DNA of 64,000 nucleotides from Myxacorys almedinensis A (GTDB lineage: Bacteria > Cyanobacteriota > Cyanobacteriia > Leptolyngbyales > Leptolyngbyaceae). This document shows, one piece after another, positions 1-64,000 of the stretch. The stretch is taken from NCBI RefSeq assembly GCF_010091945.1, contig NZ_WVIE01000006.1, forward strand, positions 1 to 64,000, in the 5' to 3' direction. Within the stretch, counting starts at the first letter, position 1; the number at the start of each line of letters is the position of its first letter. The notes under the pieces were generated by a model, which saw only the letters and a program-made list of their open reading frames with translations, was not told where the DNA came from and searched no databases. A program made the translations under genes and the position numbers.

Positions 1-90
1 TCGAAGGAATTTTACAACTCTTTCAAACGTAGTCTCAGCTTTCTTTTTGCGCTACCTTCCGTTCGTCGAACTCACGTCTGCTTAATGCCA

Positions 91-441
91 CTACCAAGGC
101 TTTCCCATCATGGACGCTAACCACGATGCCAACTCCCAGCGATCGCGGGAATGCTCGGACAGTGCCCCTAAAAGCAACTGCAACCCTAATTCGACCTTGC
201 CTGCTTTAGAGTCAGTCACACGACAAATCGCAGAAGGGTCGGAGTAATAGGCGTTCACTCCGGTCATCCATCGCTTACTCGCTAAGTCTTCGCGAGTGCC
301 TGAGAGATACTCTACATACCCTTTTGGGGCATCTGTAGAGCAGCTTGGAAGATAATAGACGTAAGACTCTAATCGAGTTTCGCCGTTGGACGAAAGGAGC
401 TTTTTGCGGTTGAATCTGCCGTTTTGCTTCGATACCCTCAA
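91..441 (-). CDS. hypothetical protein, 116 aa
   Basis: I do not recognise this protein. The frame is open from a TTG at 441 to a TAG at 91 and closes with an in-frame stop just upstream of the TTG, so no longer form is available. The product is soluble-looking, with a Tyr-rich middle part and a Leu-rich C-terminal third (around LGLQLLLGAL). It lies divergently from the XRE regulator, and the three operator-like repeats at 474-560 sit directly upstream of its start. It could therefore be a regulated partner gene or chance coding; the overlapping frame at 275-673 argues for caution. Confidence 0.35.
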   Translation of the reverse strand: MRVSKQNGRFNRKKLLSSNGETRLESYVYYLPSCSTDAPKGYVEYLSGTREDLASKRWMTGVNAYYSDPSAICRVTDSKAGKVELGLQLLLGALSEHSRDRWELASWLASMMGKPW

Positions 442-473
442 TATAGTCCGATAAATCGGTAGTGTTTACAGTT

Positions 474-560
474 AAGTAATACTGACTTCTGATAAACAAT
501 GCGACGAAAGATAAGTAATATCGACTTATCGTACTACTCCCAAATGAGTAATACCGACTC
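474..560. promoter_or_regulatory. three palindromic operator-like repeats
   Basis: Three copies of a 15-bp site with the form (A/G)AGTAATAYYGACT(T/C) lie at 474-488 (AAGTAATACTGACTT), 513-527 (AAGTAATATCGACTT) and 546-560 (GAGTAATACCGACTC). The half-sites AAGT/ACTT or GAGT/ACTC are inverted around a 7-bp centre. In copy 3 both arms change together (GAGT with ACTC), so the palindrome is kept. Starts are 39 and 33 bp apart. They occupy the divergent gap just before the XRE gene, the usual place for autoregulatory operators. Binding by that regulator is inference. Confidence 0.6.
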
Positions 561-586
561 ATGCAAAACAAATGTAAATTGGGGGC

Positions 587-820
587 ATGACAGTGAAGAA
601 CACAATCAAGGCATTTATAGAGAAACGCGGTATCACTGTGTATCGCTTTCGGAAGGACGTAGGCGTTGCTCAAAGTACCGCTTACGACTTGGTGAACAAT
701 TCTGGCAGGATTCCCAACGCTGATGTGTTGGACAAGATTTGTACAGCCTATGAAATCCAGCCAGGAGAAATTATTGAATGGATTCCTGCGGCACGGAGAA
801 TTGAGACCAAATCGCCATGA
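587..820 (+). CDS. XRE/Cro-type helix-turn-helix regulator
   Basis: This 77-residue protein is a single Cro/C1-type HTH domain. The pattern ITVYRF...VGVAQSTAYDLVN, followed by PNADVLDKICTAYEIQPGEIIEW, matches the five-helix fold and the closing motif of small XRE regulators. It should bind DNA as a dimer. The ATG at 587 has GGGGG touching it; a GTG at 593 has the same GGGGG at 7-nt spacing and may be the true start, giving 75 residues. Three palindromic repeats lie upstream. A Uma2-family gene follows on the same strand, so the regulator may control it. Such short XRE proteins occur both alone and as antitoxins; no toxin partner is recognised here. Confidence 0.8.
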   Translation: MTVKNTIKAFIEKRGITVYRFRKDVGVAQSTAYDLVNNSGRIPNADVLDKICTAYEIQPGEIIEWIPAARRIETKSP

Positions 821-901
821 ATATCATTGTCATTTCAGATCAGAAACTCGAATCGTTTTAGAGAAATTTGGAAGCGAACGACTCCCAGAGGAAGACAGCC
901 A

Positions 902-1519
902 ATGATTCAGACTCTCCCACAGCCCATCAGTTTCAATGAATTCATCGCTTGGTATCCAGAGAACTCAGAATCTCGCTACGAGTTGCATCGAGGAGCGATC
1001 GTTGAAATGCCAAAACCCAGAGGCAAGCATTCACAAGTTGCAGGCTTCATCAGTGGTGAGGCATTTTTAGAAATTCGTCGTCTAAGCCTTCCGTACTTCA
1101 TTCCCAAGGAATGCGTGGTTCGCTCTGTCGATGGCGAATCAGGTTACAAACCCGATGTGATTGTGTTGGATGAAACTGCGATCGCTTCTGAACCACACTG
1201 GGAAAAATCATCTGTGATCGAGCATGGATATTCCATTCGGCTCATCGTCAAAGTGGTAAGTACCAATTGGCGCGATGATTATTTCGCTAAGTTTGGGGAA
1301 TATGAAGCGCTAGGCATTCCCGAATACTGGATGGTTGATTACGCTGCTCTAGGCGGTAGATGGTTCATCGGCAATCCTAAGCAACCGACGCTTTCAGTCT
1401 GTGAGCTAATTGACGGGGAATATGAGATTCGCCAGTTTCGAGGCAGCGATCGCCTCATCTCGCCAACGTTTCCAGAGTTGCAGTTGACCGCAGAACAAGT
1501 TTTTGTAGCAGGGCAATAG
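902..1519 (+). CDS. Uma2-family (DUF820) PD-(D/E)XK protein, altered catalytic site
   Basis: A Uma2 family protein, a PD-(D/E)XK nuclease-like fold greatly expanded in cyanobacteria with unclear cellular role. Visible landmarks are YELHRGAIVEM, YKPDVIVLDE, then VVSTNWRDDYFAKFGEYEALGIPEYWMVDY. The ATG at 902 gives about 205 residues, the normal family length; the frame stays open upstream to an ATG at 827, but that extension does not resemble the family. The usual VEVVS segment reads VKVVS here (codon AAA), so the Glu expected in the active site is a Lys. The fold is clear, but nuclease activity may be lost. It follows the XRE gene by about 80 bp. Confidence 0.85.
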   Translation: MIQTLPQPISFNEFIAWYPENSESRYELHRGAIVEMPKPRGKHSQVAGFISGEAFLEIRRLSLPYFIPKECVVRSVDGESGYKPDVIVLDETAIASEPHWEKSSVIEHGYSIRLIVKVVSTNWRDDYFAKFGEYEALGIPEYWMVDYAALGGRWFIGNPKQPTLSVCELIDGEYEIRQFRGSDRLISPTFPELQLTAEQVFVAGQ

Positions 1520-1533
1520 GAGAACCAATCGCC

Positions 1534-1764
1534 ATGAGCACTAAGACCACATTGGAACGAACTTTAGAAACACTCGTTGAACTGGTAGATCTCGCTCGTA
1601 AGCAGTCAAACACGAACTTTGGGACGCTGGCATCCTCGATCGAGGCTCTCAGAAGGCAGAGACATTCGCAACGTCTCGACAGGCGATCGCCCTACTTGGG
1701 AATATCACATCCCGAATTGCAGGAAGGCTTTAGGTCGCTACTTTCAGAACCTAAAGGCTGTTGA
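1534..1764 (+). CDS. small hypothetical ORF, possibly frameshifted
   Basis: The ORF starts with ATG 14 bp after the Uma2 stop and has a GGAG ribosome site. Its first 40 residues (TLERTLETLVELVDLAR) look like a normal helical protein. After about residue 40 the reading becomes Arg-rich (RRQRHSQRLDRRS). The +2 frame from about 1650 to 1733 instead reads KAETFATSRQAIALLGNITS, with the HIP1 site at 1682 read as Ala-Ile-Ala as is usual in coding DNA. A single-base indel near 1640-1655 would join the two halves. Function unknown. Confidence 0.4.
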   Translation: MSTKTTLERTLETLVELVDLARKQSNTNFGTLASSIEALRRQRHSQRLDRRSPYLGISHPELQEGFRSLLSEPKGC

Positions 1765-1891
1765 CTAAGAAACATCTCAGCTAAACAAATCACTATGCGG
1801 CAAAGTTGCAATCAGTGACTTGCCGCGTTTTACTGTGGCTTAAGCTAGGGCTGATTTAGGGCTAGCATTTAATCTAACTTTCAAAAACTGA

Positions 1892-1964
<73 letters not shown>

Positions 1965-2049
1965 GCTTGCTTGCGCTTAGCTAATATAGCAAACTATTGA
2001 GCGAGAATCAATTATTCATTACACCTCAAATTGCCCTCTAGCATCGCCC

Positions 2050-2598
2050 ATGCCTTCCGGTCGCACTCACGATAGCATCACCCTATGGAGCCTGCCGATG
2101 GTGGCAGGGGTCGCCTTCAGCCTCACCAGGAACGGGAATCTGACATTACTGGTATCGGGTAGCTTTCTGTTTAGCGGACTCATGTTTGGTCCTGACCTTG
2201 ATATTTATTCGCAGCAATATAAGCGATGGGGCATTTTGCGCTGGATGTGGCTCCCCTACCGCAACAGTATGCGGCATCGATCGCTACTCTCCCATGGGTT
2301 TTTGGTGGGCACTGTTGGGCGACTCATCTATCTCGTAGCGTGGATCGCAGTGGTGGGGAGTGGGGCTATTTTGGTGGGCGCGATCGCACAACAACTGCTC
2401 CACACCACCCCCCATTGGCAGATTCCTGCACAACAACATTTCGGGGGCAGTACGCAGCTAGCGTTGCAAATTATACAAAACCATCCTCAAGAGTTTCTAG
2501 CGATCGCGGTTGGATGTGAATTGGGGGCAATGAGCCACAGTCTGAGCGATTGGATTGGTTCTGCGATAAAGCGGCGGAAGAAACAAACGAAACGCTGA
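2050..2598 (+). CDS. DUF2227-type putative metal-binding membrane protein
   Basis: A 182-residue protein opening with MPSGRTHD, followed by two hydrophobic segments (about residues 17-45 and 85-115). Conserved polar motifs GPDLDIYS, MRHRSLLSH and MSHSLSDW supply His and Asp residues suited to metal binding, as in the cyanobacterial DUF2227 family. The lysine/arginine tail (KRRKKQTKR) should face the cytoplasm. It is 37 bp upstream of mazG on the same strand, so the two may be cotranscribed. Biochemical role is unknown. Confidence 0.75.
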   Translation: MPSGRTHDSITLWSLPMVAGVAFSLTRNGNLTLLVSGSFLFSGLMFGPDLDIYSQQYKRWGILRWMWLPYRNSMRHRSLLSHGFLVGTVGRLIYLVAWIAVVGSGAILVGAIAQQLLHTTPHWQIPAQQHFGGSTQLALQIIQNHPQEFLAIAVGCELGAMSHSLSDWIGSAIKRRKKQTKR

Positions 2599-2635
2599 AG
2601 AAGCGCTACAGTATGAAAGTTCGTTTTCCAGGTGC

Positions 2636-3478
2636 ATGATGAGCGATCGCCCTTCATCCCCGACTCCCCTAGAGACATTGCAGCAGCTAATTGATGTTGT
2701 CGCACGCCTGCGAGACCCCCAAGAGGGCTGCCCATGGGATCGGGCACAAACACCTCAAACTTTGATTCCTTACGTGATTGAAGAAGCGTATGAGGTGGTT
2801 GATGCCCTTCGTCATGGGGACAAAGATGCGATCGCAGATGAGTTGGGAGATCTGTTACTGCAAGTTGTCCTACAGGCTCAAATTGCCAAAGACCAGGGAC
2901 AGTTTGATATAGCAGTCATAGCGCAAAAAATTACAGAAAAACTGATTCGTCGTCATCCTCATGTGTTCTCTGATTTTGAGGCTCAGACGATTGATGAAGT
3001 GCATCAAAATTGGGAGCAAATTAAAGATACTGAGAATCCAACAGAGGCGCAGTTAAGTCATAAGCTAAAGCGCTATGCGCGATCGCTGCCGCCGTTGATG
3101 GCAGGCATGAAAATTTCTCGGAAAGCTGCGAAAGCCGGGTTTGAGTGGAAAACAATAGATGGCGTCTGGGATAAGTTTGATGAGGAATTAGCTGAGTTTA
3201 AACACGCGCTAGACTACGAAAGTAAAGAGAATCAACAGGCGGAATTAGGAGATCTGTTATTCACAGTAATTAATTTGGCACGGTGGGCAGGTCTCGACCC
3301 AGCAGAGGCGCTGCAAGGGACAAATGAGCGATTTATTCAACGGCTGATGGTCATGGAAGAGGCAGCTAATCGTCCGTTGTCAGAATATTCATTGGATGAA
3401 TTAGAAGCTTTTTGGCAACAGGCAAAACTTAAAATCGCCAGTTCGGTTTCTGCTCAAGAAAAGACAGGAAAACGTTAA
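2636..3478 (+). CDS. mazG: nucleoside triphosphate pyrophosphohydrolase MazG
   Basis: MazG hydrolyses NTPs and dNTPs to monophosphates and pyrophosphate, cleaning up non-canonical nucleotides and influencing alarmone levels. The 280-residue protein shows the tandem layout of the family. The first domain has GCPWDRAQTPQTLIPYVIEEAYEV and then DELGDLLLQVVLQ, giving the EExxE...ExxD magnesium site. The second domain has GFEWKTIDGVWDKFDEELAEF and AELGDLLFTVINLARW. Length is normal for the family. ATG at 2636 and 2639 are adjacent alternatives. Confidence 0.95.
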   Translation: MMSDRPSSPTPLETLQQLIDVVARLRDPQEGCPWDRAQTPQTLIPYVIEEAYEVVDALRHGDKDAIADELGDLLLQVVLQAQIAKDQGQFDIAVIAQKITEKLIRRHPHVFSDFEAQTIDEVHQNWEQIKDTENPTEAQLSHKLKRYARSLPPLMAGMKISRKAAKAGFEWKTIDGVWDKFDEELAEFKHALDYESKENQQAELGDLLFTVINLARWAGLDPAEALQGTNERFIQRLMVMEEAANRPLSEYSLDELEAFWQQAKLKIASSVSAQEKTGKR

Positions 3479-3814
3479 AGCACAATCATCAAATCGAAGA
3501 TTTTTCTGCCGCGTCCACTCGACACAAGGGTATACGCTCAAAGGGTAAATACTCACTTGATGCAATTCATGCTGCTGAATCCCTTGAGCATACAGGGCAT
3601 ATTTACTAAATTTTCAGTACCTTTTAGCCGAAACTTGCAAAAAACTTTCCAGCTATCATCGCGCAGCTAAAGTAGCTGTGTCACCTCAGATTGAGTAGAT
3701 TCGCTCGGTTACCCTTCAACCTAAACGTGCGCTCATCAGGAGATTCCTAGGTCTTTCGGCAAAAAGGGTTGCGGTTCGGGGAACCCTGAACGCAGGACGT
3801 AGCCAGAATCCCGT
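3479..3814. other. intergenic region, mazG to cyclase
   Basis: No gene is supported in these 336 bp. An inverted pair, GCTCAAAGGG at 3536-3545 and CCCTTGAGC at 3581-3589, could fold as a hairpin with a 35-nt loop, but no T-tract follows. The last 100 bp presumably carry the cyclase promoter and leader; no clear -10 or -35 box stands out. Confidence 0.4.
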
Positions 3815-6451
3815 ATGAACCCTGCATCTTCGCATCTGCCTGATTCATCTCTCATCAGCCCTGTTGCAAAAGTTTCCGTGTTAGAAGCGGCAGACTTTGA
3901 CCGGGGTGACGCTATCGAGGTGCAGTCTTCAGCCTTGGTGAAACCGAGTAGTGGCTTGGCGTCTCCTAAAGGCAAGTTTGCCTCTTTTCTTGCACCGTTG
4001 ACCCAAGACAAGTTCAAAGAGGTCGTCCACGATGTTGAAGATAAACTTCAGATCGTTAACCAAACCCTATCCATGCTGGATATGCAAGGGTTTGACACGA
4101 TTTTAGAAGAAATGCTCACCTCGATCACAGCAAAAACTGGAGAGTTGCTCAACGCCGATCGCACCACCATTTATTTGCTTGATGAAGAAAAGCACGAACT
4201 TTATACCACGATCGCATCGAGCAATGGCGGGCGGGCGATCGAGATCCGATTTCCTGCTGATCAGGGCATAGCCGGAGAAGTAGCGACGTTCAAGCGCCCG
4301 GTTAATATTCCCTACGACTTTTTTGATGACCCGCGATCGGCGCAAGCCAAGATTCAGTATAAGAAAACTGGCTATCGAACCTACACGATGCTGACGTTGC
4401 CGCTGCTGACAGACGAAGGCGCGCTAGTTGCCGTTGTGCAGTTGATTAACAAACTGAGATCAAAGCGCGATCGCAGTGAGCATCGCGCCATCAATGGTTC
4501 CCTCCCTCTAGCCGATCGCATCCATTCAGAAGGCTTTACTGCCTACGATGAGCAGCTTTTTAAAGAATTTGCTCCCTCGATTCGGCTGATTTTAGAATCC
4601 TCGCGATCGTTCTACATCGCCACGCAAAAACAACGGGCGGCGAATGCGCTGATCAAAGCCACTCAATCATTAAGCCAAAGCAGTCTGGATTTAGATGACA
4701 CCCTCAAACGGGTGATGGATGAAGCCAAGCAGTTGATGAACGCCGATCGCAGCACCCTGTGGTTAATTGATCGCGATCGCAACGAAATTTGGACGCGGAT
4801 TGCCTTGTCTGCCGACACGTACAAAGAATTGCGGTTGCCCATTGGGGTTGGGTTTGCAGGGCAAGTCGCCGCGACAGGAGAAGTGATTAACCTTGCCTTT
4901 GATTTGTATGATCATGAGGGCGCAGAAACCGCTAAGCAAACCGACAAAGCCAACGGCTATCGGACGTGTAGCCTTCTTTGTATGCCAGTTTGCAATGCCG
5001 ACGGAGAGCTAATCGGCGTCACTCAACTGGTCAACAAAACCAAGCAGGGGGAATTTTTTGCCTACGATCCTCAAACCTGGCCTGACGCCCCTGAGCAATG
5101 GAAATCGAGCTTTAACCGCAGCGATCAAGAATTTATGGAAACCTTCAACATTCAGGCAGGGGTAGCACTTCAGAATGCTCGCCTATTTGAAACCGTGAAG
5201 CAGCAGGAACAAATGCAGCGAGATATCTTGCGATCGCTCTCCAACGGTGTCATTTCTACCGACAAGGAAGGCACCATCATTGCTGCCAACGACAGCGCGA
5301 AAAAGCTCCTCGGCTTAAACGGCGATGACCTGATTGAGGGACGTGCGATCGCAGACCTGATCACCATTGAGAAAGGCAACTTTGCGGCATGGTGCCGGAT
5401 AGCGTTAGAGGCACGAAACCAGAATCAGTACTATCCCGATCAGACGTTACAGCCCGTGCGCGGAGAAGAGCAGCACAGCATTAATTTGTCGATCAATACG
5501 ATCGCCGATGCCAACGATAGCCAGAAAGTTTCTGGTGCCCTGATCGTGATGGACGATATTAGCGACGAAAAGCGGCTCAAAAGCACCATGTACCGCTATA
5601 TGACTCAAGAGCTAGCCGAACAGTTGCTAGAAAATCCTGATGCTGCCAAAATGGGCGGCGATCGCAAAGAGGTCTCTGTCCTATTTTCCGACATCCGCAG
5701 CTACACGACCCTCACCGAAACCCTCAAAGCTGAAGAAGTCGTAGAAATGCTGAATCAGTATTTTGAATCGATGGTTGAAGCCGTGTTTATGCATAAGGGC
5801 ATTCTCGATAAGTACATCGGCGACGCCATTATGGCAGTCTTCGGCTCTCCGTTGCCGTTAGACGATCATGAATGGATGGCGGTTAAAACGGCGGTGGAAA
5901 TGCGGCGGCGGCTCGCGATCTTCAACACTCAACGTGCGGCTCGCAATCAGCAGGTCATCAACATCGGCATTGGCATTAACTCCGATACGGTGATTAGCGG
6001 CAACATCGGCTGTAGCAAACGGATGGAATTTACCGCGATCGGGGATGGCGTCAATCTGGGGTCTCGCCTCGAAAGCGCCAGCAAAATTTATGGCACTGAC
6101 ATTGTGATCAGCGAAAGTACGTATCGCCCCTGTGCCGATCGGGTTTGGGCACGAGAACTCGATTTCATCACGGTGAAAGGCAAGACTCGACCCGTTGCAG
6201 TGTATGAGCTAGTGGGGCTAAAAACCGATGCGATCGCAGATCAAAAGCAAGCTGTGATTGAGCATTATCACAAGGCACGAGAACATTACCTCAATCGCAA
6301 ATTTGCCTTTGCCGTCGCCGAATTTGCCACTGTTTTAGAAATCGATCATCATGACAAAGCCGCAGCACTTCACATGGAGCGCTGCCAACATTGGCTCAAA
6401 AATCCGCCGACCGATGAATGGGATGGGGCTTGGGTACTCACGGAAAAATAG
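3815..6451 (+). CDS. GAF-GAF-PAS class III adenylate cyclase (CyaB1-like)
   Basis: An 878-residue soluble signalling enzyme expected to make cAMP from ATP. Order: GAF-A (about 85-260), GAF-B (285-455), PAS (465-585), class III cyclase domain (about 610-785), then an alpha-helical C-terminal tail. This is the layout of Anabaena CyaB1. Both GAF domains keep NKFDE-type elements: NK followed by FTAYDE in the first, and NK followed by FNRSDQ in the second, as in cyclic-nucleotide-binding GAFs. Metal-binding Asp residues lie in LFSDIR and YIGDAIM. Substrate and transition-state residues lie in KRMEFTAIGDGVNLGSR, where Lys plus Thr matches the bacterial adenylate-type pattern. GAF ligand identity is inferred by family. 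Confidence 0.9.
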   Translation: MNPASSHLPDSSLISPVAKVSVLEAADFDRGDAIEVQSSALVKPSSGLASPKGKFASFLAPLTQDKFKEVVHDVEDKLQIVNQTLSMLDMQGFDTILEEMLTSITAKTGELLNADRTTIYLLDEEKHELYTTIASSNGGRAIEIRFPADQGIAGEVATFKRPVNIPYDFFDDPRSAQAKIQYKKTGYRTYTMLTLPLLTDEGALVAVVQLINKLRSKRDRSEHRAINGSLPLADRIHSEGFTAYDEQLFKEFAPSIRLILESSRSFYIATQKQRAANALIKATQSLSQSSLDLDDTLKRVMDEAKQLMNADRSTLWLIDRDRNEIWTRIALSADTYKELRLPIGVGFAGQVAATGEVINLAFDLYDHEGAETAKQTDKANGYRTCSLLCMPVCNADGELIGVTQLVNKTKQGEFFAYDPQTWPDAPEQWKSSFNRSDQEFMETFNIQAGVALQNARLFETVKQQEQMQRDILRSLSNGVISTDKEGTIIAANDSAKKLLGLNGDDLIEGRAIADLITIEKGNFAAWCRIALEARNQNQYYPDQTLQPVRGEEQHSINLSINTIADANDSQKVSGALIVMDDISDEKRLKSTMYRYMTQELAEQLLENPDAAKMGGDRKEVSVLFSDIRSYTTLTETLKAEEVVEMLNQYFESMVEAVFMHKGILDKYIGDAIMAVFGSPLPLDDHEWMAVKTAVEMRRRLAIFNTQRAARNQQVINIGIGINSDTVISGNIGCSKRMEFTAIGDGVNLGSRLESASKIYGTDIVISESTYRPCADRVWARELDFITVKGKTRPVAVYELVGLKTDAIADQKQAVIEHYHKAREHYLNRKFAFAVAEFATVLEIDHHDKAAALHMERCQHWLKNPPTDEWDGAWVLTEK

Positions 6452-6528
6452 GCGGATGCTGGTTGAAAGCATCATAGAGCTAGGGTAGGCAAGCGACCTA
6501 CCACAACAGCATTTGAGTAATTTACCCC

Positions 6529-7107
6529 TTAATCTTGCGGTTTGGTTTGAGGTGCGATCGCGCCTAGCTGCTGCTTCTGACAGTTCAAATCATCTTCTAA
6601 AGCATGAATTTGAGCCTGGCGAGTCTCAATATCTTGGAGGCGCTGATCCAGGTCTTGAGTTTGCAGCTTTGCCTGATCGGTTAACAGTTCTAGCTCTTTT
6701 TTCTGGCGCTTCAGGTCTTCTTCAAGGTCTTGAATTTGCTCACGCCGCGCCTCAAGCTCTAGAGTACGCCGCTCAAGTTCCTGACTTTGCAGCGTTAGAG
6801 ACTGCCTCCACTGTTCTGCCCGTTCGGTTTCTTGCTGCAAAAATGTAGGCGTAATGCCGTAGCTGAGATACTTTTGAACCAGTTCTAGCACCCAATCCGT
6901 TGCTTCGTTGATGCTGACAACCTGGTGACTGCTCGAAAGCTCAACCAACACCAAGAGATTGTCACCATAAATAGCGGCTTCGGCAGAGAGAATAATGTCT
7001 TGCTCTGGTTCCAATGTCCAGACATGTTCAGATCTTTGAGACGCCAGCAAGCGCAAGCCTGCCTTACCTAAATAGCCTTTCTTTTGAACTTGAGCCAAGT
7101 GCAGCAT
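6529..7107 (-). CDS. coiled-coil hypothetical protein
   Basis: A 192-residue cyanobacterial-type protein of unknown function. Residues 1-90 look globular (VWTLEPEQDIILSAEAAIYG, then EATDWVLELVQKYL). From about residue 95 it becomes a long, Glu/Gln/Leu-rich coiled coil with heptad-like LQSQELERRTLELEARR and RQKKELELLTDQ stretches, likely giving an extended dimer. No signal peptide or membrane segment. It is convergent with the cyclase gene. The first half resembles small cyanobacterial domains of unknown role; I assign no function. Confidence 0.65.
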   Translation of the reverse strand: MLHLAQVQKKGYLGKAGLRLLASQRSEHVWTLEPEQDIILSAEAAIYGDNLLVLVELSSSHQVVSINEATDWVLELVQKYLSYGITPTFLQQETERAEQWRQSLTLQSQELERRTLELEARREQIQDLEEDLKRQKKELELLTDQAKLQTQDLDQRLQDIETRQAQIHALEDDLNCQKQQLGAIAPQTKPQD

Positions 7108-7587
7108 TGCTATTTTCTCTACTCGTCTCGAAGGGGAAACATGATGGAATTGACCGTATGAGCGGGTTCAAGCAAATAGGGGAGGATGGGATCTGTGAGG
7201 CTCAAGCCGGGTTGCCCAGATGACTCCTCACCGCAGCTACCATACCTTTCTCCCCCCATAGACCAAAATCCGAAAGAATACTGATCCAAAAGGTATTATT
7301 GGTTGAAGACGCAATGGAATTCAGGGTTTTCGCTGAATTTCAGTGTTGAGGTTCATTTTGGTATCTTGGTGCAGTTGTAGGGCAATCACGCTCAGCGAAT
7401 TGACTTTAATATTACAGTTTGCTACACAAAAGTATAGCTTTTTCGGACTTCAACACAGTGTTGGGCTTTCCGAACGGATTAAATCCTTACATACGTCCTC
7501 ACATACGTAAAGAGCCGTTCAAGAAGAGCCTCTCTAGCCGCGAGTTCGCAAGCTAGGGTGTTGTCTTTAGTCTTACAACCGCTAGTA
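7108..7587. other. intergenic region upstream of the coiled-coil gene
   Basis: About 480 bp with no supported gene. Near 7490-7520 the octamer ACATACGT occurs twice about 11 bp apart. The region contains the promoter of the minus-strand coiled-coil gene and the 3' flank of valS. No convincing terminator hairpin or RNA gene was seen. Confidence 0.35.
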
Positions 7588-10500
7588 TCACAGCCGCCCA
7601 AGCTTGCTTCGCAAAATTTCGGCTTGGGTTTCGGCTTCGGCTAGAGCATTTCGGGCACTCTGCACTACCTCTGCCGGAGCTTTATCGACAAATTTTGGAT
7701 TGCTCAATCGTCCGCCAAGCGCCTGAATTTCAGCGTCTAGTTTCTTCAAGTCTTTTTCAGTCTTAGCGCGCAGTGCATCTAGGTCAACCAAGCCAGCTAG
7801 GGGAATAGCAACCTGCACAGTTCCAACAACGCCCACGATTGTTTGTGAGTTTGTTTGTGAGTTTGCGGGCTGAGTCTGCGTTGGCGATCGCTGTTCTTCT
7901 GGCGCGTGAGAACCCTCCTGCCCTAGAACAGGCGTCACCTCTAGCGTGTGAGCTTCTCCAATGACCTCTACTGTAAACTGCTGAATTTGCCCATAGAGCC
8001 GTTGGCGATCGCGGGTTCTCAACAGGCGGTGATAGCTAAACCACCCTGAGTATCCAATGCCAATGATCTCTAAAACTGGAGCCAGCAGGGGAATTTCATG
8101 AACGGCGGTCAAAACCGAGGCGAACACCTTGAGTGCAATCAAGATGAAAACGATCAGCCCGACCGATAAAATCGGCTTCTGATGCTTGGCAAGAAAATTG
8201 CCTGTAGCGTCTAACGCCGTTCCTAAGACTGATTTGGCGTCTTCTAGAGGAGTTGCTTTTGTTGAGGGATTGGCACTAAAGGTGGGAGCATCTGTTTGGG
8301 CGGAAATGGTGAGGTGCTCTACCTTCGCCAGACTTTGAATATAAGACTGACCTGCTGCGAGAATCTGGCGTTCGCGATCGCTCTCGGTCTGCAAGTTTGC
8401 CACAATTTTGACGCCCGGTTTGATATCCGCCTCAGCCCGCAGATTTCGGATCGTCCGAATGGTGTCAATAATTAACCCAAATTGCTGCTCTAAGTTGGCA
8501 TCGATCAGCGCAGCATTAGGACTTGGGAAGGGTTGCACCGCTAAGCTGTCTCCTGAGGCTTCGCTGGTTTGGGTTAAGGTATGCCAAATCTCTTCGGTGA
8601 TGTGGGGCATGAAGGGATGCATTAGTTTTAGCGTCCCTTCTAACACGTGGGCTAAGGTTTGCTGAGCCGTGAGCCGCGATGTGGGGTTGTTGCCTTGCAG
8701 CCGAGACTTTGCCAACTCAATATACCAGTCACACAGATCGCCCCAAAAGAACTCGTAGAGCAGCTTTGCCGCTTCGCCTAACCCATACTGATCGATTGCG
8801 CCCCGAATATCACGGGTGACTTGGTGAAAGCGAGACAAAATCCAGCGATCGCTTAGCTCCAGCTTATCTGCATCCGGGTCGCCCAACTGCTTCGGCGATT
8901 TGCCGTCTAGATTCATTAAGACAAATCGAGACGCATTCCAAATCTTGTTGGTAAAGTTTCGCGCTGCCTCCACCGATTCAGATTCATCGGTCTTGCGATC
9001 GTAGGCAAGGCGAATATCTTGTCCTGCCCCCGTCACTTCCCGAACCAGGGTATAGCGCAAGGCGTCGGTGCCATATTTATCGATCAAAATCAGAGGATCG
9101 ATGCCGTTGTTAGACGATTTCGACATCTTCTTATTATTCTCATCGCGCACCAGCCCGTGAATATAAACATCCTTAAATGGCATTTGTCCGGTAAAGTGTC
9201 CTGCCATCAGGGTCATCCGCGCCACCCAGAAAAAGATAATGTCAAACCCGGTCACCAGGGTTGCGGTTGGGTAATAGCGTTGGAAGTCGGCGGCGGTTTC
9301 GTCAGACCAGCCGAGGGTCGAGAACGGCCATAACCCAGAGGAAAACCAGGTATCTAAAACATCGGGATCTTGCTGTAACTGAACCCCTTCACCAAACATA
9401 GCGATCGCGCCTTTTCTGGCTTCGGCTTCACTGCGAGCCACCACAAACGGCGTTGTGTCTGTAATCTCTCCCTGGGTTTCGCTCACCGCATACCACGCCG
9501 GAATCTGGTGCCCCCACCATAGCTGCCGCGAAATACACCAATCTTTTAAGTTCACGAGCCAATCGCGATACACCTTTGCCCAGCGATCGGGGACGAATTG
9601 CGGAGCGCTTTGATCGTCAAGGGCGCTCAGGGCACGGCTAGAAAGAGGAGCGATTTTGACAAACCACTGAGTTGAGATCAAAGGTTCAATCGGGACTTTG
9701 CCGCGATCGCTATAGGGAACCGTGTGCCTATAGCCTTCAATCTTCACGAGGAAGCCTTCTTCCTCCATTTTCTTTACCACATTCTTCCGCGCCACAAAGC
9801 GATCTTGTCCCTCAAACTCTCCCGCTTTCTCGTTGAGAGACCCGTCTTTGTTCATGATGCTGATGAAGTCTAAGTGATGCCGCATCCCCATCTCAAAATC
9901 GTTGGGATCGTGGGCAGGCGTCACCTTCACACACCCGGTTCCAAAACTTGGATCAACCGCTTCATCCGCAATGATCGGAATTTCTCGCTGCATCAACGGC
10001 AAAATCAGAGTTTGACCGATTAGATGTTTATAGCGATCGTCGTTGGGATTCACCGCCACCGCCGTATCACCTAGCATCGTCTCTGGGCGAGTGGTGGCAA
10101 CTTCTACAAACTCATTTCCCTGCGCCAAGGGATACCGAAAATGCCACAGATGCCCATCCACTTCCTGGTTTTCCACTTCCAAGTCGGAAACGGCTGATTG
10201 ACTTGCAGGGCACCAGTTCACCAGGTATTTGCCGCGATAAATCAGCCCTTCTGTATACAGTTTGTTAAACGCTTCGAGAACGGCATTCGACAGTCCTTCA
10301 TCCATGGTGAAGCGCTCTCGCGACCAGTCTACCGATACCCCTAATCGGCGGAGTTGATTGCTAATCGTGCCTCCCGATTCAGCTTTCCACTGCCATGCCC
10401 GTTCTAGATAGGCGTCGCGTCCCAACTCAAAGCGGGTTTTGCCCTCTGCGTTGAGTTGCTTCTCTAGAATGGTGCTGACTCCAATACTCGCGTGATCGGT

Positions 10501-10755
10501 GCCCGGAAGCCACAGCGTGTTGTCCCCCACCATGCGGTGATAGCGAACCAACACATCAATCAGCGAACTTTCAAAGGCATGCCCCATGTGGAGGCTTCCC
10601 GTTACGTTGGGCGGCGGAATGACGATGCAGTAAGGATCGCCAGGCTTGTTGGGGTCTGCCTTAAACACCTGTTTGTCTTCCCAAAACTTTTGCCACTTCG
10701 ATTCGGTCGTGGTCGGATCATATTGACTCGACAGCGTAGGGAGGGTTGCAGTCAT
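7588..10755 (-). CDS. valS: valyl-tRNA synthetase with CAAD membrane domain
   Basis: Charges tRNA-Val. The class I signatures are the HIGH-type [12 protein letters not shown] near residue 50 and KMSKS near residue 543, with the editing domain between them. An anticodon-binding domain follows, and an Arg/Lys/Glu-rich tail forms the ValRS C-terminal coiled coil. Between them, at about residues 835-930, sits a CAAD domain: two hydrophobic helices ([18 protein letters not shown] and the [16 protein letters not shown] segment) then [19 protein letters not shown] is a cyanobacterial appendage that anchors some synthetases to thylakoids. I chose the ATG at 10755 ([11 protein letters not shown]), giving 1055 residues; the frame extends to 10827 but the extra residues are not family-like. 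Confidence 0.95.
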
Positions 10756-10852
10756 GGGAGAACTAGAAATACTAGAGGGGCTTATTTGCCATGATAAACG
10801 CTTCTGCACAAACCACGGCAGCAGCACGGGCTTCAGTGATAAATTTGGCGTT

Positions 10853-10884
10853 AAAAATGGGTGTTTCCGCTAAGAAACACCCAT
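10853..10884 (-). terminator. intrinsic terminator of the RPI-repeat gene
   Basis: On the minus strand an 11-bp perfect stem (ATGGGTGTTTC at 10884-10874 with its complement at 10867-10857) encloses a 6-nt loop and is followed directly by TTTTT. It lies 34 bp past the stop of the RPI-repeat gene and before valS, so the two minus-strand genes are probably separate transcripts. Confidence 0.85.
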
Positions 10885-10917
10885 CCTGTCCTCTTCGGTT
10901 GAGAGGAACGCGAGGCA

Positions 10918-11370
10918 TCAGTCGAGGTAGCCCATCATTGCAGGGGCATCATCAACCGTGTTGGAAAAAATTGGACGATTGGCGAGCACCATTTCTGCAT
11001 TGATTAGGGCTGGGTTGCTCACTAAAATAGGACGATGCCCTGGCATCTCTACGTCGTCAATGAATTTTTCATCGTCAAAAAAGATCGGGCGGCTCCCCAT
11101 CATTTCAGCAATGCGGAGATGGCTGGAGGTAATCGGGCGATTTGTGCCTAGCGTACCCACCACATCCAGATGGCTGGCACCGATCGGGCGGATTCCGGCA
11201 GATTGGATGGTTCCGACCACTTCTAGATCGCTGGGCATAATTGGGCTAGTCACGATCGCAGCTAACGTGTTTCGATCGTTGCGATCGCGAAGCTGAATGA
11301 CACCGTTTCTGTCGGTTTTTTCATCGCCTTTTTCAGGGGTGGCATTGATCACTTCTTCTTTTGCACTCAT
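10918..11370 (-). CDS. RPI-repeat protein, function unknown
   Basis: A 150-residue protein. The first 35 residues are charged and disordered-looking; the rest is about six imperfect repeats of 17-20 residues, each with (R/S)PI near its start. Examples are IRPIGASHLDVVGTLG, NRPITSSHLRIAEMMG, RPIFFDDEKFIDDVEM and RPILVSNPALINAEMV. The first copies keep S-x-L-x-V-V-G; later copies drift. No signal peptide, no cysteine. The ATG at 11370 is preferred because GAGGTG lies 7 nt before it; a GTG at 11379 also opens the frame. It is between prk and valS and has its own terminator. I do not recognise the family beyond a feeling that it recurs in filamentous cyanobacteria. Confidence 0.75.
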   Translation of the reverse strand: MSAKEEVINATPEKGDEKTDRNGVIQLRDRNDRNTLAAIVTSPIMPSDLEVVGTIQSAGIRPIGASHLDVVGTLGTNRPITSSHLRIAEMMGSRPIFFDDEKFIDDVEMPGHRPILVSNPALINAEMVLANRPIFSNTVDDAPAMMGYLD

Positions 11371-11432
11371 GGGGTTCACCTCAAACGATTCAACACCGTC
11401 ACTGTAGAAAATTGTTTATTTATGATGGAATG

Positions 11433-11467
11433 AAAACCTTGAAGAGCCGCGATCGCAGCCCCAAGGT
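11433..11467 (-). terminator. probable terminator after prk
   Basis: Minus-strand ACCTTG (11467-11462) pairs with CAAGGT (11441-11436), enclosing a GC-rich interior with a HIP1 palindrome, and is followed by TTTC. It starts 10 bp past the prk stop. The interior pairing is imperfect, so strength is uncertain. Confidence 0.5.
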
Positions 11468-11477
11468 CTCCGTATCG

Positions 11478-12482
11478 TTACACACTCGCCGCAATCTTTG
11501 CTTCAGTTTTGGTCAACCGCTCATAGGTTGCCCGCATTTTCAAGCCGGTTAGCACCTGCCACAGCCCCGTACCGTTGTTGGAACCAGGATACTCGCGGTG
11601 TTGCAGCAACAGTTCGGTTAACTCCCCGTTGTAGTTGGCAGAGGTCGCACTCAAGTGCTGCTCGATATAGATCACCTCTTCCAGCAGATCAAACTGACCA
11701 TCTACTTCCAAGATCGACACGCTGTGACCATAGTATTCATCAGGTCCGTAGTGCATCTTGATGCCGGGATAAGAGCAGGTCAACTTGCGACCGCACGGCA
11801 CCCAATCGATCGTCGAACCTTCGTCAAATAAGTACGCTGGCTCAAACCCTTGCACGTTATCGCGCTGGATCATCTGCACCCGTAACACTCTGCGCTCTTT
11901 GTCATCTTTAATAAGCTGCGTCGGCATCACGCGAATAACCACGTCCGCGTGCCCTTTTTGCGGATCGATATAGGCATCAAAATCAGGTTTACGAGAATTG
12001 ATGGCCGCGAGAACATCGTTATAGCTATGACCACGCTCTGCCATGTCGCGCTGAATTTTCCAGGCGATCTTTACCTCGTCGGTGATATCGAGATAGACGC
12101 TGAAATCTAGTAGCCCTCGCACGCGCTCATCGTATAACGGATGCAATCCTTCGATGACAATCACATGATTTGGCTCGATCACTTCAGGGGGATCAATTTC
12201 TCCGGTTTCGTGGTTATAAATTGGCTTTTTGATACTTTCGCCACTCTTAAGGGCTTTGATCTGCTCATACATTAGATCAAAGTTGTTGGCTCTTGGATCA
12301 AGAGCGGTAATACCCGTTTCTTTACGTTGTTTCCGATCCAGACTGTGGTAATCGTCGAGGCAAATGACTGTGACGAAATCTTCCCCGAACAAATCTGTGA
12401 TTCGGCGCAGAAACGTGGACTTACCGCACCCGGAGTCTCCGGCGACGCCAATCAAAACCACGCGGTCTGGCTTACTGGTCAT
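11478..12482 (-). CDS. prk: phosphoribulokinase
   Basis: Makes ribulose 1,5-bisphosphate from ribulose 5-phosphate and ATP, the Calvin-cycle step before Rubisco. The 334-residue protein has the P-loop GDSGCGKST and the ICLDDYHSLDR segment. The redox pair is present at Cys19 (in the P-loop) and Cys41, and the C-terminal pair in VPCGRKLTC is also kept. These are the residues used for dark inactivation and for the GAPDH-CP12-PRK complex. The ATG at 12482 is preceded by AGAGGA at 6-nt spacing; the open frame up to 12608 is not family-like. It is divergent from petH across about 630 bp. Confidence 0.97.
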   Translation of the reverse strand: MTSKPDRVVLIGVAGDSGCGKSTFLRRITDLFGEDFVTVICLDDYHSLDRKQRKETGITALDPRANNFDLMYEQIKALKSGESIKKPIYNHETGEIDPPEVIEPNHVIVIEGLHPLYDERVRGLLDFSVYLDITDEVKIAWKIQRDMAERGHSYNDVLAAINSRKPDFDAYIDPQKGHADVVIRVMPTQLIKDDKERRVLRVQMIQRDNVQGFEPAYLFDEGSTIDWVPCGRKLTCSYPGIKMHYGPDEYYGHSVSILEVDGQFDLLEEVIYIEQHLSATSANYNGELTELLLQHREYPGSNNGTGLWQVLTGLKMRATYERLTKTEAKIAASV

Positions 12483-14350
<1,868 letters not shown>

Positions 14351-14356
14351 TCGCGA

Positions 14357-14478
14357 CTAGTAGATTGTCAACTTTGAGTTGAGGGGTGAGAGGGTAGAGG
14401 GGTAGATGGAGATACTACCCATCCACTCATCTACTCATTGATTCCCAGTCCATCATTTCAATCTTGACAGACCCCTAG
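14357..14478. repeat. 122-bp MITE-like repeat, copy 1
   Basis: Begins CTAGTAGATTGTCAA and ends with TTGACAGACCCCTAG. The two ends are imperfect inverted repeats (15 of 21 positions), each capped by CTAG. The interior is purine-rich then pyrimidine-rich (GAGGGGT..., ...CCCAGTCC), so the whole could fold as a hairpin. A second copy lies at 24201-24302. It starts 7 bp past the petH stop and may act as its 3' structure. Confidence 0.65.
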
Positions 14479-14877
14479 TGGTGTTGGAACAGTCAGTTTA
14501 GACCGGGCAGAACGGCGCAGGTTTTGCCTGGTTTTTTGATGGTTGCGCTGATGTAGTTGAGTTGAGAAGCACTCTAAAACACTGCATTGTCAGTAACTCC
14601 AACGATGCGCTCAAACAGAGTCAGCGCGATCGCAGAAACTGCACCCCTTTGCTCACATGACCAACAGCTTGCACAATCAACGGAACCCACTCTCACCAGA
14701 TGAGGACTACCTGTGCAGCCTAAGACTGGGTTTGTTTGTGTCAGCTTACTTAACAATTTGTAACATAAAGTTTTTAGCATGAATTGTTGAGATGCCAGCG
14801 TGTTCAGCGCGAAAAGCTGACCGTTCAGCTTAATATTTTATCTGGATTACACTGGTTCAATTCTAAGCGGGGGAACT
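14479..14877. other. purD upstream region
   Basis: About 400 bp between the repeat element and purD, with no gene I can support; short open frames here have no family features. It presumably holds the purD promoter. A GGGGG tract at 14869-14873 is the purD ribosome site. Confidence 0.4.
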
Positions 14878-16167
14878 TTGAGAGTTTTAATTGTAGGAAA
14901 CGGTGGGCGAGAACATGCCCTAGCTTGGAAGTTGTTGCAATCGCCCCAGGTTCAGCAGATCATTTGTGTTCCTGGCAACGGCGGGACAGCCACACTAGAA
15001 CGGTGTCGCAATCTACCTTTGAACGTGGATGACTTTGAAGGCATCGCTCGGTTTGCCTTTGTCAATAATGTGGGGCTGATTGTGGTCGGTCCAGAGGTGC
15101 CGCTGGCCCTTGGCATTACAGACTATCTTCAGGAAAAAGAGCTAAAAGTTTTTGGTCCTACCCGTGCTGGCGCTCAGATCGAATCGAGCAAAGCTTGGGC
15201 AAAAGCCCTGATGGAAGCAGCGAACATTCCCACAGCAAAGGCAGCCGTTTTTACCACCGAAGCAGCGGCGAAGGCTTACGTTCGGTCGGAGGGGGTGCCG
15301 ATCGTCATTAAAGCGGATGGATTGGCAGCCGGAAAAGGCGTCACGGTGGCGGATACGGTGGAGGCGGCTGACACCGCGATCGCAGCGTGTTTTGAGGGGC
15401 AGTATGGCAGCGCCGGGGATCAAGTAGTGATCGAAGAATGCCTCACGGGGCAAGAGGTGTCGATTCTTGCTGTGACCGATGGGCTGACGATCCGACCGCT
15501 GCTGCCCGTCCAAGATCACAAACGGATCGGCGACGGAGACACCGGCGAAAACACAGGCGGCATGGGAGCCTACGCGCCTGCCCCCATGGTGACAGAGGCA
15601 GTGATGGGGCGGATTCAGACGGAGATTTTAGAGCCTGCGATCGCGGCGCTGCAAAACCGCAACATCGACTATCGCGGCGTTCTCTACGCCGGTCTAATGA
15701 TTACCCCCGCCGGTGATCCCAAAGTCATCGAATTTAACTGCCGTTTCGGCGATCCAGAAACCCAAGCCCTGATGCCGTTGCTCGACACGCCCATTGACAA
15801 GCTGATGGTTGCCTGCGCTAACCAAACCTTAGAATCGTTTCCAGAAATCCAATGGAAATCGGGCACGGCAGCCTGTGTCGTGGTTGCCTCTGGCGGCTAT
15901 CCTGGCAGCTACCTTAGAAAATTGGAGATCACCGGCATTGAGCAAGCCGAAAAAGAAAGTGTCGTATTTCATGCCGGAACCCAACTCCGAAATCAAAAAC
16001 TGATCACCGATGGGGGGCGGGTTTTGGGAGTGAGTGCCATAGGAGAAACCTTTGACCAAGCCTTCGATCTCGCTTATGCGGCGGTGAATGCGATTCAGTT
16101 TGAGGGCATGTACTACCGCCGTGATATTGGGCATCGCGTCCGCGCTGTTGGCTCTAGCCCAAATTAG
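14878..16167 (+). CDS. purD: phosphoribosylamine-glycine ligase
   Basis: Second step of purine synthesis: joins glycine to phosphoribosylamine using ATP. The 429-residue protein is of normal length and has MRVLIVGNGGREHALAW at the start, the ATP-grasp segment IVIKADGLAAGKGV, and the purD signature FNCRFGDPETQ. The start codon is TTG at 14878, with a GGGGG ribosome site 4-9 nt before it; no in-frame ATG precedes it. It is 61 bp upstream of nblS on the same strand, likely cotranscribed. Confidence 0.96.
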   Translation: MRVLIVGNGGREHALAWKLLQSPQVQQIICVPGNGGTATLERCRNLPLNVDDFEGIARFAFVNNVGLIVVGPEVPLALGITDYLQEKELKVFGPTRAGAQIESSKAWAKALMEAANIPTAKAAVFTTEAAAKAYVRSEGVPIVIKADGLAAGKGVTVADTVEAADTAIAACFEGQYGSAGDQVVIEECLTGQEVSILAVTDGLTIRPLLPVQDHKRIGDGDTGENTGGMGAYAPAPMVTEAVMGRIQTEILEPAIAALQNRNIDYRGVLYAGLMITPAGDPKVIEFNCRFGDPETQALMPLLDTPIDKLMVACANQTLESFPEIQWKSGTAACVVVASGGYPGSYLRKLEITGIEQAEKESVVFHAGTQLRNQKLITDGGRVLGVSAIGETFDQAFDLAYAAVNAIQFEGMYYRRDIGHRVRAVGSSPN

Positions 16168-16228
16168 CCTAAGATAGAGGGAAAATATCGAGTTTGTTCA
16201 ACGGTTTACTTTATTCCCCTTTAGAGCC

Positions 16229-18196
16229 TTGGTTTCTCTAATCCAAACGATTCGAGACATTCTGACGCGCTGGTGGGCAAGCTTCAGCCTTCAGACCAAA
16301 CTGATGGCAGCCGCCACCCTAGTCGTGTCGATTGTGATGAGCGGCTTAACCTTTTGGGCGGTCAACACGATCCAGGCGGATGCCCGTGCCAACGATACGC
16401 GCTTTGGCAGCGACTTGGGGCTGTTGCTTGCCGCCAACGTTGCGCCCTTGGTTGGTGCCAACGATCGCACTGAATTAGCCCGGTTTTCCCATCAGTTTTA
16501 CAGCAGCACCTCTAGCGTCCGCTACATGCTCTACGCTGATGCCGATGGCGAAATCTATTTCGGTATTCCCTTTTCAGATTCTGAAGTTCAAAACTCCCTG
16601 ACGATTCGCCGCCGGATTCACCTCCCCGACAATTTTGCAGAACATTCCGATTTGCCCATGGTGCGGCAGCATGTGTCGCCCGATGGGGAAGTCACCGATG
16701 TGTTTGTGCCGCTTGTTGACGACGGGCGCTATCTCGGAGTGCTAGCGATCGGCACCAATCCCAATCCCACCGTTGCCGCTTCGTCTCACCTAACGCGAGA
16801 TGTCACCGTTGCGGTTTTTGTCTCGATCTGGGTGATGGTGATTTTGGGGGCAGTGTTTAACGCGTTGCAGATCACAAAACCGATTCAAGAACTGGTAGCA
16901 GGAGTCCGCAATATTGCCAAGGGAAATTTTAAGCAGCGAGTGGAATTGCAGGTTGGCGCAGGCGTGGAACTGAGTGAACTGATCGCCAGCTTTAATGACA
17001 TGGCAGAGCGATTAGAGCGCTACGAAGAGCAAAATATTGAAGAATTAACCGCCGAGAAAGCCAAACTAGAAACCCTAGTCTCGACGATCGCTGATGGCGC
17101 AATTCTCCTCGACACCAATCTTCAAATTGTTCTAGTTAACCCCACGGCTCAGCACATTCTTGGCTGGGACAACCAAAAGATCGAGGGAGAAAACGCCCTC
17201 TACTGCTTGCCGGTGCCGGTGCAGGTCGAGCTAACTCGCCCGCTTTACCAAATGGCAAAAGGCGAACTCCGCGAAGAGGCAGAGTTTCGCATCACCCTAA
17301 CCGAGCCAAGCGATCGCACCCTGCGAATTTTGCTCAATGCCGTGTCTGACCCGGTTAAGGAGAATGTGAAGGGGGTCGCCGTTACCATTCAAGACATCAC
17401 CCGCGAAGCAGAACTCAACGAAGCAAAAAGCCAGTTCATCAGCAATGTCTCCCACGAATTGCGGACGCCGCTGTTTAACATTAAGTCGTTTATCGAGACG
17501 CTCTACGAGTACGGCGAGGAACTGAGCGACTCTGAAAAGCACGAATTTTTAGAGACGGCAAATCGCGAGACTGACCGGCTCACCCGACTGGTGAATGATG
17601 TCCTCGATCTGTCGCGGCTAGAATCTTGCAAGATTTACACGTTTGAAGCAGTCGATTTAGCCCAACCGATCGAGCAAACCTTGCGGACTTACCAACTCAA
17701 CGCTAAAGATAAAGGGATTGAGTTGCTTCAAGAAGTGCAACCCCACCTAGCAGCGGTGTATGGTCACTATGATCTGCTGCTGCAAGTGTTTGTCAATCTT
17801 GTGGGCAATGCGCTGAAATTTACGGAAGCAGGCGGCAAAGTGGTGATTCGGGCTTATGCGTTAGAGCAAGAACGGATGCCGTCGCAGGTGCGAGTCGAAA
17901 TTTCGGATACTGGAATTGGCATTGATGCGGTGGATCAAGCGGCGATTTTTGATCGCTTTTTCCGGGTAGAAAACCGAGTCCACACTTTAGAAGGAACCGG
18001 CTTAGGGCTATCGATCGTTAAAAATATTATCGATCGCCACCGCAGCCAAATTCATCTAGAGAGCGAGGTGGGCGTTGGCACCACGTTCTGGTTTGACTTA
18101 CCTGTGTTTGAAGAACGCCCTGCAAATGCCCTGCACACCCACACGCTGGACGTAGAGGCACCTGCTATCCGTCCGATCGGTTCTTCTCTGCTCTAA
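16229..18196 (+). CDS. nblS: sensor histidine kinase NblS (Hik33/DspA-type)
   Basis: Membrane sensor kinase controlling high-light, nutrient-stress and phycobilisome-degradation responses in cyanobacteria. The 655-residue layout is TM1 (about 25-47), a periplasmic sensor region, TM2 (about 190-211, VFVSIWVMVILGAVF), HAMP, PAS (around 270-400), HisKA and HATPase. The H-box is NVSHELRTPLFNIKS, the N-box FVNLVGNALKF, and the G-boxes SDTGIGID and GTGLGLSIVK. The N-terminal LMAAATLVVS...MSGLTFWAV and DTRFGSDLGLLLAAN are typical of NblS. Start is a TTG at 16229. Adjacency to purD is also typical, as I recall. Cognate regulators are not in this window. Confidence 0.88.
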   Translation: MVSLIQTIRDILTRWWASFSLQTKLMAAATLVVSIVMSGLTFWAVNTIQADARANDTRFGSDLGLLLAANVAPLVGANDRTELARFSHQFYSSTSSVRYMLYADADGEIYFGIPFSDSEVQNSLTIRRRIHLPDNFAEHSDLPMVRQHVSPDGEVTDVFVPLVDDGRYLGVLAIGTNPNPTVAASSHLTRDVTVAVFVSIWVMVILGAVFNALQITKPIQELVAGVRNIAKGNFKQRVELQVGAGVELSELIASFNDMAERLERYEEQNIEELTAEKAKLETLVSTIADGAILLDTNLQIVLVNPTAQHILGWDNQKIEGENALYCLPVPVQVELTRPLYQMAKGELREEAEFRITLTEPSDRTLRILLNAVSDPVKENVKGVAVTIQDITREAELNEAKSQFISNVSHELRTPLFNIKSFIETLYEYGEELSDSEKHEFLETANRETDRLTRLVNDVLDLSRLESCKIYTFEAVDLAQPIEQTLRTYQLNAKDKGIELLQEVQPHLAAVYGHYDLLLQVFVNLVGNALKFTEAGGKVVIRAYALEQERMPSQVRVEISDTGIGIDAVDQAAIFDRFFRVENRVHTLEGTGLGLSIVKNIIDRHRSQIHLESEVGVGTTFWFDLPVFEERPANALHTHTLDVEAPAIRPIGSSLL

Positions 18197-18382
18197 CGCC
18201 GAGCGCGGGGAGTTAAGAGGTGTAATAGGCGCTGCCAAATTCTGAAGAATTGCCCCTCGCTGCTCTGCTTGCCGTGACCAAAGAAGCGTTGGCTTGAGGA
18301 TTTCTGACCTGGGAGCGGTAAGTTTTAGGTTATAAACGGTGAGCCTACGAGAGAATAATGAACGACGTACGCTAAACGACCG

Positions 18383-19750
18383 ATGGGACGAATTTTTATT
18401 TCAGCAGGACATGGCGATCGCATCAACGGCATCACCAACCCCGGTGCAGTCGTTGCAGGCACAACCGAAGCGAGAGAAATGATTCTCCTGCGAGATTTTG
18501 TAGTGGCAGAGTTGCGATCGCGCGGGGTCGAAGTGTTGACCGTGCCCGATACGCTGAATCTGTCGCAGTCGATCGATTGGATCAACGCGCGGGGGCGTCG
18601 GGATGATGTTGCCGTGACCTTGCGGGCAGATGCCTTTTCAAATCCGAGTGTACGCGGGGCAACGGCTTACTACATCACCGGCAATGACGAGCGCCGCAGA
18701 AATGCTGAACTGGTCTTGCTCTCGCTGATTCGGCGGGTGCCTCAGTTGCCTAGCCGGGGGGCAAAACCCGACAGCGACACCGGGCTGGGCAGCTTGCCGT
18801 TCTGTCGATTTGTGGTGCCACCGTCACTGGTGCTGATTGTTGGATTTTTGACGAACCCTGACGATCGCTTTATTTTACAAAATCAACGGCGAGATCTGGC
18901 GCTAGGCGTGGCAGATGGTCTGATCGCCTGGAGCCGGTCTATTTCTGGATCTCCAGTTCCTACGCCGACCCCGACCCCCACTCAGCCCACCTACGAAGCC
19001 ATTGACATTCGCATTAACGGGCAGAACTACGTAGATAAAGGAATTCTTGTCAGTGGCAATGCTTATATTCCGATCGATTTGGTTGATCAGCTAGGCGTAG
19101 ATTTGTCAAAAGCTCCTAACGTTCGGCGGCTTGACTATCGGCAGGTGGTGTTTGTGAAGGCGGTAGAACTTCGAGACTACAACGTTGCTGTCGGGTGGGA
19201 AGCCAGCACTCGAACGGTTCTATTACGCTCGATTGTCAAAATCTGTCCTGGAACCCTCGATCGCATCATGGGACAAGGGGTAACGACCGAGGTGCAGCTA
19301 AATATCTTCCTCAAAAATAATAACGATGCGGCGCTCAATCAGTTTCCAGACATTGCCAAGCTCTACCGGGAAGAAGGCAGCATTGAGGGCGTCAACTACG
19401 ACATCGCCTTTAGCCAAATGTGTTTAGAGACCAATTACCTCCGCTTTGGCGGAGATGTGCAGCCCAGCCAAAATAACTTTGCAGGCATTGGCGATGTGGG
19501 CGGCGGGCCGCAAGGGGCAACATTTCCGAGCGCCCGAATTGGCGTAAGAGCGCATATTCAGCAACTTAAAGCCTATGCCAGTACCGAACCGCTTGTGCAG
19601 GAGATCGTCAGTCCGCGATTCCGGTTTGTGACGCGAGGCATTGCGCCGTTGGTCAGTCAGTTGAGTGGGCGGTGGACGGCTGATCCGCAGTATGGTGAGA
19701 AGATTACGGCAATTTTAAGAAAGCTCTACGAATCTGCCCAGATTTTGTGA
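18383..19750 (+). CDS. TftA-like cell-wall protein: degenerate amidase_3 plus glucosaminidase domain
   Basis: A 455-residue protein. Residues 1-190 match an amidase_3 (N-acetylmuramoyl-L-alanine amidase) fold: FISAGHGD, GTTEARE, NPSVRGATAYY, GFLTNP. A Pro/Thr linker (PTPTPTPTQPTYE), then a middle domain of about 85 residues with the INGQ..VDKGILVSGNAYIPIDLV pattern, then a C-terminal glucosaminidase-like domain (AFSQMCLETNYLRFGGDV, NNFAGIG). This layout fits the hormogonium morphoprotein TftA. The amidase zinc His normally in SxHADA is Arg here (TLRADA), and the Glu normally before the GFLTNP strand is absent, so that domain may only bind the wall. No signal peptide was seen. Confidence 0.72.
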   Translation: MGRIFISAGHGDRINGITNPGAVVAGTTEAREMILLRDFVVAELRSRGVEVLTVPDTLNLSQSIDWINARGRRDDVAVTLRADAFSNPSVRGATAYYITGNDERRRNAELVLLSLIRRVPQLPSRGAKPDSDTGLGSLPFCRFVVPPSLVLIVGFLTNPDDRFILQNQRRDLALGVADGLIAWSRSISGSPVPTPTPTPTQPTYEAIDIRINGQNYVDKGILVSGNAYIPIDLVDQLGVDLSKAPNVRRLDYRQVVFVKAVELRDYNVAVGWEASTRTVLLRSIVKICPGTLDRIMGQGVTTEVQLNIFLKNNNDAALNQFPDIAKLYREEGSIEGVNYDIAFSQMCLETNYLRFGGDVQPSQNNFAGIGDVGGGPQGATFPSARIGVRAHIQQLKAYASTEPLVQEIVSPRFRFVTRGIAPLVSQLSGRWTADPQYGEKITAILRKLYESAQIL

Positions 19751-19960
19751 AGACCAGATGGAATAACGGTGTTGCGAGAGGGTGAGGGGCTTCCCGGATC
19801 GGCGATCGCAGCCAAGGCACGCTATTGAACTCACGTTCAACAGCAGCGATCGCACCTCTGCTCCCTCTGCAAATTCGCTCTATTCAAGAGTTTTGGCGTG
19901 TTTGCTTACACCTTTTCTCTCAGGACTTTTCTCTCAGGAAATGTGTGCTGAGATTTCGCC

Positions 19961-21082
19961 TCAAGCTTTAACGGTCGCTTGAGAGGCTCGCAGTTGACCA
20001 CACGCCGCATCTGCCTCTAGCCCCCGCGATCGCCGAACGCTCACCGCCACATGCCGATCTTTCAGCGCTGTCATAAACGCCTGAAGCCGACGCTGATTGG
20101 GTCGCTGATAGTCTACCTCGCTGATCGGATTGTATGGAATCAAATTGACGTGGCTTTGAAATCCGCGGAGATGCTCGGCAAGTTCGATCGCGTGTTCAAC
20201 CTCATCGTTGACGCCAGCCAGCACAATGTATTCAAACGTGACTCGCCGCCTAGTAATGTTGACATACTCTCGGCACTCGTCAAGCAATGCTTCTAGGGGA
20301 TATTGCCGAGCGCTGGGAATCAGGCGTTCACGCAGGGACTGATTCGAGGCATGGAGGCTCACCGCTAAGGTAGATTGCAAGTGATGCTCAGCCAATTTGC
20401 GGATACGCCCCGGTACGCCCACCGTCGAGAGGGTGATGAGTCGCTGCCCAATGCCAATATCTTGATTGAGCGATCGCAGCGCCTCTAAAACATTCTCACT
20501 GTTTAACAGCGGCTCCCCCATGCCCATAAATACGACGTTTGAGACGCGCTGCCCAAACACGTCTTGCACCGTCAGCACTTGATCAACGATCTCGTGCCGC
20601 TCTAAATTGCGCTGAAACCCGCCCTTTCCGGTGGCACAAAAATCGCACGCCATCGGGCATCCTACCTGAGACGAGACACACACCGTTAAGCGCGTCTCTG
20701 TAGGAATGCCGACGGTCTCGATAATCTGCCCGTCTGTTAATTTTAGTAAAAGCTTAATCGTGCCATCTGCGGATTTTGCCTGATAGTGGATCTGCGACCG
20801 CCCCAGGGGAAACGCGGCTAACTGCGATCGCCACTGTTTTGGGAACACCGAAATGTCTAAGAGCGATCGCGCCCCCTTTTGGTAGATCCATTGATGAAGT
20901 TGTTTGCCTCGATATGCAGGCTGCTGCTGCTGCTGCACCCAAGCCGTCAACTCAAGCAACGAAGCACCAACCAGAGGGGTCTCCAAGCGTGACTCGGCTG
21001 AATCTGTAGACGCGAATTGCTCAATCACAACTAAAAAAACCTTGCTGAAACCGGTGTTAAGCTGCGAAAAAGGATTTACCAT
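19961..21082 (-). CDS. rlmN: 23S rRNA (adenine-2503-C2)-methyltransferase RlmN
   Basis: Radical-SAM enzyme that methylates A2503 of 23S rRNA (and A37 of some tRNAs). The iron-sulfur motif is CPMACDFC in the [16 protein letters not shown] segment. Other landmarks are [17 protein letters not shown]-type [25 protein letters not shown] and [12 protein letters not shown]-terminal Cys in ADAACGQLR is the second methyl-carrying cysteine. The ATG at 21082 has GGAG abutting it, too close to be ideal; a GTG about 18 codons inside would give a more usual length of 355. Start is therefore uncertain. Confidence 0.95.
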
Positions 21083-21574
21083 CTCCGCAATTTTCTATAC
21101 TAGCTCCTCAGTCAAGATAGTGAGGGCTTTATCTAATGATTCGGTACTACAGACCTGACCACTTGTGAAATCACTTACTTCTCTTTAATGAAGTTTTCAA
21201 TTCTTCTTAAAGATAATCCGTGAAATCCCCGCTTCCGATCTGGCAGACCTGATAGAGACTGAGATGAGCCTCAAACAGCAATTCAAACGCCGAATGGGGA
21301 TTCAGGGTGCTGATCTATAAAATACGCCTTTTACACCGTGAGTGAGGGAGAAAAATCTGATTTGAATCTATGGCTAAATCGTTTACGTACTAACAGAAAT
21401 TTAGAACTTCACATGATCAAATCTCTTAATAACCGATCCGATCGATGGGCTTTCGCTGACCTGGCGTGGCGCTACGCTTGACGAGCCAAACTTTTCAACA
21501 GCGTCATGACACTGAATTCAAATGTTTGCTTTTGTCCATTTGTCCATTATTGATGACCAGGCTGACCCGCTACG
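21083..21574. other. intergenic region between rlmN and PAS kinase
   Basis: About 490 bp of divergent spacer with no gene I can support. A short direct repeat TGTCCATT TGTCCATT lies near 21535-21550, just before the kinase gene. The rest presumably carries two promoters. Confidence 0.35.
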
Positions 21575-23152
21575 ATGACGACCCAACACATGAACGACCA
21601 ATTGCTTCGGATCGGATCGGTTGAAATTAGTTTGCGCCAATCTGAAGAGCTTTTTCGAGCTTATGTAGAATCTGCCAACGATATGGTTTACACCGTTGAC
21701 CTAGATGGTGTGTTGACCTACATAAATTCCTACGGACTCAAGTTACTCGGCTGCTCCTCTAGCGAGGTGTTAGGTCGCTCGTACTTAGAGTTTGTCTCCC
21801 CTCCCTACCGAGAACAGACCGCCCAAGCGTTTAGTAATTTGATTTACACGGGCGAACTGCGAGATTTTGAATTTGTGGTGCAGCCAGCCGTGGGAACAGA
21901 GTTGCATCTGGAAGTGAATGGACGCCTTCTCTACCGCGATGGCGACCTGATCGGTGGCATGGGGATCGGTCGAGATGTGACCGATCGCAAAGCCATAGAG
22001 CAAGAACTGAAAATGTTTTCGCGGGCGGTGGAATCTGCCTACGATAGCGCCACCATTACCGATCTAAACGGCAAAATTCTCTATGCCAATTCTGCGACGG
22101 GTCGAATTTTTAACTGGCAGCCAGACATGCTGTTGGGCACTCATGCGGCGGTTTTCTTTCCAGAGCGCAAGCAAACAGAATGGCTGATCGAACAAGCGAT
22201 CGCAGTGCGAGATATGAGAGGCATTGCCGGAGGCTGGAGCGGCGAGGTGATCTGCAGCCGTCGCAATGGCGATACGTTCCCTGCCTTGGTCTCGGTCGGT
22301 CCGATTTTAGATGAGAAACATAGAGCGACGGCAGTGTCGTTTATCACCCGCGATATCACACAACAAAAAAGCTATGAAGCAGAACTCGGGGCTAAGAATT
22401 TAGAGTTAGAGCGGGCAAGTCGGCTCAAGTCAGACTTTTTAGCAAATATGTCTCACGAACTCCGCACGCCGTTGACATCAATTCTAGGATTTTCTTCAAT
22501 TCTTCAAAAGCAAATTTTTGGCGACCTCAATTCAAAACAGCAAATTTATGTTCATCAAATCAATCAAAGCGGACAGCATTTGCTGGGGTTGATTAACGAT
22601 GTGTTGGATCTCTCTAAGGTGGAAGCCGGACAGATGCGCTTGGAAATTGCTCCGCTTGTGGTGAGCGAACTGTGTGAGAGCACCCTTGCGATCGTAGACG
22701 AACAAGCCCGAATGCGAAACTTGACGGTTAATTACATGATTGAGCCTGACCTAGAACCCCTGATGGCAGACGAACTGCGCGTTCGGCAAATGCTGCTCAA
22801 CCTTTTATCCAACGCCATCAAATTTTCTGAAGAGGGAGGGGAAATTGGCTTGAACGTGAAAATGCAGGAGGAGTGCCTGCATCTCATGGTCTGGGATACC
22901 GGAATTGGCATTCCCCACGACAAACAGCACCTGTTATTCCAACCCTTTCAGCAGATTGACGGCTCCCTCTCTCGCCGCCATGAGGGAACGGGGCTAGGGC
23001 TAGCATTAACCCGAAAGTTAGCAGAACTACACGCTGGAACGGTAAAAATGCAGTCTATTGAGGGGGAGGGCAGCCAGTTTACGATTTGCTTGCCGATGGT
23101 ATATCGAAACCCAACGATCGGCACGATCATGATTGAGCCAAACCGCCGATAA
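21575..23152 (+). CDS. PAS-PAS sensor histidine kinase
   Basis: A 525-residue soluble histidine kinase with unknown signal. Two PAS domains (about 20-135 and 145-270: SEELFRAYVESANDMVYTVD, and SRAVESAYDSATITDLNGKI) are joined by a helix to HisKA (H-box ANMSHELRTPLTSILGF, about 285-350). The HATPase domain follows (LLNLLSNAIKFSEEGG, VWDTGIGIP, EGTGLGLALTRK). No membrane segment is seen, so it should sense in the cytoplasm. No receiver domain or response regulator gene adjoins it, making it an orphan kinase here. The ATG at 21575 has only a weak ribosome site; an ATG five codons on is an alternative. Confidence 0.88.
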   Translation: MTTQHMNDQLLRIGSVEISLRQSEELFRAYVESANDMVYTVDLDGVLTYINSYGLKLLGCSSSEVLGRSYLEFVSPPYREQTAQAFSNLIYTGELRDFEFVVQPAVGTELHLEVNGRLLYRDGDLIGGMGIGRDVTDRKAIEQELKMFSRAVESAYDSATITDLNGKILYANSATGRIFNWQPDMLLGTHAAVFFPERKQTEWLIEQAIAVRDMRGIAGGWSGEVICSRRNGDTFPALVSVGPILDEKHRATAVSFITRDITQQKSYEAELGAKNLELERASRLKSDFLANMSHELRTPLTSILGFSSILQKQIFGDLNSKQQIYVHQINQSGQHLLGLINDVLDLSKVEAGQMRLEIAPLVVSELCESTLAIVDEQARMRNLTVNYMIEPDLEPLMADELRVRQMLLNLLSNAIKFSEEGGEIGLNVKMQEECLHLMVWDTGIGIPHDKQHLLFQPFQQIDGSLSRRHEGTGLGLALTRKLAELHAGTVKMQSIEGEGSQFTICLPMVYRNPTIGTIMIEPNRR

Positions 23153-23306
23153 AGCCGACTCCGCAATTGATAACAACCTGCAAGCGCTAAGGGCGACCCG
23201 TTACCGGGCTGGGCAAATTCAGACCAGGGAGAGGGCAGAGATGATAAGGTAGCTATGCTCAGGCGATTTGCGTAGAGCATTACTCCGAAGAAACCATAGA
23301 TTCCGT

Positions 23307-24167
23307 ATGCTTTCTGATCTTTCTGTTTTGGCAGTTGAATTTAAATCTCCCGGTCCAATTTTGGTTGAGTGGGGCCCTTTGGTGCTCCGGTGGTACGGGT
23401 TGCTAATTGCGTCAGCCGTGCTGATTGGCGTCACCTTGGCTCAGCGCCTCGCCGCAAAGCGACAGGTCGATCCCGACGTGCTGAGCGACTTGGCAGTGTG
23501 GCTAGTGCTGGCTGCTATTCCCAGTGCCAGACTTTACTATGTGGTATTTCAGTGGCAAGAATACGCCGCCAACCCTGCCAAAATTATTGCCATTTGGGAA
23601 GGCGGGATTGCCATTCATGGTGCGATTTTGGGGGGTGTGCTTGCGGCACTGATTTTTGCGCGATTGAAGCAGGTGTCGTTTTGGCAGCTTGCCGATCTGG
23701 TGGCTCCTTCGCTAATTTTGGGACAAGCGATCGGGCGGTGGGGCAATTTCTTTAATTCTGAAGCGTTTGGCGCTCCGACCGATTTACCTTGGAAGCTCTA
23801 CATTCCTCCAGAGCGCCGCCCTTTCGGAGTTGATGCCGCCTATTACCATCCGACCTTTCTCTATGAATCCCTCTGGAATCTCGCAGTGTTTGGGGTGCTG
23901 ATGACGCTATTTTTTCGAGATTTGAAGGGGAAACCGCGGCTCAAAGTGGGGACGCTGGCATTGGTCTATTTGATTGGCTATGGGTTGGGTCGCGTTTGGA
24001 TCGAAGGACTCCGCACCGATAGCTTGATGTTGGGTGGGCTGAGGGTTGCCCAGTTGGTCAGCTTAGGAACGATCGTGCTGGGGGTCATTGGGCTAGTCTG
24101 GCTGTATCGCTTCCGCCGCCCTTTGCCAGATGTGGTATCGCCTCGCGATCGCGAGCTATCTCGGTAA
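23307..24167 (+). CDS. lgt: prolipoprotein diacylglyceryl transferase
   Basis: Transfers diacylglycerol from phosphatidylglycerol to the lipobox cysteine of prolipoproteins, the first step of lipoprotein maturation. The 286-residue membrane protein has about seven hydrophobic segments, the essential HGAILGG loop and the Lgt signature [18 protein letters not shown] chose the ATG at 23307 ([12 protein letters not shown]); an upstream start at 23268 adds basic residues not typical of the family. The emfourin-like gene at 33.6 kb encodes a predicted substrate. Confidence 0.95.
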
Positions 24168-24200
24168 CCCTTTCTATGGGAAATAGAAGTTGACAGACCA

Positions 24201-24302
24201 CTAGTAGATTGTCAACGTTGAGGGGTGGAGGGTTCCGATTACTAGACTCCCCTCTCTCCCCTCTCTCCTCCCAGTCCCTCATTTCAACCTTGACAGACCA
24301 CG
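24201..24302. repeat. MITE-like repeat, copy 2, with a fragment of a third end
   Basis: Begins CTAGTAGATTGTCAACG at 24201 and ends TTGACAGACCAC at about 24302, matching the ends of the 14357-14478 element; the interior is shorter and pyrimidine-rich. Immediately before it, 24189-24204 reads GTTGACAGACCACTAG, which is the right-hand end of another copy. This suggests tandem or nested insertion. It lies between lgt and cobM. Confidence 0.6.
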
Positions 24303-24397
24303 AAAGTGCTACCGCTTCTTTCCGATCGCGGGGTCAGCAGAAAGCTGGAAAAGTTGAACCCAAAAAGCAAAGTTTGCGATTTCAAACGGCTGCACCC

Positions 24398-25285
24398 ATG
24401 ACACAGAACCACAGCAATGCTTCGCTCAATCCGCTAGCTCCCGGTGTATATATCGTCGGGGCAGGTCCTGGCGATCCAGACCTTTTGACCATTAAAGCTC
24501 AGCGGCTGCTATCTCAAGCCGATGTCATTTTATTTGCCGATTCGCTGGTTCCAAAACAAATTTTGCAGGGCGTGCGATCGGATGCCGAACTGATCGGCAC
24601 GGCAAATAAAACCCTTGAAGAGATACTTCCGATCATGGGTGAGCGCGTGCGATTGGGAAAATCGGTGATCCGGCTTCACTCCGGCGATCCTTGCTTGTAT
24701 GGTGCGGTGCAAGAACAAATGCAAGCCTTATTTGAGGCTGAGCTTCCGTTTGAAGTCGTTCCCGGCATTAGCGCGTTTCAGCTTGCCTCGGCGCGCCTGC
24801 GGGTAGAGCTAACCGTTCCAGGATTAGTGCAATCGATTATTTTGACGCGCATCAGTGGGCGCACCCAAGTTCCAGAAGCCGAAGAGTTATCTACGTTAGC
24901 CGCCCATCAGGCAAGTTTGTGCCTCTACCTCAGCGCTCGCCACGTCGAGGCGGCTCAAGCTAAATTGGTGCAGCACTATCCGGCAGATACGCCGGTGGCG
25001 ATTTGTTTTCGGCTGGGCTGGTCGGATGAAAAAATATGGCTCGTGCCGCTCCATCAAATGGCGGAGATGACGCGCAACGCAGACTTGATCCGCACCACGA
25101 TGTATGTGATTAGTCCGGCGTTGGCGGCGTCAACTGTGCCCTCTGAATATTTTGTTGCAGATCCCGATTCGGTAAATAAAAACAGTGATTTGCAACCTCA
25201 GGGGACATCATCCCTGCGATCGCGCCTCTATAACCCGGATCACTCTCACCTGTTTAGAACCCGCGATCGCTCAAGTCAGGGGTAA
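24398..25285 (+). CDS. cobM: precorrin-4 C11-methyltransferase
   Basis: SAM-dependent methylation at C11 of the corrin ring in cobalamin synthesis. The 295-residue protein has the family's [19 protein letters not shown] nucleotide loop, [22 protein letters not shown] and [13 protein letters not shown] took the ATG at 24398 (MTQNHSNAS); the frame is open back to 24209, but that extension runs through the repeat element and is not family-like. The last 10 bp overlap the end of argC, which is convergent. A Ser/Arg-rich tail of about 35 residues is not part of the core fold. Confidence 0.93.
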
Positions 25286-26334
25286 AAACTCAGCCTGGGC
25301 AAGCCCAACATCTCATCCCATCCCATCATCAAATTGAGACATTGAATGGCTTGTCCCGCTTGCCCCTTCAGGAGGTTATCGATCGTTGCCATCACAATCA
25401 CTCGCGCCGTCCGGGGATCAACCTCAATGCCGATGTAGCAAAGATTGGTGCCGCTTGCCCATTTCGTTTGGGGATACACACCGCTTGGCAACAACTTCAC
25501 CCATGGAGAAGACCGATAAAACGCACTATAAATAGTCAGCAAGTCTTCTCGCACTAATCCCGGATCGCGCAGCGTGGCATACACGGTGGCAAAAATTCCT
25601 CGCACCATTGGCACCAAATGCGGCGTAAATTGAACCAAAACCTCATGTCCCGACAAATCGCTACAGACTTGCTCAATTTCGGGCGTGTGGCGATGACGAG
25701 CCACGCTGTAAGCCCCAAGCGAATTTTCGGCTTCGGCAAGCAACAACTCAACCTTGGCTTGCCGACCCCCGCTCGATGTCCCAGACTTGGCATCAATGAT
25801 GGCAGTCTCTGGAATGATCAATCCTTGCTTGAGCAACGGTGAGAGGGCAAGCAAACTCGCCGTTGGGTAAGAGCCAGGACAGCCCACTAGCTGGGCTTCA
25901 GAGATGCGATCGCGATACAACTCTGGCAACCCATACACTGCCGTTTCTGCAATCTCCTGATCCGTCCGTTCGACCTGATACCAATAGGTATATATCCCTA
26001 AATCCGAAAAGCGGTAGTCTGCCGACAGATCCAGCACCTTGCAGCCCTTCTCTAAAAGCTGAGGAGCCATTTTGCAGGCAAGTCCGTTGGGCAGTGAGAG
26101 AAAAACAACATCGCACCGGTCAGCAATTTGAGTCAGGTCGATCGGTTCGATCGTCTGGTTAACTTGATGAAACAAATGGGGATAAACGCTTGAAAAATCT
26201 CGCCCTGCGCTGCTATCACCCCCCAGGTAAGCCAGATCAAGCTGGGGATGATCCATCACCAACCGGACTAACTGCACCCCGCCATAACCGGATGCCCCAA
26301 TCACACCGACGGGTATACGCCCTACATCACCCAT
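25276..26334 (-). CDS. argC: N-acetyl-gamma-glutamyl-phosphate reductase
   Basis: Third step of arginine synthesis: NADPH reduction of N-acetylglutamyl phosphate to the semialdehyde. The 352-residue protein has the dinucleotide loop [17 protein letters not shown] and the active-site cysteine in [24 protein letters not shown] and [10 protein letters not shown] also match the family. Length is typical of the long bacterial type. Convergent with cobM, overlapping by 10 bp. Confidence 0.96.
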
Positions 26335-26777
26335 GCTTCTCGACCCTTATGACGCAAAATCGCTGAACTTCTGCTGCATTGTAATGCTGAACCTGCATTT
26401 CTCAAAGCAGATCGTTAGATTAGAGAGGGGTGCGTTGAAATGAAAGATTGTGAAACGACGGCAGACACCAGTGTACCAACCCTGCCAGGCTGCCTTAGCG
26501 TCATAGACTACGACTTGCTGAGATTGAAGAGCACTGCGATCGCAAGTTCAGCCTCTTCGTGGGCAGGTCTACCATGGTAGCAAGACAACGTTGCTCTGCG
26601 GCTTGGCTGATCAGTACCACAGACTCGAAACCTGGAATCCACTGAAAACGTACCAGCACACTCTTGCTTTGTTCCTAGCTTTCCACGTAAAAAGAATTAC
26701 AATCAAGTGATAAGTACGTTTCCGAAGCCGAACCCATTACAATCAGTGCATACGCCTGCTTAAAGAAACTTTACGGT
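26335..26777. other. argC/ribBA divergent intergenic region
   Basis: About 443 bp without a supported gene. I looked for an FMN riboswitch (RFN element) ahead of ribBA and did not find its conserved blocks. Near-identical strings ATTACAATCAAGTG (about 26696) and ATTACAATCAGTG (about 26738) repeat 42 bp apart, close to the ribBA start. The region could hold a long leader or an unrecognised small RNA. Confidence 0.35.
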
Positions 26778-28499
26778 GTGGTAGCCTTGAACTTCTCTGT
26801 TAAATCGTCTCAATCCCCCTTTAGTCAACCGTTTACCTTTGATTCGATCGGTGACGCTTTGATAGACCTCAAAGCAGGACGATCCATCGTCGTTGTAGAC
26901 GATGAAAATCGGGAAAACGAGGGAGATGTCATCTGTGCCGCGCAGTTTGCCACTCCAGACATGATTAATTTCATGGCAGTCCAAGCAAGAGGGCTGATCT
27001 GTCTGGCAATGACGGGTGATCGCCTTGATGAACTCGACATTCCATTAATGGTGCGTGAGAACACCGACAGCAACCAAACTGCCTTTACGGTAAGCATTGA
27101 TGCATCCCCGCTTGCTGGTGTCAGCACCGGAATTTCTGCCGAAGATCGCGCTCGAACCATCCAAGTAACGCTCAATCCAAAAACGCAACCGAGCGATTTG
27201 CGACGCCCAGGGCATGTGTTCCCCATTCGAGCTAGAGAAGGGGGAGTCTTAAAACGGGCAGGTCATACCGAAGCAGCCGTTGACTTGGCGCGGCTGGCAG
27301 GGCTATACCCGGCGGGAGTGATTTGCGAGATTCAAAACGCAGATGGCTCAATGGCTCGGTTGCCCCAACTGATTGAGTATGCTGGCACACACAATCTCCG
27401 GATTATTAGCATTGCGGACTTGATCAGCTATCGTCTGCGGCACGAACGCTTTGTGCACCGGGAAACCGTGGCAAATTTACCGTCCCAGTTTGGACAGTTT
27501 CAAATCTACGGATATCGCAATCTGCTCGACAATTCAGAGCATGTTGCGATCGTGAAGGGCAACCCCGAAGACTTTAGAGATCAGCCTGTGATGGTGCGAG
27601 TGCACTCGGAGTGCCTCACGGGCGATGCCCTCGGATCACTGCGCTGTGATTGCCGGATGCAACTTCAAGCGGCTCTCAAGATGATCGAGAATGCGGGCTT
27701 GGGGGTGGTGGTGTATCTTCGCCAAGAGGGGCGAGGCATTGGCTTGGTCAACAAGCTGAAAGCCTATTCGCTCCAAGATATGGGGCTAGATACCGTCGAG
27801 GCAAACGAAAAGCTAGGCTTCCCTGCGGATCTGCGAGATTATGGCGTGGGCGCGCAAATTCTCAATGACTTGGGAGTGCAGAAAATTCGTTTGGTGACCA
27901 ATAACCCCCGTAAGATTGCCGGACTAAAGGGCTATGGTTTAGAGATGGTTGATCGGGTTCCTCTGCTGATCGAGGCAACGTCTCACAACGTTAACTATTT
28001 AACGACCAAAGCCGAAAAGCTGGGACACCTGTTTCTCAGAACCTATCTGGCAACGGTGGCGATTTGCCTGCCCTACGAATTGCACTCGATCACAGAGCGC
28101 TACGAGTTGTTAGACAAGCTTCGCTATGTCGCCAAAACCTATGACTTGATGCTGCAAGAAGAGACACGACCTGTGGCAGCAGCACTATTTGGTCAAAACT
28201 CGCTGATTGTCAATCTAGGGTATGAGCAAGCGTTGCCAGACGATGAGGAATGGCATCGGGCTGAGTATCCTCATAGGGAGGCGATCGCGCAGGTTCTTGA
28301 TAATATTATCTCTGGCTTAGCAATCGATAAGCTAGAGTTTCTCATCTCGTCAGGGTCTGATCCGCTGACTGGGTTGCAGGTAAAGCTCGAACGACAAACC
28401 TTTCCCTTAAGCCAGCAGCCCTCATCGATTTGTCATGCGCTGGAGATGCAGACGATCTACAGTTTCTCGAACCAAGCACCTGACTCACCAGAGCAATAA
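26778..28499 (+). CDS. ribBA: bifunctional DHBP synthase / GTP cyclohydrolase II
   Basis: Starts both branches of riboflavin synthesis. Residues about 20-225 are 3,4-dihydroxy-2-butanone-4-phosphate synthase ([12 protein letters not shown], then [22 protein letters not shown]). Residues about 230-425 are GTP cyclohydrolase II, with zinc cysteines in [20 protein letters not shown] and RQEGRGIGL. About 150 further residues form the C-terminal extension common in cyanobacterial RibBA. The GTG at 26778 is the start; no good ribosome site is seen. A terminator hairpin follows. Confidence 0.95.
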
Positions 28500-28547
28500 T
28501 TTGATAGGGAGTTTGCTACTGGTTTGATGCTGATTTGACCTGCGATC

Positions 28548-28585
28548 GCGGACGCCGAGTTGTGATCGGCGTCCGCAATTTGTTT
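28548..28585 (+). terminator. intrinsic terminator after ribBA
   Basis: An 11-bp perfect stem, GCGGACGCCGA (28548-28558) with TCGGCGTCCGC (28566-28576), has a 7-nt loop and is followed by AATTTGTTTT. It lies 48 bp past the ribBA stop on the plus strand. Confidence 0.8.
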
Positions 28586-28610
28586 TGCACTGATCAAGAT
28601 TGCTCCCCAA

Positions 28611-28641
28611 AACAAAGCCCCCGATCTCAGCGATCGGGGGC
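28611..28641 (-). terminator. intrinsic terminator after apcE
   Basis: A 10-bp perfect stem, GCCCCCGATC (28617-28626) with GATCGGGGGC (28632-28641), has a 5-nt loop. On the minus strand it follows the apcE stop by 16 bp and is followed by TTTGTTTTG. It indicates that apcE is transcribed alone. Confidence 0.8.
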
Positions 28642-28657
28642 TTCAAACAAGCCGTAC

Positions 28658-32466
<3,809 letters not shown>

Positions 32467-33555
32467 ATGGCGAACCGACATCAGAAACACCGACATCAGA
32501 ACCGTTGTACGCGGTTGACGCATCATGTTTGCCCAATGTGCTGCATTTTGCCGCCGTATATGAGCGATCAGATCATTCTCAATGGAGATGCGACGCAGAA
32601 AGAATGGGCATTGCGGACGGTGCGCGCTTCGGAGCGGTTTCGGGGGCGGCGCGAGGCAGTGGGGATGGTTAATTTTAGTAGCGCGATCGCTGGTGAAAAA
32701 CGCCGCACCATTTTTGACGCAGAGACCGGAACTGACCTTCCGGGTAAGCTCGTGCGCGGAGAGGGCGATCCCCCCACTGGGGATATTAGTGTTGATGAAG
32801 CCTACGATGGGTCGGGCATCACCTATGATTTTTTCAACGACATTTTTGAGCGCAACTCGATCGATGGGTATGGGCTACGTCTAGATTCAACAGTGCATTT
32901 CGATCGCAAATACGATAACGCCTTCTGGAATGGCAGCCAGATGGTCTACGGCGATGGCGATGGTGAGTTATTCAACCGATTTACGATTTCGATCGACATT
33001 ATTGGGCACGAACTTACCCACGGCGTGACGCAGTATGAAGCGGGACTGGTCTACCGAGGGCAACCGGGGGCGCTAAATGAGTCGATGTCGGATGTGTTTG
33101 GCAGCTTGATCAAGCAGTATAGTCTCAAGCAACCAGCAGACGAAGCAGACTGGCTGATCGGTGCAGGACTGCTGACCGACAAAATCAGCGGCGTGGCGCT
33201 ACGATCGATGAAAGCCCCCGGAACTGCTTATAACGACAAAGTGCTGGGCAAAGATCCCCAGCCAGCAGACATGAAAAGCATTTATACCGGAACCGCCGAC
33301 AATGAAGGAGTCCACATCAATTCGGGCATTCCCAATCGAGCGTTTTATCTTGCCGCCAGCGAGATTGGGGGCAATGCGTGGGAGAAGGCAGGGAAAATTT
33401 GGTACGTTGCCTTGACCGAACGGTTGCGATCGCGCGCCAACTTTAGACGGGCTGCCAATGCCACCATCGCGATCGCGGGTGAGTTGTATGGCATCGATGG
33501 CGATGAGCAAAAAGCGGTGCGGAATGCTTGGAAGACCGTCGGCGTCATCGCATAA
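32467..33555 (+). CDS. protealysin-like M4 metalloprotease
   Basis: A 362-residue thermolysin-family zinc protease. The zinc site is GHELTH plus the downstream Glu in GALNESMSDVFG; the catalytic-type His is in GVHINSG. The protein has no signal peptide. Its first 45 residues (His- and Cys-rich, then CILPPYM) match the short propeptide of protealysin-type enzymes, whose PPxxM-like motif occupies the active site until cleaved. The ATG at 32467 has AGGAGAG at 7-nt spacing. A gene for an emfourin-type inhibitor follows after 23 bp, as in characterised protealysin operons. Confidence 0.9.
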   Translation: MANRHQKHRHQNRCTRLTHHVCPMCCILPPYMSDQIILNGDATQKEWALRTVRASERFRGRREAVGMVNFSSAIAGEKRRTIFDAETGTDLPGKLVRGEGDPPTGDISVDEAYDGSGITYDFFNDIFERNSIDGYGLRLDSTVHFDRKYDNAFWNGSQMVYGDGDGELFNRFTISIDIIGHELTHGVTQYEAGLVYRGQPGALNESMSDVFGSLIKQYSLKQPADEADWLIGAGLLTDKISGVALRSMKAPGTAYNDKVLGKDPQPADMKSIYTGTADNEGVHINSGIPNRAFYLAASEIGGNAWEKAGKIWYVALTERLRSRANFRRAANATIAIAGELYGIDGDEQKAVRNAWKTVGVIA

Positions 33556-33578
33556 ACCTTGAATGGGATGAAAAAGAG

Positions 33579-33944
33579 ATGAGAAAGGCAGTCTTATGCG
33601 CTATGGTTGCGATATTTCTCGTGTCCTGTTCATCCCTTCATTCGTCTATGCGCGTCACCTTTGAGCGGAGCGGTGGATTTGCTGGACTCATGCTGACCAC
33701 CTCCTTAGACACAGCAACCTTGCCGCCAAGTGAAGCCAACCAACTCCGGCAGTTTGTTCAGGCTGCCAATTTTTTTCAGTTGCCTACCGAAATGTCGTCG
33801 GCGTCCCAACCTGATCGGTTTCAATATGACATTGCCATAGACGATGGCAAGCGGCATCATGCGGTGCGGGTGGGCGAATCGAGCGTGCCTGAGTCGCTGC
33901 GCCCGTTGATCGATTGGTGTATGGAAAAAGTGCGAGGAGGGTAG
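33579..33944 (+). CDS. emfourin-like M4 protease inhibitor with lipoprotein signal
   Basis: A 121-residue protein. After the start comes a classic lipoprotein signal: MRKA, a hydrophobic run, then lipobox LVSC. The mature part begins MRVTFERSGGFAGL, the hallmark of emfourin, the small proteinaceous inhibitor of protealysin-type M4 proteases, and continues with LPPSEANQLRQFVQAANFFQLP and YDIAIDDG. Emfourins are normally cytoplasmic, so the lipid anchor is unusual. The ATG at 33579 is supported by AAGAG and the signal peptide; the frame opens earlier (33528) inside the protease gene. Inhibition of the upstream protease is inferred from family and adjacency. Confidence 0.82.
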   Translation: MRKAVLCAMVAIFLVSCSSLHSSMRVTFERSGGFAGLMLTTSLDTATLPPSEANQLRQFVQAANFFQLPTEMSSASQPDRFQYDIAIDDGKRHHAVRVGESSVPESLRPLIDWCMEKVRGG

Positions 33945-34062
33945 AGATTGCCCAGAAGACAGCCTGCACTGGCGCGAGTCGCTAAATCTGCGATTTGCCT
34001 ACACCTGACGGCACCAGATCTCAGGACATAGTGAGACTTGATAATTTGGGCTGGATTGTTGA

Positions 34063-34275
34063 TTACGGCTGGGCAGATTCTTCCAGCAAATCGAGGTAGG
34101 CAAACGGCAGCACGAACAGCCAAAACAACGTCGCGATCGCAACCACGATCGTGCTAAGGGAGCGAGCTTCTTCTGGGATATCTTGCTCTTGGCTTAGCAT
34201 CATCCATTTCCGGAAAAACAGAGGCATCAGTGAGACGTAGAATGCGATCGCAACGAGTAAAAATAAGGTGCCCAT
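34063..34275 (-). CDS. small membrane protein, two TM helices
   Basis: Seventy residues with two hydrophobic helices (MGTLFLLVAIAFYVSLMPLFF and TIVVAIATLFWLFVLPFAYL) separated by an acidic loop (SQEQDIPEEARSL). The Met at 34275 begins right at the first helix, so I prefer it over the longer frame from 34365. No function is recognised. It is convergent with the emfourin gene; upstream of it lies the repeat array at 34422. Confidence 0.55.
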   Translation of the reverse strand: MGTLFLLVAIAFYVSLMPLFFRKWMMLSQEQDIPEEARSLSTIVVAIATLFWLFVLPFAYLDLLEESAQP

Positions 34276-34421
34276 AAGCCAAGCTCTAAACTGTCCTACT
34301 AGTCCTGTAAGTCTTAATACAGAAATGGTAATGAAAGCCCGTGATATTGCCTGCACCCGATCCACATTTTTACTAAAGGTTTACGAAAGCTACATACAAT
34401 GCCTTCCTACGAAAGCACGTA

Positions 34422-34486
34422 AGGTCTGACGAGTAGTTTTGACGAAGAGTTCTGACAAATAGTTCTGACAAATAGTTCTGAGGGTT
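34422..34486. repeat. five 13-bp tandem repeats
   Basis: Five consecutive 13-bp units with consensus AGTTCTGACAAAT: 34422-34434 and 34435-34447 are diverged, 34448-34460 and 34461-34473 are identical, and 34474-34486 is partial. A further unit, AGTTCTGACAGAA, lies at 34655-34667 on the other side of the MITE-like element, suggesting the element split the array. Confidence 0.75.
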
Positions 34487-34487
34487 G

Positions 34488-34642
34488 TCATACCAAATTG
34501 ATTTTTCACGGCGACAGATCCTCGACCCCCCTGCCTACGGCATCCCCCCTGGGTCAGGAAGGACTTTCCGGCTCCCCACTTTACTCAGGCGGGGTTGGGG
34601 GAGGTCGCACATCTGTCGCATTTATAGATTAATTGGGTATCA
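34488..34642. mobile_element. 155-bp MITE-like element with ~32-bp inverted ends
   Basis: The left end TCATACCAAATTGATTTT (34488-34505) is an inverted match, 13 of 18, to the right end TAGATTAATTGGGTATCA (34625-34642). The inversion continues inward: GCGACAGAT at 34511-34519 and its exact complement at 34611-34619. The GC-rich interior has no coding potential that I can support. Size and ends fit a non-autonomous transposable element. It interrupts a 13-bp repeat array. No full second copy is in the window. Confidence 0.6.
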
Positions 34643-34689
34643 GAACGATCGCATAGTTCTGACAGAACATTGACGCCGATCTGCTTTCT

Positions 34690-35862
34690 CTAGCGTCTTC
34701 GAGCTTTGCTCACCATTTTGCGAGAAAGGCGTAACCTCAGATCTTCCTTCTCTGCCCAGTCTTGGACTAGGCGATAAAACGTTTGACGATCATCATTTTT
34801 TAAGACCGCCACCTGATCCGCCGTTTCGATCGCGTAGGGATAACCACCGCCAACAATCACTTCGGCGCGAACCCAATCGATCACGCGATCGCACAGCCCC
34901 GCTTCATAAACCCAAACCGGCATTTCCAGGCGCACCGGGTAGCTATCTCGATTTGTTTTGAGGTAAGAGAAAGCGACGTGATCGGCTAATTCTTGGTAAA
35001 AATCGCGGACTCCGACCCGCTGACAAAGAAAAAGCGGCGTGCGATCGCCCCATTGCATCTCATGGGTAGCCCGATTGAGCAGTTGGGCATCGTGAATCGC
35101 TTTGCCTTCGGGCAAGCCACACAGCCGCCTCAGCATCTCGGTCAAATCGCGAGCGGTAGACGTGTCGATAAATCCCACGAGCGGAACCCGATAATGCTCA
35201 CTTGCCCGAATCAAGTTGCGAATACATTTGACATAAAAATTCGTTGTTTCTTCATCAAACGCTTCGGCAAAACTCGCAATCAATGAGCCGTCAAAAAACG
35301 CCAGGCAGGTATCACACCCTGCCCGCTCTTCCATGTATTGAATCAAGCGCTCGGTTTCCATTTCAAACCGCCGCAGATTAACCTTGCGATCGGCAAGATC
35401 GCCCCGCCCAACCCGCAAATCGCTTGGCGTCAGCACCTCAGATTTGATGTCTTTTTCGTACTCCCCCGACGGCAAGTGAAAGTTTTCGTACCAGCCAATT
35501 TGCACCAGCGCGATCGGGATGGAAAAATCTTTGCTGGGATAAATTTGGGAGCCATCGACGGCAAAGGTAGAAATTCTGCTCAAGCGATCGCGCACCCAAT
35601 CCATGCTCTGCTCTCGGCTTTGCCACACCAGATGAGAGGGCATGATCCAATCTGGAGACTCGCCCCATGGCTCTAATGGGCGTGCGCCGCAGTCTTTGAT
35701 GCCGCCTAGCCGATCGAGCAAATGGGTGTGCGATCGCTGCGACATATTCGCCAACGCCACTCCATACTGCTGAAGCTCTTGCATGGCAGTCTTATCAAAG
35801 CGTGTAAACTCTTCTCGCTTTTGGTTTAACTGATCTAAAATTTGCGACGGTTTGACAGGCAT
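34690..35862 (-). CDS. NurA-domain nuclease-like protein
   Basis: A 390-residue protein with the NurA domain, a 5'-3' nuclease fold known from archaeal double-strand-break repair with HerA and widespread as a lone protein in cyanobacteria. The conserved acidic segments are STFAVDGSQIYPS and CLAFFDGSLIASF, each giving the Asp expected for metal binding. FIDTSTARDLTEMLRRL follows. The C-terminus is strongly basic (RLRLSRKMVSKARRR). No herA-like gene adjoins it. Role in repair is inference. Confidence 0.82.
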   Translation of the reverse strand: MPVKPSQILDQLNQKREEFTRFDKTAMQELQQYGVALANMSQRSHTHLLDRLGGIKDCGARPLEPWGESPDWIMPSHLVWQSREQSMDWVRDRLSRISTFAVDGSQIYPSKDFSIPIALVQIGWYENFHLPSGEYEKDIKSEVLTPSDLRVGRGDLADRKVNLRRFEMETERLIQYMEERAGCDTCLAFFDGSLIASFAEAFDEETTNFYVKCIRNLIRASEHYRVPLVGFIDTSTARDLTEMLRRLCGLPEGKAIHDAQLLNRATHEMQWGDRTPLFLCQRVGVRDFYQELADHVAFSYLKTNRDSYPVRLEMPVWVYEAGLCDRVIDWVRAEVIVGGGYPYAIETADQVAVLKNDDRQTFYRLVQDWAEKEDLRLRLSRKMVSKARRR

Positions 35863-36022
35863 GAAGATCCGAAAAGTTAATACCTAAGTACTACATCTTA
35901 CTGCCAAACGCAAGTCTGCTAAATCAAATCTATTGAACCAAATCTGCGCTAAACTCTTGTCTCACCAGCAAGACTATAGTGATAGATTCAGCGATAGATC
36001 GAGTGTTGAGCCTTGGTTTGCG

Positions 36023-36673
36023 CTATTTTGAATCGCGATCGAGAAGAACGCCGCGCAGCCCTACTAAACTTGCCGCCTCATAATCTTCCTTATTGCTATC
36101 CCCAACGTGCCATGCCATCTCAGCCGCGCAGTCATGTTTTTCTAGCGCCACCTGAAAGATTCTGGGGTCAGGTTTTGCCGCCCCAACCTCGGTAGAAATC
36201 GTGATGGAGCTAAAATAACCCGACAACTTGAGAGCATTGAGAACCAGATAAATGCGAGAGTCAAAATTCGAGATGATGCCTAGCGGAATGCCGAGAGTTT
36301 TGAGCCGCTTTAAAGTTGGCACAACATCTTGATAGACGATCCACGGGTCTGCCGTAGCGAAGTGAGAATAGACCTCTGAAAAGAACGCCGAGAAGTCTTG
36401 GAACTGCTCAAACACCCCGGCTTGCTGAAACGTTTGGGCAGCGATCGCGCTCCACCATCGATACTCAAGCTGCGGAATATCATCGGGTTGCGCCTGAGGA
36501 AACATGCAGGGCGACGACGCCTTAAACTGCTGATAAAACATTTGGTTCAATCGCTGCGGATCAACCTGAACCCCATGCTTTTGGGCAAGGTGACCATACA
36601 CTTCGCCAACACTGCCGCGAACCCCAAACAAGGTGCCAACAGCATCAAAAAAAATGACTTGGGGGTGTTTCAT
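36023..36673 (-). CDS. HAD-superfamily (HAD-IA) hydrolase-like protein
   Basis: A 216-residue HAD fold. Motif I is FFDAVGTLFG: the nucleophile Asp is kept, but the second Asp of the usual DxD is Val. Motif II is IISNFDSR, motif III the Lys in AAKPDPRIF, motif IV VGDSNKEDYEAA. A helical cap lies at about residues 15-95. The same DxVGT form is seen in HDHD3-like relatives, so this is probably a subfamily trait. Substrate unknown. A plausible phosphatase lacking the standard acid/base residue. Confidence 0.82.
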   Translation of the reverse strand: MKHPQVIFFDAVGTLFGVRGSVGEVYGHLAQKHGVQVDPQRLNQMFYQQFKASSPCMFPQAQPDDIPQLEYRWWSAIAAQTFQQAGVFEQFQDFSAFFSEVYSHFATADPWIVYQDVVPTLKRLKTLGIPLGIISNFDSRIYLVLNALKLSGYFSSITISTEVGAAKPDPRIFQVALEKHDCAAEMAWHVGDSNKEDYEAASLVGLRGVLLDRDSK

Positions 36674-36832
36674 AAAAGCTTACAGGTGAGATGAACACAG
36701 ACGATTTCTACCGTCTAGATACCGTCAGTTTGGCAGAGGCAACCGTACCCTCATCCCAGATTTTCTCGTCATGTTGTCTTGCTCCTCCCTAAAAGAGACG
36801 ACAAAGATGAGGGCTGCCAAACTCACGTTCTA

Positions 36833-38023
36833 TTATTCATCGTTTCCTGCCAAAGCGTTCACGATCGGGCGAGTTAACCAGCTAAACCCGACCCTAACCT
36901 GGTGTTTTAAGGTGGGCATCCGGTTGAGATAGGCAAGACGCCGCGCCACACCTGCCAACGAGCCGTCTAGCTGAATGCCCAGACCCGTCAGCGTGGCATC
37001 ATCAATGCCCAAGGTGAGCATTTCCCCCAAGTGTTGATACCGGAACGGCAACAGAGGGCGATGGGTTAGAGATGCCCAAATGTTCCAGCCTGCATAATCT
37101 GACTGTTGAAACGCGGCTTGGGCGGTAGCAGGAACCTGTTGCCCTTCTGCGTCTTTGCAATCTGCCAAATCTCCCACTGCAAAAATCTCAGGATGATCGA
37201 TCGCTTGCAGGGTGGGTGTCGTCATCACCTGACCGCGTTGATTATGCTTGAGCGATAGGTTTTGGACAACTTCAGCAGCGCGAGTTCCGACCGTCCACAG
37301 CACGATGTCTACCGGAATTGTATCCGTCGAGCCTTTGTAGAGCAAGGAAATACGATCTTCTGTCAGGTTTTCGACGGTGGTTTCTAGATCCAAAAAGATG
37401 CCTCGGTCTTCTAGGGCTTTGGTTGCAGCATCGCGGTTATGAGGCGGTGACGATCGCAAGATTTGATTGCTCTGCTCAACAATCCGAATTCGAGCACGGT
37501 TGCCCAATCGATCAGACAATTTACACGCCAGTTCTACACCGCTATAGCCCGCACCTACCACCGCGATCCGGATTTTATCGACATCCGATTCTTCTAGCAG
37601 TCTCAGCCGTTCTTCGAGGCGGTAGGCATCTGCGATCGCTCTAAACGGAATGGCAAACTCTGCCGCGCCCGGAACCATATCCATCGGCGTTTCTCCGCCC
37701 ACTGCCAGCACCAAGCGATCGTACGTCAGCGTTTCCCCCGTTTCTAGCTGAACTTGTTTTGCCTCAACATCAATTTCTGTGGCTGCCGTTTGCTTAAATC
37801 GAATCTCTGTCCCGGCTAGCAATTCGGCATAGGGCGGCGCAACTTCCCACGTCTGCATCTCGCCGGTTACCAGTTCATAGAGCAGGGGAGAGAAGACAAA
37901 GCGATCGCGCTGATCGACAAGCGTAATTTGGGGTTTATCGAGTTTATTCCAGGGCAATTGGCTGAGCCGCAGCGCTGTATATAATCCACCAAAACCGCCA
38001 CCGAGAATGCAAATCTGAGACAT
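36833..38023 (-). CDS. ndbB: type II NAD(P)H dehydrogenase, NdbB-like
   Basis: A 396-residue single-subunit flavoprotein with two Rossmann motifs: CILGGGFGGLYTALRL for FAD at the N-terminus and IAVVGAGYSGVELACKL for NAD(P)H. TVGTRAA and FAVGDLADC complete the FAD site. NDH-2 enzymes oxidise NAD(P)H with quinones at membranes without pumping protons. The length and the short C-terminus without a hydrophobic anchor resemble cyanobacterial NdbB, implicated as demethylphylloquinone reductase in vitamin K1 synthesis. The subtype assignment is less certain than the family. Confidence 0.78.
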   Translation of the reverse strand: MSQICILGGGFGGLYTALRLSQLPWNKLDKPQITLVDQRDRFVFSPLLYELVTGEMQTWEVAPPYAELLAGTEIRFKQTAATEIDVEAKQVQLETGETLTYDRLVLAVGGETPMDMVPGAAEFAIPFRAIADAYRLEERLRLLEESDVDKIRIAVVGAGYSGVELACKLSDRLGNRARIRIVEQSNQILRSSPPHNRDAATKALEDRGIFLDLETTVENLTEDRISLLYKGSTDTIPVDIVLWTVGTRAAEVVQNLSLKHNQRGQVMTTPTLQAIDHPEIFAVGDLADCKDAEGQQVPATAQAAFQQSDYAGWNIWASLTHRPLLPFRYQHLGEMLTLGIDDATLTGLGIQLDGSLAGVARRLAYLNRMPTLKHQVRVGFSWLTRPIVNALAGNDE

Positions 38024-38211
38024 AAGGCTTACGAGACGAGGCTACTCTTTTTATTCTAGAGACTCCCTCTTGATATTTCATGAGTCGGTTCATTCCTCTT
38101 TGCAAAGCAGTGCCGCCAGCGTCTCTTAGATCTGGTGTCTCTTAGATTTGGTGTCGCTTCGTGGCAAAATGTCGTAAACGCACAGCCCATATTCATACAG
38201 CAGGACAAGTC

Positions 38212-39267
38212 ATGACCAAACTGAACGTAGGACTGTTATTTGGCGGATGTTCTGGAGAGCATGAGGTCTCGATTTCCTCCGCCCGATCAATTGCTCAAGC
38301 GCTAACTGCCGAACCTAATGCCCAGAAGTACAAGCTCTTGCCGTTCTACATTGGCAAAGATGGGGGGTGGCGATCGCCAGAAATTGCTCAACAAGTCCTC
38401 TCATCGGGCACTGCGATTTCAGTGTTTGAAGAAAAACCCAATCGTTGGCAATTTCCAGCAGAAGTGTCTGCCGTAGATGTATGGTTTCCGATGTTGCACG
38501 GGCCGAATGGCGAAGATGGCACGGTGCAAGGTCTTCTTAAACTGATGCAAGTTCCGTTTGTTGGCTCTGAGGTGCTCGGTTCATCAGCAGGAATGGATAA
38601 GATTGCCATGAAAATGGTGTTTGCTCAGGCGGGGTTGCCGCAGGTAAACTATGTGGCGGTCACGCGATCGCAGGTATGGTCAAATGCCTGTGTGTTTCCA
38701 AAATTATGCGACGAGATTGAATCCCAGTTGGGCTACCCCTGCTTTGTTAAACCGGCAAACCTCGGCTCGTCGGTCGGCATCTCGAAAGTTCGCACCCGCG
38801 CCGAACTCGAAGCCGCCTTGGACAATGCCGCGAGTTACGATCGGCGGATCATCGTTGAAGCGGGAGTGGTGGCACGAGAAATAGAATGTGCGGTTCTCGG
38901 CAACGAGCAGCCGAAAGCCTCGGTTGTGGGAGAAATTACCTTCCAAAGCGACTTCTACGACTACGAAACCAAATACACCGTAGGCGAAGCGGAGTGGTTT
39001 ATCCCAGCAGACCTACCTCCCTCTGTGGCAAGCGAAATTCAAGAGCGGGCAATTCAAGCATTCATGGCATTGGATTGTGCAGGACTGGCGCGGGTTGATT
39101 TCTTTTACGTTGAATCGACAGGTGAGGTTTTGATTAATGAAATCAATACGCTGCCTGGTTTCACGGCAACCAGTATGTATCCTCAAATGTGGGTAACGAG
39201 CGGAATTCCCTATCCTGAATTGGTCGATCAGTTGATTCAGCTTGCACTGGCACGACACACAAAATAG
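38212..39267 (+). CDS. ddl: D-alanine-D-alanine ligase
   Basis: Makes the D-Ala-D-Ala dipeptide for peptidoglycan, an ATP-grasp enzyme. The 352-residue protein has [19 protein letters not shown] at the start, [31 protein letters not shown] and the C-terminal VDFFY...[17 protein letters not shown]. The ATG at 38212 has AGGA at 6-7 nt; an upstream GTG at 38161 only adds basic residues. The product of the M15 gene at the right edge would act on the same dipeptide. Confidence 0.97.
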
Positions 39268-39294
39268 ACTCCACTTCAGAATTCCTATCCAATC

Positions 39295-39483
39295 ATGCAA
39301 ACCACCACCGAATACAGTTGCGCTTACTGTGGCGAACCTAATTTAACCTTCGTCGATTGGAGCGCAGGCAGCCAGCAATCGTATGTCGAAGACTGTCAGG
39401 TTTGCTGTCGTCCTAACATTCTCTACCTTCGATTTGACGAAGACACCTTAGAAGTAGAAATTGATAGCGAATACGAAGAATAA
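39295..39483 (+). CDS. CPXCG-motif cysteine-rich protein
   Basis: A 62-residue protein with two zinc-knuckle pairs, YSCAYCGE and EDCQVCCRPN, characteristic of the CPXCG family, and an acidic tail (DEDTLEVEIDSEYEE). It likely binds one zinc ion. Function unknown. It follows ddl by 27 bp on the same strand, so is probably in its transcript. Confidence 0.85.
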   Translation: MQTTTEYSCAYCGEPNLTFVDWSAGSQQSYVEDCQVCCRPNILYLRFDEDTLEVEIDSEYEE

Positions 39484-39526
39484 GAATTCGACAACAGTTT
39501 AATCAACGCTAATCGGAACGCTGTTT

Positions 39527-39946
39527 TTATTTTTCTCCCATTACATGGACAAACAGTTCTCGCGTGTGGCGGTGCTGACGATGTTCCCACACATAAATGC
39601 CTTGCCAAATGCCAAGAACCAAGCGACCTTGCGCGATCGGAATCTGCTCAGAGGTGTGAGTTAGCACTGTCCGAATGTGAGCAGGCATATCATCGGCTCC
39701 TTCGGTGCTGTGGATGTAGTTCTCCCATTCTGGAACCAGTTTTGAGAGGAAGTTTTCGAGATCTTGTAACACATCAGGATCGGCGTTTTCTTGAATGATC
39801 AAACTCGCAGACGTGTGACGTAAGAACAAATTACACAGTCCGGTTTGGATGCCCGATTGAGCCACGATTCCTTGAATTTGCGAGGTGACTTTATGTAGCG
39901 ATTTACCCGTTGTTGAAATCTTGAGAATTTGTTGATAGTGAGTCAT
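39527..39946 (-). CDS. YjbQ/UPF0047 family protein
   Basis: A 139-residue conserved protein (UPF0047, sometimes called secondary thiamine-phosphate synthase enzyme). Landmarks are CNLFLRHTSASLIIQENADPDV, NYIHSTEGADDMPAHIRTVL and LGIWQGIYVWEHR. The conserved His and Asp/Glu residues likely bind metal. I chose the ATG at 39946, which gives the usual length; an ATG three codons earlier (39955) is equally possible. Convergent with the CPXCG gene. Confidence 0.88.
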   Translation of the reverse strand: MTHYQQILKISTTGKSLHKVTSQIQGIVAQSGIQTGLCNLFLRHTSASLIIQENADPDVLQDLENFLSKLVPEWENYIHSTEGADDMPAHIRTVLTHTSEQIPIAQGRLVLGIWQGIYVWEHRQHRHTRELFVHVMGEK

Positions 39947-40075
39947 AAAAGTCATAAAAATGTATTGCTAGAGCAGATGTCCCCATTCAAGCGGAAGCGA
40001 TGGGCTTTGCCAAGCTCCAGCTATTCTATGGCTCTCTCCTAAAATAAAGCTAATCCTGCTTCTGGTTAACCTACA

Positions 40076-40678
40076 ATGACAACCCTGCTCATCCAAGCCC
40101 AAAGCACTCCTCTCAAGGTTCACCTGCCCTCAGCATTGCAGATGACCAACGAGCAATTTTACGACCTTTGCTTGGGAAATCCTGACCTGCGAATTGAACG
40201 ATCTGCCACTGGAGATGTCGTCATTATGTCGCCCGCTTTTTCAGATACCGGAAACCGAAACTTTGAGATCGCTATTGAACTTGGAATATGGGCTAGACGA
40301 GACGGCACAGGCATCGGCTTTGATTCGAGTGCAGGGTTTACGCTTCCAAATGGAGCGACTCGTTCTCCGGATGCTTCTTGGACTAAATTAGAGCGGTGGA
40401 ATGCGCTGAGTGACTCGCAAAAAGCATCCTTTGCCCCCATCTGTCCCGATTTTGTGATTGAACTTCGCTCTTCGAGTGACAGTCTTACTGAATTGCAAGC
40501 CAAAATGCAGGAATATATGGACAACGGTACGCGACTTGGACTGTTAATAGATCGCAAGAATCGCACCGTTCAGATTTACAGACCCGATCGCACCTGCGAA
40601 CTTCTAGACGCCCCAGAATCTGTAAGCTGCGATCCTGAATTACCGGGCTTCACGCTTAAAATGGCAAGGATTTGGTGA
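40076..40678 (+). CDS. Uma2-family (DUF820) PD-(D/E)XK protein, intact site
   Basis: A 200-residue Uma2 protein. In contrast to the copy at 902, its catalytic landmarks are intact: LRIERSATGDVVIMSP, TRSPDASWTK and DFVIELRSSSDSLTELQAKMQEY, giving Asp, Glu and a downstream Lys. The C-terminal part LGLLIDRKNRTVQIYRP is typical. It stands alone between the yjbQ-like and ycf66 genes. Cellular role of the family is unknown. Confidence 0.9.
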   Translation: MTTLLIQAQSTPLKVHLPSALQMTNEQFYDLCLGNPDLRIERSATGDVVIMSPAFSDTGNRNFEIAIELGIWARRDGTGIGFDSSAGFTLPNGATRSPDASWTKLERWNALSDSQKASFAPICPDFVIELRSSSDSLTELQAKMQEYMDNGTRLGLLIDRKNRTVQIYRPDRTCELLDAPESVSCDPELPGFTLKMARIW

Positions 40679-40784
40679 TATACAACTTAACCAAATTGAC
40701 CGAATCGAGAAAACCATACCTCTGAAAGTACAGCCCAAGCGGTAGAGTTAAGGAAGCAATTCGGTGACAGTTAGGAGCAGCGCT

Positions 40785-41762
40785 ATGCTGACATTTCTTT
40801 TAGCTTTATTGGTCGGACTGGGCAGCCTTGCCTTATATCTGTCGGGCTTTATTTATCCAGAAGTCTACCGCAAAAACGATTTGATCTGGAGCGGCGTTGG
40901 GCTATTTTACGCGCTGGTGCTGCTGGTGTGCGGCGATCGCATCACAGGCGGCGTTTTGCTCGGACAGATCGCCAGCGTTTCGCTCATCGGCTGGTTTGCT
41001 TGGCAAACGCTAGATGCCCGGTTGGGACACACCCCTAATCCAGAAGAATTAAAGGCTAAAGTCGGCGAGGCGCTCCAACCTGCGAACCGAACCCAAATCC
41101 TCGGACAGATGAAGCAGCAGTTTTCTGGAGTCGTTAACCAGGTGAAAACCGCAGTTGGCAGCAAATTAGAGGCAACTGCGCCGTCTGAAACAGCTTCCAC
41201 CGAATCTTATACACCCCTGACACGAGATGATTTTGGAAATCCCTCGCCTACGGTTGAAACGACGGCAGATCAACCTGGAACTGTCCCAGATCAAACCGGA
41301 ACGAAGGCTGATTCAGGCGGAGCGACCCCTACGTTGGGCGGTGCGATCGCAGGCATTGGGCAAACGATCGGCAATCTGTTCAAAAAGCCAGAGAAAAATA
41401 CGTCAACCTATGTGCGAAAAGAGTTTCGAGACGAGGAAAAGGCTCCGACCGTTAGCGTAGACAGTGAAACAGGGGAAACAACCGGGGGGTATGCAGAAGC
41501 CGCCGTTGCCGCAGAGAAAGCAGTCGAAGAGCCAACCGCTCCCGTTAATCAGCCTGCTACATCCGACTCCGACATTCCTGCCGACGAGATCGTGCAAGAA
41601 GAAATGGAATATGAGTCAACTAAATCTGCCGACCAACCCGTGCATCCCAATCCTCCCGATCCAGAGCTAGTCGAAGCGGCGATCGAAGATGCGGAAAAAA
41701 AACATCTTCCTGCTGATCCTCCAGAGACAACCGAAGAAACAGACTCGCCGCCAGCGTCCTAA
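40785..41762 (+). CDS. Ycf66 family protein
   Basis: A 325-residue protein. The first 95 residues match the Ycf66 membrane domain found in cyanobacteria and some plastids: three hydrophobic segments (MLTFLLALLVGLGSLALYL, IWSGVGLFYALVLLVCG, LGQIASVSLIGWFAWQTLDAR). The remaining 230 residues are hydrophilic, Pro/Thr/Glu-rich and probably disordered. The ATG at 40785 has AGGAG at 8 nt and is preferred over a GTG at 40764. A photosynthetic role is suspected for the family but not established. Confidence 0.85.
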   Translation: MLTFLLALLVGLGSLALYLSGFIYPEVYRKNDLIWSGVGLFYALVLLVCGDRITGGVLLGQIASVSLIGWFAWQTLDARLGHTPNPEELKAKVGEALQPANRTQILGQMKQQFSGVVNQVKTAVGSKLEATAPSETASTESYTPLTRDDFGNPSPTVETTADQPGTVPDQTGTKADSGGATPTLGGAIAGIGQTIGNLFKKPEKNTSTYVRKEFRDEEKAPTVSVDSETGETTGGYAEAAVAAEKAVEEPTAPVNQPATSDSDIPADEIVQEEMEYESTKSADQPVHPNPPDPELVEAAIEDAEKKHLPADPPETTEETDSPPAS

Positions 41763-41954
41763 CTGCCCCGTCCGACTACCCCGTACAGTAAACTATCGGT
41801 AAGACGCTCATCAACGGATGTAGTGGAACTAAGAATTCTGCTGCATCCGTTCTTGATTTACTGCCAAAATAAACCAAGGGACAATTCAGGCACAGGAAAG
41901 ATTCTTGTCAATCTCCCTCTCCCTCCCATCCCATACCCCATTCCCTCCTTGCAT

Positions 41955-44837
41955 ATGTCTGTAACAGAACCCGGATCTTACAAAGACACCGTTAATCTTC
42001 CCAAAACTAAGTTTGATATGCGGGCAAACGCCGTCAAGCGCGAGCCAGAACTACAAAAATTTTGGGCAGAGCAAGAAATTTACGAAAAGTTGTCTCAGAA
42101 CAATCCTGGCGACCTGTTTATCTTGCATGATGGGCCTCCCTACGCTAACGGCGCGCTGCACATTGGGCACGCGCTCAACAAAATTCTCAAAGATACGATC
42201 AACAAATACAACCTGCTGCAAGGGCGCAAGGTGCGGTATGTGGCAGGATGGGATTGCCATGGCTTGCCGATCGAACTGAAGGTCTTGCAAGCCCTCAAAC
42301 CCGACGAACGAAGACAGCTAACCCCCCTCACCCTGCGTCAGAAGGCAAAAGACTTTGCTTTGGCAGCAGTTGAACAGCAGTTACAGAGCTTCAAACGCTA
42401 CGGCGTCTGGGGAGATTGGCAGCATCCCTATCTCACCCTGAAGCCCGAATACGAAGCCGCGCAAATTGGGGTATTTGGGCAGATGGTGCTCAAAGGGTAC
42501 ATTTACCGTGGCTTAAAACCAGTGCATTGGAGTCCGAGTTCTAAGACCGCCCTTGCCGAAGCAGAACTGGAATATCCTGAAGGTCATACGTCCCGCAGTG
42601 TGTTTGCGGCGTTTGAAGTGCGAAGTTTGGCGAAGGATCTGATGACGCCGCTTGATCCGTTTTTAGGAGAGTTGGGCGTTGCCATCTGGACGACAACCCC
42701 GTGGACGCTTCCCGCCAATCTTGCGGTCAGTGTGAATCCTGATTTGGTGTATGCCGTCGTTGAAGTCGGTGAGAATGCGTTTGGACGATTCAAATACTTA
42801 ATCGTGGCAAAAGATCTTGTCGATCGCTTAGCGGAAACCTTCGGAACAACTCTTGAAGTGAAAGCGACGATGATGGGACGGTTGCTAGAGCATTGCACTT
42901 ACAAACATCCCCTCTACGATCGCATCAGCGAAATTGTGATCGGCGGCGATTATGTCACCACTGAGTCGGGGACAGGATTAGTTCACACTGCTCCGGGTCA
43001 TGGGCAGGAAGATTATCAGGTCGGACAGCGCTATGGCTTGCCCATCCTTGCGCCGGTCGATGACAACGGCAACTTTACCGAAGAGGCAGGGCAGTTTCAA
43101 GGGCTAAACGTCTTGGACGACGGAAATACTGCCGTGATTGAAGCGCTTGCCGCCGCCGGTTCCCTTCTCAAAGAAGAACCGTATGTTCATAAATACCCCT
43201 ACGATTGGCGCACCAAAAAACCGACGATCTTCCGGGCTACCGAGCAGTGGTTTGCCTCGGTCGAAGGCTTTCGAGACGAAGCGCTTAAAGCGATCGCATC
43301 GGTCAACTGGATTCCCGAACAGGGCGAAAACCGCATCACCCCAATGGTTGCAGAACGATCCGACTGGTGTATTTCTCGTCAGCGCAGTTGGGGCGTGCCG
43401 ATCCCCGTCTTCTATGACGAAGAAACCAATGAGCCGTTATTAAACGAAGAAACGATCGCTCACGTTCAGGCGCTGATTGCTGAGAAAGGCTCCGATGCTT
43501 GGTGGGAACTGCCGATCGAGGCTCTCTTGCCTACCAAATATCACGGACGCCCCTACCGTAAAGGCACCGACACGATGGATGTATGGTTTGACTCTGGCTC
43601 TTCGTGGGCATCGGTGGTTGAGCAGCGCCCAGAGTTGCGCTATCCCGCCGATCTATATTTAGAAGGCTCTGATCAGCACCGGGGTTGGTTTCAATCTAGC
43701 TTGCTCACCAGCGTGGCGGTGAAGGGTCATGCGCCTTACAAAACGGTGCTCACCCATGGCTTTGTGCTGGATGAAAAGGGACGCAAGATGAGCAAATCTC
43801 TCGGTAATGTCGTCGATCCGTACGTCGTCATTGAAGGGGGCAAAAACCAGAAAGAAGAACCGCCGTATGGGGCTGATATCTTGCGCCTGTGGGTGTCTTC
43901 GGTGGATTACTCTAACGATGTTCCCTTGGGCAAAACCATTCTCAAGCAAATGTCGGATGTCTACCGCAAGATCCGCAATACGGCTCGATTTTTGCTGGGC
44001 AACCTGCACGACTTTGATCCAACGACTCATGCGGTTCCCTATGAGCAATTGCCCGAACTCGATCGCTACATGCTACACCGGATCACCGAAGTTTTTGAGG
44101 ACGTGCAAGACTCGTTTGAGACGTTCCAATTCTTCCGCTTTTTCCAAACAATCCAAAATTTCTGCACGGTTGATTTGTCTAACTTCTACCTCGACATTGC
44201 CAAAGATCGCTTGTACATCAGTGCTGAGGATGCATTCCGACGGCGCAGTTGTCAGACGGTGTTAGCGATCGCGCTCGAAAACTTAGCCAAAGCGATCGCG
44301 CCCGTCCTCTCTCACATGGCAGAAGATATCTGGCAATATCTCCCCTATCCGACGCATCACACCTCTGTGTTCCAAGCCGGATGGGTCACGCTGGATAAGC
44401 GTTGGAAACAGCCCGCCCTCAAAGCCCAATGGGAGAAGCTAAGGCACGTTCGCGCCGAGGCAAACCGAGTCTTAGAGCAAGCCCGAACCGAAAAAGCGAT
44501 CGGGTCTTCTCTCGAAGCCAAACTGCTGCTTTTTGTTGCTGATGCTGACCTCCGGCAAACCCTGCACGCTTTTAATCCTGCCGACAGCTTACGCGGAAAT
44601 CGGGTTGACGAGTTGCGCTATCTCTTCCTCACCTCCCAAGTCGAACTGCTCGACTCTGCCGATCTACTCCAGGGCATGAAATATGCGGTGCAAACCGATG
44701 CCTCAGCCATTGGCGTTGTTGATGCGGAAGGCAAAAAGTGCGATCGCTGCTGGAACTACTCTCCGTCTGTCGGCACATCAATCGAGCATCCCTTGATCTG
44801 CGATCGCTGCATTCCGGCTCTATCGGGTGAGTTTTAG
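41955..44837 (+). CDS. ileS: isoleucyl-tRNA synthetase
   Basis: Charges tRNA-Ile. The 960-residue class I enzyme has the HIGH motif in [16 protein letters not shown], the WDCHGLPIE segment, an editing domain, KMSKS in [11 protein letters not shown], the anticodon-binding region, and a C-terminal zinc finger (CDRCWNYSP and CDRCIPAL). It lacks the CAAD domain that the neighbouring valS carries. I chose the ATG at 41955 ([10 protein letters not shown]); the frame extends upstream to 41823 with non-family sequence. Its last 18 bp overlap the convergent WD40 gene. Confidence 0.97.
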
Positions 44838-47800
44838 ATCGTGCGCCTCGTAATCTTGACAAATCGCTCGAACTTCTTGCTCAGAGGGATGGGTAGCAAG
44901 ATAATCTTTGAGCCAGTCACACCCAGACTTCATCAAGCGATTGAGGTCTGAGGTTAAGTTCCACACCTTCACCGTGTTGTCATATCCCGCAGACACCAGC
45001 GTTTGACCATCCGAACTAAAGCTAAGGCTGAGGATGCGATTGTGATGCCCTTGAAGGGTTGCCCGAAGCGTTCCATCGGCAACATTCCACAGCTTGATGG
45101 TGGCATCGCTGCTGGCGGTCGCCACACTTTTACCATCCGGACTAAAATGCACCCGGCTAATATCTCCTCGATGTGCCTGAATGGTGTTTAGCACCGATCC
45201 AGTTTGGATGTGCCAAATCTTCAGCAGGCTGTCGTTGCCTCCTGAGGCGAGAAGCTGGCTATCTGCGCTGAAATCAACACTTAGAACTTGGCTGCTATGG
45301 CGATCGAAGGTTTTGAATAGTTTCCCAGTGTTGACCTCCCAAATCCGCGAGGTGAGATAGTTGCAGGCTGACCCGATCAGTTTGCCATCCGGACTAAAGT
45401 TGAGACTGCCAATCCCACAGCGCTTCTGAGGATCGGTTTCGTCAAAAATGGTTCTGATCAGCGTTCCGGTCTCAACCTCCCAGAAGTTCATTTTCTTGCC
45501 CCGCCCACCCCCGGCGGCTAAGAGTTTGCCGTCTGGGCTAAATCGCACACTGCCAAAGGGATGGGGATCACTAAGAGTTTGCAGCACTGCCCCTGTTTTC
45601 GCATCCCAAAGTTTGACGGTGAGATCAGAACTCGCAGAAGCAAGCCGAGTGCCATCCGGACTAAATCGCACACTCCTCACGGCTTTGCTGTGTCCCTTGA
45701 AGCGCTTGAGAAGGTTACCCGTTTCGACATCCCAAAGTTTGACCGTGCGATCGAGACCACCCGCCGCAAACGTTTTGCCATCAGGGCTGAGACTGACGCT
45801 AATCAAGTCCTCTTGCGAAACCCCGTAAGTTTTGGGTTCACTAAGCTGCACCTTCCACAACCGCACGACACCATCGACGCCACCAGAAGCTAGAAGCTGG
45901 CTATCGGGGCTAATTTCTATCCCCCAAGTCCGCCCGTAATGCCCTTTGAAGATTTGGGGCTGCGTGGTCTCATCGTCGAGGTCTGCCAACGTCCACAGTT
46001 TCACCGTACCCTCTGAGCTACCCCCCGCGAGAAACTTGCCATCGGCACTAAATCGGACACTCCAAACCGGGCTGCGATCGAAGTCCAAGGTTCGGAGCAG
46101 CGTACCGTCTGAGACCTGCCAGACCTTGAGTGTGCCATCTTCACTGCCCGATGCCAGCAGTTGACCATCGGCGCTAAAATGAACGCTTCTCACACTGCGA
46201 TTATGACCAGTGAGTTGGCGTTGCTCACGCCCGTCTCTGACATTCCATAGCCGCACTGTTTTGTCTGCGCCGCTTGAGGCTAACATCGTACCGTCTGCAC
46301 TAAAATTCACACTCGTTGCCCAGCCTCGATGACCTTTGAGGGTATGAAAGAGGGTGCGATCGGAGACCCGCCAAAGTTTAATGGTTTGATCAGAGCTACT
46401 CGACGCTAGAACCTGTCCATCGGGGCTAAACCTGACACTTCTCACCCAATCTGGATGCGCCTTCCAAGCGTTGAGCAACGTGCCGTCCGAAACCCGCCAA
46501 AGCTGCACCGTGCCGTCTCGACCCGAAGAGGCTAGCGTTTGACCATCGGGACTAAAGTGAACACTCCAGAGACGGCTGCGATCGGGCTTCAGGGTTCGGA
46601 GCAACGTTCCTCCTTTCACGCGCCATAGGTTCACCGTGCCGTCTTCGCTTGCCGACGCCATCAGTTGACCATCGGGGCTAAACGCGACTTCTAAAACGCT
46701 GAGAGAATGCCCTTCGAGACGGTTTACTTCTCGAATGCCATAGAGAGACTGTTGCAGCACTGAGGTGACTTGTTGGCGCGTTTCGGGTTTGACGGGTTGA
46801 GACTGTTGTAGCGTGTTTAACGTGTTGCCCGCTTTTAGGGCAGTCAGTAGCGCTGAAAAGGGACTTGATTCATAGTCTTTTTGGGCGGAAAAGCTGAGGA
46901 GGGACAAATCGGCGTCATTCAATTCTTGGCGTGCGTGCTTGACTTGGACGCTAACGATCGCAGCCACAATCAAGGAAGTCATGAGAATGATTGAACCCAG
47001 TCCTACGATGCGTCTGGCTTTTTGCTGAGCGTCTACAAGTTTCGCCTGAGCCGTTTCTTGGGCAATAGATAGCGTTTCATTAGCATCCGCTAAGATTTGG
47101 CTCTCCTCCGCTTGGGTCAAAAGCGCTTGCTGAACTTCGTGTTTTTCTAGATCTTGACTGGCTGCCAAAAAGCGATAGTCTAACGCGCTTAAATCTTGGA
47201 GATCAGCCCAGTGTAAAGCGTCTTGCAGTGCTTGCCCCCGCAGAAGGCGCGATTCATCTTGGCATTCCGACACTATCCAAGCTGTAAACGATTCTGCATA
47301 AGGACGGCGTTTCTCAAACTGTTTATTAACCCATGTTTGATTAAAAACTTGAGCATAAATTTGGTTGTAAACTTTTAACTTTCCTTCCTGTTTTACAACG
47401 AGTCCTGAAAGCTGCAATTCAGTTTGTTCAGAACTATTATCAGATAAAAGTTCACCGTGTTGCAAAATGTGTTGATAAAGACCTAAAAAACGACCGATAC
47501 GCTGTTCATTCCGAAGGAGGCGATCGCGGATCGTCCTCAAATGCTCTGGCTCATCCTGGGCTTCCCAGTTTTCAATCACGTGGGTTTGAATCAACTGAGC
47601 CACTGCGCCGGGTTGCAGTCGAGGTTCAGTCCGAGCCATTTGGGCGACAAGGTGACAGATTTTCTGGGTTAAAAAAGGCTGTCCTCCAGTCCAAGCTAAG
47701 ATTTCTTGAAGCGTCGCTTGCGGATCGGCTGCGCTGTTGGCGAGTCCTTTTGCGAGAGGTTGGGCTTCGTGGGGTTGAAATCCATGCAACGCGATCGCAC

Positions 47801-48419
47801 GACCAATATTAAAGGGAGTTTGAGTTTTGTCTGAGATCAAATCCGAAGGGGTTGCAACTCCTAGAAGGGCAAACGTCAGGCGATTGTAGTGGGAATGATC
47901 GACTCGCCGATTGTAGAAAAAGCGAATTAGAGCAAAGAAGTCATCTAAGGAAAAATCTTGACTGAGAACTCGATCGATTTCATCAATAAAAATAACAATA
48001 TTATCGGTAATTTCTGTTAGAAGAAACTCATCAATAAACAAACTGAGACGCTGCACAGGCGAGAGTAAATCTTGCTGCGATCGCCACCACGATCGCCAAT
48101 CAATCTTACTGCTCAATTGACAGCTACTGACGAGCGCATTAATAATTCCGGCATACCACTTTTCTGCGGTAACACCCTGTTTACCAATTCCAGTCAAATC
48201 GACAAAAGCACAGGTAATTCCATCGGTTTTGAGCCGCTGCATTGTCTGTACACGCAGGCTAGACTTACCCATTTGCCGAGAGTTCAGCACATAGCAAAAT
48301 TCTCCTGCCTTCAGCGCTGTATAAAACTCTGAGTCCGCCTGTCGCCTTACATAACTAGCCGCTTCGATTGGCAGACTTCCACCCACTTGATATTCATAGT
48401 TCGATGATAATCTTTCCAT
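44820..48419 (-). CDS. AAA-like ATPase / 14-repeat WD40 membrane protein
   Basis: A 1199-residue cyanobacterial signalling-type protein. Residues 1-330 are an AAA-like (AAA_35/STAND-type) NTPase: [19 protein letters not shown]-loop-like [14 protein letters not shown], Walker B-like [13 protein letters not shown] helical linker leads to one TM helix (about 480-502, [19 protein letters not shown]). Then come 14 consecutive WD40 repeats (FSPDGxxLASxSxDxTVKLW), enough for two seven-blade propellers. Such proteins are thought to assemble signalling complexes. The gene ends inside ileS by 18 bp on the opposite strand. Ligand and output are unknown. Confidence 0.85.
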
Positions 48420-48643
48420 GATCTAAAGGATTAAAATCTATGCTCAAGTATACTATGTTTGCCTTAGCTAAGGATTGCTAGAAAACAAAAACCTGATTTC
48501 TTCCTACTTTCGATTTTTATTTTATATTCGCCTGATTTTTTCCAATTTATGATCGCTTCAAACCTCTGATTTATTCCTATGGCAACGCTCACTAATGAGA
48601 TAGAAACTATTAAGTATTCAATCAGCTTTAAGGAGCTACTCTC

Positions 48644-49021
48644 ATGTTGAAACGCAAACTATCAACTCGTTCAATGATCGCTCTCGGTATTCTTGCTTCT
48701 AGTGCTTTGATCGCTCCTGCGGTACTTGCTGTGCAAATCTACGGCACACAAGACACAGGAGATAAGGTGCTCATCCGATACCACCGATCAGACTGGGTGA
48801 AAATTCAGCCAAAACAATCGGGAACCCTCGCCTGGAACTGCCCTTCTAATGCGTATACCGTGGGTGGAGGGTTTGAGACACGAGCAGAACAGGGCAACAG
48901 CAGCAGCGGATTTAGTATGATCCACTCTTTCCCATCGAGTGAACACCAATGGACGGTGCGGTTCCGAAATACAGATGACATTGCTCGTGATGTGAGAGTT
49001 TACAATATCTGTGCAGACTGA
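48644..49021 (+). CDS. exported hypothetical protein
   Basis: A 125-residue protein with a Sec signal peptide (KRKLSTR, hydrophobic core, cleavage likely after VLA). The mature part has two cysteines (WNCPSNAY and NICAD) that may form a disulfide, and a beta-rich, Gly/Ser/Trp-containing sequence (GGGFETRAEQGNSSSGF). Start is well supported by AAGGAG 10 nt upstream. No family is recognised. It lies between the two AAA-like genes. Confidence 0.75.
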   Translation: MLKRKLSTRSMIALGILASSALIAPAVLAVQIYGTQDTGDKVLIRYHRSDWVKIQPKQSGTLAWNCPSNAYTVGGGFETRAEQGNSSSGFSMIHSFPSSEHQWTVRFRNTDDIARDVRVYNICAD

Positions 49022-49050
49022 TGCTGATTTGCATTCGATAAAACCTCTGC

Positions 49051-49073
49051 GGGGCAGGCATTTTACCTGCCCC
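49051..49073. terminator. bidirectional hairpin between convergent genes
   Basis: A perfect 8-bp stem, GGGGCAGG (49051-49058) with CCTGCCCC (49066-49073), has a 7-nt loop. It sits between the exported gene and the convergent AAA-like gene. Neither side has a strong T-tract, so efficiency is uncertain. Confidence 0.55.
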
Positions 49074-49096
49074 AAAACTTTACGAAAAACCAATTA

Positions 49097-50458
49097 TTAA
49101 GCCAATACTCGACAAAAGTACTCGCGATATAAATTGCACCAAGGCATCACATCATTATCCTTTCGCTTCACCAGTCCCATGCTGTGTAATTTATAAATCT
49201 GCATCGAATCTAAATTTACAGGATTGGATGCTGTGACGACCTGCTGTAGCGCTTGCAGCAATTGCGGAGCTTGTTGTAGGGCTTCCAAATGTCGCCGCAA
49301 ATGGGCGCTATAAATTCCGGCTTCTGTAGATGCAGAGTGCAGCAATTGCTCCAGGGTAATTTTCGCAGAACTCACCTCATACATCGCCAATCGCACCAGG
49401 TAAGGATGCCCGCCAACCATCTGAGTTAAGTTTTCTACTTGTGCATCCGTCCACGTCAGTTGATGAAGATGGGCTAACGCTTGAATTTGCGTTTGATCAA
49501 ACTCTCCCAACTCAATAGGAACTCCCGCATTAAAGGGCGATTGGTTTATGTCTAGGGGAATGTAAACCTCGGTTGAGTGCGCGATCGCAAGCCGAAGTTT
49601 TTTCCAAATGTCATGCACCTTTGCTTTTTCATGCCAACTGCGTAACATGCCCAAAAAGTCTTCGATCACCGCCGTGTAGGAGAAGATGCGATCGATATCA
49701 TCCAATCCTAAAACGACGGCATAATTAATGTTTGCTAATAAATACTCTTCAAAGTACAGGGTACAGTTATCATTGCTGCCCAAAATCTCTGTATCCCAGT
49801 AGTCATGCAGGCGATTTTCAAGCTTTAACTGCCGACCCACAATGCAGCAAAGCCAGCGCAAGAACTTATCTAAATCGGTCAGAATGGCGCGATCGATGCT
49901 GCCTAAATCTAAATACACGGCTTGGCAATTGTGGTAGGTAGCATACGCTAAGATTCGCGTCAGCAGCGAGGTTTTGCCCATCAGTCTAGGGGCTTTAATC
50001 CGAATTAGCGCCCCTGGTTTTGAGACTGTTTCGTAGCAGAGCGCCTCGGCTCCAGAACGCTCTAGGTAGAGTGGAGAATCTAAAGCGACTGCTCCTTCAG
50101 GAAATGGGAGATCCGTCGCAATCAGAGGAATTTCTCTAGGTTCAGATCCGTGACGATCGTGCGATTGGCTTTGCCAAGCTCCAGACGATCGCTTTAGGGC
50201 TTCCTTAAAGTTTTTCTTAGTGACTCGTTCTCCAAGGGCGTTAGACAATTTCTTCCACAGCTTATTACCCACATCTTTATTTAGATATTCCGCGCTGTAG
50301 CCATAACTAATTGCCATATCATCATAAGTTTGGTTCTCCCATGATGCTTGAAGTACTTTAGTTTCAACATCGCTTAGATATTGACCGCTGTGATTGAAAA
50401 TAATGTCGTTGGCGGTTTTTTTAGCATCATTCCAACATAGCTCTGGCTTTAGCTCCAT
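49097..50458 (-). CDS. AAA-like (STAND-type) ATPase with N-terminal HTH
   Basis: A 453-residue protein. Residues about 1-90 (ETKVLQASWENQTYDDMAISYGYSAEYLNKDVG) look like the helix-turn-helix found at the N-terminus of vWA-MoxR-associated and other cyanobacterial NTPases. An AAA-like module follows: PLYLERSGAEALCYE, P-loop-like RLMGKTSLLTR, VVLGLDDIDRIF as Walker B, and the GGHPYLVRLAMYEV sensor region. The second module resembles the NTPase half of the WD40 protein 1.4 kb away. These modules occur in multi-protein conflict/signalling systems of cyanobacteria; no effector domain is fused here. Confidence 0.78.
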   Translation of the reverse strand: MELKPELCWNDAKKTANDIIFNHSGQYLSDVETKVLQASWENQTYDDMAISYGYSAEYLNKDVGNKLWKKLSNALGERVTKKNFKEALKRSSGAWQSQSHDRHGSEPREIPLIATDLPFPEGAVALDSPLYLERSGAEALCYETVSKPGALIRIKAPRLMGKTSLLTRILAYATYHNCQAVYLDLGSIDRAILTDLDKFLRWLCCIVGRQLKLENRLHDYWDTEILGSNDNCTLYFEEYLLANINYAVVLGLDDIDRIFSYTAVIEDFLGMLRSWHEKAKVHDIWKKLRLAIAHSTEVYIPLDINQSPFNAGVPIELGEFDQTQIQALAHLHQLTWTDAQVENLTQMVGGHPYLVRLAMYEVSSAKITLEQLLHSASTEAGIYSAHLRRHLEALQQAPQLLQALQQVVTASNPVNLDSMQIYKLHSMGLVKRKDNDVMPWCNLYREYFCRVLA

Positions 50459-50835
50459 AATGTTAAGTTGACCTTGAATAACGCCGTTTTTGAGATAATT
50501 GATTTGTTAATTGCAAAGCAAGAAATTACTGAAATTCCGCATAAAATATTGGATCAGTTGTATTTTAAGTTCATTATCTCGCGTTTGACAGTACCCATGC
50601 GGGTAATGGTTTTCTAAATGCTGATTTAACCTGACTTTCTCCAATTCGCCTGGGTTTGAGAGCGTTGAAACGTTCTCAGAATGACTGACTTTACTCCCCT
50701 GGTGACACTCGTAGTCTTAGCAGAAAATGGACTCACAAGGGCAAAAACAACTTAGTTCTACACACTGTTCTACACATTGACTCAGTTGGCTGCATAAACC
50801 TTGTCAGTCCCTTCTTATTGCAAAGGAGAATTACG
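50459..50835. promoter_or_regulatory. divergent spacer before the CARDB gene
   Basis: About 377 bp with no supported gene. A 10-bp direct repeat, GTTCTACACA, occurs at 50755-50764 and 50767-50776, one helical turn apart and about 60 bp before the CARDB gene. It could be an activator site or part of the promoter. AAAGGAG precedes the ATG. Confidence 0.45.
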
Positions 50836-51417
50836 ATGAACATCAACCTTAATTTCCCATCCACGATTCGATTGATCGCAGTAGGCACACTTGCCACCGT
50901 ATCTCTAAGTGCCAGCGCGATCGCTCTTGCCGCCTCCGCAGGCATCGCGGCTCCCCCCAATCCTCACCCTGGTCACTGTCCCGACGGTTGGGTTCCCCTT
51001 CCTCCAGGAATGAATCCAGCCTTGGGCGACTGTATGCCGGATAGCTTTGTTCAGCCGGGTGGAGGCGTTGTCAATAACAATCAGTTGCCCGATCTGACAA
51101 TCAAGACCTTCAACATTTCCAAAATCTCTCCACAAAAAGTCAGTGTGCAGGTACTCAATAAAGGCAATGGCATTGCGAAGCGCAGTAAGCTACGCCTGAC
51201 CGTGCAGCAGATCAAAGGAACGCCTGTCAATCGAACGATCGAGGCTAAACTTCCGTTCTTCAAACCGTCTCAGTCTTCAACGATTTTGGTTGATGCAAGT
51301 AGCATTTTGCCTAAAGACGTTGCACTCAGTGATACTGCATTCAAGCTCACTCTCGATAGTACAAATGTTGTCACTGAATCAAACGAATCAAACAATGAAG
51401 CGCTGCACAAGCCGTAA
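50836..51417 (+). CDS. exported CARDB-domain protein
   Basis: A 193-residue protein with a signal peptide (hydrophobic core through ALAASAGIAA), a Pro/Gly/Cys segment (HCPDGWVPLPPGM, DCMPDSF) and a C-terminal CARDB-type Ig-like domain (LPDLTIKTFNI, VQVLNKGNGIAKRSKLRL, NVVTESNESNNEA). CARDB domains are extracellular adhesion or structural modules. Start at ATG 50836 with AAAGGAG at 9 nt; an earlier in-frame ATG (50818) lacks this. It precedes the serine hydrolase gene by 215 bp. Confidence 0.75.
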   Translation: MNINLNFPSTIRLIAVGTLATVSLSASAIALAASAGIAAPPNPHPGHCPDGWVPLPPGMNPALGDCMPDSFVQPGGGVVNNNQLPDLTIKTFNISKISPQKVSVQVLNKGNGIAKRSKLRLTVQQIKGTPVNRTIEAKLPFFKPSQSSTILVDASSILPKDVALSDTAFKLTLDSTNVVTESNESNNEALHKP

Positions 51418-51632
51418 GTAGAAAACTGCACTTGTGATTCATTTAAGTTAACACTTAGATAGCAGTATTCCTCTAGATACAAGGCGATAATAGTATCATT
51501 GAGTAATAGACTCGATACTGCTAGAACAACTTGTTCGCTTCATTCCTAGCATGAATTTTTTCTCGTGCGGGCATGCTCTACCTTCAGTGTCCGCACTCCT
51601 TCCTTAAGTAAATTATAATCTGGAACACCATC

Positions 51633-53528
51633 ATGAAATGGAACGCGATTGCAACATCTGTTGCATTAGGATTGACTTTACCATTTGTCAGTTTAGCTCC
51701 CAGTTTGGCAAATACTATTGACGATCCCGATAACGTTGGTTGGGCATCGATTCGAGGGGCTACTAGTAGCGCATTTAGCACCGATTTCAATCAGAAAAAG
51801 GCAGATGGCTATCGTGTGATTGATTTGGAAGTTGATTCAATCAATGGTCAGCCTCGATATTCTGCGGTGTGGCAATACAATACTGATAAACGAGGCTGGA
51901 TCAGTTTACGCGATCTCAGTGATGAAGAGTTTTCTCAACGCTGGAAAGAACATCAAGCGAAAGGCTATCGTCTTATTGATCAAGAAGCCTATACGATAAA
52001 TGGAAAACGCTATTATGCTGGCGTTTGGATGGAGAATAAAGAAAAATTGGGTTGGGTTTCGTATCGCAACGTAGATAGCGCGGAGTTTGCGACTCGCTTT
52101 AAAACGTACAGCGATCAGGGCTATCGCATGACGGCAGTTGATGCCTATCCCAGTGGCAACCAAACACAATATGCTGCCATCTGGGTTAAGAATACAGACA
52201 GCGTTCCTTGGATGGCGTATCGCGATTTATCTGAGTCAGGCTATAAAGAGAAGTTTGAGTCATTAAGTCAGCAGGGCTACCGCGTCTCAAACCTTGAGGT
52301 TTATCAGCAAAATGGTCAGCAACGGTTTGCGGCGATCTGGGTGAAAAATACCAATGGTCGGGGTTGGGCTGCCCGTCGCGACATGGATGCAACCTGGTTT
52401 GGGAATTGGTGGAAAACCTATGGTGATGAAGGCTATCGCTTAGTCGATTTTGAAGCTTACCCAACCTCGAAGGGCACTCGCTATGCTGGCGTTTGGCGGC
52501 AAAACGGAGACCGATTGGCTTGGTCTGCCAAATCAGATGTGGACAAAGCGATCGCAGCTTACAAAGACCAAAACAATCTGCCCGGAATCAGCGTTGCGAT
52601 CGCACAAAATGGCAAGATTCTCTATTCTCGTGGGTTTGGGTTTGCAGATGTAGACAAGCAGCAAGTCGCCCATGCTGAAACGATTTACCGTCTTGCCTCT
52701 GTTAGCAAGCCCGTGACGGCATCTTTAACGATGCGTTTGGTCGATCGCGATCGCCTCTCTCTCGATCAACTCACTCGCAGCTACTTATCAGACTTACCCG
52801 CTCCGCATACCTATCGGGTACAGCACCTTCTCAACCATCAGTCCGGAATTTGCCACTATGAGCAGTGCGGCAGCGCTTGGGCAAACCAAGATTACGCCAC
52901 CGCCGCCGCCGCAATGCAGAAATTCATCAATCAACCTTTGCTGTTCAAACCGGGTGAAAAATACGACTACAGTACCCACGCCTACACGGTTTTGGGTGCG
53001 GTGTTAGAAGATGTAACCAAAACGTCCTTCGCGTCGCTTGTCCGCAAAGAAATCACTCAAGGGTTAGGGCTGCCTACGTTACGCCCAGAAGATCGCACTC
53101 AGCCCGATTCCGATCGCACGACCCTCTATAAACTGTCTAACGGCAAGAATGTGGTGTCTAGCCCCGACAAGATCAGTTGGAAAGAGGGCGGAGGAGGGCT
53201 AGAGTCAACCTCTGTGGATCTCACTCGCCTGGGAATCAAATTGCTCAACGGGTCGGTCATGTCACCGCGATCGCGGGATCTGATGTGGACAAAATCCAAG
53301 TTCAACAACGGCTCCACTTCTAACTATGGATTAGGTTGGAATATTGGCACGGATCAAGGACGCAAGATCGTCGCTCACGATGGCTCGCAAAATGGGGCAC
53401 GCTCCTACTGGCGCTTGTATCCTGAGGATGGCATTACAATTGTGGTACTAACCAACCGCAGTGAACACAATCCTGCTGTCTTAGGTCAGACTTTGGGTAG
53501 CCTCGCACTCAAGGCATCAAAGCCGTAG
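51633..53528 (+). CDS. exported serine hydrolase with five N-terminal tandem repeats
   Basis: A 631-residue protein. A signal peptide (cleavage near SLA) is followed by five about 50-residue repeats of the form (G)W.SxRD...F...W....GYRxxDxExY.xNG..RYAxVW, like the bacterial tandem repeat domain found in polyglycine-hydrolase relatives. Residues about 310-631 are a class C beta-lactamase/esterase fold: SxxK in ASVSKP (about residue 357), YDYSTHAY as the Tyr motif, and HDGSQNG as the third motif. Likely an extracytoplasmic peptidase or esterase; beta-lactamase activity is not implied. Substrate unknown. Confidence 0.85.
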   Translation: MKWNAIATSVALGLTLPFVSLAPSLANTIDDPDNVGWASIRGATSSAFSTDFNQKKADGYRVIDLEVDSINGQPRYSAVWQYNTDKRGWISLRDLSDEEFSQRWKEHQAKGYRLIDQEAYTINGKRYYAGVWMENKEKLGWVSYRNVDSAEFATRFKTYSDQGYRMTAVDAYPSGNQTQYAAIWVKNTDSVPWMAYRDLSESGYKEKFESLSQQGYRVSNLEVYQQNGQQRFAAIWVKNTNGRGWAARRDMDATWFGNWWKTYGDEGYRLVDFEAYPTSKGTRYAGVWRQNGDRLAWSAKSDVDKAIAAYKDQNNLPGISVAIAQNGKILYSRGFGFADVDKQQVAHAETIYRLASVSKPVTASLTMRLVDRDRLSLDQLTRSYLSDLPAPHTYRVQHLLNHQSGICHYEQCGSAWANQDYATAAAAMQKFINQPLLFKPGEKYDYSTHAYTVLGAVLEDVTKTSFASLVRKEITQGLGLPTLRPEDRTQPDSDRTTLYKLSNGKNVVSSPDKISWKEGGGGLESTSVDLTRLGIKLLNGSVMSPRSRDLMWTKSKFNNGSTSNYGLGWNIGTDQGRKIVAHDGSQNGARSYWRLYPEDGITIVVLTNRSEHNPAVLGQTLGSLALKASKP

Positions 53529-53545
53529 CACTCGTGACGGTGAGA

Positions 53546-53575
53546 TCTCGGACTTTTTTTGATAAGAGTCCGAGA
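53546..53575 (+). terminator. hairpin after the serine hydrolase gene
   Basis: A perfect 9-bp stem, TCTCGGACT (53546-53554) with AGTCCGAGA (53567-53575), encloses a T-rich 12-nt loop, 17 bp past the stop. No T-tract follows, so it is only a probable terminator. Confidence 0.5.
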
Positions 53576-53676
53576 GCGACCTAAACCAGCAATCACCGAC
53601 AATACCGTTTTCTTCTGCCGCTCAATCAATTCTAGATAGGCGATAATAATAGAAAGATTTTTTTGACAAACGTGCT

Positions 53677-54801
53677 ATGCAATCCGCAGCCACTAGTTCC
53701 GCTTCAAACATGGATGCTCCCAAAGTTGGGCTTCCGGTCACAATTATTACTGGTTTTTTGGGCAGTGGGAAAACAACCCTGCTCAACCATATTCTGACGA
53801 ATCAGCAAGGGCTAAAAACAGCCGTTTTGGTGAATGAGTTTGGCGAAATCGGGATTGATAATGAACTGATCATTCAAGCCGATAGCGAGAACAACATGGT
53901 AGAACTGAGCAATGGTTGTATCTGCTGCACCATTAATAATGATCTGGTTGACGCTGTTTATAAAGTGCTAGAGCGTCAAGATCAGATTGATTATTTGGTA
54001 GTTGAAACGACAGGACTAGCTGATCCGTTGCCGGTAGCACTCACGTTTTTAGGAACAGAATTACGAGAGTTGACTCGGCTCGACTCGATTATTACCGTCG
54101 TCGATGCTGAAAATTACAGTTTGGACTTGTTTAATAGTGAGGCGGCCCATAGCCAAATTGCGTATGGCGATATTATTTTGCTCAATAAAGCCGACTTGGT
54201 GGAAGAGGCAGATCTCGATGCGTTAGAAGTTCGGGTACGCGATGTGAAAGAGGGCGCACGAATCTTACGCACAGTGAAAGGACAAGTTCCGTTAGGTGCG
54301 TTGCTGAGCGTGGGCTTGTTCGAGTCTGATAAATATTTTGAGGCGAAAAACGAGCCTGATCCTCATGACCACGATCATGATCATGGAGATCACGATCAGG
54401 AAGATCATTCTGCTTGCGATCACGATCATGGGCACTGCGACCACGACCATGACCACCAACATCACCACTCTAATCATTTAGAGGTTGATGGGTTTACATC
54501 CATTTCGTTTGAGAGCGATCGCCCGTTTAGCATCCGCAAATTCCAACATTTTTTAGACAACCAACTGCCTGCTAGCGTGTTTCGGGCGAAAGGAATTCTC
54601 TGGTTTGAAGAAAGCCCAAAGCGGCACATCTTTCACCTGAGCGGCAAACGGTTTTCCTTGGACGATGATGAGTGGAAAGGCACACCCAAAAATCAACTGG
54701 TGTTGATTGGGCAAAACTTAGACAAAGAAGCGCTGCGATCGCAAGTAGCGGCATGCTTTACGACTCACTCTTCCCAAAAAGGGAAAGGATTTGGAAAATA
54801 G
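53677..54801 (+). CDS. CobW/COG0523-family GTPase, His-rich
   Basis: A 374-residue P-loop GTPase of the metal-chaperone CobW family. P-loop GFLGSGKTTLLN, the metal-binding GCICC motif (NGCICCTIN), ETTGLADP, and NKADLV for guanine. After residue about 225 comes a His/Asp-rich stretch (HDHDHDHGDHD, then CDHDHGHCDHDHDHQHHH), typical of zinc-related members. The C-terminal CobW_C domain follows (FSIRKFQHFLD, AKGILWF). Likely delivers or buffers zinc. I looked for a palindromic Zur site upstream and found only AT-rich sequence. Confidence 0.93.
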   Translation: MQSAATSSASNMDAPKVGLPVTIITGFLGSGKTTLLNHILTNQQGLKTAVLVNEFGEIGIDNELIIQADSENNMVELSNGCICCTINNDLVDAVYKVLERQDQIDYLVVETTGLADPLPVALTFLGTELRELTRLDSIITVVDAENYSLDLFNSEAAHSQIAYGDIILLNKADLVEEADLDALEVRVRDVKEGARILRTVKGQVPLGALLSVGLFESDKYFEAKNEPDPHDHDHDHGDHDQEDHSACDHDHGHCDHDHDHQHHHSNHLEVDGFTSISFESDRPFSIRKFQHFLDNQLPASVFRAKGILWFEESPKRHIFHLSGKRFSLDDDEWKGTPKNQLVLIGQNLDKEALRSQVAACFTTHSSQKGKGFGK

Positions 54802-54859
54802 GGAACCCTAAAACAGAGGCTTAACCCTCGAAGCTGATTTTTTAGGGCACAGCGCGTTC

Positions 54860-55162
54860 ATGAATAGACGAGTTCTTGTTTGCCAGTATCAACGCTGTTT
54901 AGCCAATGGCTCAGCCGAGGTACTGGCAGCTTTTTTAGCAACATCGCCGTCAGAATGTTCGGTTGTTCCGAGTGAGTGTCAGGGGCAGTGCAATTTAGGG
55001 GTGACGGTACGCATATTGCCTGATGAGGTGTGGTATTGCCGGATCAAGCCGCCCCATGTAGCGCAGATTGTTGAGCAGCATCTCCAGCAAGGTCAGCTAG
55101 TGAAACCGCTACTGCATCCCCGCATTCATCCAAACTATAAGGATTCTGCTCTCAAAAATTGA
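54860..55162 (+). CDS. thioredoxin-like [2Fe-2S] ferredoxin-domain protein
   Basis: A 100-residue protein with the four-cysteine pattern of thioredoxin-fold 2Fe-2S proteins: CQYQRC near the start, and CQGQC (ECQGQCNLGVTV) in the middle. YCRIKPPHVAQIVEQHL is typical of the fold's end. It follows the CobW gene by 58 bp on the same strand. Redox partner unknown; cyanobacterial relatives are electron carriers or cluster-bearing subunits. Confidence 0.85.
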   Translation: MNRRVLVCQYQRCLANGSAEVLAAFLATSPSECSVVPSECQGQCNLGVTVRILPDEVWYCRIKPPHVAQIVEQHLQQGQLVKPLLHPRIHPNYKDSALKN

Positions 55163-55400
55163 TCTGATACCCAATTCAAATGGCAAACACAACAGATCAA
55201 GGGCAGGGTTTCAGTGTTTTCGCTGAGACTCGACCCGATCGCAGGAGGATAAATTAAAACTTGCGGCATCAGATCGATGGGGCAGCGGCAATGGCGCTTC
55301 AAAGCGGTTTCTTGCTCAAGGTTTTGTACGATATGATTTGCCGTAGACAAGCGTGTGGCAGGAAAAGCATTGATGCCGCGCGAACTACGAGGAAGAATGT

Positions 55401-56900
55401 ATGGTTGCTACCATCGATTCAGGTTTTTTGAACCCAACCAGACTTGGCTTGCCCAACATCTGCGGTTGGGAAGCAGAGATTGCTGCAACACATCAAAACA
55501 TTGCTCAGTCTACTGATCCGGTCTTTCTGCCAACGACCAATCTTAAGCTTGAACCAATTTCCGCTGGCTTTGCGTGTGCGTTGCATATGCATCAACCCAC
55601 CATTCCTGCTGGTGCCCATGGCGAACTGATCGGCAATTTGCAACATATGTTTGAGCACCCAAACGACGGAGATAACCATAACGCGGATGTGTTTGCGGGG
55701 TGTTATGGGCGCATGGGCGTGTTTATTCCGGAGCTAGTTGCTCAAGGATGCAATCCTCGCATTATGCTTGATTATTCTGGAAATTTGCTGTGGGGATTGC
55801 AGCAAATGGGGCGAGAGGATGTTTTGAGGCATCTGAAACAGATCACCTGTGACGCGCAATATCAGCCCTATGTTGAGTGGTTGGGTACGATGTGGAGTCA
55901 TGCTGTTGTGCCTTCTACGCCTATTCCAGATTTAAAGTTGCAGATTCAAGCATGGCAGCATTATTTTGCCTCTTTGTTTGGCATGGATGCCTTAAGGCGA
56001 GTCAGAGGCTTTTCGCCACCGGAAATGCATTTGCCTAATCATCCTGATACGCTGTTTGAATATGTTAAGGCTCTCAAAGAGTGCGGATACCGTTGGCTGA
56101 TGGTGCAAGAACATTCGGTAGAACGTCTAGATGGTTCTAGCTTGCATCACGAACAGAAATACATTCCAAATCGCTTGGTTGCAAGAAATTCTAACGGTGA
56201 AGCGATCGCCATTACGACACTCGTTAAAACCCAAGGCTCAGATACGAAATTGGTAGCGCAAATGCAGCCGTATTTTGAAGCGAAAGGGTTAGACAATCAG
56301 ATGATAGGTTCTGTGAGCGTTCCTTCGTTGGTCACGCAAATTGCCGATGGCGAAAATGGCGGCGTGATGATGAATGAGTATCCAAGAGATTTGTTTCGGG
56401 TGTATCACGAGATCCGAGATGCAGGAGGAAACCATTCTGGCACAGTGGCAATGAATGGCACAGAATATTTGGAATTAATCGAAGCGGCGGGGGCAAACCC
56501 TGATGAGTATCCGGCAATTCAGGCGACGGGGCAACATAAAATTTGGCAACGAGTAGACCCAAAGCAGGCAACCACTGAACAGGTTGAGCACGCGATCGCA
56601 TCCCTCAAATCTAGTGACGATCGCTTCCACATGGACGGGGCATCGTGGACAGATGATCTCAGTTGGGTGAAAGGTTACGACAATGTTCTAGAACCGATGA
56701 GTCGCTTGAGTGCTAAGTTTCACCAAAAGTACGATCGGCTGGTAAGCGACGATCCTACCGTAACAAAACGAGCGGATTATCAAGAAGCGCTGCTGTATAA
56801 CTTGCTGCTGCAAACAAGCTGTTTCCGCTACTGGGGGCAAGGCACTTGGACAGACTATGCAAGAGAACTGTATCGACGGGGCAAAGCGGTGCTTGGTTGA
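55401..56900 (+). CDS. glycoside hydrolase family 57 protein
   Basis: A 499-residue protein with the GH57 opening motif ALHMHQPTIPAG, followed by ADVFAGCYGRMGVFIPELV, a MLDYSGNLLWGL segment, TMWSHAVVPSTP and FSPPEMHLPNH. GH57 enzymes are alpha-amylases, branching enzymes or 4-alpha-glucanotransferases, generally cytoplasmic. The catalytic Glu probably lies in the SPPEM segment and an Asp in the C-terminal half. The exact activity cannot be told from sequence here. GAGGAAG precedes the ATG at 55401. Confidence 0.88.
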   Translation: MVATIDSGFLNPTRLGLPNICGWEAEIAATHQNIAQSTDPVFLPTTNLKLEPISAGFACALHMHQPTIPAGAHGELIGNLQHMFEHPNDGDNHNADVFAGCYGRMGVFIPELVAQGCNPRIMLDYSGNLLWGLQQMGREDVLRHLKQITCDAQYQPYVEWLGTMWSHAVVPSTPIPDLKLQIQAWQHYFASLFGMDALRRVRGFSPPEMHLPNHPDTLFEYVKALKECGYRWLMVQEHSVERLDGSSLHHEQKYIPNRLVARNSNGEAIAITTLVKTQGSDTKLVAQMQPYFEAKGLDNQMIGSVSVPSLVTQIADGENGGVMMNEYPRDLFRVYHEIRDAGGNHSGTVAMNGTEYLELIEAAGANPDEYPAIQATGQHKIWQRVDPKQATTEQVEHAIASLKSSDDRFHMDGASWTDDLSWVKGYDNVLEPMSRLSAKFHQKYDRLVSDDPTVTKRADYQEALLYNLLLQTSCFRYWGQGTWTDYARELYRRGKAVLG

Positions 56901-56988
56901 TTCTATTGTGAAAATGAATCTTGAAATCGTTTGTAGAGATGTATCTTAATGCATGTCGCAAGCGATTTCATTGGCAAAAATTATGTGA

Positions 56989-58173
56989 TCACTTAGCAAT
57001 TAACACTTCTGTTTGAATCCAAGTTTCTAACTCTAGATTTACTTGTTCCGGGCATTCATCGTGGGCGCAATGTCCAGCATTATCTAATGTTACGATTTGA
57101 AGTTTTGGATTGTAGTTAGAAAACTGCTCAACTGCACCGATCGGAATCATTCGATCTTTTTTGCCCCACAGCAAAAGCGACGGCATTTTAACCTGGCTAA
57201 AAATAGAGCCAACACTCGGACTAAATTTTGGACTCATCATCGCCTTGAGAATTGCACAAAATGCCCTTGCCGACCCTTCTGTCCTTGAAGGTTTGATCAG
57301 AATTTCTAGCAACTCATCCGTAACTGCTTCTTTGCAAGAATAGGCTAGACTTGCCCAATGGCGGACAACCCAAGGTTGTCGCAACACATAAAATAACGGA
57401 TATAAGAATAGAGGCGACGATAGAATATTCTGAAGATAGCGAACGTAAGGGCGAATCTTGAGCGGAATGGTTTCGTGATGGCTAGCAGTATCAGGTAAAC
57501 TGATCATTGCAACACCTTGCACCATGTCAGGATGAGCGGCGGCAGTTGCTAGACAGGTTAACGAGCCAATCGAGTTGCCAACTAAAATAACTGGCTTGTC
57601 GATATACACCTTCCAAAAATCGTGAAGCTGCCTTGTCCAAAGTTCTACCGAATATTCGATATCCGGTTTGTCTGATGCGCCAAAGCCCAAAAGATCGATC
57701 GCGTAGACGCTATGAGACTTAGCCAACGCTGACATATTTTGCCGCCAATGCCCAATTGAGCCACCAAATCCATGGACAAAAATGATGGGAACTTGACTTC
57801 GAGCATTGGGAAAAACGGTGTGATGAATCTTCCAACCTTTCCAAGTTGACGTTTGCTGATACCCATACCGCCGAATCGTGTCTAGGGAGGGAGTGGGGCG
57901 CTGCTGGTTGGTGGTGGGCTGAAAAGCGTTGTAGAGCGCCTCGGCGGAGCCATTAGGATTGGGGTTGAGAAATAACCAACAGAGGGCAAAAAAGGCGATC
58001 GTAAAAAATTGCGTCAGCGCGATCGCAGATGGCAGCCCATGACCAAACCCATTAATGATGCGATCGCTTAGAGCAAACACCCAAGCTAGGTTGCCAAACT
58101 CCCAGATATCTTTGCGAAGTTGAGTAATAAATTCAGAGTCCGACGTCAATAAATCTAAGCGATCGCTAAACAT
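56989..58173 (-). CDS. membrane-anchored alpha/beta hydrolase
   Basis: A 394-residue protein. One hydrophobic segment near residues 50-72 (SAIALTQFFTIAFFALCWLFL) anchors it; the rest is an alpha/beta hydrolase: oxyanion HGFGG, nucleophile GNSIGS, acid in WGKKDRMIP, and catalytic His in NAGHCAHDE. Cyanobacteria have several such chloroplast-like hydrolases, some involved in pigment or lipid turnover. Substrate not determined. Transcribed divergently from the small-ORF/crtO pair. Confidence 0.85.
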   Translation of the reverse strand: MFSDRLDLLTSDSEFITQLRKDIWEFGNLAWVFALSDRIINGFGHGLPSAIALTQFFTIAFFALCWLFLNPNPNGSAEALYNAFQPTTNQQRPTPSLDTIRRYGYQQTSTWKGWKIHHTVFPNARSQVPIIFVHGFGGSIGHWRQNMSALAKSHSVYAIDLLGFGASDKPDIEYSVELWTRQLHDFWKVYIDKPVILVGNSIGSLTCLATAAAHPDMVQGVAMISLPDTASHHETIPLKIRPYVRYLQNILSSPLFLYPLFYVLRQPWVVRHWASLAYSCKEAVTDELLEILIKPSRTEGSARAFCAILKAMMSPKFSPSVGSIFSQVKMPSLLLWGKKDRMIPIGAVEQFSNYNPKLQIVTLDNAGHCAHDECPEQVNLELETWIQTEVLIAK

Positions 58174-58586
58174 TAATAGTGCCTCTCAAGACTTTAATCA
58201 GAAGTTTTACAAATTAGAAACCCTATAAAATGAAGTAAACAGAAGTTCACCTGAAGTCGTATTACCTAATTTGACGAACTTTTGACCGTTTGCCCTCCTA
58301 CTTACGTTACGGATCTGTTACAGACTTTTTGCTAAGATCATCACCTCTCTAGACAGATTTCGTTTTATAAAAGTTAATTTCAATAGAGAAAAATGGCGTG
58401 TGAAACTAGTTCGTAATCCGAATTCATGCTCTGAGTCTGCTGTTTATGTCTACCTCCAGATCCAGAGCAGTAAAATGGCATCGGTTTGCTCTCTAATCCA
58501 AAAATCTCACCAATTCGGTAGACATGAAATCGGTAGACATGAAATCGGTAGACATGAAATCTAATGCTTTATCAGAGGATTAAATC
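58174..58586. promoter_or_regulatory. divergent spacer upstream of the small-ORF/crtO pair
   Basis: About 413 bp with no supported gene. It contains three tandem 15-bp repeats (58515-58559) just before the small gene and an inverted copy of their core, ATGTCTACC, at 58446-58454. AT-rich sequence around 58330-58400 could hold promoters for both directions. Confidence 0.45.
58515..58559. repeat. three tandem 15-bp repeats upstream of the crtO pair
   Basis: TCGGTAGACATGAAA occurs three times in exact tandem from 58515 to 58559, ending 27 bp before the start of the small gene. The core GGTAGACAT also occurs inverted at 58446-58454, so the region could fold as a hairpin or bind a regulator. Confidence 0.85.
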
Positions 58587-58790
58587 ATGACTGGCAAATC
58601 AGCAGACAGAAAAGGGCAACACACGAAGCCCAATGTGAACCAAAATAGCAACATCAACCCAGATCCAGGAGATACGCCAACGGAAGTAGATTACTCACGA
58701 GATGACCAAGACATCACACCGGCAAACCCAAATGCAATGGAAAGACCGGACACTTCTAACAAAACTTCTAACAAAAAAGACAAAGAATAA
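58587..58790 (+). CDS. small hydrophilic disordered protein
   Basis: A 67-residue Asn/Asp/Lys/Pro-rich protein (QNSNINPDPGDTPTEVDYSRDD) with no hydrophobic segment, certainly disordered. Its TAA stop is immediately followed by the crtO ATG, so translation is likely coupled. A modest AGAGG ribosome site precedes the ATG. No family recognised. A role in stabilising or coupling crtO expression is only a guess. Confidence 0.6.
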   Translation: MTGKSADRKGQHTKPNVNQNSNINPDPGDTPTEVDYSRDDQDITPANPNAMERPDTSNKTSNKKDKE

Positions 58791-60473
58791 ATGCAAGAAT
58801 ACGACGCAATCATTATTGGGGCAGGACACAATGGGCTGGTGTGCGCTGCATATCTTTTGAAGGCAGGATATAAGGTTCTCCTGCTTGAGAAACGTAATAT
58901 TCCTGGGGGTGCTGCAACAACTGAGGAGCTTATGCCAGAAGATGCCCCTGGCTTCAAATTTAATCCCTGCGCCATTAACCATATCTTTATTCACCTCTCC
59001 CCCGTCGTGCAAGAATTAGAGCTTGAGCGGCACGGCTTAGAATATTTATTTTGCGACCCGGTTGTGTTTTGTCCCCATCCGGATGGGTCATATTTCTTGG
59101 GGCATCAGTCAGTTGAAAAAACCTGCGCGGAACTTGAGCAGTTTAACCCACGCGATGCTAAAAAGTACGCTGAGTATATCGGCTTTTGGCAGCAAATTAT
59201 TAAGCTTATTACTCCTGTATTTAATGCCCCGCCAAAATCGATCATCGATATTATTAGCAACTACAACATTGCTCAGTTAAAAGACGTTTTCTCACTGATG
59301 GGATCTGCCGATAAAACCCTAGACGTGATCCGGACGATTTTCACAAGTGCTGCTGATCAGCTAGAGGAATATTTTGATTCAGAATTTATCAAAGCTCCTC
59401 TAGCTCGGCTTGCTGGCGAGTTGAGTTCGCCGCCTTCGCAGAAAACTATGTCGATCGGGGCGATGATGATGGCACTGCGCCACGATCCAGGGATGGCGCG
59501 CCCCAAGGGAGGAACGGGAGCATTGACCGAGGCATTAGTTCGGTGTGTGCAAAGTTTGGGAGGTGAAATTCTCACAGACAAGACCATCAAAGAAATTTTG
59601 GTGGATCAGGGACGCGCCGTGGGCGTGCGGTTAACAAACGGTCAGGAATTTCGAGCCAAACGAGGCGTCATTTCGAGTTTGGATGCGAAGCGAGTGTTTC
59701 TGCACTTGCTAAATGAGCAGGATGTTGATGCGGGACTGCGCGATCGCGTTGATCGGCGCATTGTCAATCACAATGAAGCCATTCTCAAAATCGACTGCGC
59801 GCTATCAGAGCCACCCCGATTTATTCATCACAACCATCGCGACGACTACCTGAGAGGATCGGTTCTCATCGCCGATTCGGTCAACCACGTTGAGCTTGCC
59901 CACACCGATCCAAATATCGGTCGCATTCCTCTTGACGATCCATCTATGTATAGCGTTGTGCCGACTTCAACTGATCCAAGCTTGGCTCCGGAAGGGAAGC
60001 ACACGCTTTGGATCGAGTATTTTGCACCTTACCAAATTGCGGGTAAGGAAGGAACAGGCATGAGCGGCACAGGCTGGACGGAAGAGTTGAAGAATCAGGT
60101 TGCCGATCGCGTGCTTGAGAAGTATGCAGAGTATGCGCCAAATCTTCAGCACTCGATCATTGCTCGCCATATCGAAAGCCCACCTGAGCTAGAAGAGCGC
60201 ACCGGAATGTTGCACGGCAACTATTATCACCTAGACATGACGTTTGAGCAGATGATGTGCTTTCGCCCGCTCCCTGAGATAGCAAACTACACTACGCCCA
60301 TTGAGCGATTGTATCTCACCGGGGCAGGCACCCATCCGGGCGGATCGATCTCTGGAATGCCGGGGCGCAACTGTGCACGCATCTTTTTGCAAGAGCAGCG
60401 ATCGCTAACCCAAGCATTATCAGATGCAGGAGATTCGATCAAATCAGTCGCGAAATCTGTTCTAGGGGAATAA
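58791..60473 (+). CDS. crtO: beta-carotene ketolase CrtO
   Basis: A 560-residue FAD enzyme of the phytoene-desaturase superfamily that introduces a keto group on the beta-ionone ring, giving echinenone or canthaxanthin. The dinucleotide motif is AIIIGAGHNGLVCAAYLL. RPKGGTGALTEALV, LKIDCALSEPP, WIEYFAPYQIAG and the C-terminal LTGAGTHPGGSISGMPGRNCAR are characteristic of CrtO rather than desaturases. Length matches. Start abuts the stop of the small ORF upstream. Echinenone is the usual ketocarotenoid for photoprotection (orange carotenoid protein). Confidence 0.92.
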   Translation: MQEYDAIIIGAGHNGLVCAAYLLKAGYKVLLLEKRNIPGGAATTEELMPEDAPGFKFNPCAINHIFIHLSPVVQELELERHGLEYLFCDPVVFCPHPDGSYFLGHQSVEKTCAELEQFNPRDAKKYAEYIGFWQQIIKLITPVFNAPPKSIIDIISNYNIAQLKDVFSLMGSADKTLDVIRTIFTSAADQLEEYFDSEFIKAPLARLAGELSSPPSQKTMSIGAMMMALRHDPGMARPKGGTGALTEALVRCVQSLGGEILTDKTIKEILVDQGRAVGVRLTNGQEFRAKRGVISSLDAKRVFLHLLNEQDVDAGLRDRVDRRIVNHNEAILKIDCALSEPPRFIHHNHRDDYLRGSVLIADSVNHVELAHTDPNIGRIPLDDPSMYSVVPTSTDPSLAPEGKHTLWIEYFAPYQIAGKEGTGMSGTGWTEELKNQVADRVLEKYAEYAPNLQHSIIARHIESPPELEERTGMLHGNYYHLDMTFEQMMCFRPLPEIANYTTPIERLYLTGAGTHPGGSISGMPGRNCARIFLQEQRSLTQALSDAGDSIKSVAKSVLGE

Positions 60474-60556
60474 CACGTAGATTTAGCAGCACACCGCAGA
60501 CCTGCATTCGTGATGGGTGCAGCGGCTCTATCTGCCTAATTCTAGACAAAACGAGT

Positions 60557-61543
60557 CTATGACGCGCCCAACCAGCGAGCCGCATCTTTGGCATGATAAG
60601 TGAGAATCAAATCTGCCCCGGCTCGCTTAAAACTGGTCAGCGTCTCCATAACAATGCGCTCTTCATCGACCCAACCGTTGAGCGCCGCCGCTTTCACCAT
60701 TGAATATTCACCCGACACGTTGTAAGCCGCGACGGGCAAATTCGACGCTTCTTTAACCCGCAAAATTACGTCCATATAAGAGAGCGCAGGCTTGACCATC
60801 AGCAGGTCTGCCCCTTCTGCAATGTCGAGTTCGATTTCTTTAATCGCCTCCCGTGCATTACCTGGATCCATTTGGTAAGTTCTGCGATCGCCAAACTGAG
60901 GAGCAGAATCTGCCGCATCTCGAAACGGACCATAGTATGCCGAAGAGTATTTAGCGGCGTAAGACATGATTGGAATATCCTGAAAGCCGGCAGCGTCCAA
61001 GCCTTCACGCACGGCACTAACAAAGCCATCCATCATGCCAGAGGGCGCAATTATATCGGCTCCGGCTTTGGCTTGGGAAACGGCTGTTTTTTTCAGCAGT
61101 TCAAGGGTCGGATCGTTCAGCACCCGTCCGGTCAGGTCGCCTAGTTCTAGATAGCCACAGTGACCATGAGGGGTATATTCACACAAGCAGGTGTCATTAA
61201 TAACAATTAAATCGGGAACTGCTTCTTTGACTGCCGTAGTCGCCTTCTGGACAATACCGCAATCGTGCCAAGCCCCTGTCGCATCGACATCTTTATCAGC
61301 AGGAATGCCAAACAAAATGATCGACGGAATGCCCAAATCGTAGACTTCTTTTGCTTCTTCTACAATTTTGTCGATTGAAAGTTGAAACACACCGGGCATC
61401 GATTTTACTTCGTTTGCAATGCCATGACCCGGTACCGCAAATAAGGGATAAATTAAATCGCTTATATTTAAGACATTTTCACGCACCATCCGACGCAGTT
61501 GAGGATGAGTACGCAGGCGGCGGGGGCGGTGGTTTGGAAACAT
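60557..61543 (-). CDS. hemB: porphobilinogen synthase (delta-aminolevulinate dehydratase)
   Basis: Condenses two 5-aminolevulinate molecules to porphobilinogen, the shared precursor of haem, chlorophyll, bilins and cobalamin. The 328-residue protein has [18 protein letters not shown], active-site Lys residues in MSYAAKYSS and [12 protein letters not shown]. The zinc-type cysteines [13 protein letters not shown] are present. Normal length. A minus-strand gene not clearly in an operon with the ribosomal genes that follow it upstream. Confidence 0.97.
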
Positions 61544-61648
61544 AAGGCGTCATTAATGGCTGATGGGATGGGCAGTCTCTTAAAAGTCTAAAACGATCGA
61601 GGGCGCGATCGCTCATCCGTTAGATTACGAACTATGAAGAAAAGACCC

Positions 61649-61679
61649 AAAAAAGCTGCCCCACTTAGGTTGGAGCAGC
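61649..61679 (-). terminator. intrinsic terminator after rpmA
   Basis: On the minus strand, GCTGCTCC (61679-61672) pairs with GGGGCAGC (61662-61655, one G-U), enclosing a 9-nt loop, followed by TTTTTT. It ends the rplU-rpmA transcript about 30 bp past the rpmA stop. Confidence 0.88.
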
Positions 61680-61708
61680 CCAAAGATTTCTGATTGCAAA
61701 CGCCTCAG

Positions 61709-61975
61709 TTAGGCTTCAACCGCCGAGGGGTAAACGCTAACTTTCTTGCCACTCTTACCGCGTCTTTCAAACGTGACAATGCCTTCGATCAACGCAAACA
61801 GCGTATCATCGCTGCCCCGACCGACGTTGTTGCCAGGATGAAATTTTGTACCGCGCTGCCGCACCAAAATATTGCCAGCTTTCACGACTTGCCCACCAAA
61901 ACGCTTGACGCCCAAACGCTGAGCATTAGAATCTCGTCCGTTACGAGTACTGCCTGTACCTTTTTTGTGAGCCAT
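61709..61975 (-). CDS. rpmA: 50S ribosomal protein L27
   Basis: An 88-residue ribosomal protein, with the N-terminal [16 protein letters not shown] that reaches the peptidyl-transferase centre and the signature [19 protein letters not shown]. It directly follows rplU by 67 bp in the conserved L21-L27 operon. A strong terminator follows. Confidence 0.98.
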
Positions 61976-62042
61976 GATTCCCCCTAGAGTTGCCTTCTCG
62001 TTAATCTTAGTCGTTCTGTAGAAGAGTCGGGCGAAAGGTTGC

Positions 62043-62384
62043 CTACCCTGCTGCGGTCAGCGTTTCGCCGCCAATCGTAATTGACTCGACCATCAACCGA
62101 GTCAGTTCTTGACGATGACCTCGCTTTTTGCGGGTTTTCTTCTTGGGTTTCATCTTGTAAACCAGCACTTTGCGCCCGCGCAGATGACGCATGATCTTAA
62201 ATTGCACCGAGGCTCCGTCTACGAGGGGTTCACCAATGCTGATGTCTCCTTCGTTGTTGACAAACAGCACTCGATCGATCGTAATTTGAGACTCTTCCTC
62301 TCCAGCGATGCGGTTGAGGTCGTAAAATCGACCGTTTTCAACGCGCAGTTGCTGACCGCCTGCTTCGATAATTGCGTAAAGCAT
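62043..62384 (-). CDS. rplU: 50S ribosomal protein L21
   Basis: A 113-residue ribosomal protein: [20 protein letters not shown] at the start, [21 protein letters not shown] at the end of the fold, binding 23S rRNA. First gene of the rplU-rpmA operon; promoter lies in 62385-62609, a divergent spacer with the PRC-barrel gene. Confidence 0.98.
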
Positions 62385-62609
62385 GTATTTGCCCTTGATA
62401 AAGCCGTACAGGTTAACTCGTGGGTACTGAGTTATTAGAGACCTGATCCGAGCAGGAAATAGTTAACCAGTCTACCATTGTGGCGAATTGATGGCTAAAC
62501 TGTCAACCAATTTGCCAGCCAAAGATTACACTGAAGATCACCCTGACCGTAATTCAGAGTGATACTGATTAAAGGTTAGAGGCGTTTATTCACCCTTGAG
62601 TCTCCGCTT

Positions 62610-63491
62610 ATGCCGCAACAACCAGATCCCACTAGGCACAGTGACGTGTTAAATCAGGTTGTCCTCGATCGGCGATCGCTGCAAGAGCTTGGGCAAGTTG
62701 AGGTGCTATGGACTTATCCCCAAATGCACCGGGTGTTGGGCTTTATCTGTCGATCGGGGTGGCTTGGCGCAAAGAAGACGGCGTTTAACTTAGACCAGTT
62801 GGATGCGATCGGGGTGAATGGAGTCTTAGTCAACTCGAAGCCTGTGGATACGGATGCGGACAAGGTTCGGCAAATCGAGTCGCTGGTTGGCTGGGAAGTT
62901 TGGACAGATAACGGAGAACGAGCGGGTAAGATCATCGACTATCTCTTTGACCTTGAAACCGGTGACATTGAGCATTATTTGTTCACTTCTAACAGTTTAG
63001 GCGGCATGGCAGGCACTATTTTCATGCTGCCATCCAACTATATTCTCAGTTTCGGCAATCGCCGCGTGTTGGTGCCTGCGGGTGCGCTGCGATCGTTTGC
63101 GCTCTACCGAGAAGGCATCCAAGAGAAATTCTCGAAAGTGACAGAATTATTCAAAGAAGAGAAGAGCCAACTTACCCAGGACATGCGATCGCTGCTCGAC
63201 CAAGCTAGAGAACGAGCCAAACTGGTAGCCGAGCAAGCTAGAGAAAAGGCTAAAACCGTTGCTGAGCGGGTCGATGAATTTATTGACGACATCGATTTAG
63301 ACGAGACTCCCAGTGCCCCCGTTGCCACCCCCAGCACCGACCCTGCCCCGTGGGATGATTGGGATAGTGATCTTCCCAAACCCCCCGTTCAATCTCCCCC
63401 CCGAACCGTCCCCCAACCGCCGCGCTCTGCCGCTTCTGAGCAGTCTTCTGAAAAGTCTTCTGACGATCCGTGGGATGACGATTCTTGGTAG
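62610..63491 (+). CDS. PRC-barrel domain protein with helical and disordered tail
   Basis: A 293-residue protein with two PRC-barrel units (about 15-85 and 85-175: VEVLWTYPQMHRVLGFICRS, VGWEVWTDNGERAGKIIDY). A charged helix of about 50 residues (ARERAKLVAEQAREKAKTVAE) follows, then a disordered Pro/Ser/Asp tail with repeated PWDD/W motifs (PAPWDDWDSD, DDPWDDDSW). PRC-barrels occur in photosynthetic reaction centres and RNA-processing proteins; cyanobacterial members may link to thylakoid function. No direct function known. Confidence 0.8.
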   Translation: MPQQPDPTRHSDVLNQVVLDRRSLQELGQVEVLWTYPQMHRVLGFICRSGWLGAKKTAFNLDQLDAIGVNGVLVNSKPVDTDADKVRQIESLVGWEVWTDNGERAGKIIDYLFDLETGDIEHYLFTSNSLGGMAGTIFMLPSNYILSFGNRRVLVPAGALRSFALYREGIQEKFSKVTELFKEEKSQLTQDMRSLLDQARERAKLVAEQAREKAKTVAERVDEFIDDIDLDETPSAPVATPSTDPAPWDDWDSDLPKPPVQSPPRTVPQPPRSAASEQSSEKSSDDPWDDDSW

Positions 63492-63595
63492 CTATTTCTC
63501 ACCCCAAGGTCAGGGTCATCATCGCTGAGCGGTCATTCCTGATCGCCTATTTCTGACATACTGGTAAGTACCCGACGACATTCAGGAGACAGCCC

Positions 63596-64000
63596 TTGAA
63601 CAATACTGGTCTGCCGGGAAAACCTCCCAAAAATTCAAGTCCCTCGTTCGATGACATTCCGGTTGCTGAGCGCGAGACGGTAGAAGCCCCGCCAAAGCCC
63701 CGCCGCAATCTGGTGGGCTTGATTGGGGGAGTTGGTGCGATCGCCCTTGCCGTTGGGGGGTTCTCTGCCTATCAGGTTTACCGCTCAAGTCAGCCACCGA
63801 TCGCGGCTAGCCCTTCTGCACCGGCATCTCCCAGCGCCAGCCCAACCGATGGCAGGCTGCTAAACCACTATCCCTATGAAGAAGCGCCTCAGTCGGAATT
63901 GGAGCCGATTGGCGATGACGGGGACATGAAACTGCGATCGTCGGCGGCAAAAGCGTATCGCGAGATGGTAACGGCTGCCGCAGCCGAGGAGGTTGTGCTA
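63596..64000 (+). CDS. M15-family D-Ala-D-Ala carboxypeptidase, N-terminal part (cut by window edge)
   Basis: The frame opens with TTG at 63596 (AGGAGA 6-11 nt before it) and runs 135 codons to the window edge without a stop. It has a cytoplasmic Pro/Lys-rich head, one TM helix at about 43-66 (LVGLIGGVGAIALAVGGFSAYQ), then LNHYPYEEAPQSELEPIG and LRSSAAKAYREMVTAA, the conserved start of cyanobacterial VanY-like (M15) D-Ala-D-Ala carboxypeptidases. Catalytic residues would lie beyond the window. It trims peptidoglycan peptides made with Ddl. Confidence 0.75.
   Translation, partial: MNNTGLPGKPPKNSSPSFDDIPVAERETVEAPPKPRRNLVGLIGGVGAIALAVGGFSAYQVYRSSQPPIAASPSAPASPSASPTDGRLLNHYPYEEAPQSELEPIGDDGDMKLRSSAAKAYREMVTAAAAEEVVL

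Follow-up and report, generated by a model that had tools for sequence, protein, structure and literature searches.

A two-gene unit lies on the forward strand of the window, the 64,000-nt stretch of Myxacorys almedinensis A DNA analysed here, and consists of a gene for an M4 protease followed, 23 bases downstream, by a gene for an emfourin. The coordinates given for the pair in the initial annotation are correct: the protease runs from ATG 32467 to a stop at 33555 and the inhibitor from ATG 33579 to 33944. It should be noted that the program-made open reading frame of the inhibitor opens earlier, at TTG 33528. Upstream of the protease, on the opposite strand, lies a gene (28658-32134) that we take to be an apcE-like phycobilisome gene, and the pair adjoins apcE in both Myxacorys species. 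The genome of M. almedinensis contains one emfourin match, one PF02868 match (the neighbouring protease) and one match to signal peptidase II (LspA). The features of the unit are as follows.

32455..32459, forward strand: Shine-Dalgarno-like AGGAG 5' of the protease start, read in the sequence; AGGAG also lies 5' of the protease ATG in Myxacorys californica.
32467..33555, forward strand: protealysin-like M4 metalloprotease without signal peptide, 362 aa (PF01447, PF02868, alignment with 2vqx, HELTH).
32530..32562, forward strand: propeptide-type motif C-P-M-C-C-I-L-P-P-Y-M at the protease N-terminus (alignment with the 2vqx precursor from residue 26; similar motif in relatives).
33579..33944, forward strand: emfourin with predicted N-terminal lipoprotein leader, 121 aa (PF20242 match).
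33579..33626, forward strand: predicted signal peptide MRKAVLCAMVAIFLVS, 16 residues (leader rule; kept in M. californica).
33618..33629, forward strand: lipobox L14-V15-S16-C17 with predicted lipidated Cys17 (lipobox pattern; L-L-S-C in M. californica).
33648..33650, forward strand: internal ATG (Met24), a possible second start, at which many leaderless emfourins begin (alignment of relatives).
33660..33920, forward strand: emfourin domain (PF20242 match).

The protease matches PF02868 (4.9e-58) and PF01447 (3.7e-29) in a Pfam domain search and carries the HExxH motif as HELTH at 33007-33021. Its best solved match is the protealysin precursor 2vqx, with residues 26-360 of the protease aligning with residues 8-340 of the precursor at E 9e-116 over a stretch that includes the CILPPYM/PPYM motif. 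The short propeptide proposed in the initial annotation is in line with this alignment at CILPPYM, but PF16485, the Pfam model of the propeptide, scores just 13.9 bits where its cut-off is 28.1, and the propeptide call therefore rests on the 2vqx alignment and the PPYM motif. Read by eye, the N-terminus has no signal peptide. When the leader rule described below was applied to 37 proteases, including nine beside leader-bearing emfourins, ten passed a low hydropathy cut-off of 1.6 (1.61-2.01) and none reached 2.2; the M. almedinensis protease is not among the ten, and that of M. californica passes at 1.85. These passes are read as the CPxCC/FCLIPP propeptide motif itself and not as a leader. 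The M4 domains, the 2vqx alignment and the N-terminus thus bear out the original description of a leaderless, protealysin-type protease. An N-terminus of the form C-P-x-C-C-[IV]-x-P-P-[HY], just before the propeptide motif, is common to many cyanobacterial protealysin-like proteases and could serve in metal binding or as a redox switch. In both proteases seen from genus g81 (L018 and L085), a histidine-rich run replaces CPxCC at this position.

The inhibitor, laid out from ATG 33579 as MRKAVLCAMVAIFLVSC-SSLHSSM-RVTFERSGGFAG, matches the Emfourin family PF20242 over residues 28-114 (E 1.2e-27; 96.6 bits against a cut-off of 27). A profile of 22 emfourins retrieves the solved Serratia emfourin 6zyg at 5.7e-17, and the M. 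almedinensis sequence alone matched no solved structure up to E 1. The best predicted structure, a two-row model (m051d4266b733), has a mean pLDDT of 78 (40-64 in the other four models), with most of the first 20 residues under 50. Compared with 6zyg, this two-row model gives Z 4.9 and rmsd 4.4 over 78 aligned residues, and Foldseek returned no match for it at or below 0.001. Eight Mago nashi entries outrank 6zyg (Z 7.5-8.2 vs 4.9), a likeness that, given a two-row model, probably reflects a common arrangement of sheet and helix.

DUF6438 (PF20033) was considered as an exported sister family of the emfourins and was rejected for having too few members. PF20033 matches emfourins weakly (12 of 22 emfourins, and the M. 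almedinensis inhibitor at 0.0013) and occurs in 2/194 cyanobacterial genomes, one match being over the cut-off and the other being emfourin L012 itself; DUF6438 was not found as a term in the literature searched. L114 has a signal-like start. Elsewhere, a long frame (L022) from the same genome as L020 carries two or more emfourin-like repeats (EISSGGFAGRTYETVLLQDG or similar) and falls below the Emfourin cut-off.

The N-terminus of the inhibitor consists of two positive residues and a hydrophobic stretch, followed by the lipobox LVSC. The two strands of the window together hold 539 ATGs followed by 40 open codons, nested ATGs and real genes included. Of these frames, 16 combine a charged start with a hydrophobic stretch, and a single one, this emfourin, also contains the lipobox pattern; the frame rule and its cut-off were fixed after the Myxacorys leader had been seen. 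In M. californica (G185, locus L005) the leader reads MRKAVLCAIVAVLLLLSC, with the lipobox L-L-S-C. The two leaders differ by one in-frame 3-base indel and by changes of M to I, I to V, F to L and V to L, so that 19 of the 24 alignment columns are identical and one of the five differing columns is a gap. Identity between the two species is 55/81 beyond the first 17 positions from the internal Met and 89/121 over the whole inhibitor, and the stretch from protease stop to inhibitor start contains indels of 1 and 11 bases. The leader is conserved as protein, with hydrophobic-for-hydrophobic changes. The genome also encodes signal peptidase II (PF01252, E 2.1e-38). Export of the emfourin is well supported by its sequence, and Cys17 is the predicted site of lipidation. 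The lipoprotein signal described initially is therefore retained, as is the difference in compartment between enzyme and inhibitor, which is predicted because a leaderless protease stands beside an emfourin with a conserved lipoprotein signal.

To place this arrangement within the family, emfourin genes were surveyed across several groups of genomes. Matches are present in 21/386 evenly drawn cyanobacterial genomes, in 25 of 42 genomes of the order to which M. almedinensis belongs, in 34/243 genomes of the order of G278 (which overlaps the evenly drawn set) and in 24/398 genomes of the phylum of a Burkholderiales genome (Pseudomonadota). Three further groups gave matches in 1/11 (family of G849), 2/2 (family of G841, already in the set) and 10/300 genomes (order of G674). 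A contig scan for relatives returned two loci, namely M. californica and a weak Burkholderiales stretch (L049); PF20242 was not found in the genome of the latter, which served only as the entry to its phylum. Among plasmid relatives, tblastn with the emfourin domain gave no match. A tblastn match to the M. almedinensis protease lies within the fetched stretch, on either strand, at 73 of the 91 emfourin loci scored below, and there is none at 18.

Leaders were scored at 91 loci (68 cyanobacterial and 23 from Pseudomonadota), including L074, the frame of which is uncertain at a contig end. Left unscored were L022 and L073 (below cut-off) and L046 (a copy of L027), and G979 and G974 lie outside the locus set. 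By a home-made rule of simple hydropathy and charge, which was written after most N-termini had been read, 12/91 true frames have a leader-like N-terminus versus 2/182 shifted frames (Fisher P 5e-5). With the hydropathy cut-off raised to 2.2, a value taken from the same output, the counts are 11/91 and 1/182 (P 3e-5). The two control passes are L015 and a lipobox-flagged shifted frame of L005 that overlaps the real leader. The remaining 79 loci have no leader by this rule, and L116-L123, read by eye outside the 91, have no clear leader.

The leader-bearing genes present several kinds of signal. A lipoprotein-type leader is flagged only in M. almedinensis (L001) and M. californica (L005). Twin-arginine leaders of the form TRR[QH]FS occur in L028, L030 (which would start at TTG) and L039, all from genus g158, where four of seven genomes have an emfourin and one of these (L038) is without a leader. 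Sec-like leaders occur in L088, L020, L093 and L111, and the other leader-bearing genes are L023 (RR, GTG start), L091 (GTG, weak) and, from the Pseudomonadota survey, L064, whose protease is 57% identical to that of M. almedinensis. The initial annotation had called for a survey of cyanobacterial emfourins for lipoprotein signals; the lipobox type was flagged only in the two Myxacorys species, and leader-like N-termini of other kinds recur elsewhere.

Phylogenies were reconstructed for the emfourins and for the combined protease and emfourin sequences. The emfourin tree comprises 67 cyanobacterial rows (L074 omitted) and 89 columns and leaves many forks unresolved; the leader state needs seven changes on it, three of them forced by well-supported (starred) branches, and 2/500 shuffles of the labels are as low. 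On the combined tree (43 loci with a full-length protease frame, 421 columns, quick method), where L061, L062 and L064 alone represent the 23 Pseudomonadota rows and L020, L091 and L111 are absent, there are likewise seven changes, six forced by starred branches, and 91/500 shuffles are as low; clustering of leader labels on this tree is thus not marked. It should be noted that these counts do not separate gain from loss and that they inherit the simple leader rule and doubtful starts. The two Myxacorys group together (99) in a starred clade of the combined tree, and since the other ten members of this clade are leaderless, gain of the leader in the Myxacorys line is the simpler reading. The bases AAAAAGAGATG before the M. 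almedinensis leader start recur unchanged ahead of the emfourin start in the leaderless L024, which would fit placement of the leader behind an old start region; this match of eleven letters in an A-rich stretch, which differs in L005, is only suggestive.

The signals around the candidate starts differ among the leader-bearing genes. Neither Myxacorys species has a Shine-Dalgarno match of at least four letters before the internal Met, which is preceded by a pyrimidine-rich stretch, or before the leader start. An internal start at this second Met, named initially as the outcome that would place the inhibitor in the cytoplasm, is accordingly not favoured, but the leader start has no such match either. 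The Tat-type genes L028, L030 and L039 have no match before the internal Met, and only L030 has one, of four letters, before the leader start. Matches of five to six letters precede the internal Met in L020, L023, L064, L093 and L111, making an internal or dual start possible in these five of the 12 leader-bearing genes; a match of at least five letters is found at 20/73 leaderless starts and at 89/1360 random ATGs of cyanobacterial loci. L088 is the safest leader case besides Myxacorys, because AAGGAGG precedes its leader start and Ile replaces the ancestral Met. Upstream of the internal Met in L020, L093 and L111 lies a conserved GAGGTTTA, which reads E-V-Y in the leader frame and resembles a ribosome-binding site that the leader has retained; at an equal distance, the leaderless L110 carries GAGGTTT. 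Degenerate codons are identical at 17/22 positions near the internal ATG versus 203/364 overall (P 0.028, with the interval picked post hoc), but a scan gives P 0.89, and synonymous conservation was rejected as evidence for an internal start.

The Myxacorys pair can be compared with known systems at several levels. It resembles the pln-m4in operon of Serratia proteamaculans, in which genes for a protealysin-type protease and an emfourin form one unit and the domains match, and differs from it in the lipoprotein leader of the inhibitor. The Serratia emfourin is not known to have an export signal, and in the emfourin profile search the alignment with 6zyg, a chain of 113 residues, begins at its residue 12. 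Leaderless cyanobacterial pairs (L024, L025 and L002 among them) share the gene order, the CPxCC-PP protease N-terminus and a homologous inhibitor, but, unlike in Myxacorys, inhibitors of this type begin directly at M-[RQ]-[VI]. The layout is also like that of L028, L030 and L039 of g158 and of L088, in which a leaderless protease lies beside an inhibitor with an export-type N-terminus, although the leaders there are of the twin-arginine (g158) or Sec/SPI-like (L088) kind rather than of the lipobox kind. Streptomyces subtilisin inhibitor and sermetstatin are exported protease inhibitors. Their structures (3ssi, 4hwx) have a weak fold likeness to the emfourin model (Z 4.9, equal to that of 6zyg and below the tool's reliable level); unlike emfourin, they act on other protease families, and there is no sequence match. 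No exported emfourin is named in the titles or abstract beginnings of the literature matches listed, a scope to which the founding 2021 paper does not belong. Within this scope, the protease-inhibitor pair and the immunity idea are known, and the inhibitor with an export leader appears to be new.

An exported inhibitor beside a leaderless protease suggests a shield of living cells against protease from dying neighbours. In the reading that we prefer, tentatively and at slightly less than an even chance, the emfourin is an exported, lipid-anchored envelope lipoprotein that blocks the neighbouring protease once this is freed and activated by lysis, sparing sister cells; the target, the membrane and the purpose of the emfourin are what we infer here. 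The protease, made without an export signal, would remain cytoplasmic, kept latent as a precursor by its short propeptide, by analogy with protealysin. The emfourin would leave the cytoplasm through Sec, be processed by signal peptidase II and be lipid-anchored via Cys17, which would expose it on the periplasmic side, at the cell surface or in the thylakoid lumen. Lysis of a cell would release and activate the protease, and anchored emfourin on living sister cells would bind it and spare their envelope. Latency of the protease, inhibition of the paired enzyme and benefit to sister cells are presumed in this mechanism. The initial suggestion that the inhibitor protects the cell surface from released protease is thus plausible, and the kin or self-protection role raised with it would be a possible extension of an idea already in the literature.

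Several published observations are relevant to this mechanism. Protealysin is described as building up as an inactive precursor that is activated after lysis (PMC6778150) and as intracellular, not secreted to the medium (PMC9505478). Exit via vesicles or a type VI system is considered possible in another report (PMC11172720), so that lysis may not be the sole route of release. PMC9505478 also states that emfourin binds the active-site region of protealysin at 1:1, that emfourin-like inhibitors have already been proposed as immunity proteins protecting sister cells, and that the optical density of Serratia without emfourin falls earlier. The latter would suit an intracellular guard; should all emfourin be exported in Myxacorys, the propeptide would have to account for the latency of the protease. 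The periplasm is continuous in filamentous cyanobacteria such as Anabaena (PMC12288457), and filaments break by localised lysis at necridia (PMC12756182), a combination in which such a shield would have a use; by analogy, Myxacorys may behave like these filaments. According to PMC12341915, cyanobacterial lipoproteins occur on the lumenal and periplasmic sides, with Sec and Tat in both membranes, and either membrane is therefore possible for the emfourin lipoprotein.

Two alternative scenarios concern which protein is made. The gene may yield a dual product, with translation from ATG 33579 giving a lipoprotein and translation from ATG 33648 a cytoplasmic emfourin, so that both compartments are guarded. 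The Met at the leaderless-start position is kept in 11/12 leader-bearing genes, while at other loci the site is occupied by A (L053 and L058), T (L066) or I (L088), and the five genes with Shine-Dalgarno matches of at least five letters before it compare with the 89/1360 random ATGs. Such matches are absent from both Myxacorys genes and from L028, L030 and L039, synonymous conservation near the internal ATG is not significant, and the Met may persist because the leader was recently gained; we therefore regard a dual product as rather unlikely, if worth keeping in mind. The leader could instead be untranslated or seldom used, the working protein being an ordinary cytoplasmic emfourin from ATG 33648. 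This would agree with the 79/91 loci that are leaderless by rule, with the start at this Met in 8/10 leaderless members of the Myxacorys clade on the combined tree (the exceptions being L029, with GTG there, and L031, which starts four codons earlier), and with the longer Shine-Dalgarno match at the internal start than at the leader start in L064, L093 and L111. We nevertheless judge it very unlikely, given a Myxacorys leader that is conserved as protein, a lipobox pattern found in one of 539 frames, and an internal Met that in Myxacorys stands behind a pyrimidine-rich stretch without a Shine-Dalgarno match.

A further scenario accepts export and changes the target, with the emfourin acting against thermolysin-like proteases that come from predators or competitors and not against the neighbouring protease. 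In PMC9505478 both protealysin and thermolysin are given as enzymes that emfourin inhibits, a lipid-anchored inhibitor would be the first to meet outside proteases, and 18/91 emfourin loci have no such protease in the fetched stretch. However, the emfourin adjoins a protealysin-like protease in both Myxacorys species and a protease match lies near 73/91 emfourins, which points to the neighbouring protease as the target and makes a foreign one improbable in our view.

Extended beyond Myxacorys, the preferred reading of a lipid-anchored shield leads to a more speculative proposal, which we put forward as doubtful: in filamentous cyanobacteria, emfourins may have been repeatedly exported by lipoprotein, Tat and Sec signals, with the partner protease kept inside, as a safety system for sacrificial lysis that protects the living cells of a shared periplasm, and some genes may give both exported and cytoplasmic forms. 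There is no agreed role for protealysin-like proteases and emfourins, which are regarded as virulence factors, as intracellular regulators or as an attack-and-immunity pair. If true, a recurring split with the protease inside and the inhibitor outside would tell where these lineages encounter the danger and would make the immunity idea testable by simple localisation. It would also present an inhibitor family that has changed compartment several times by gaining different export signals.
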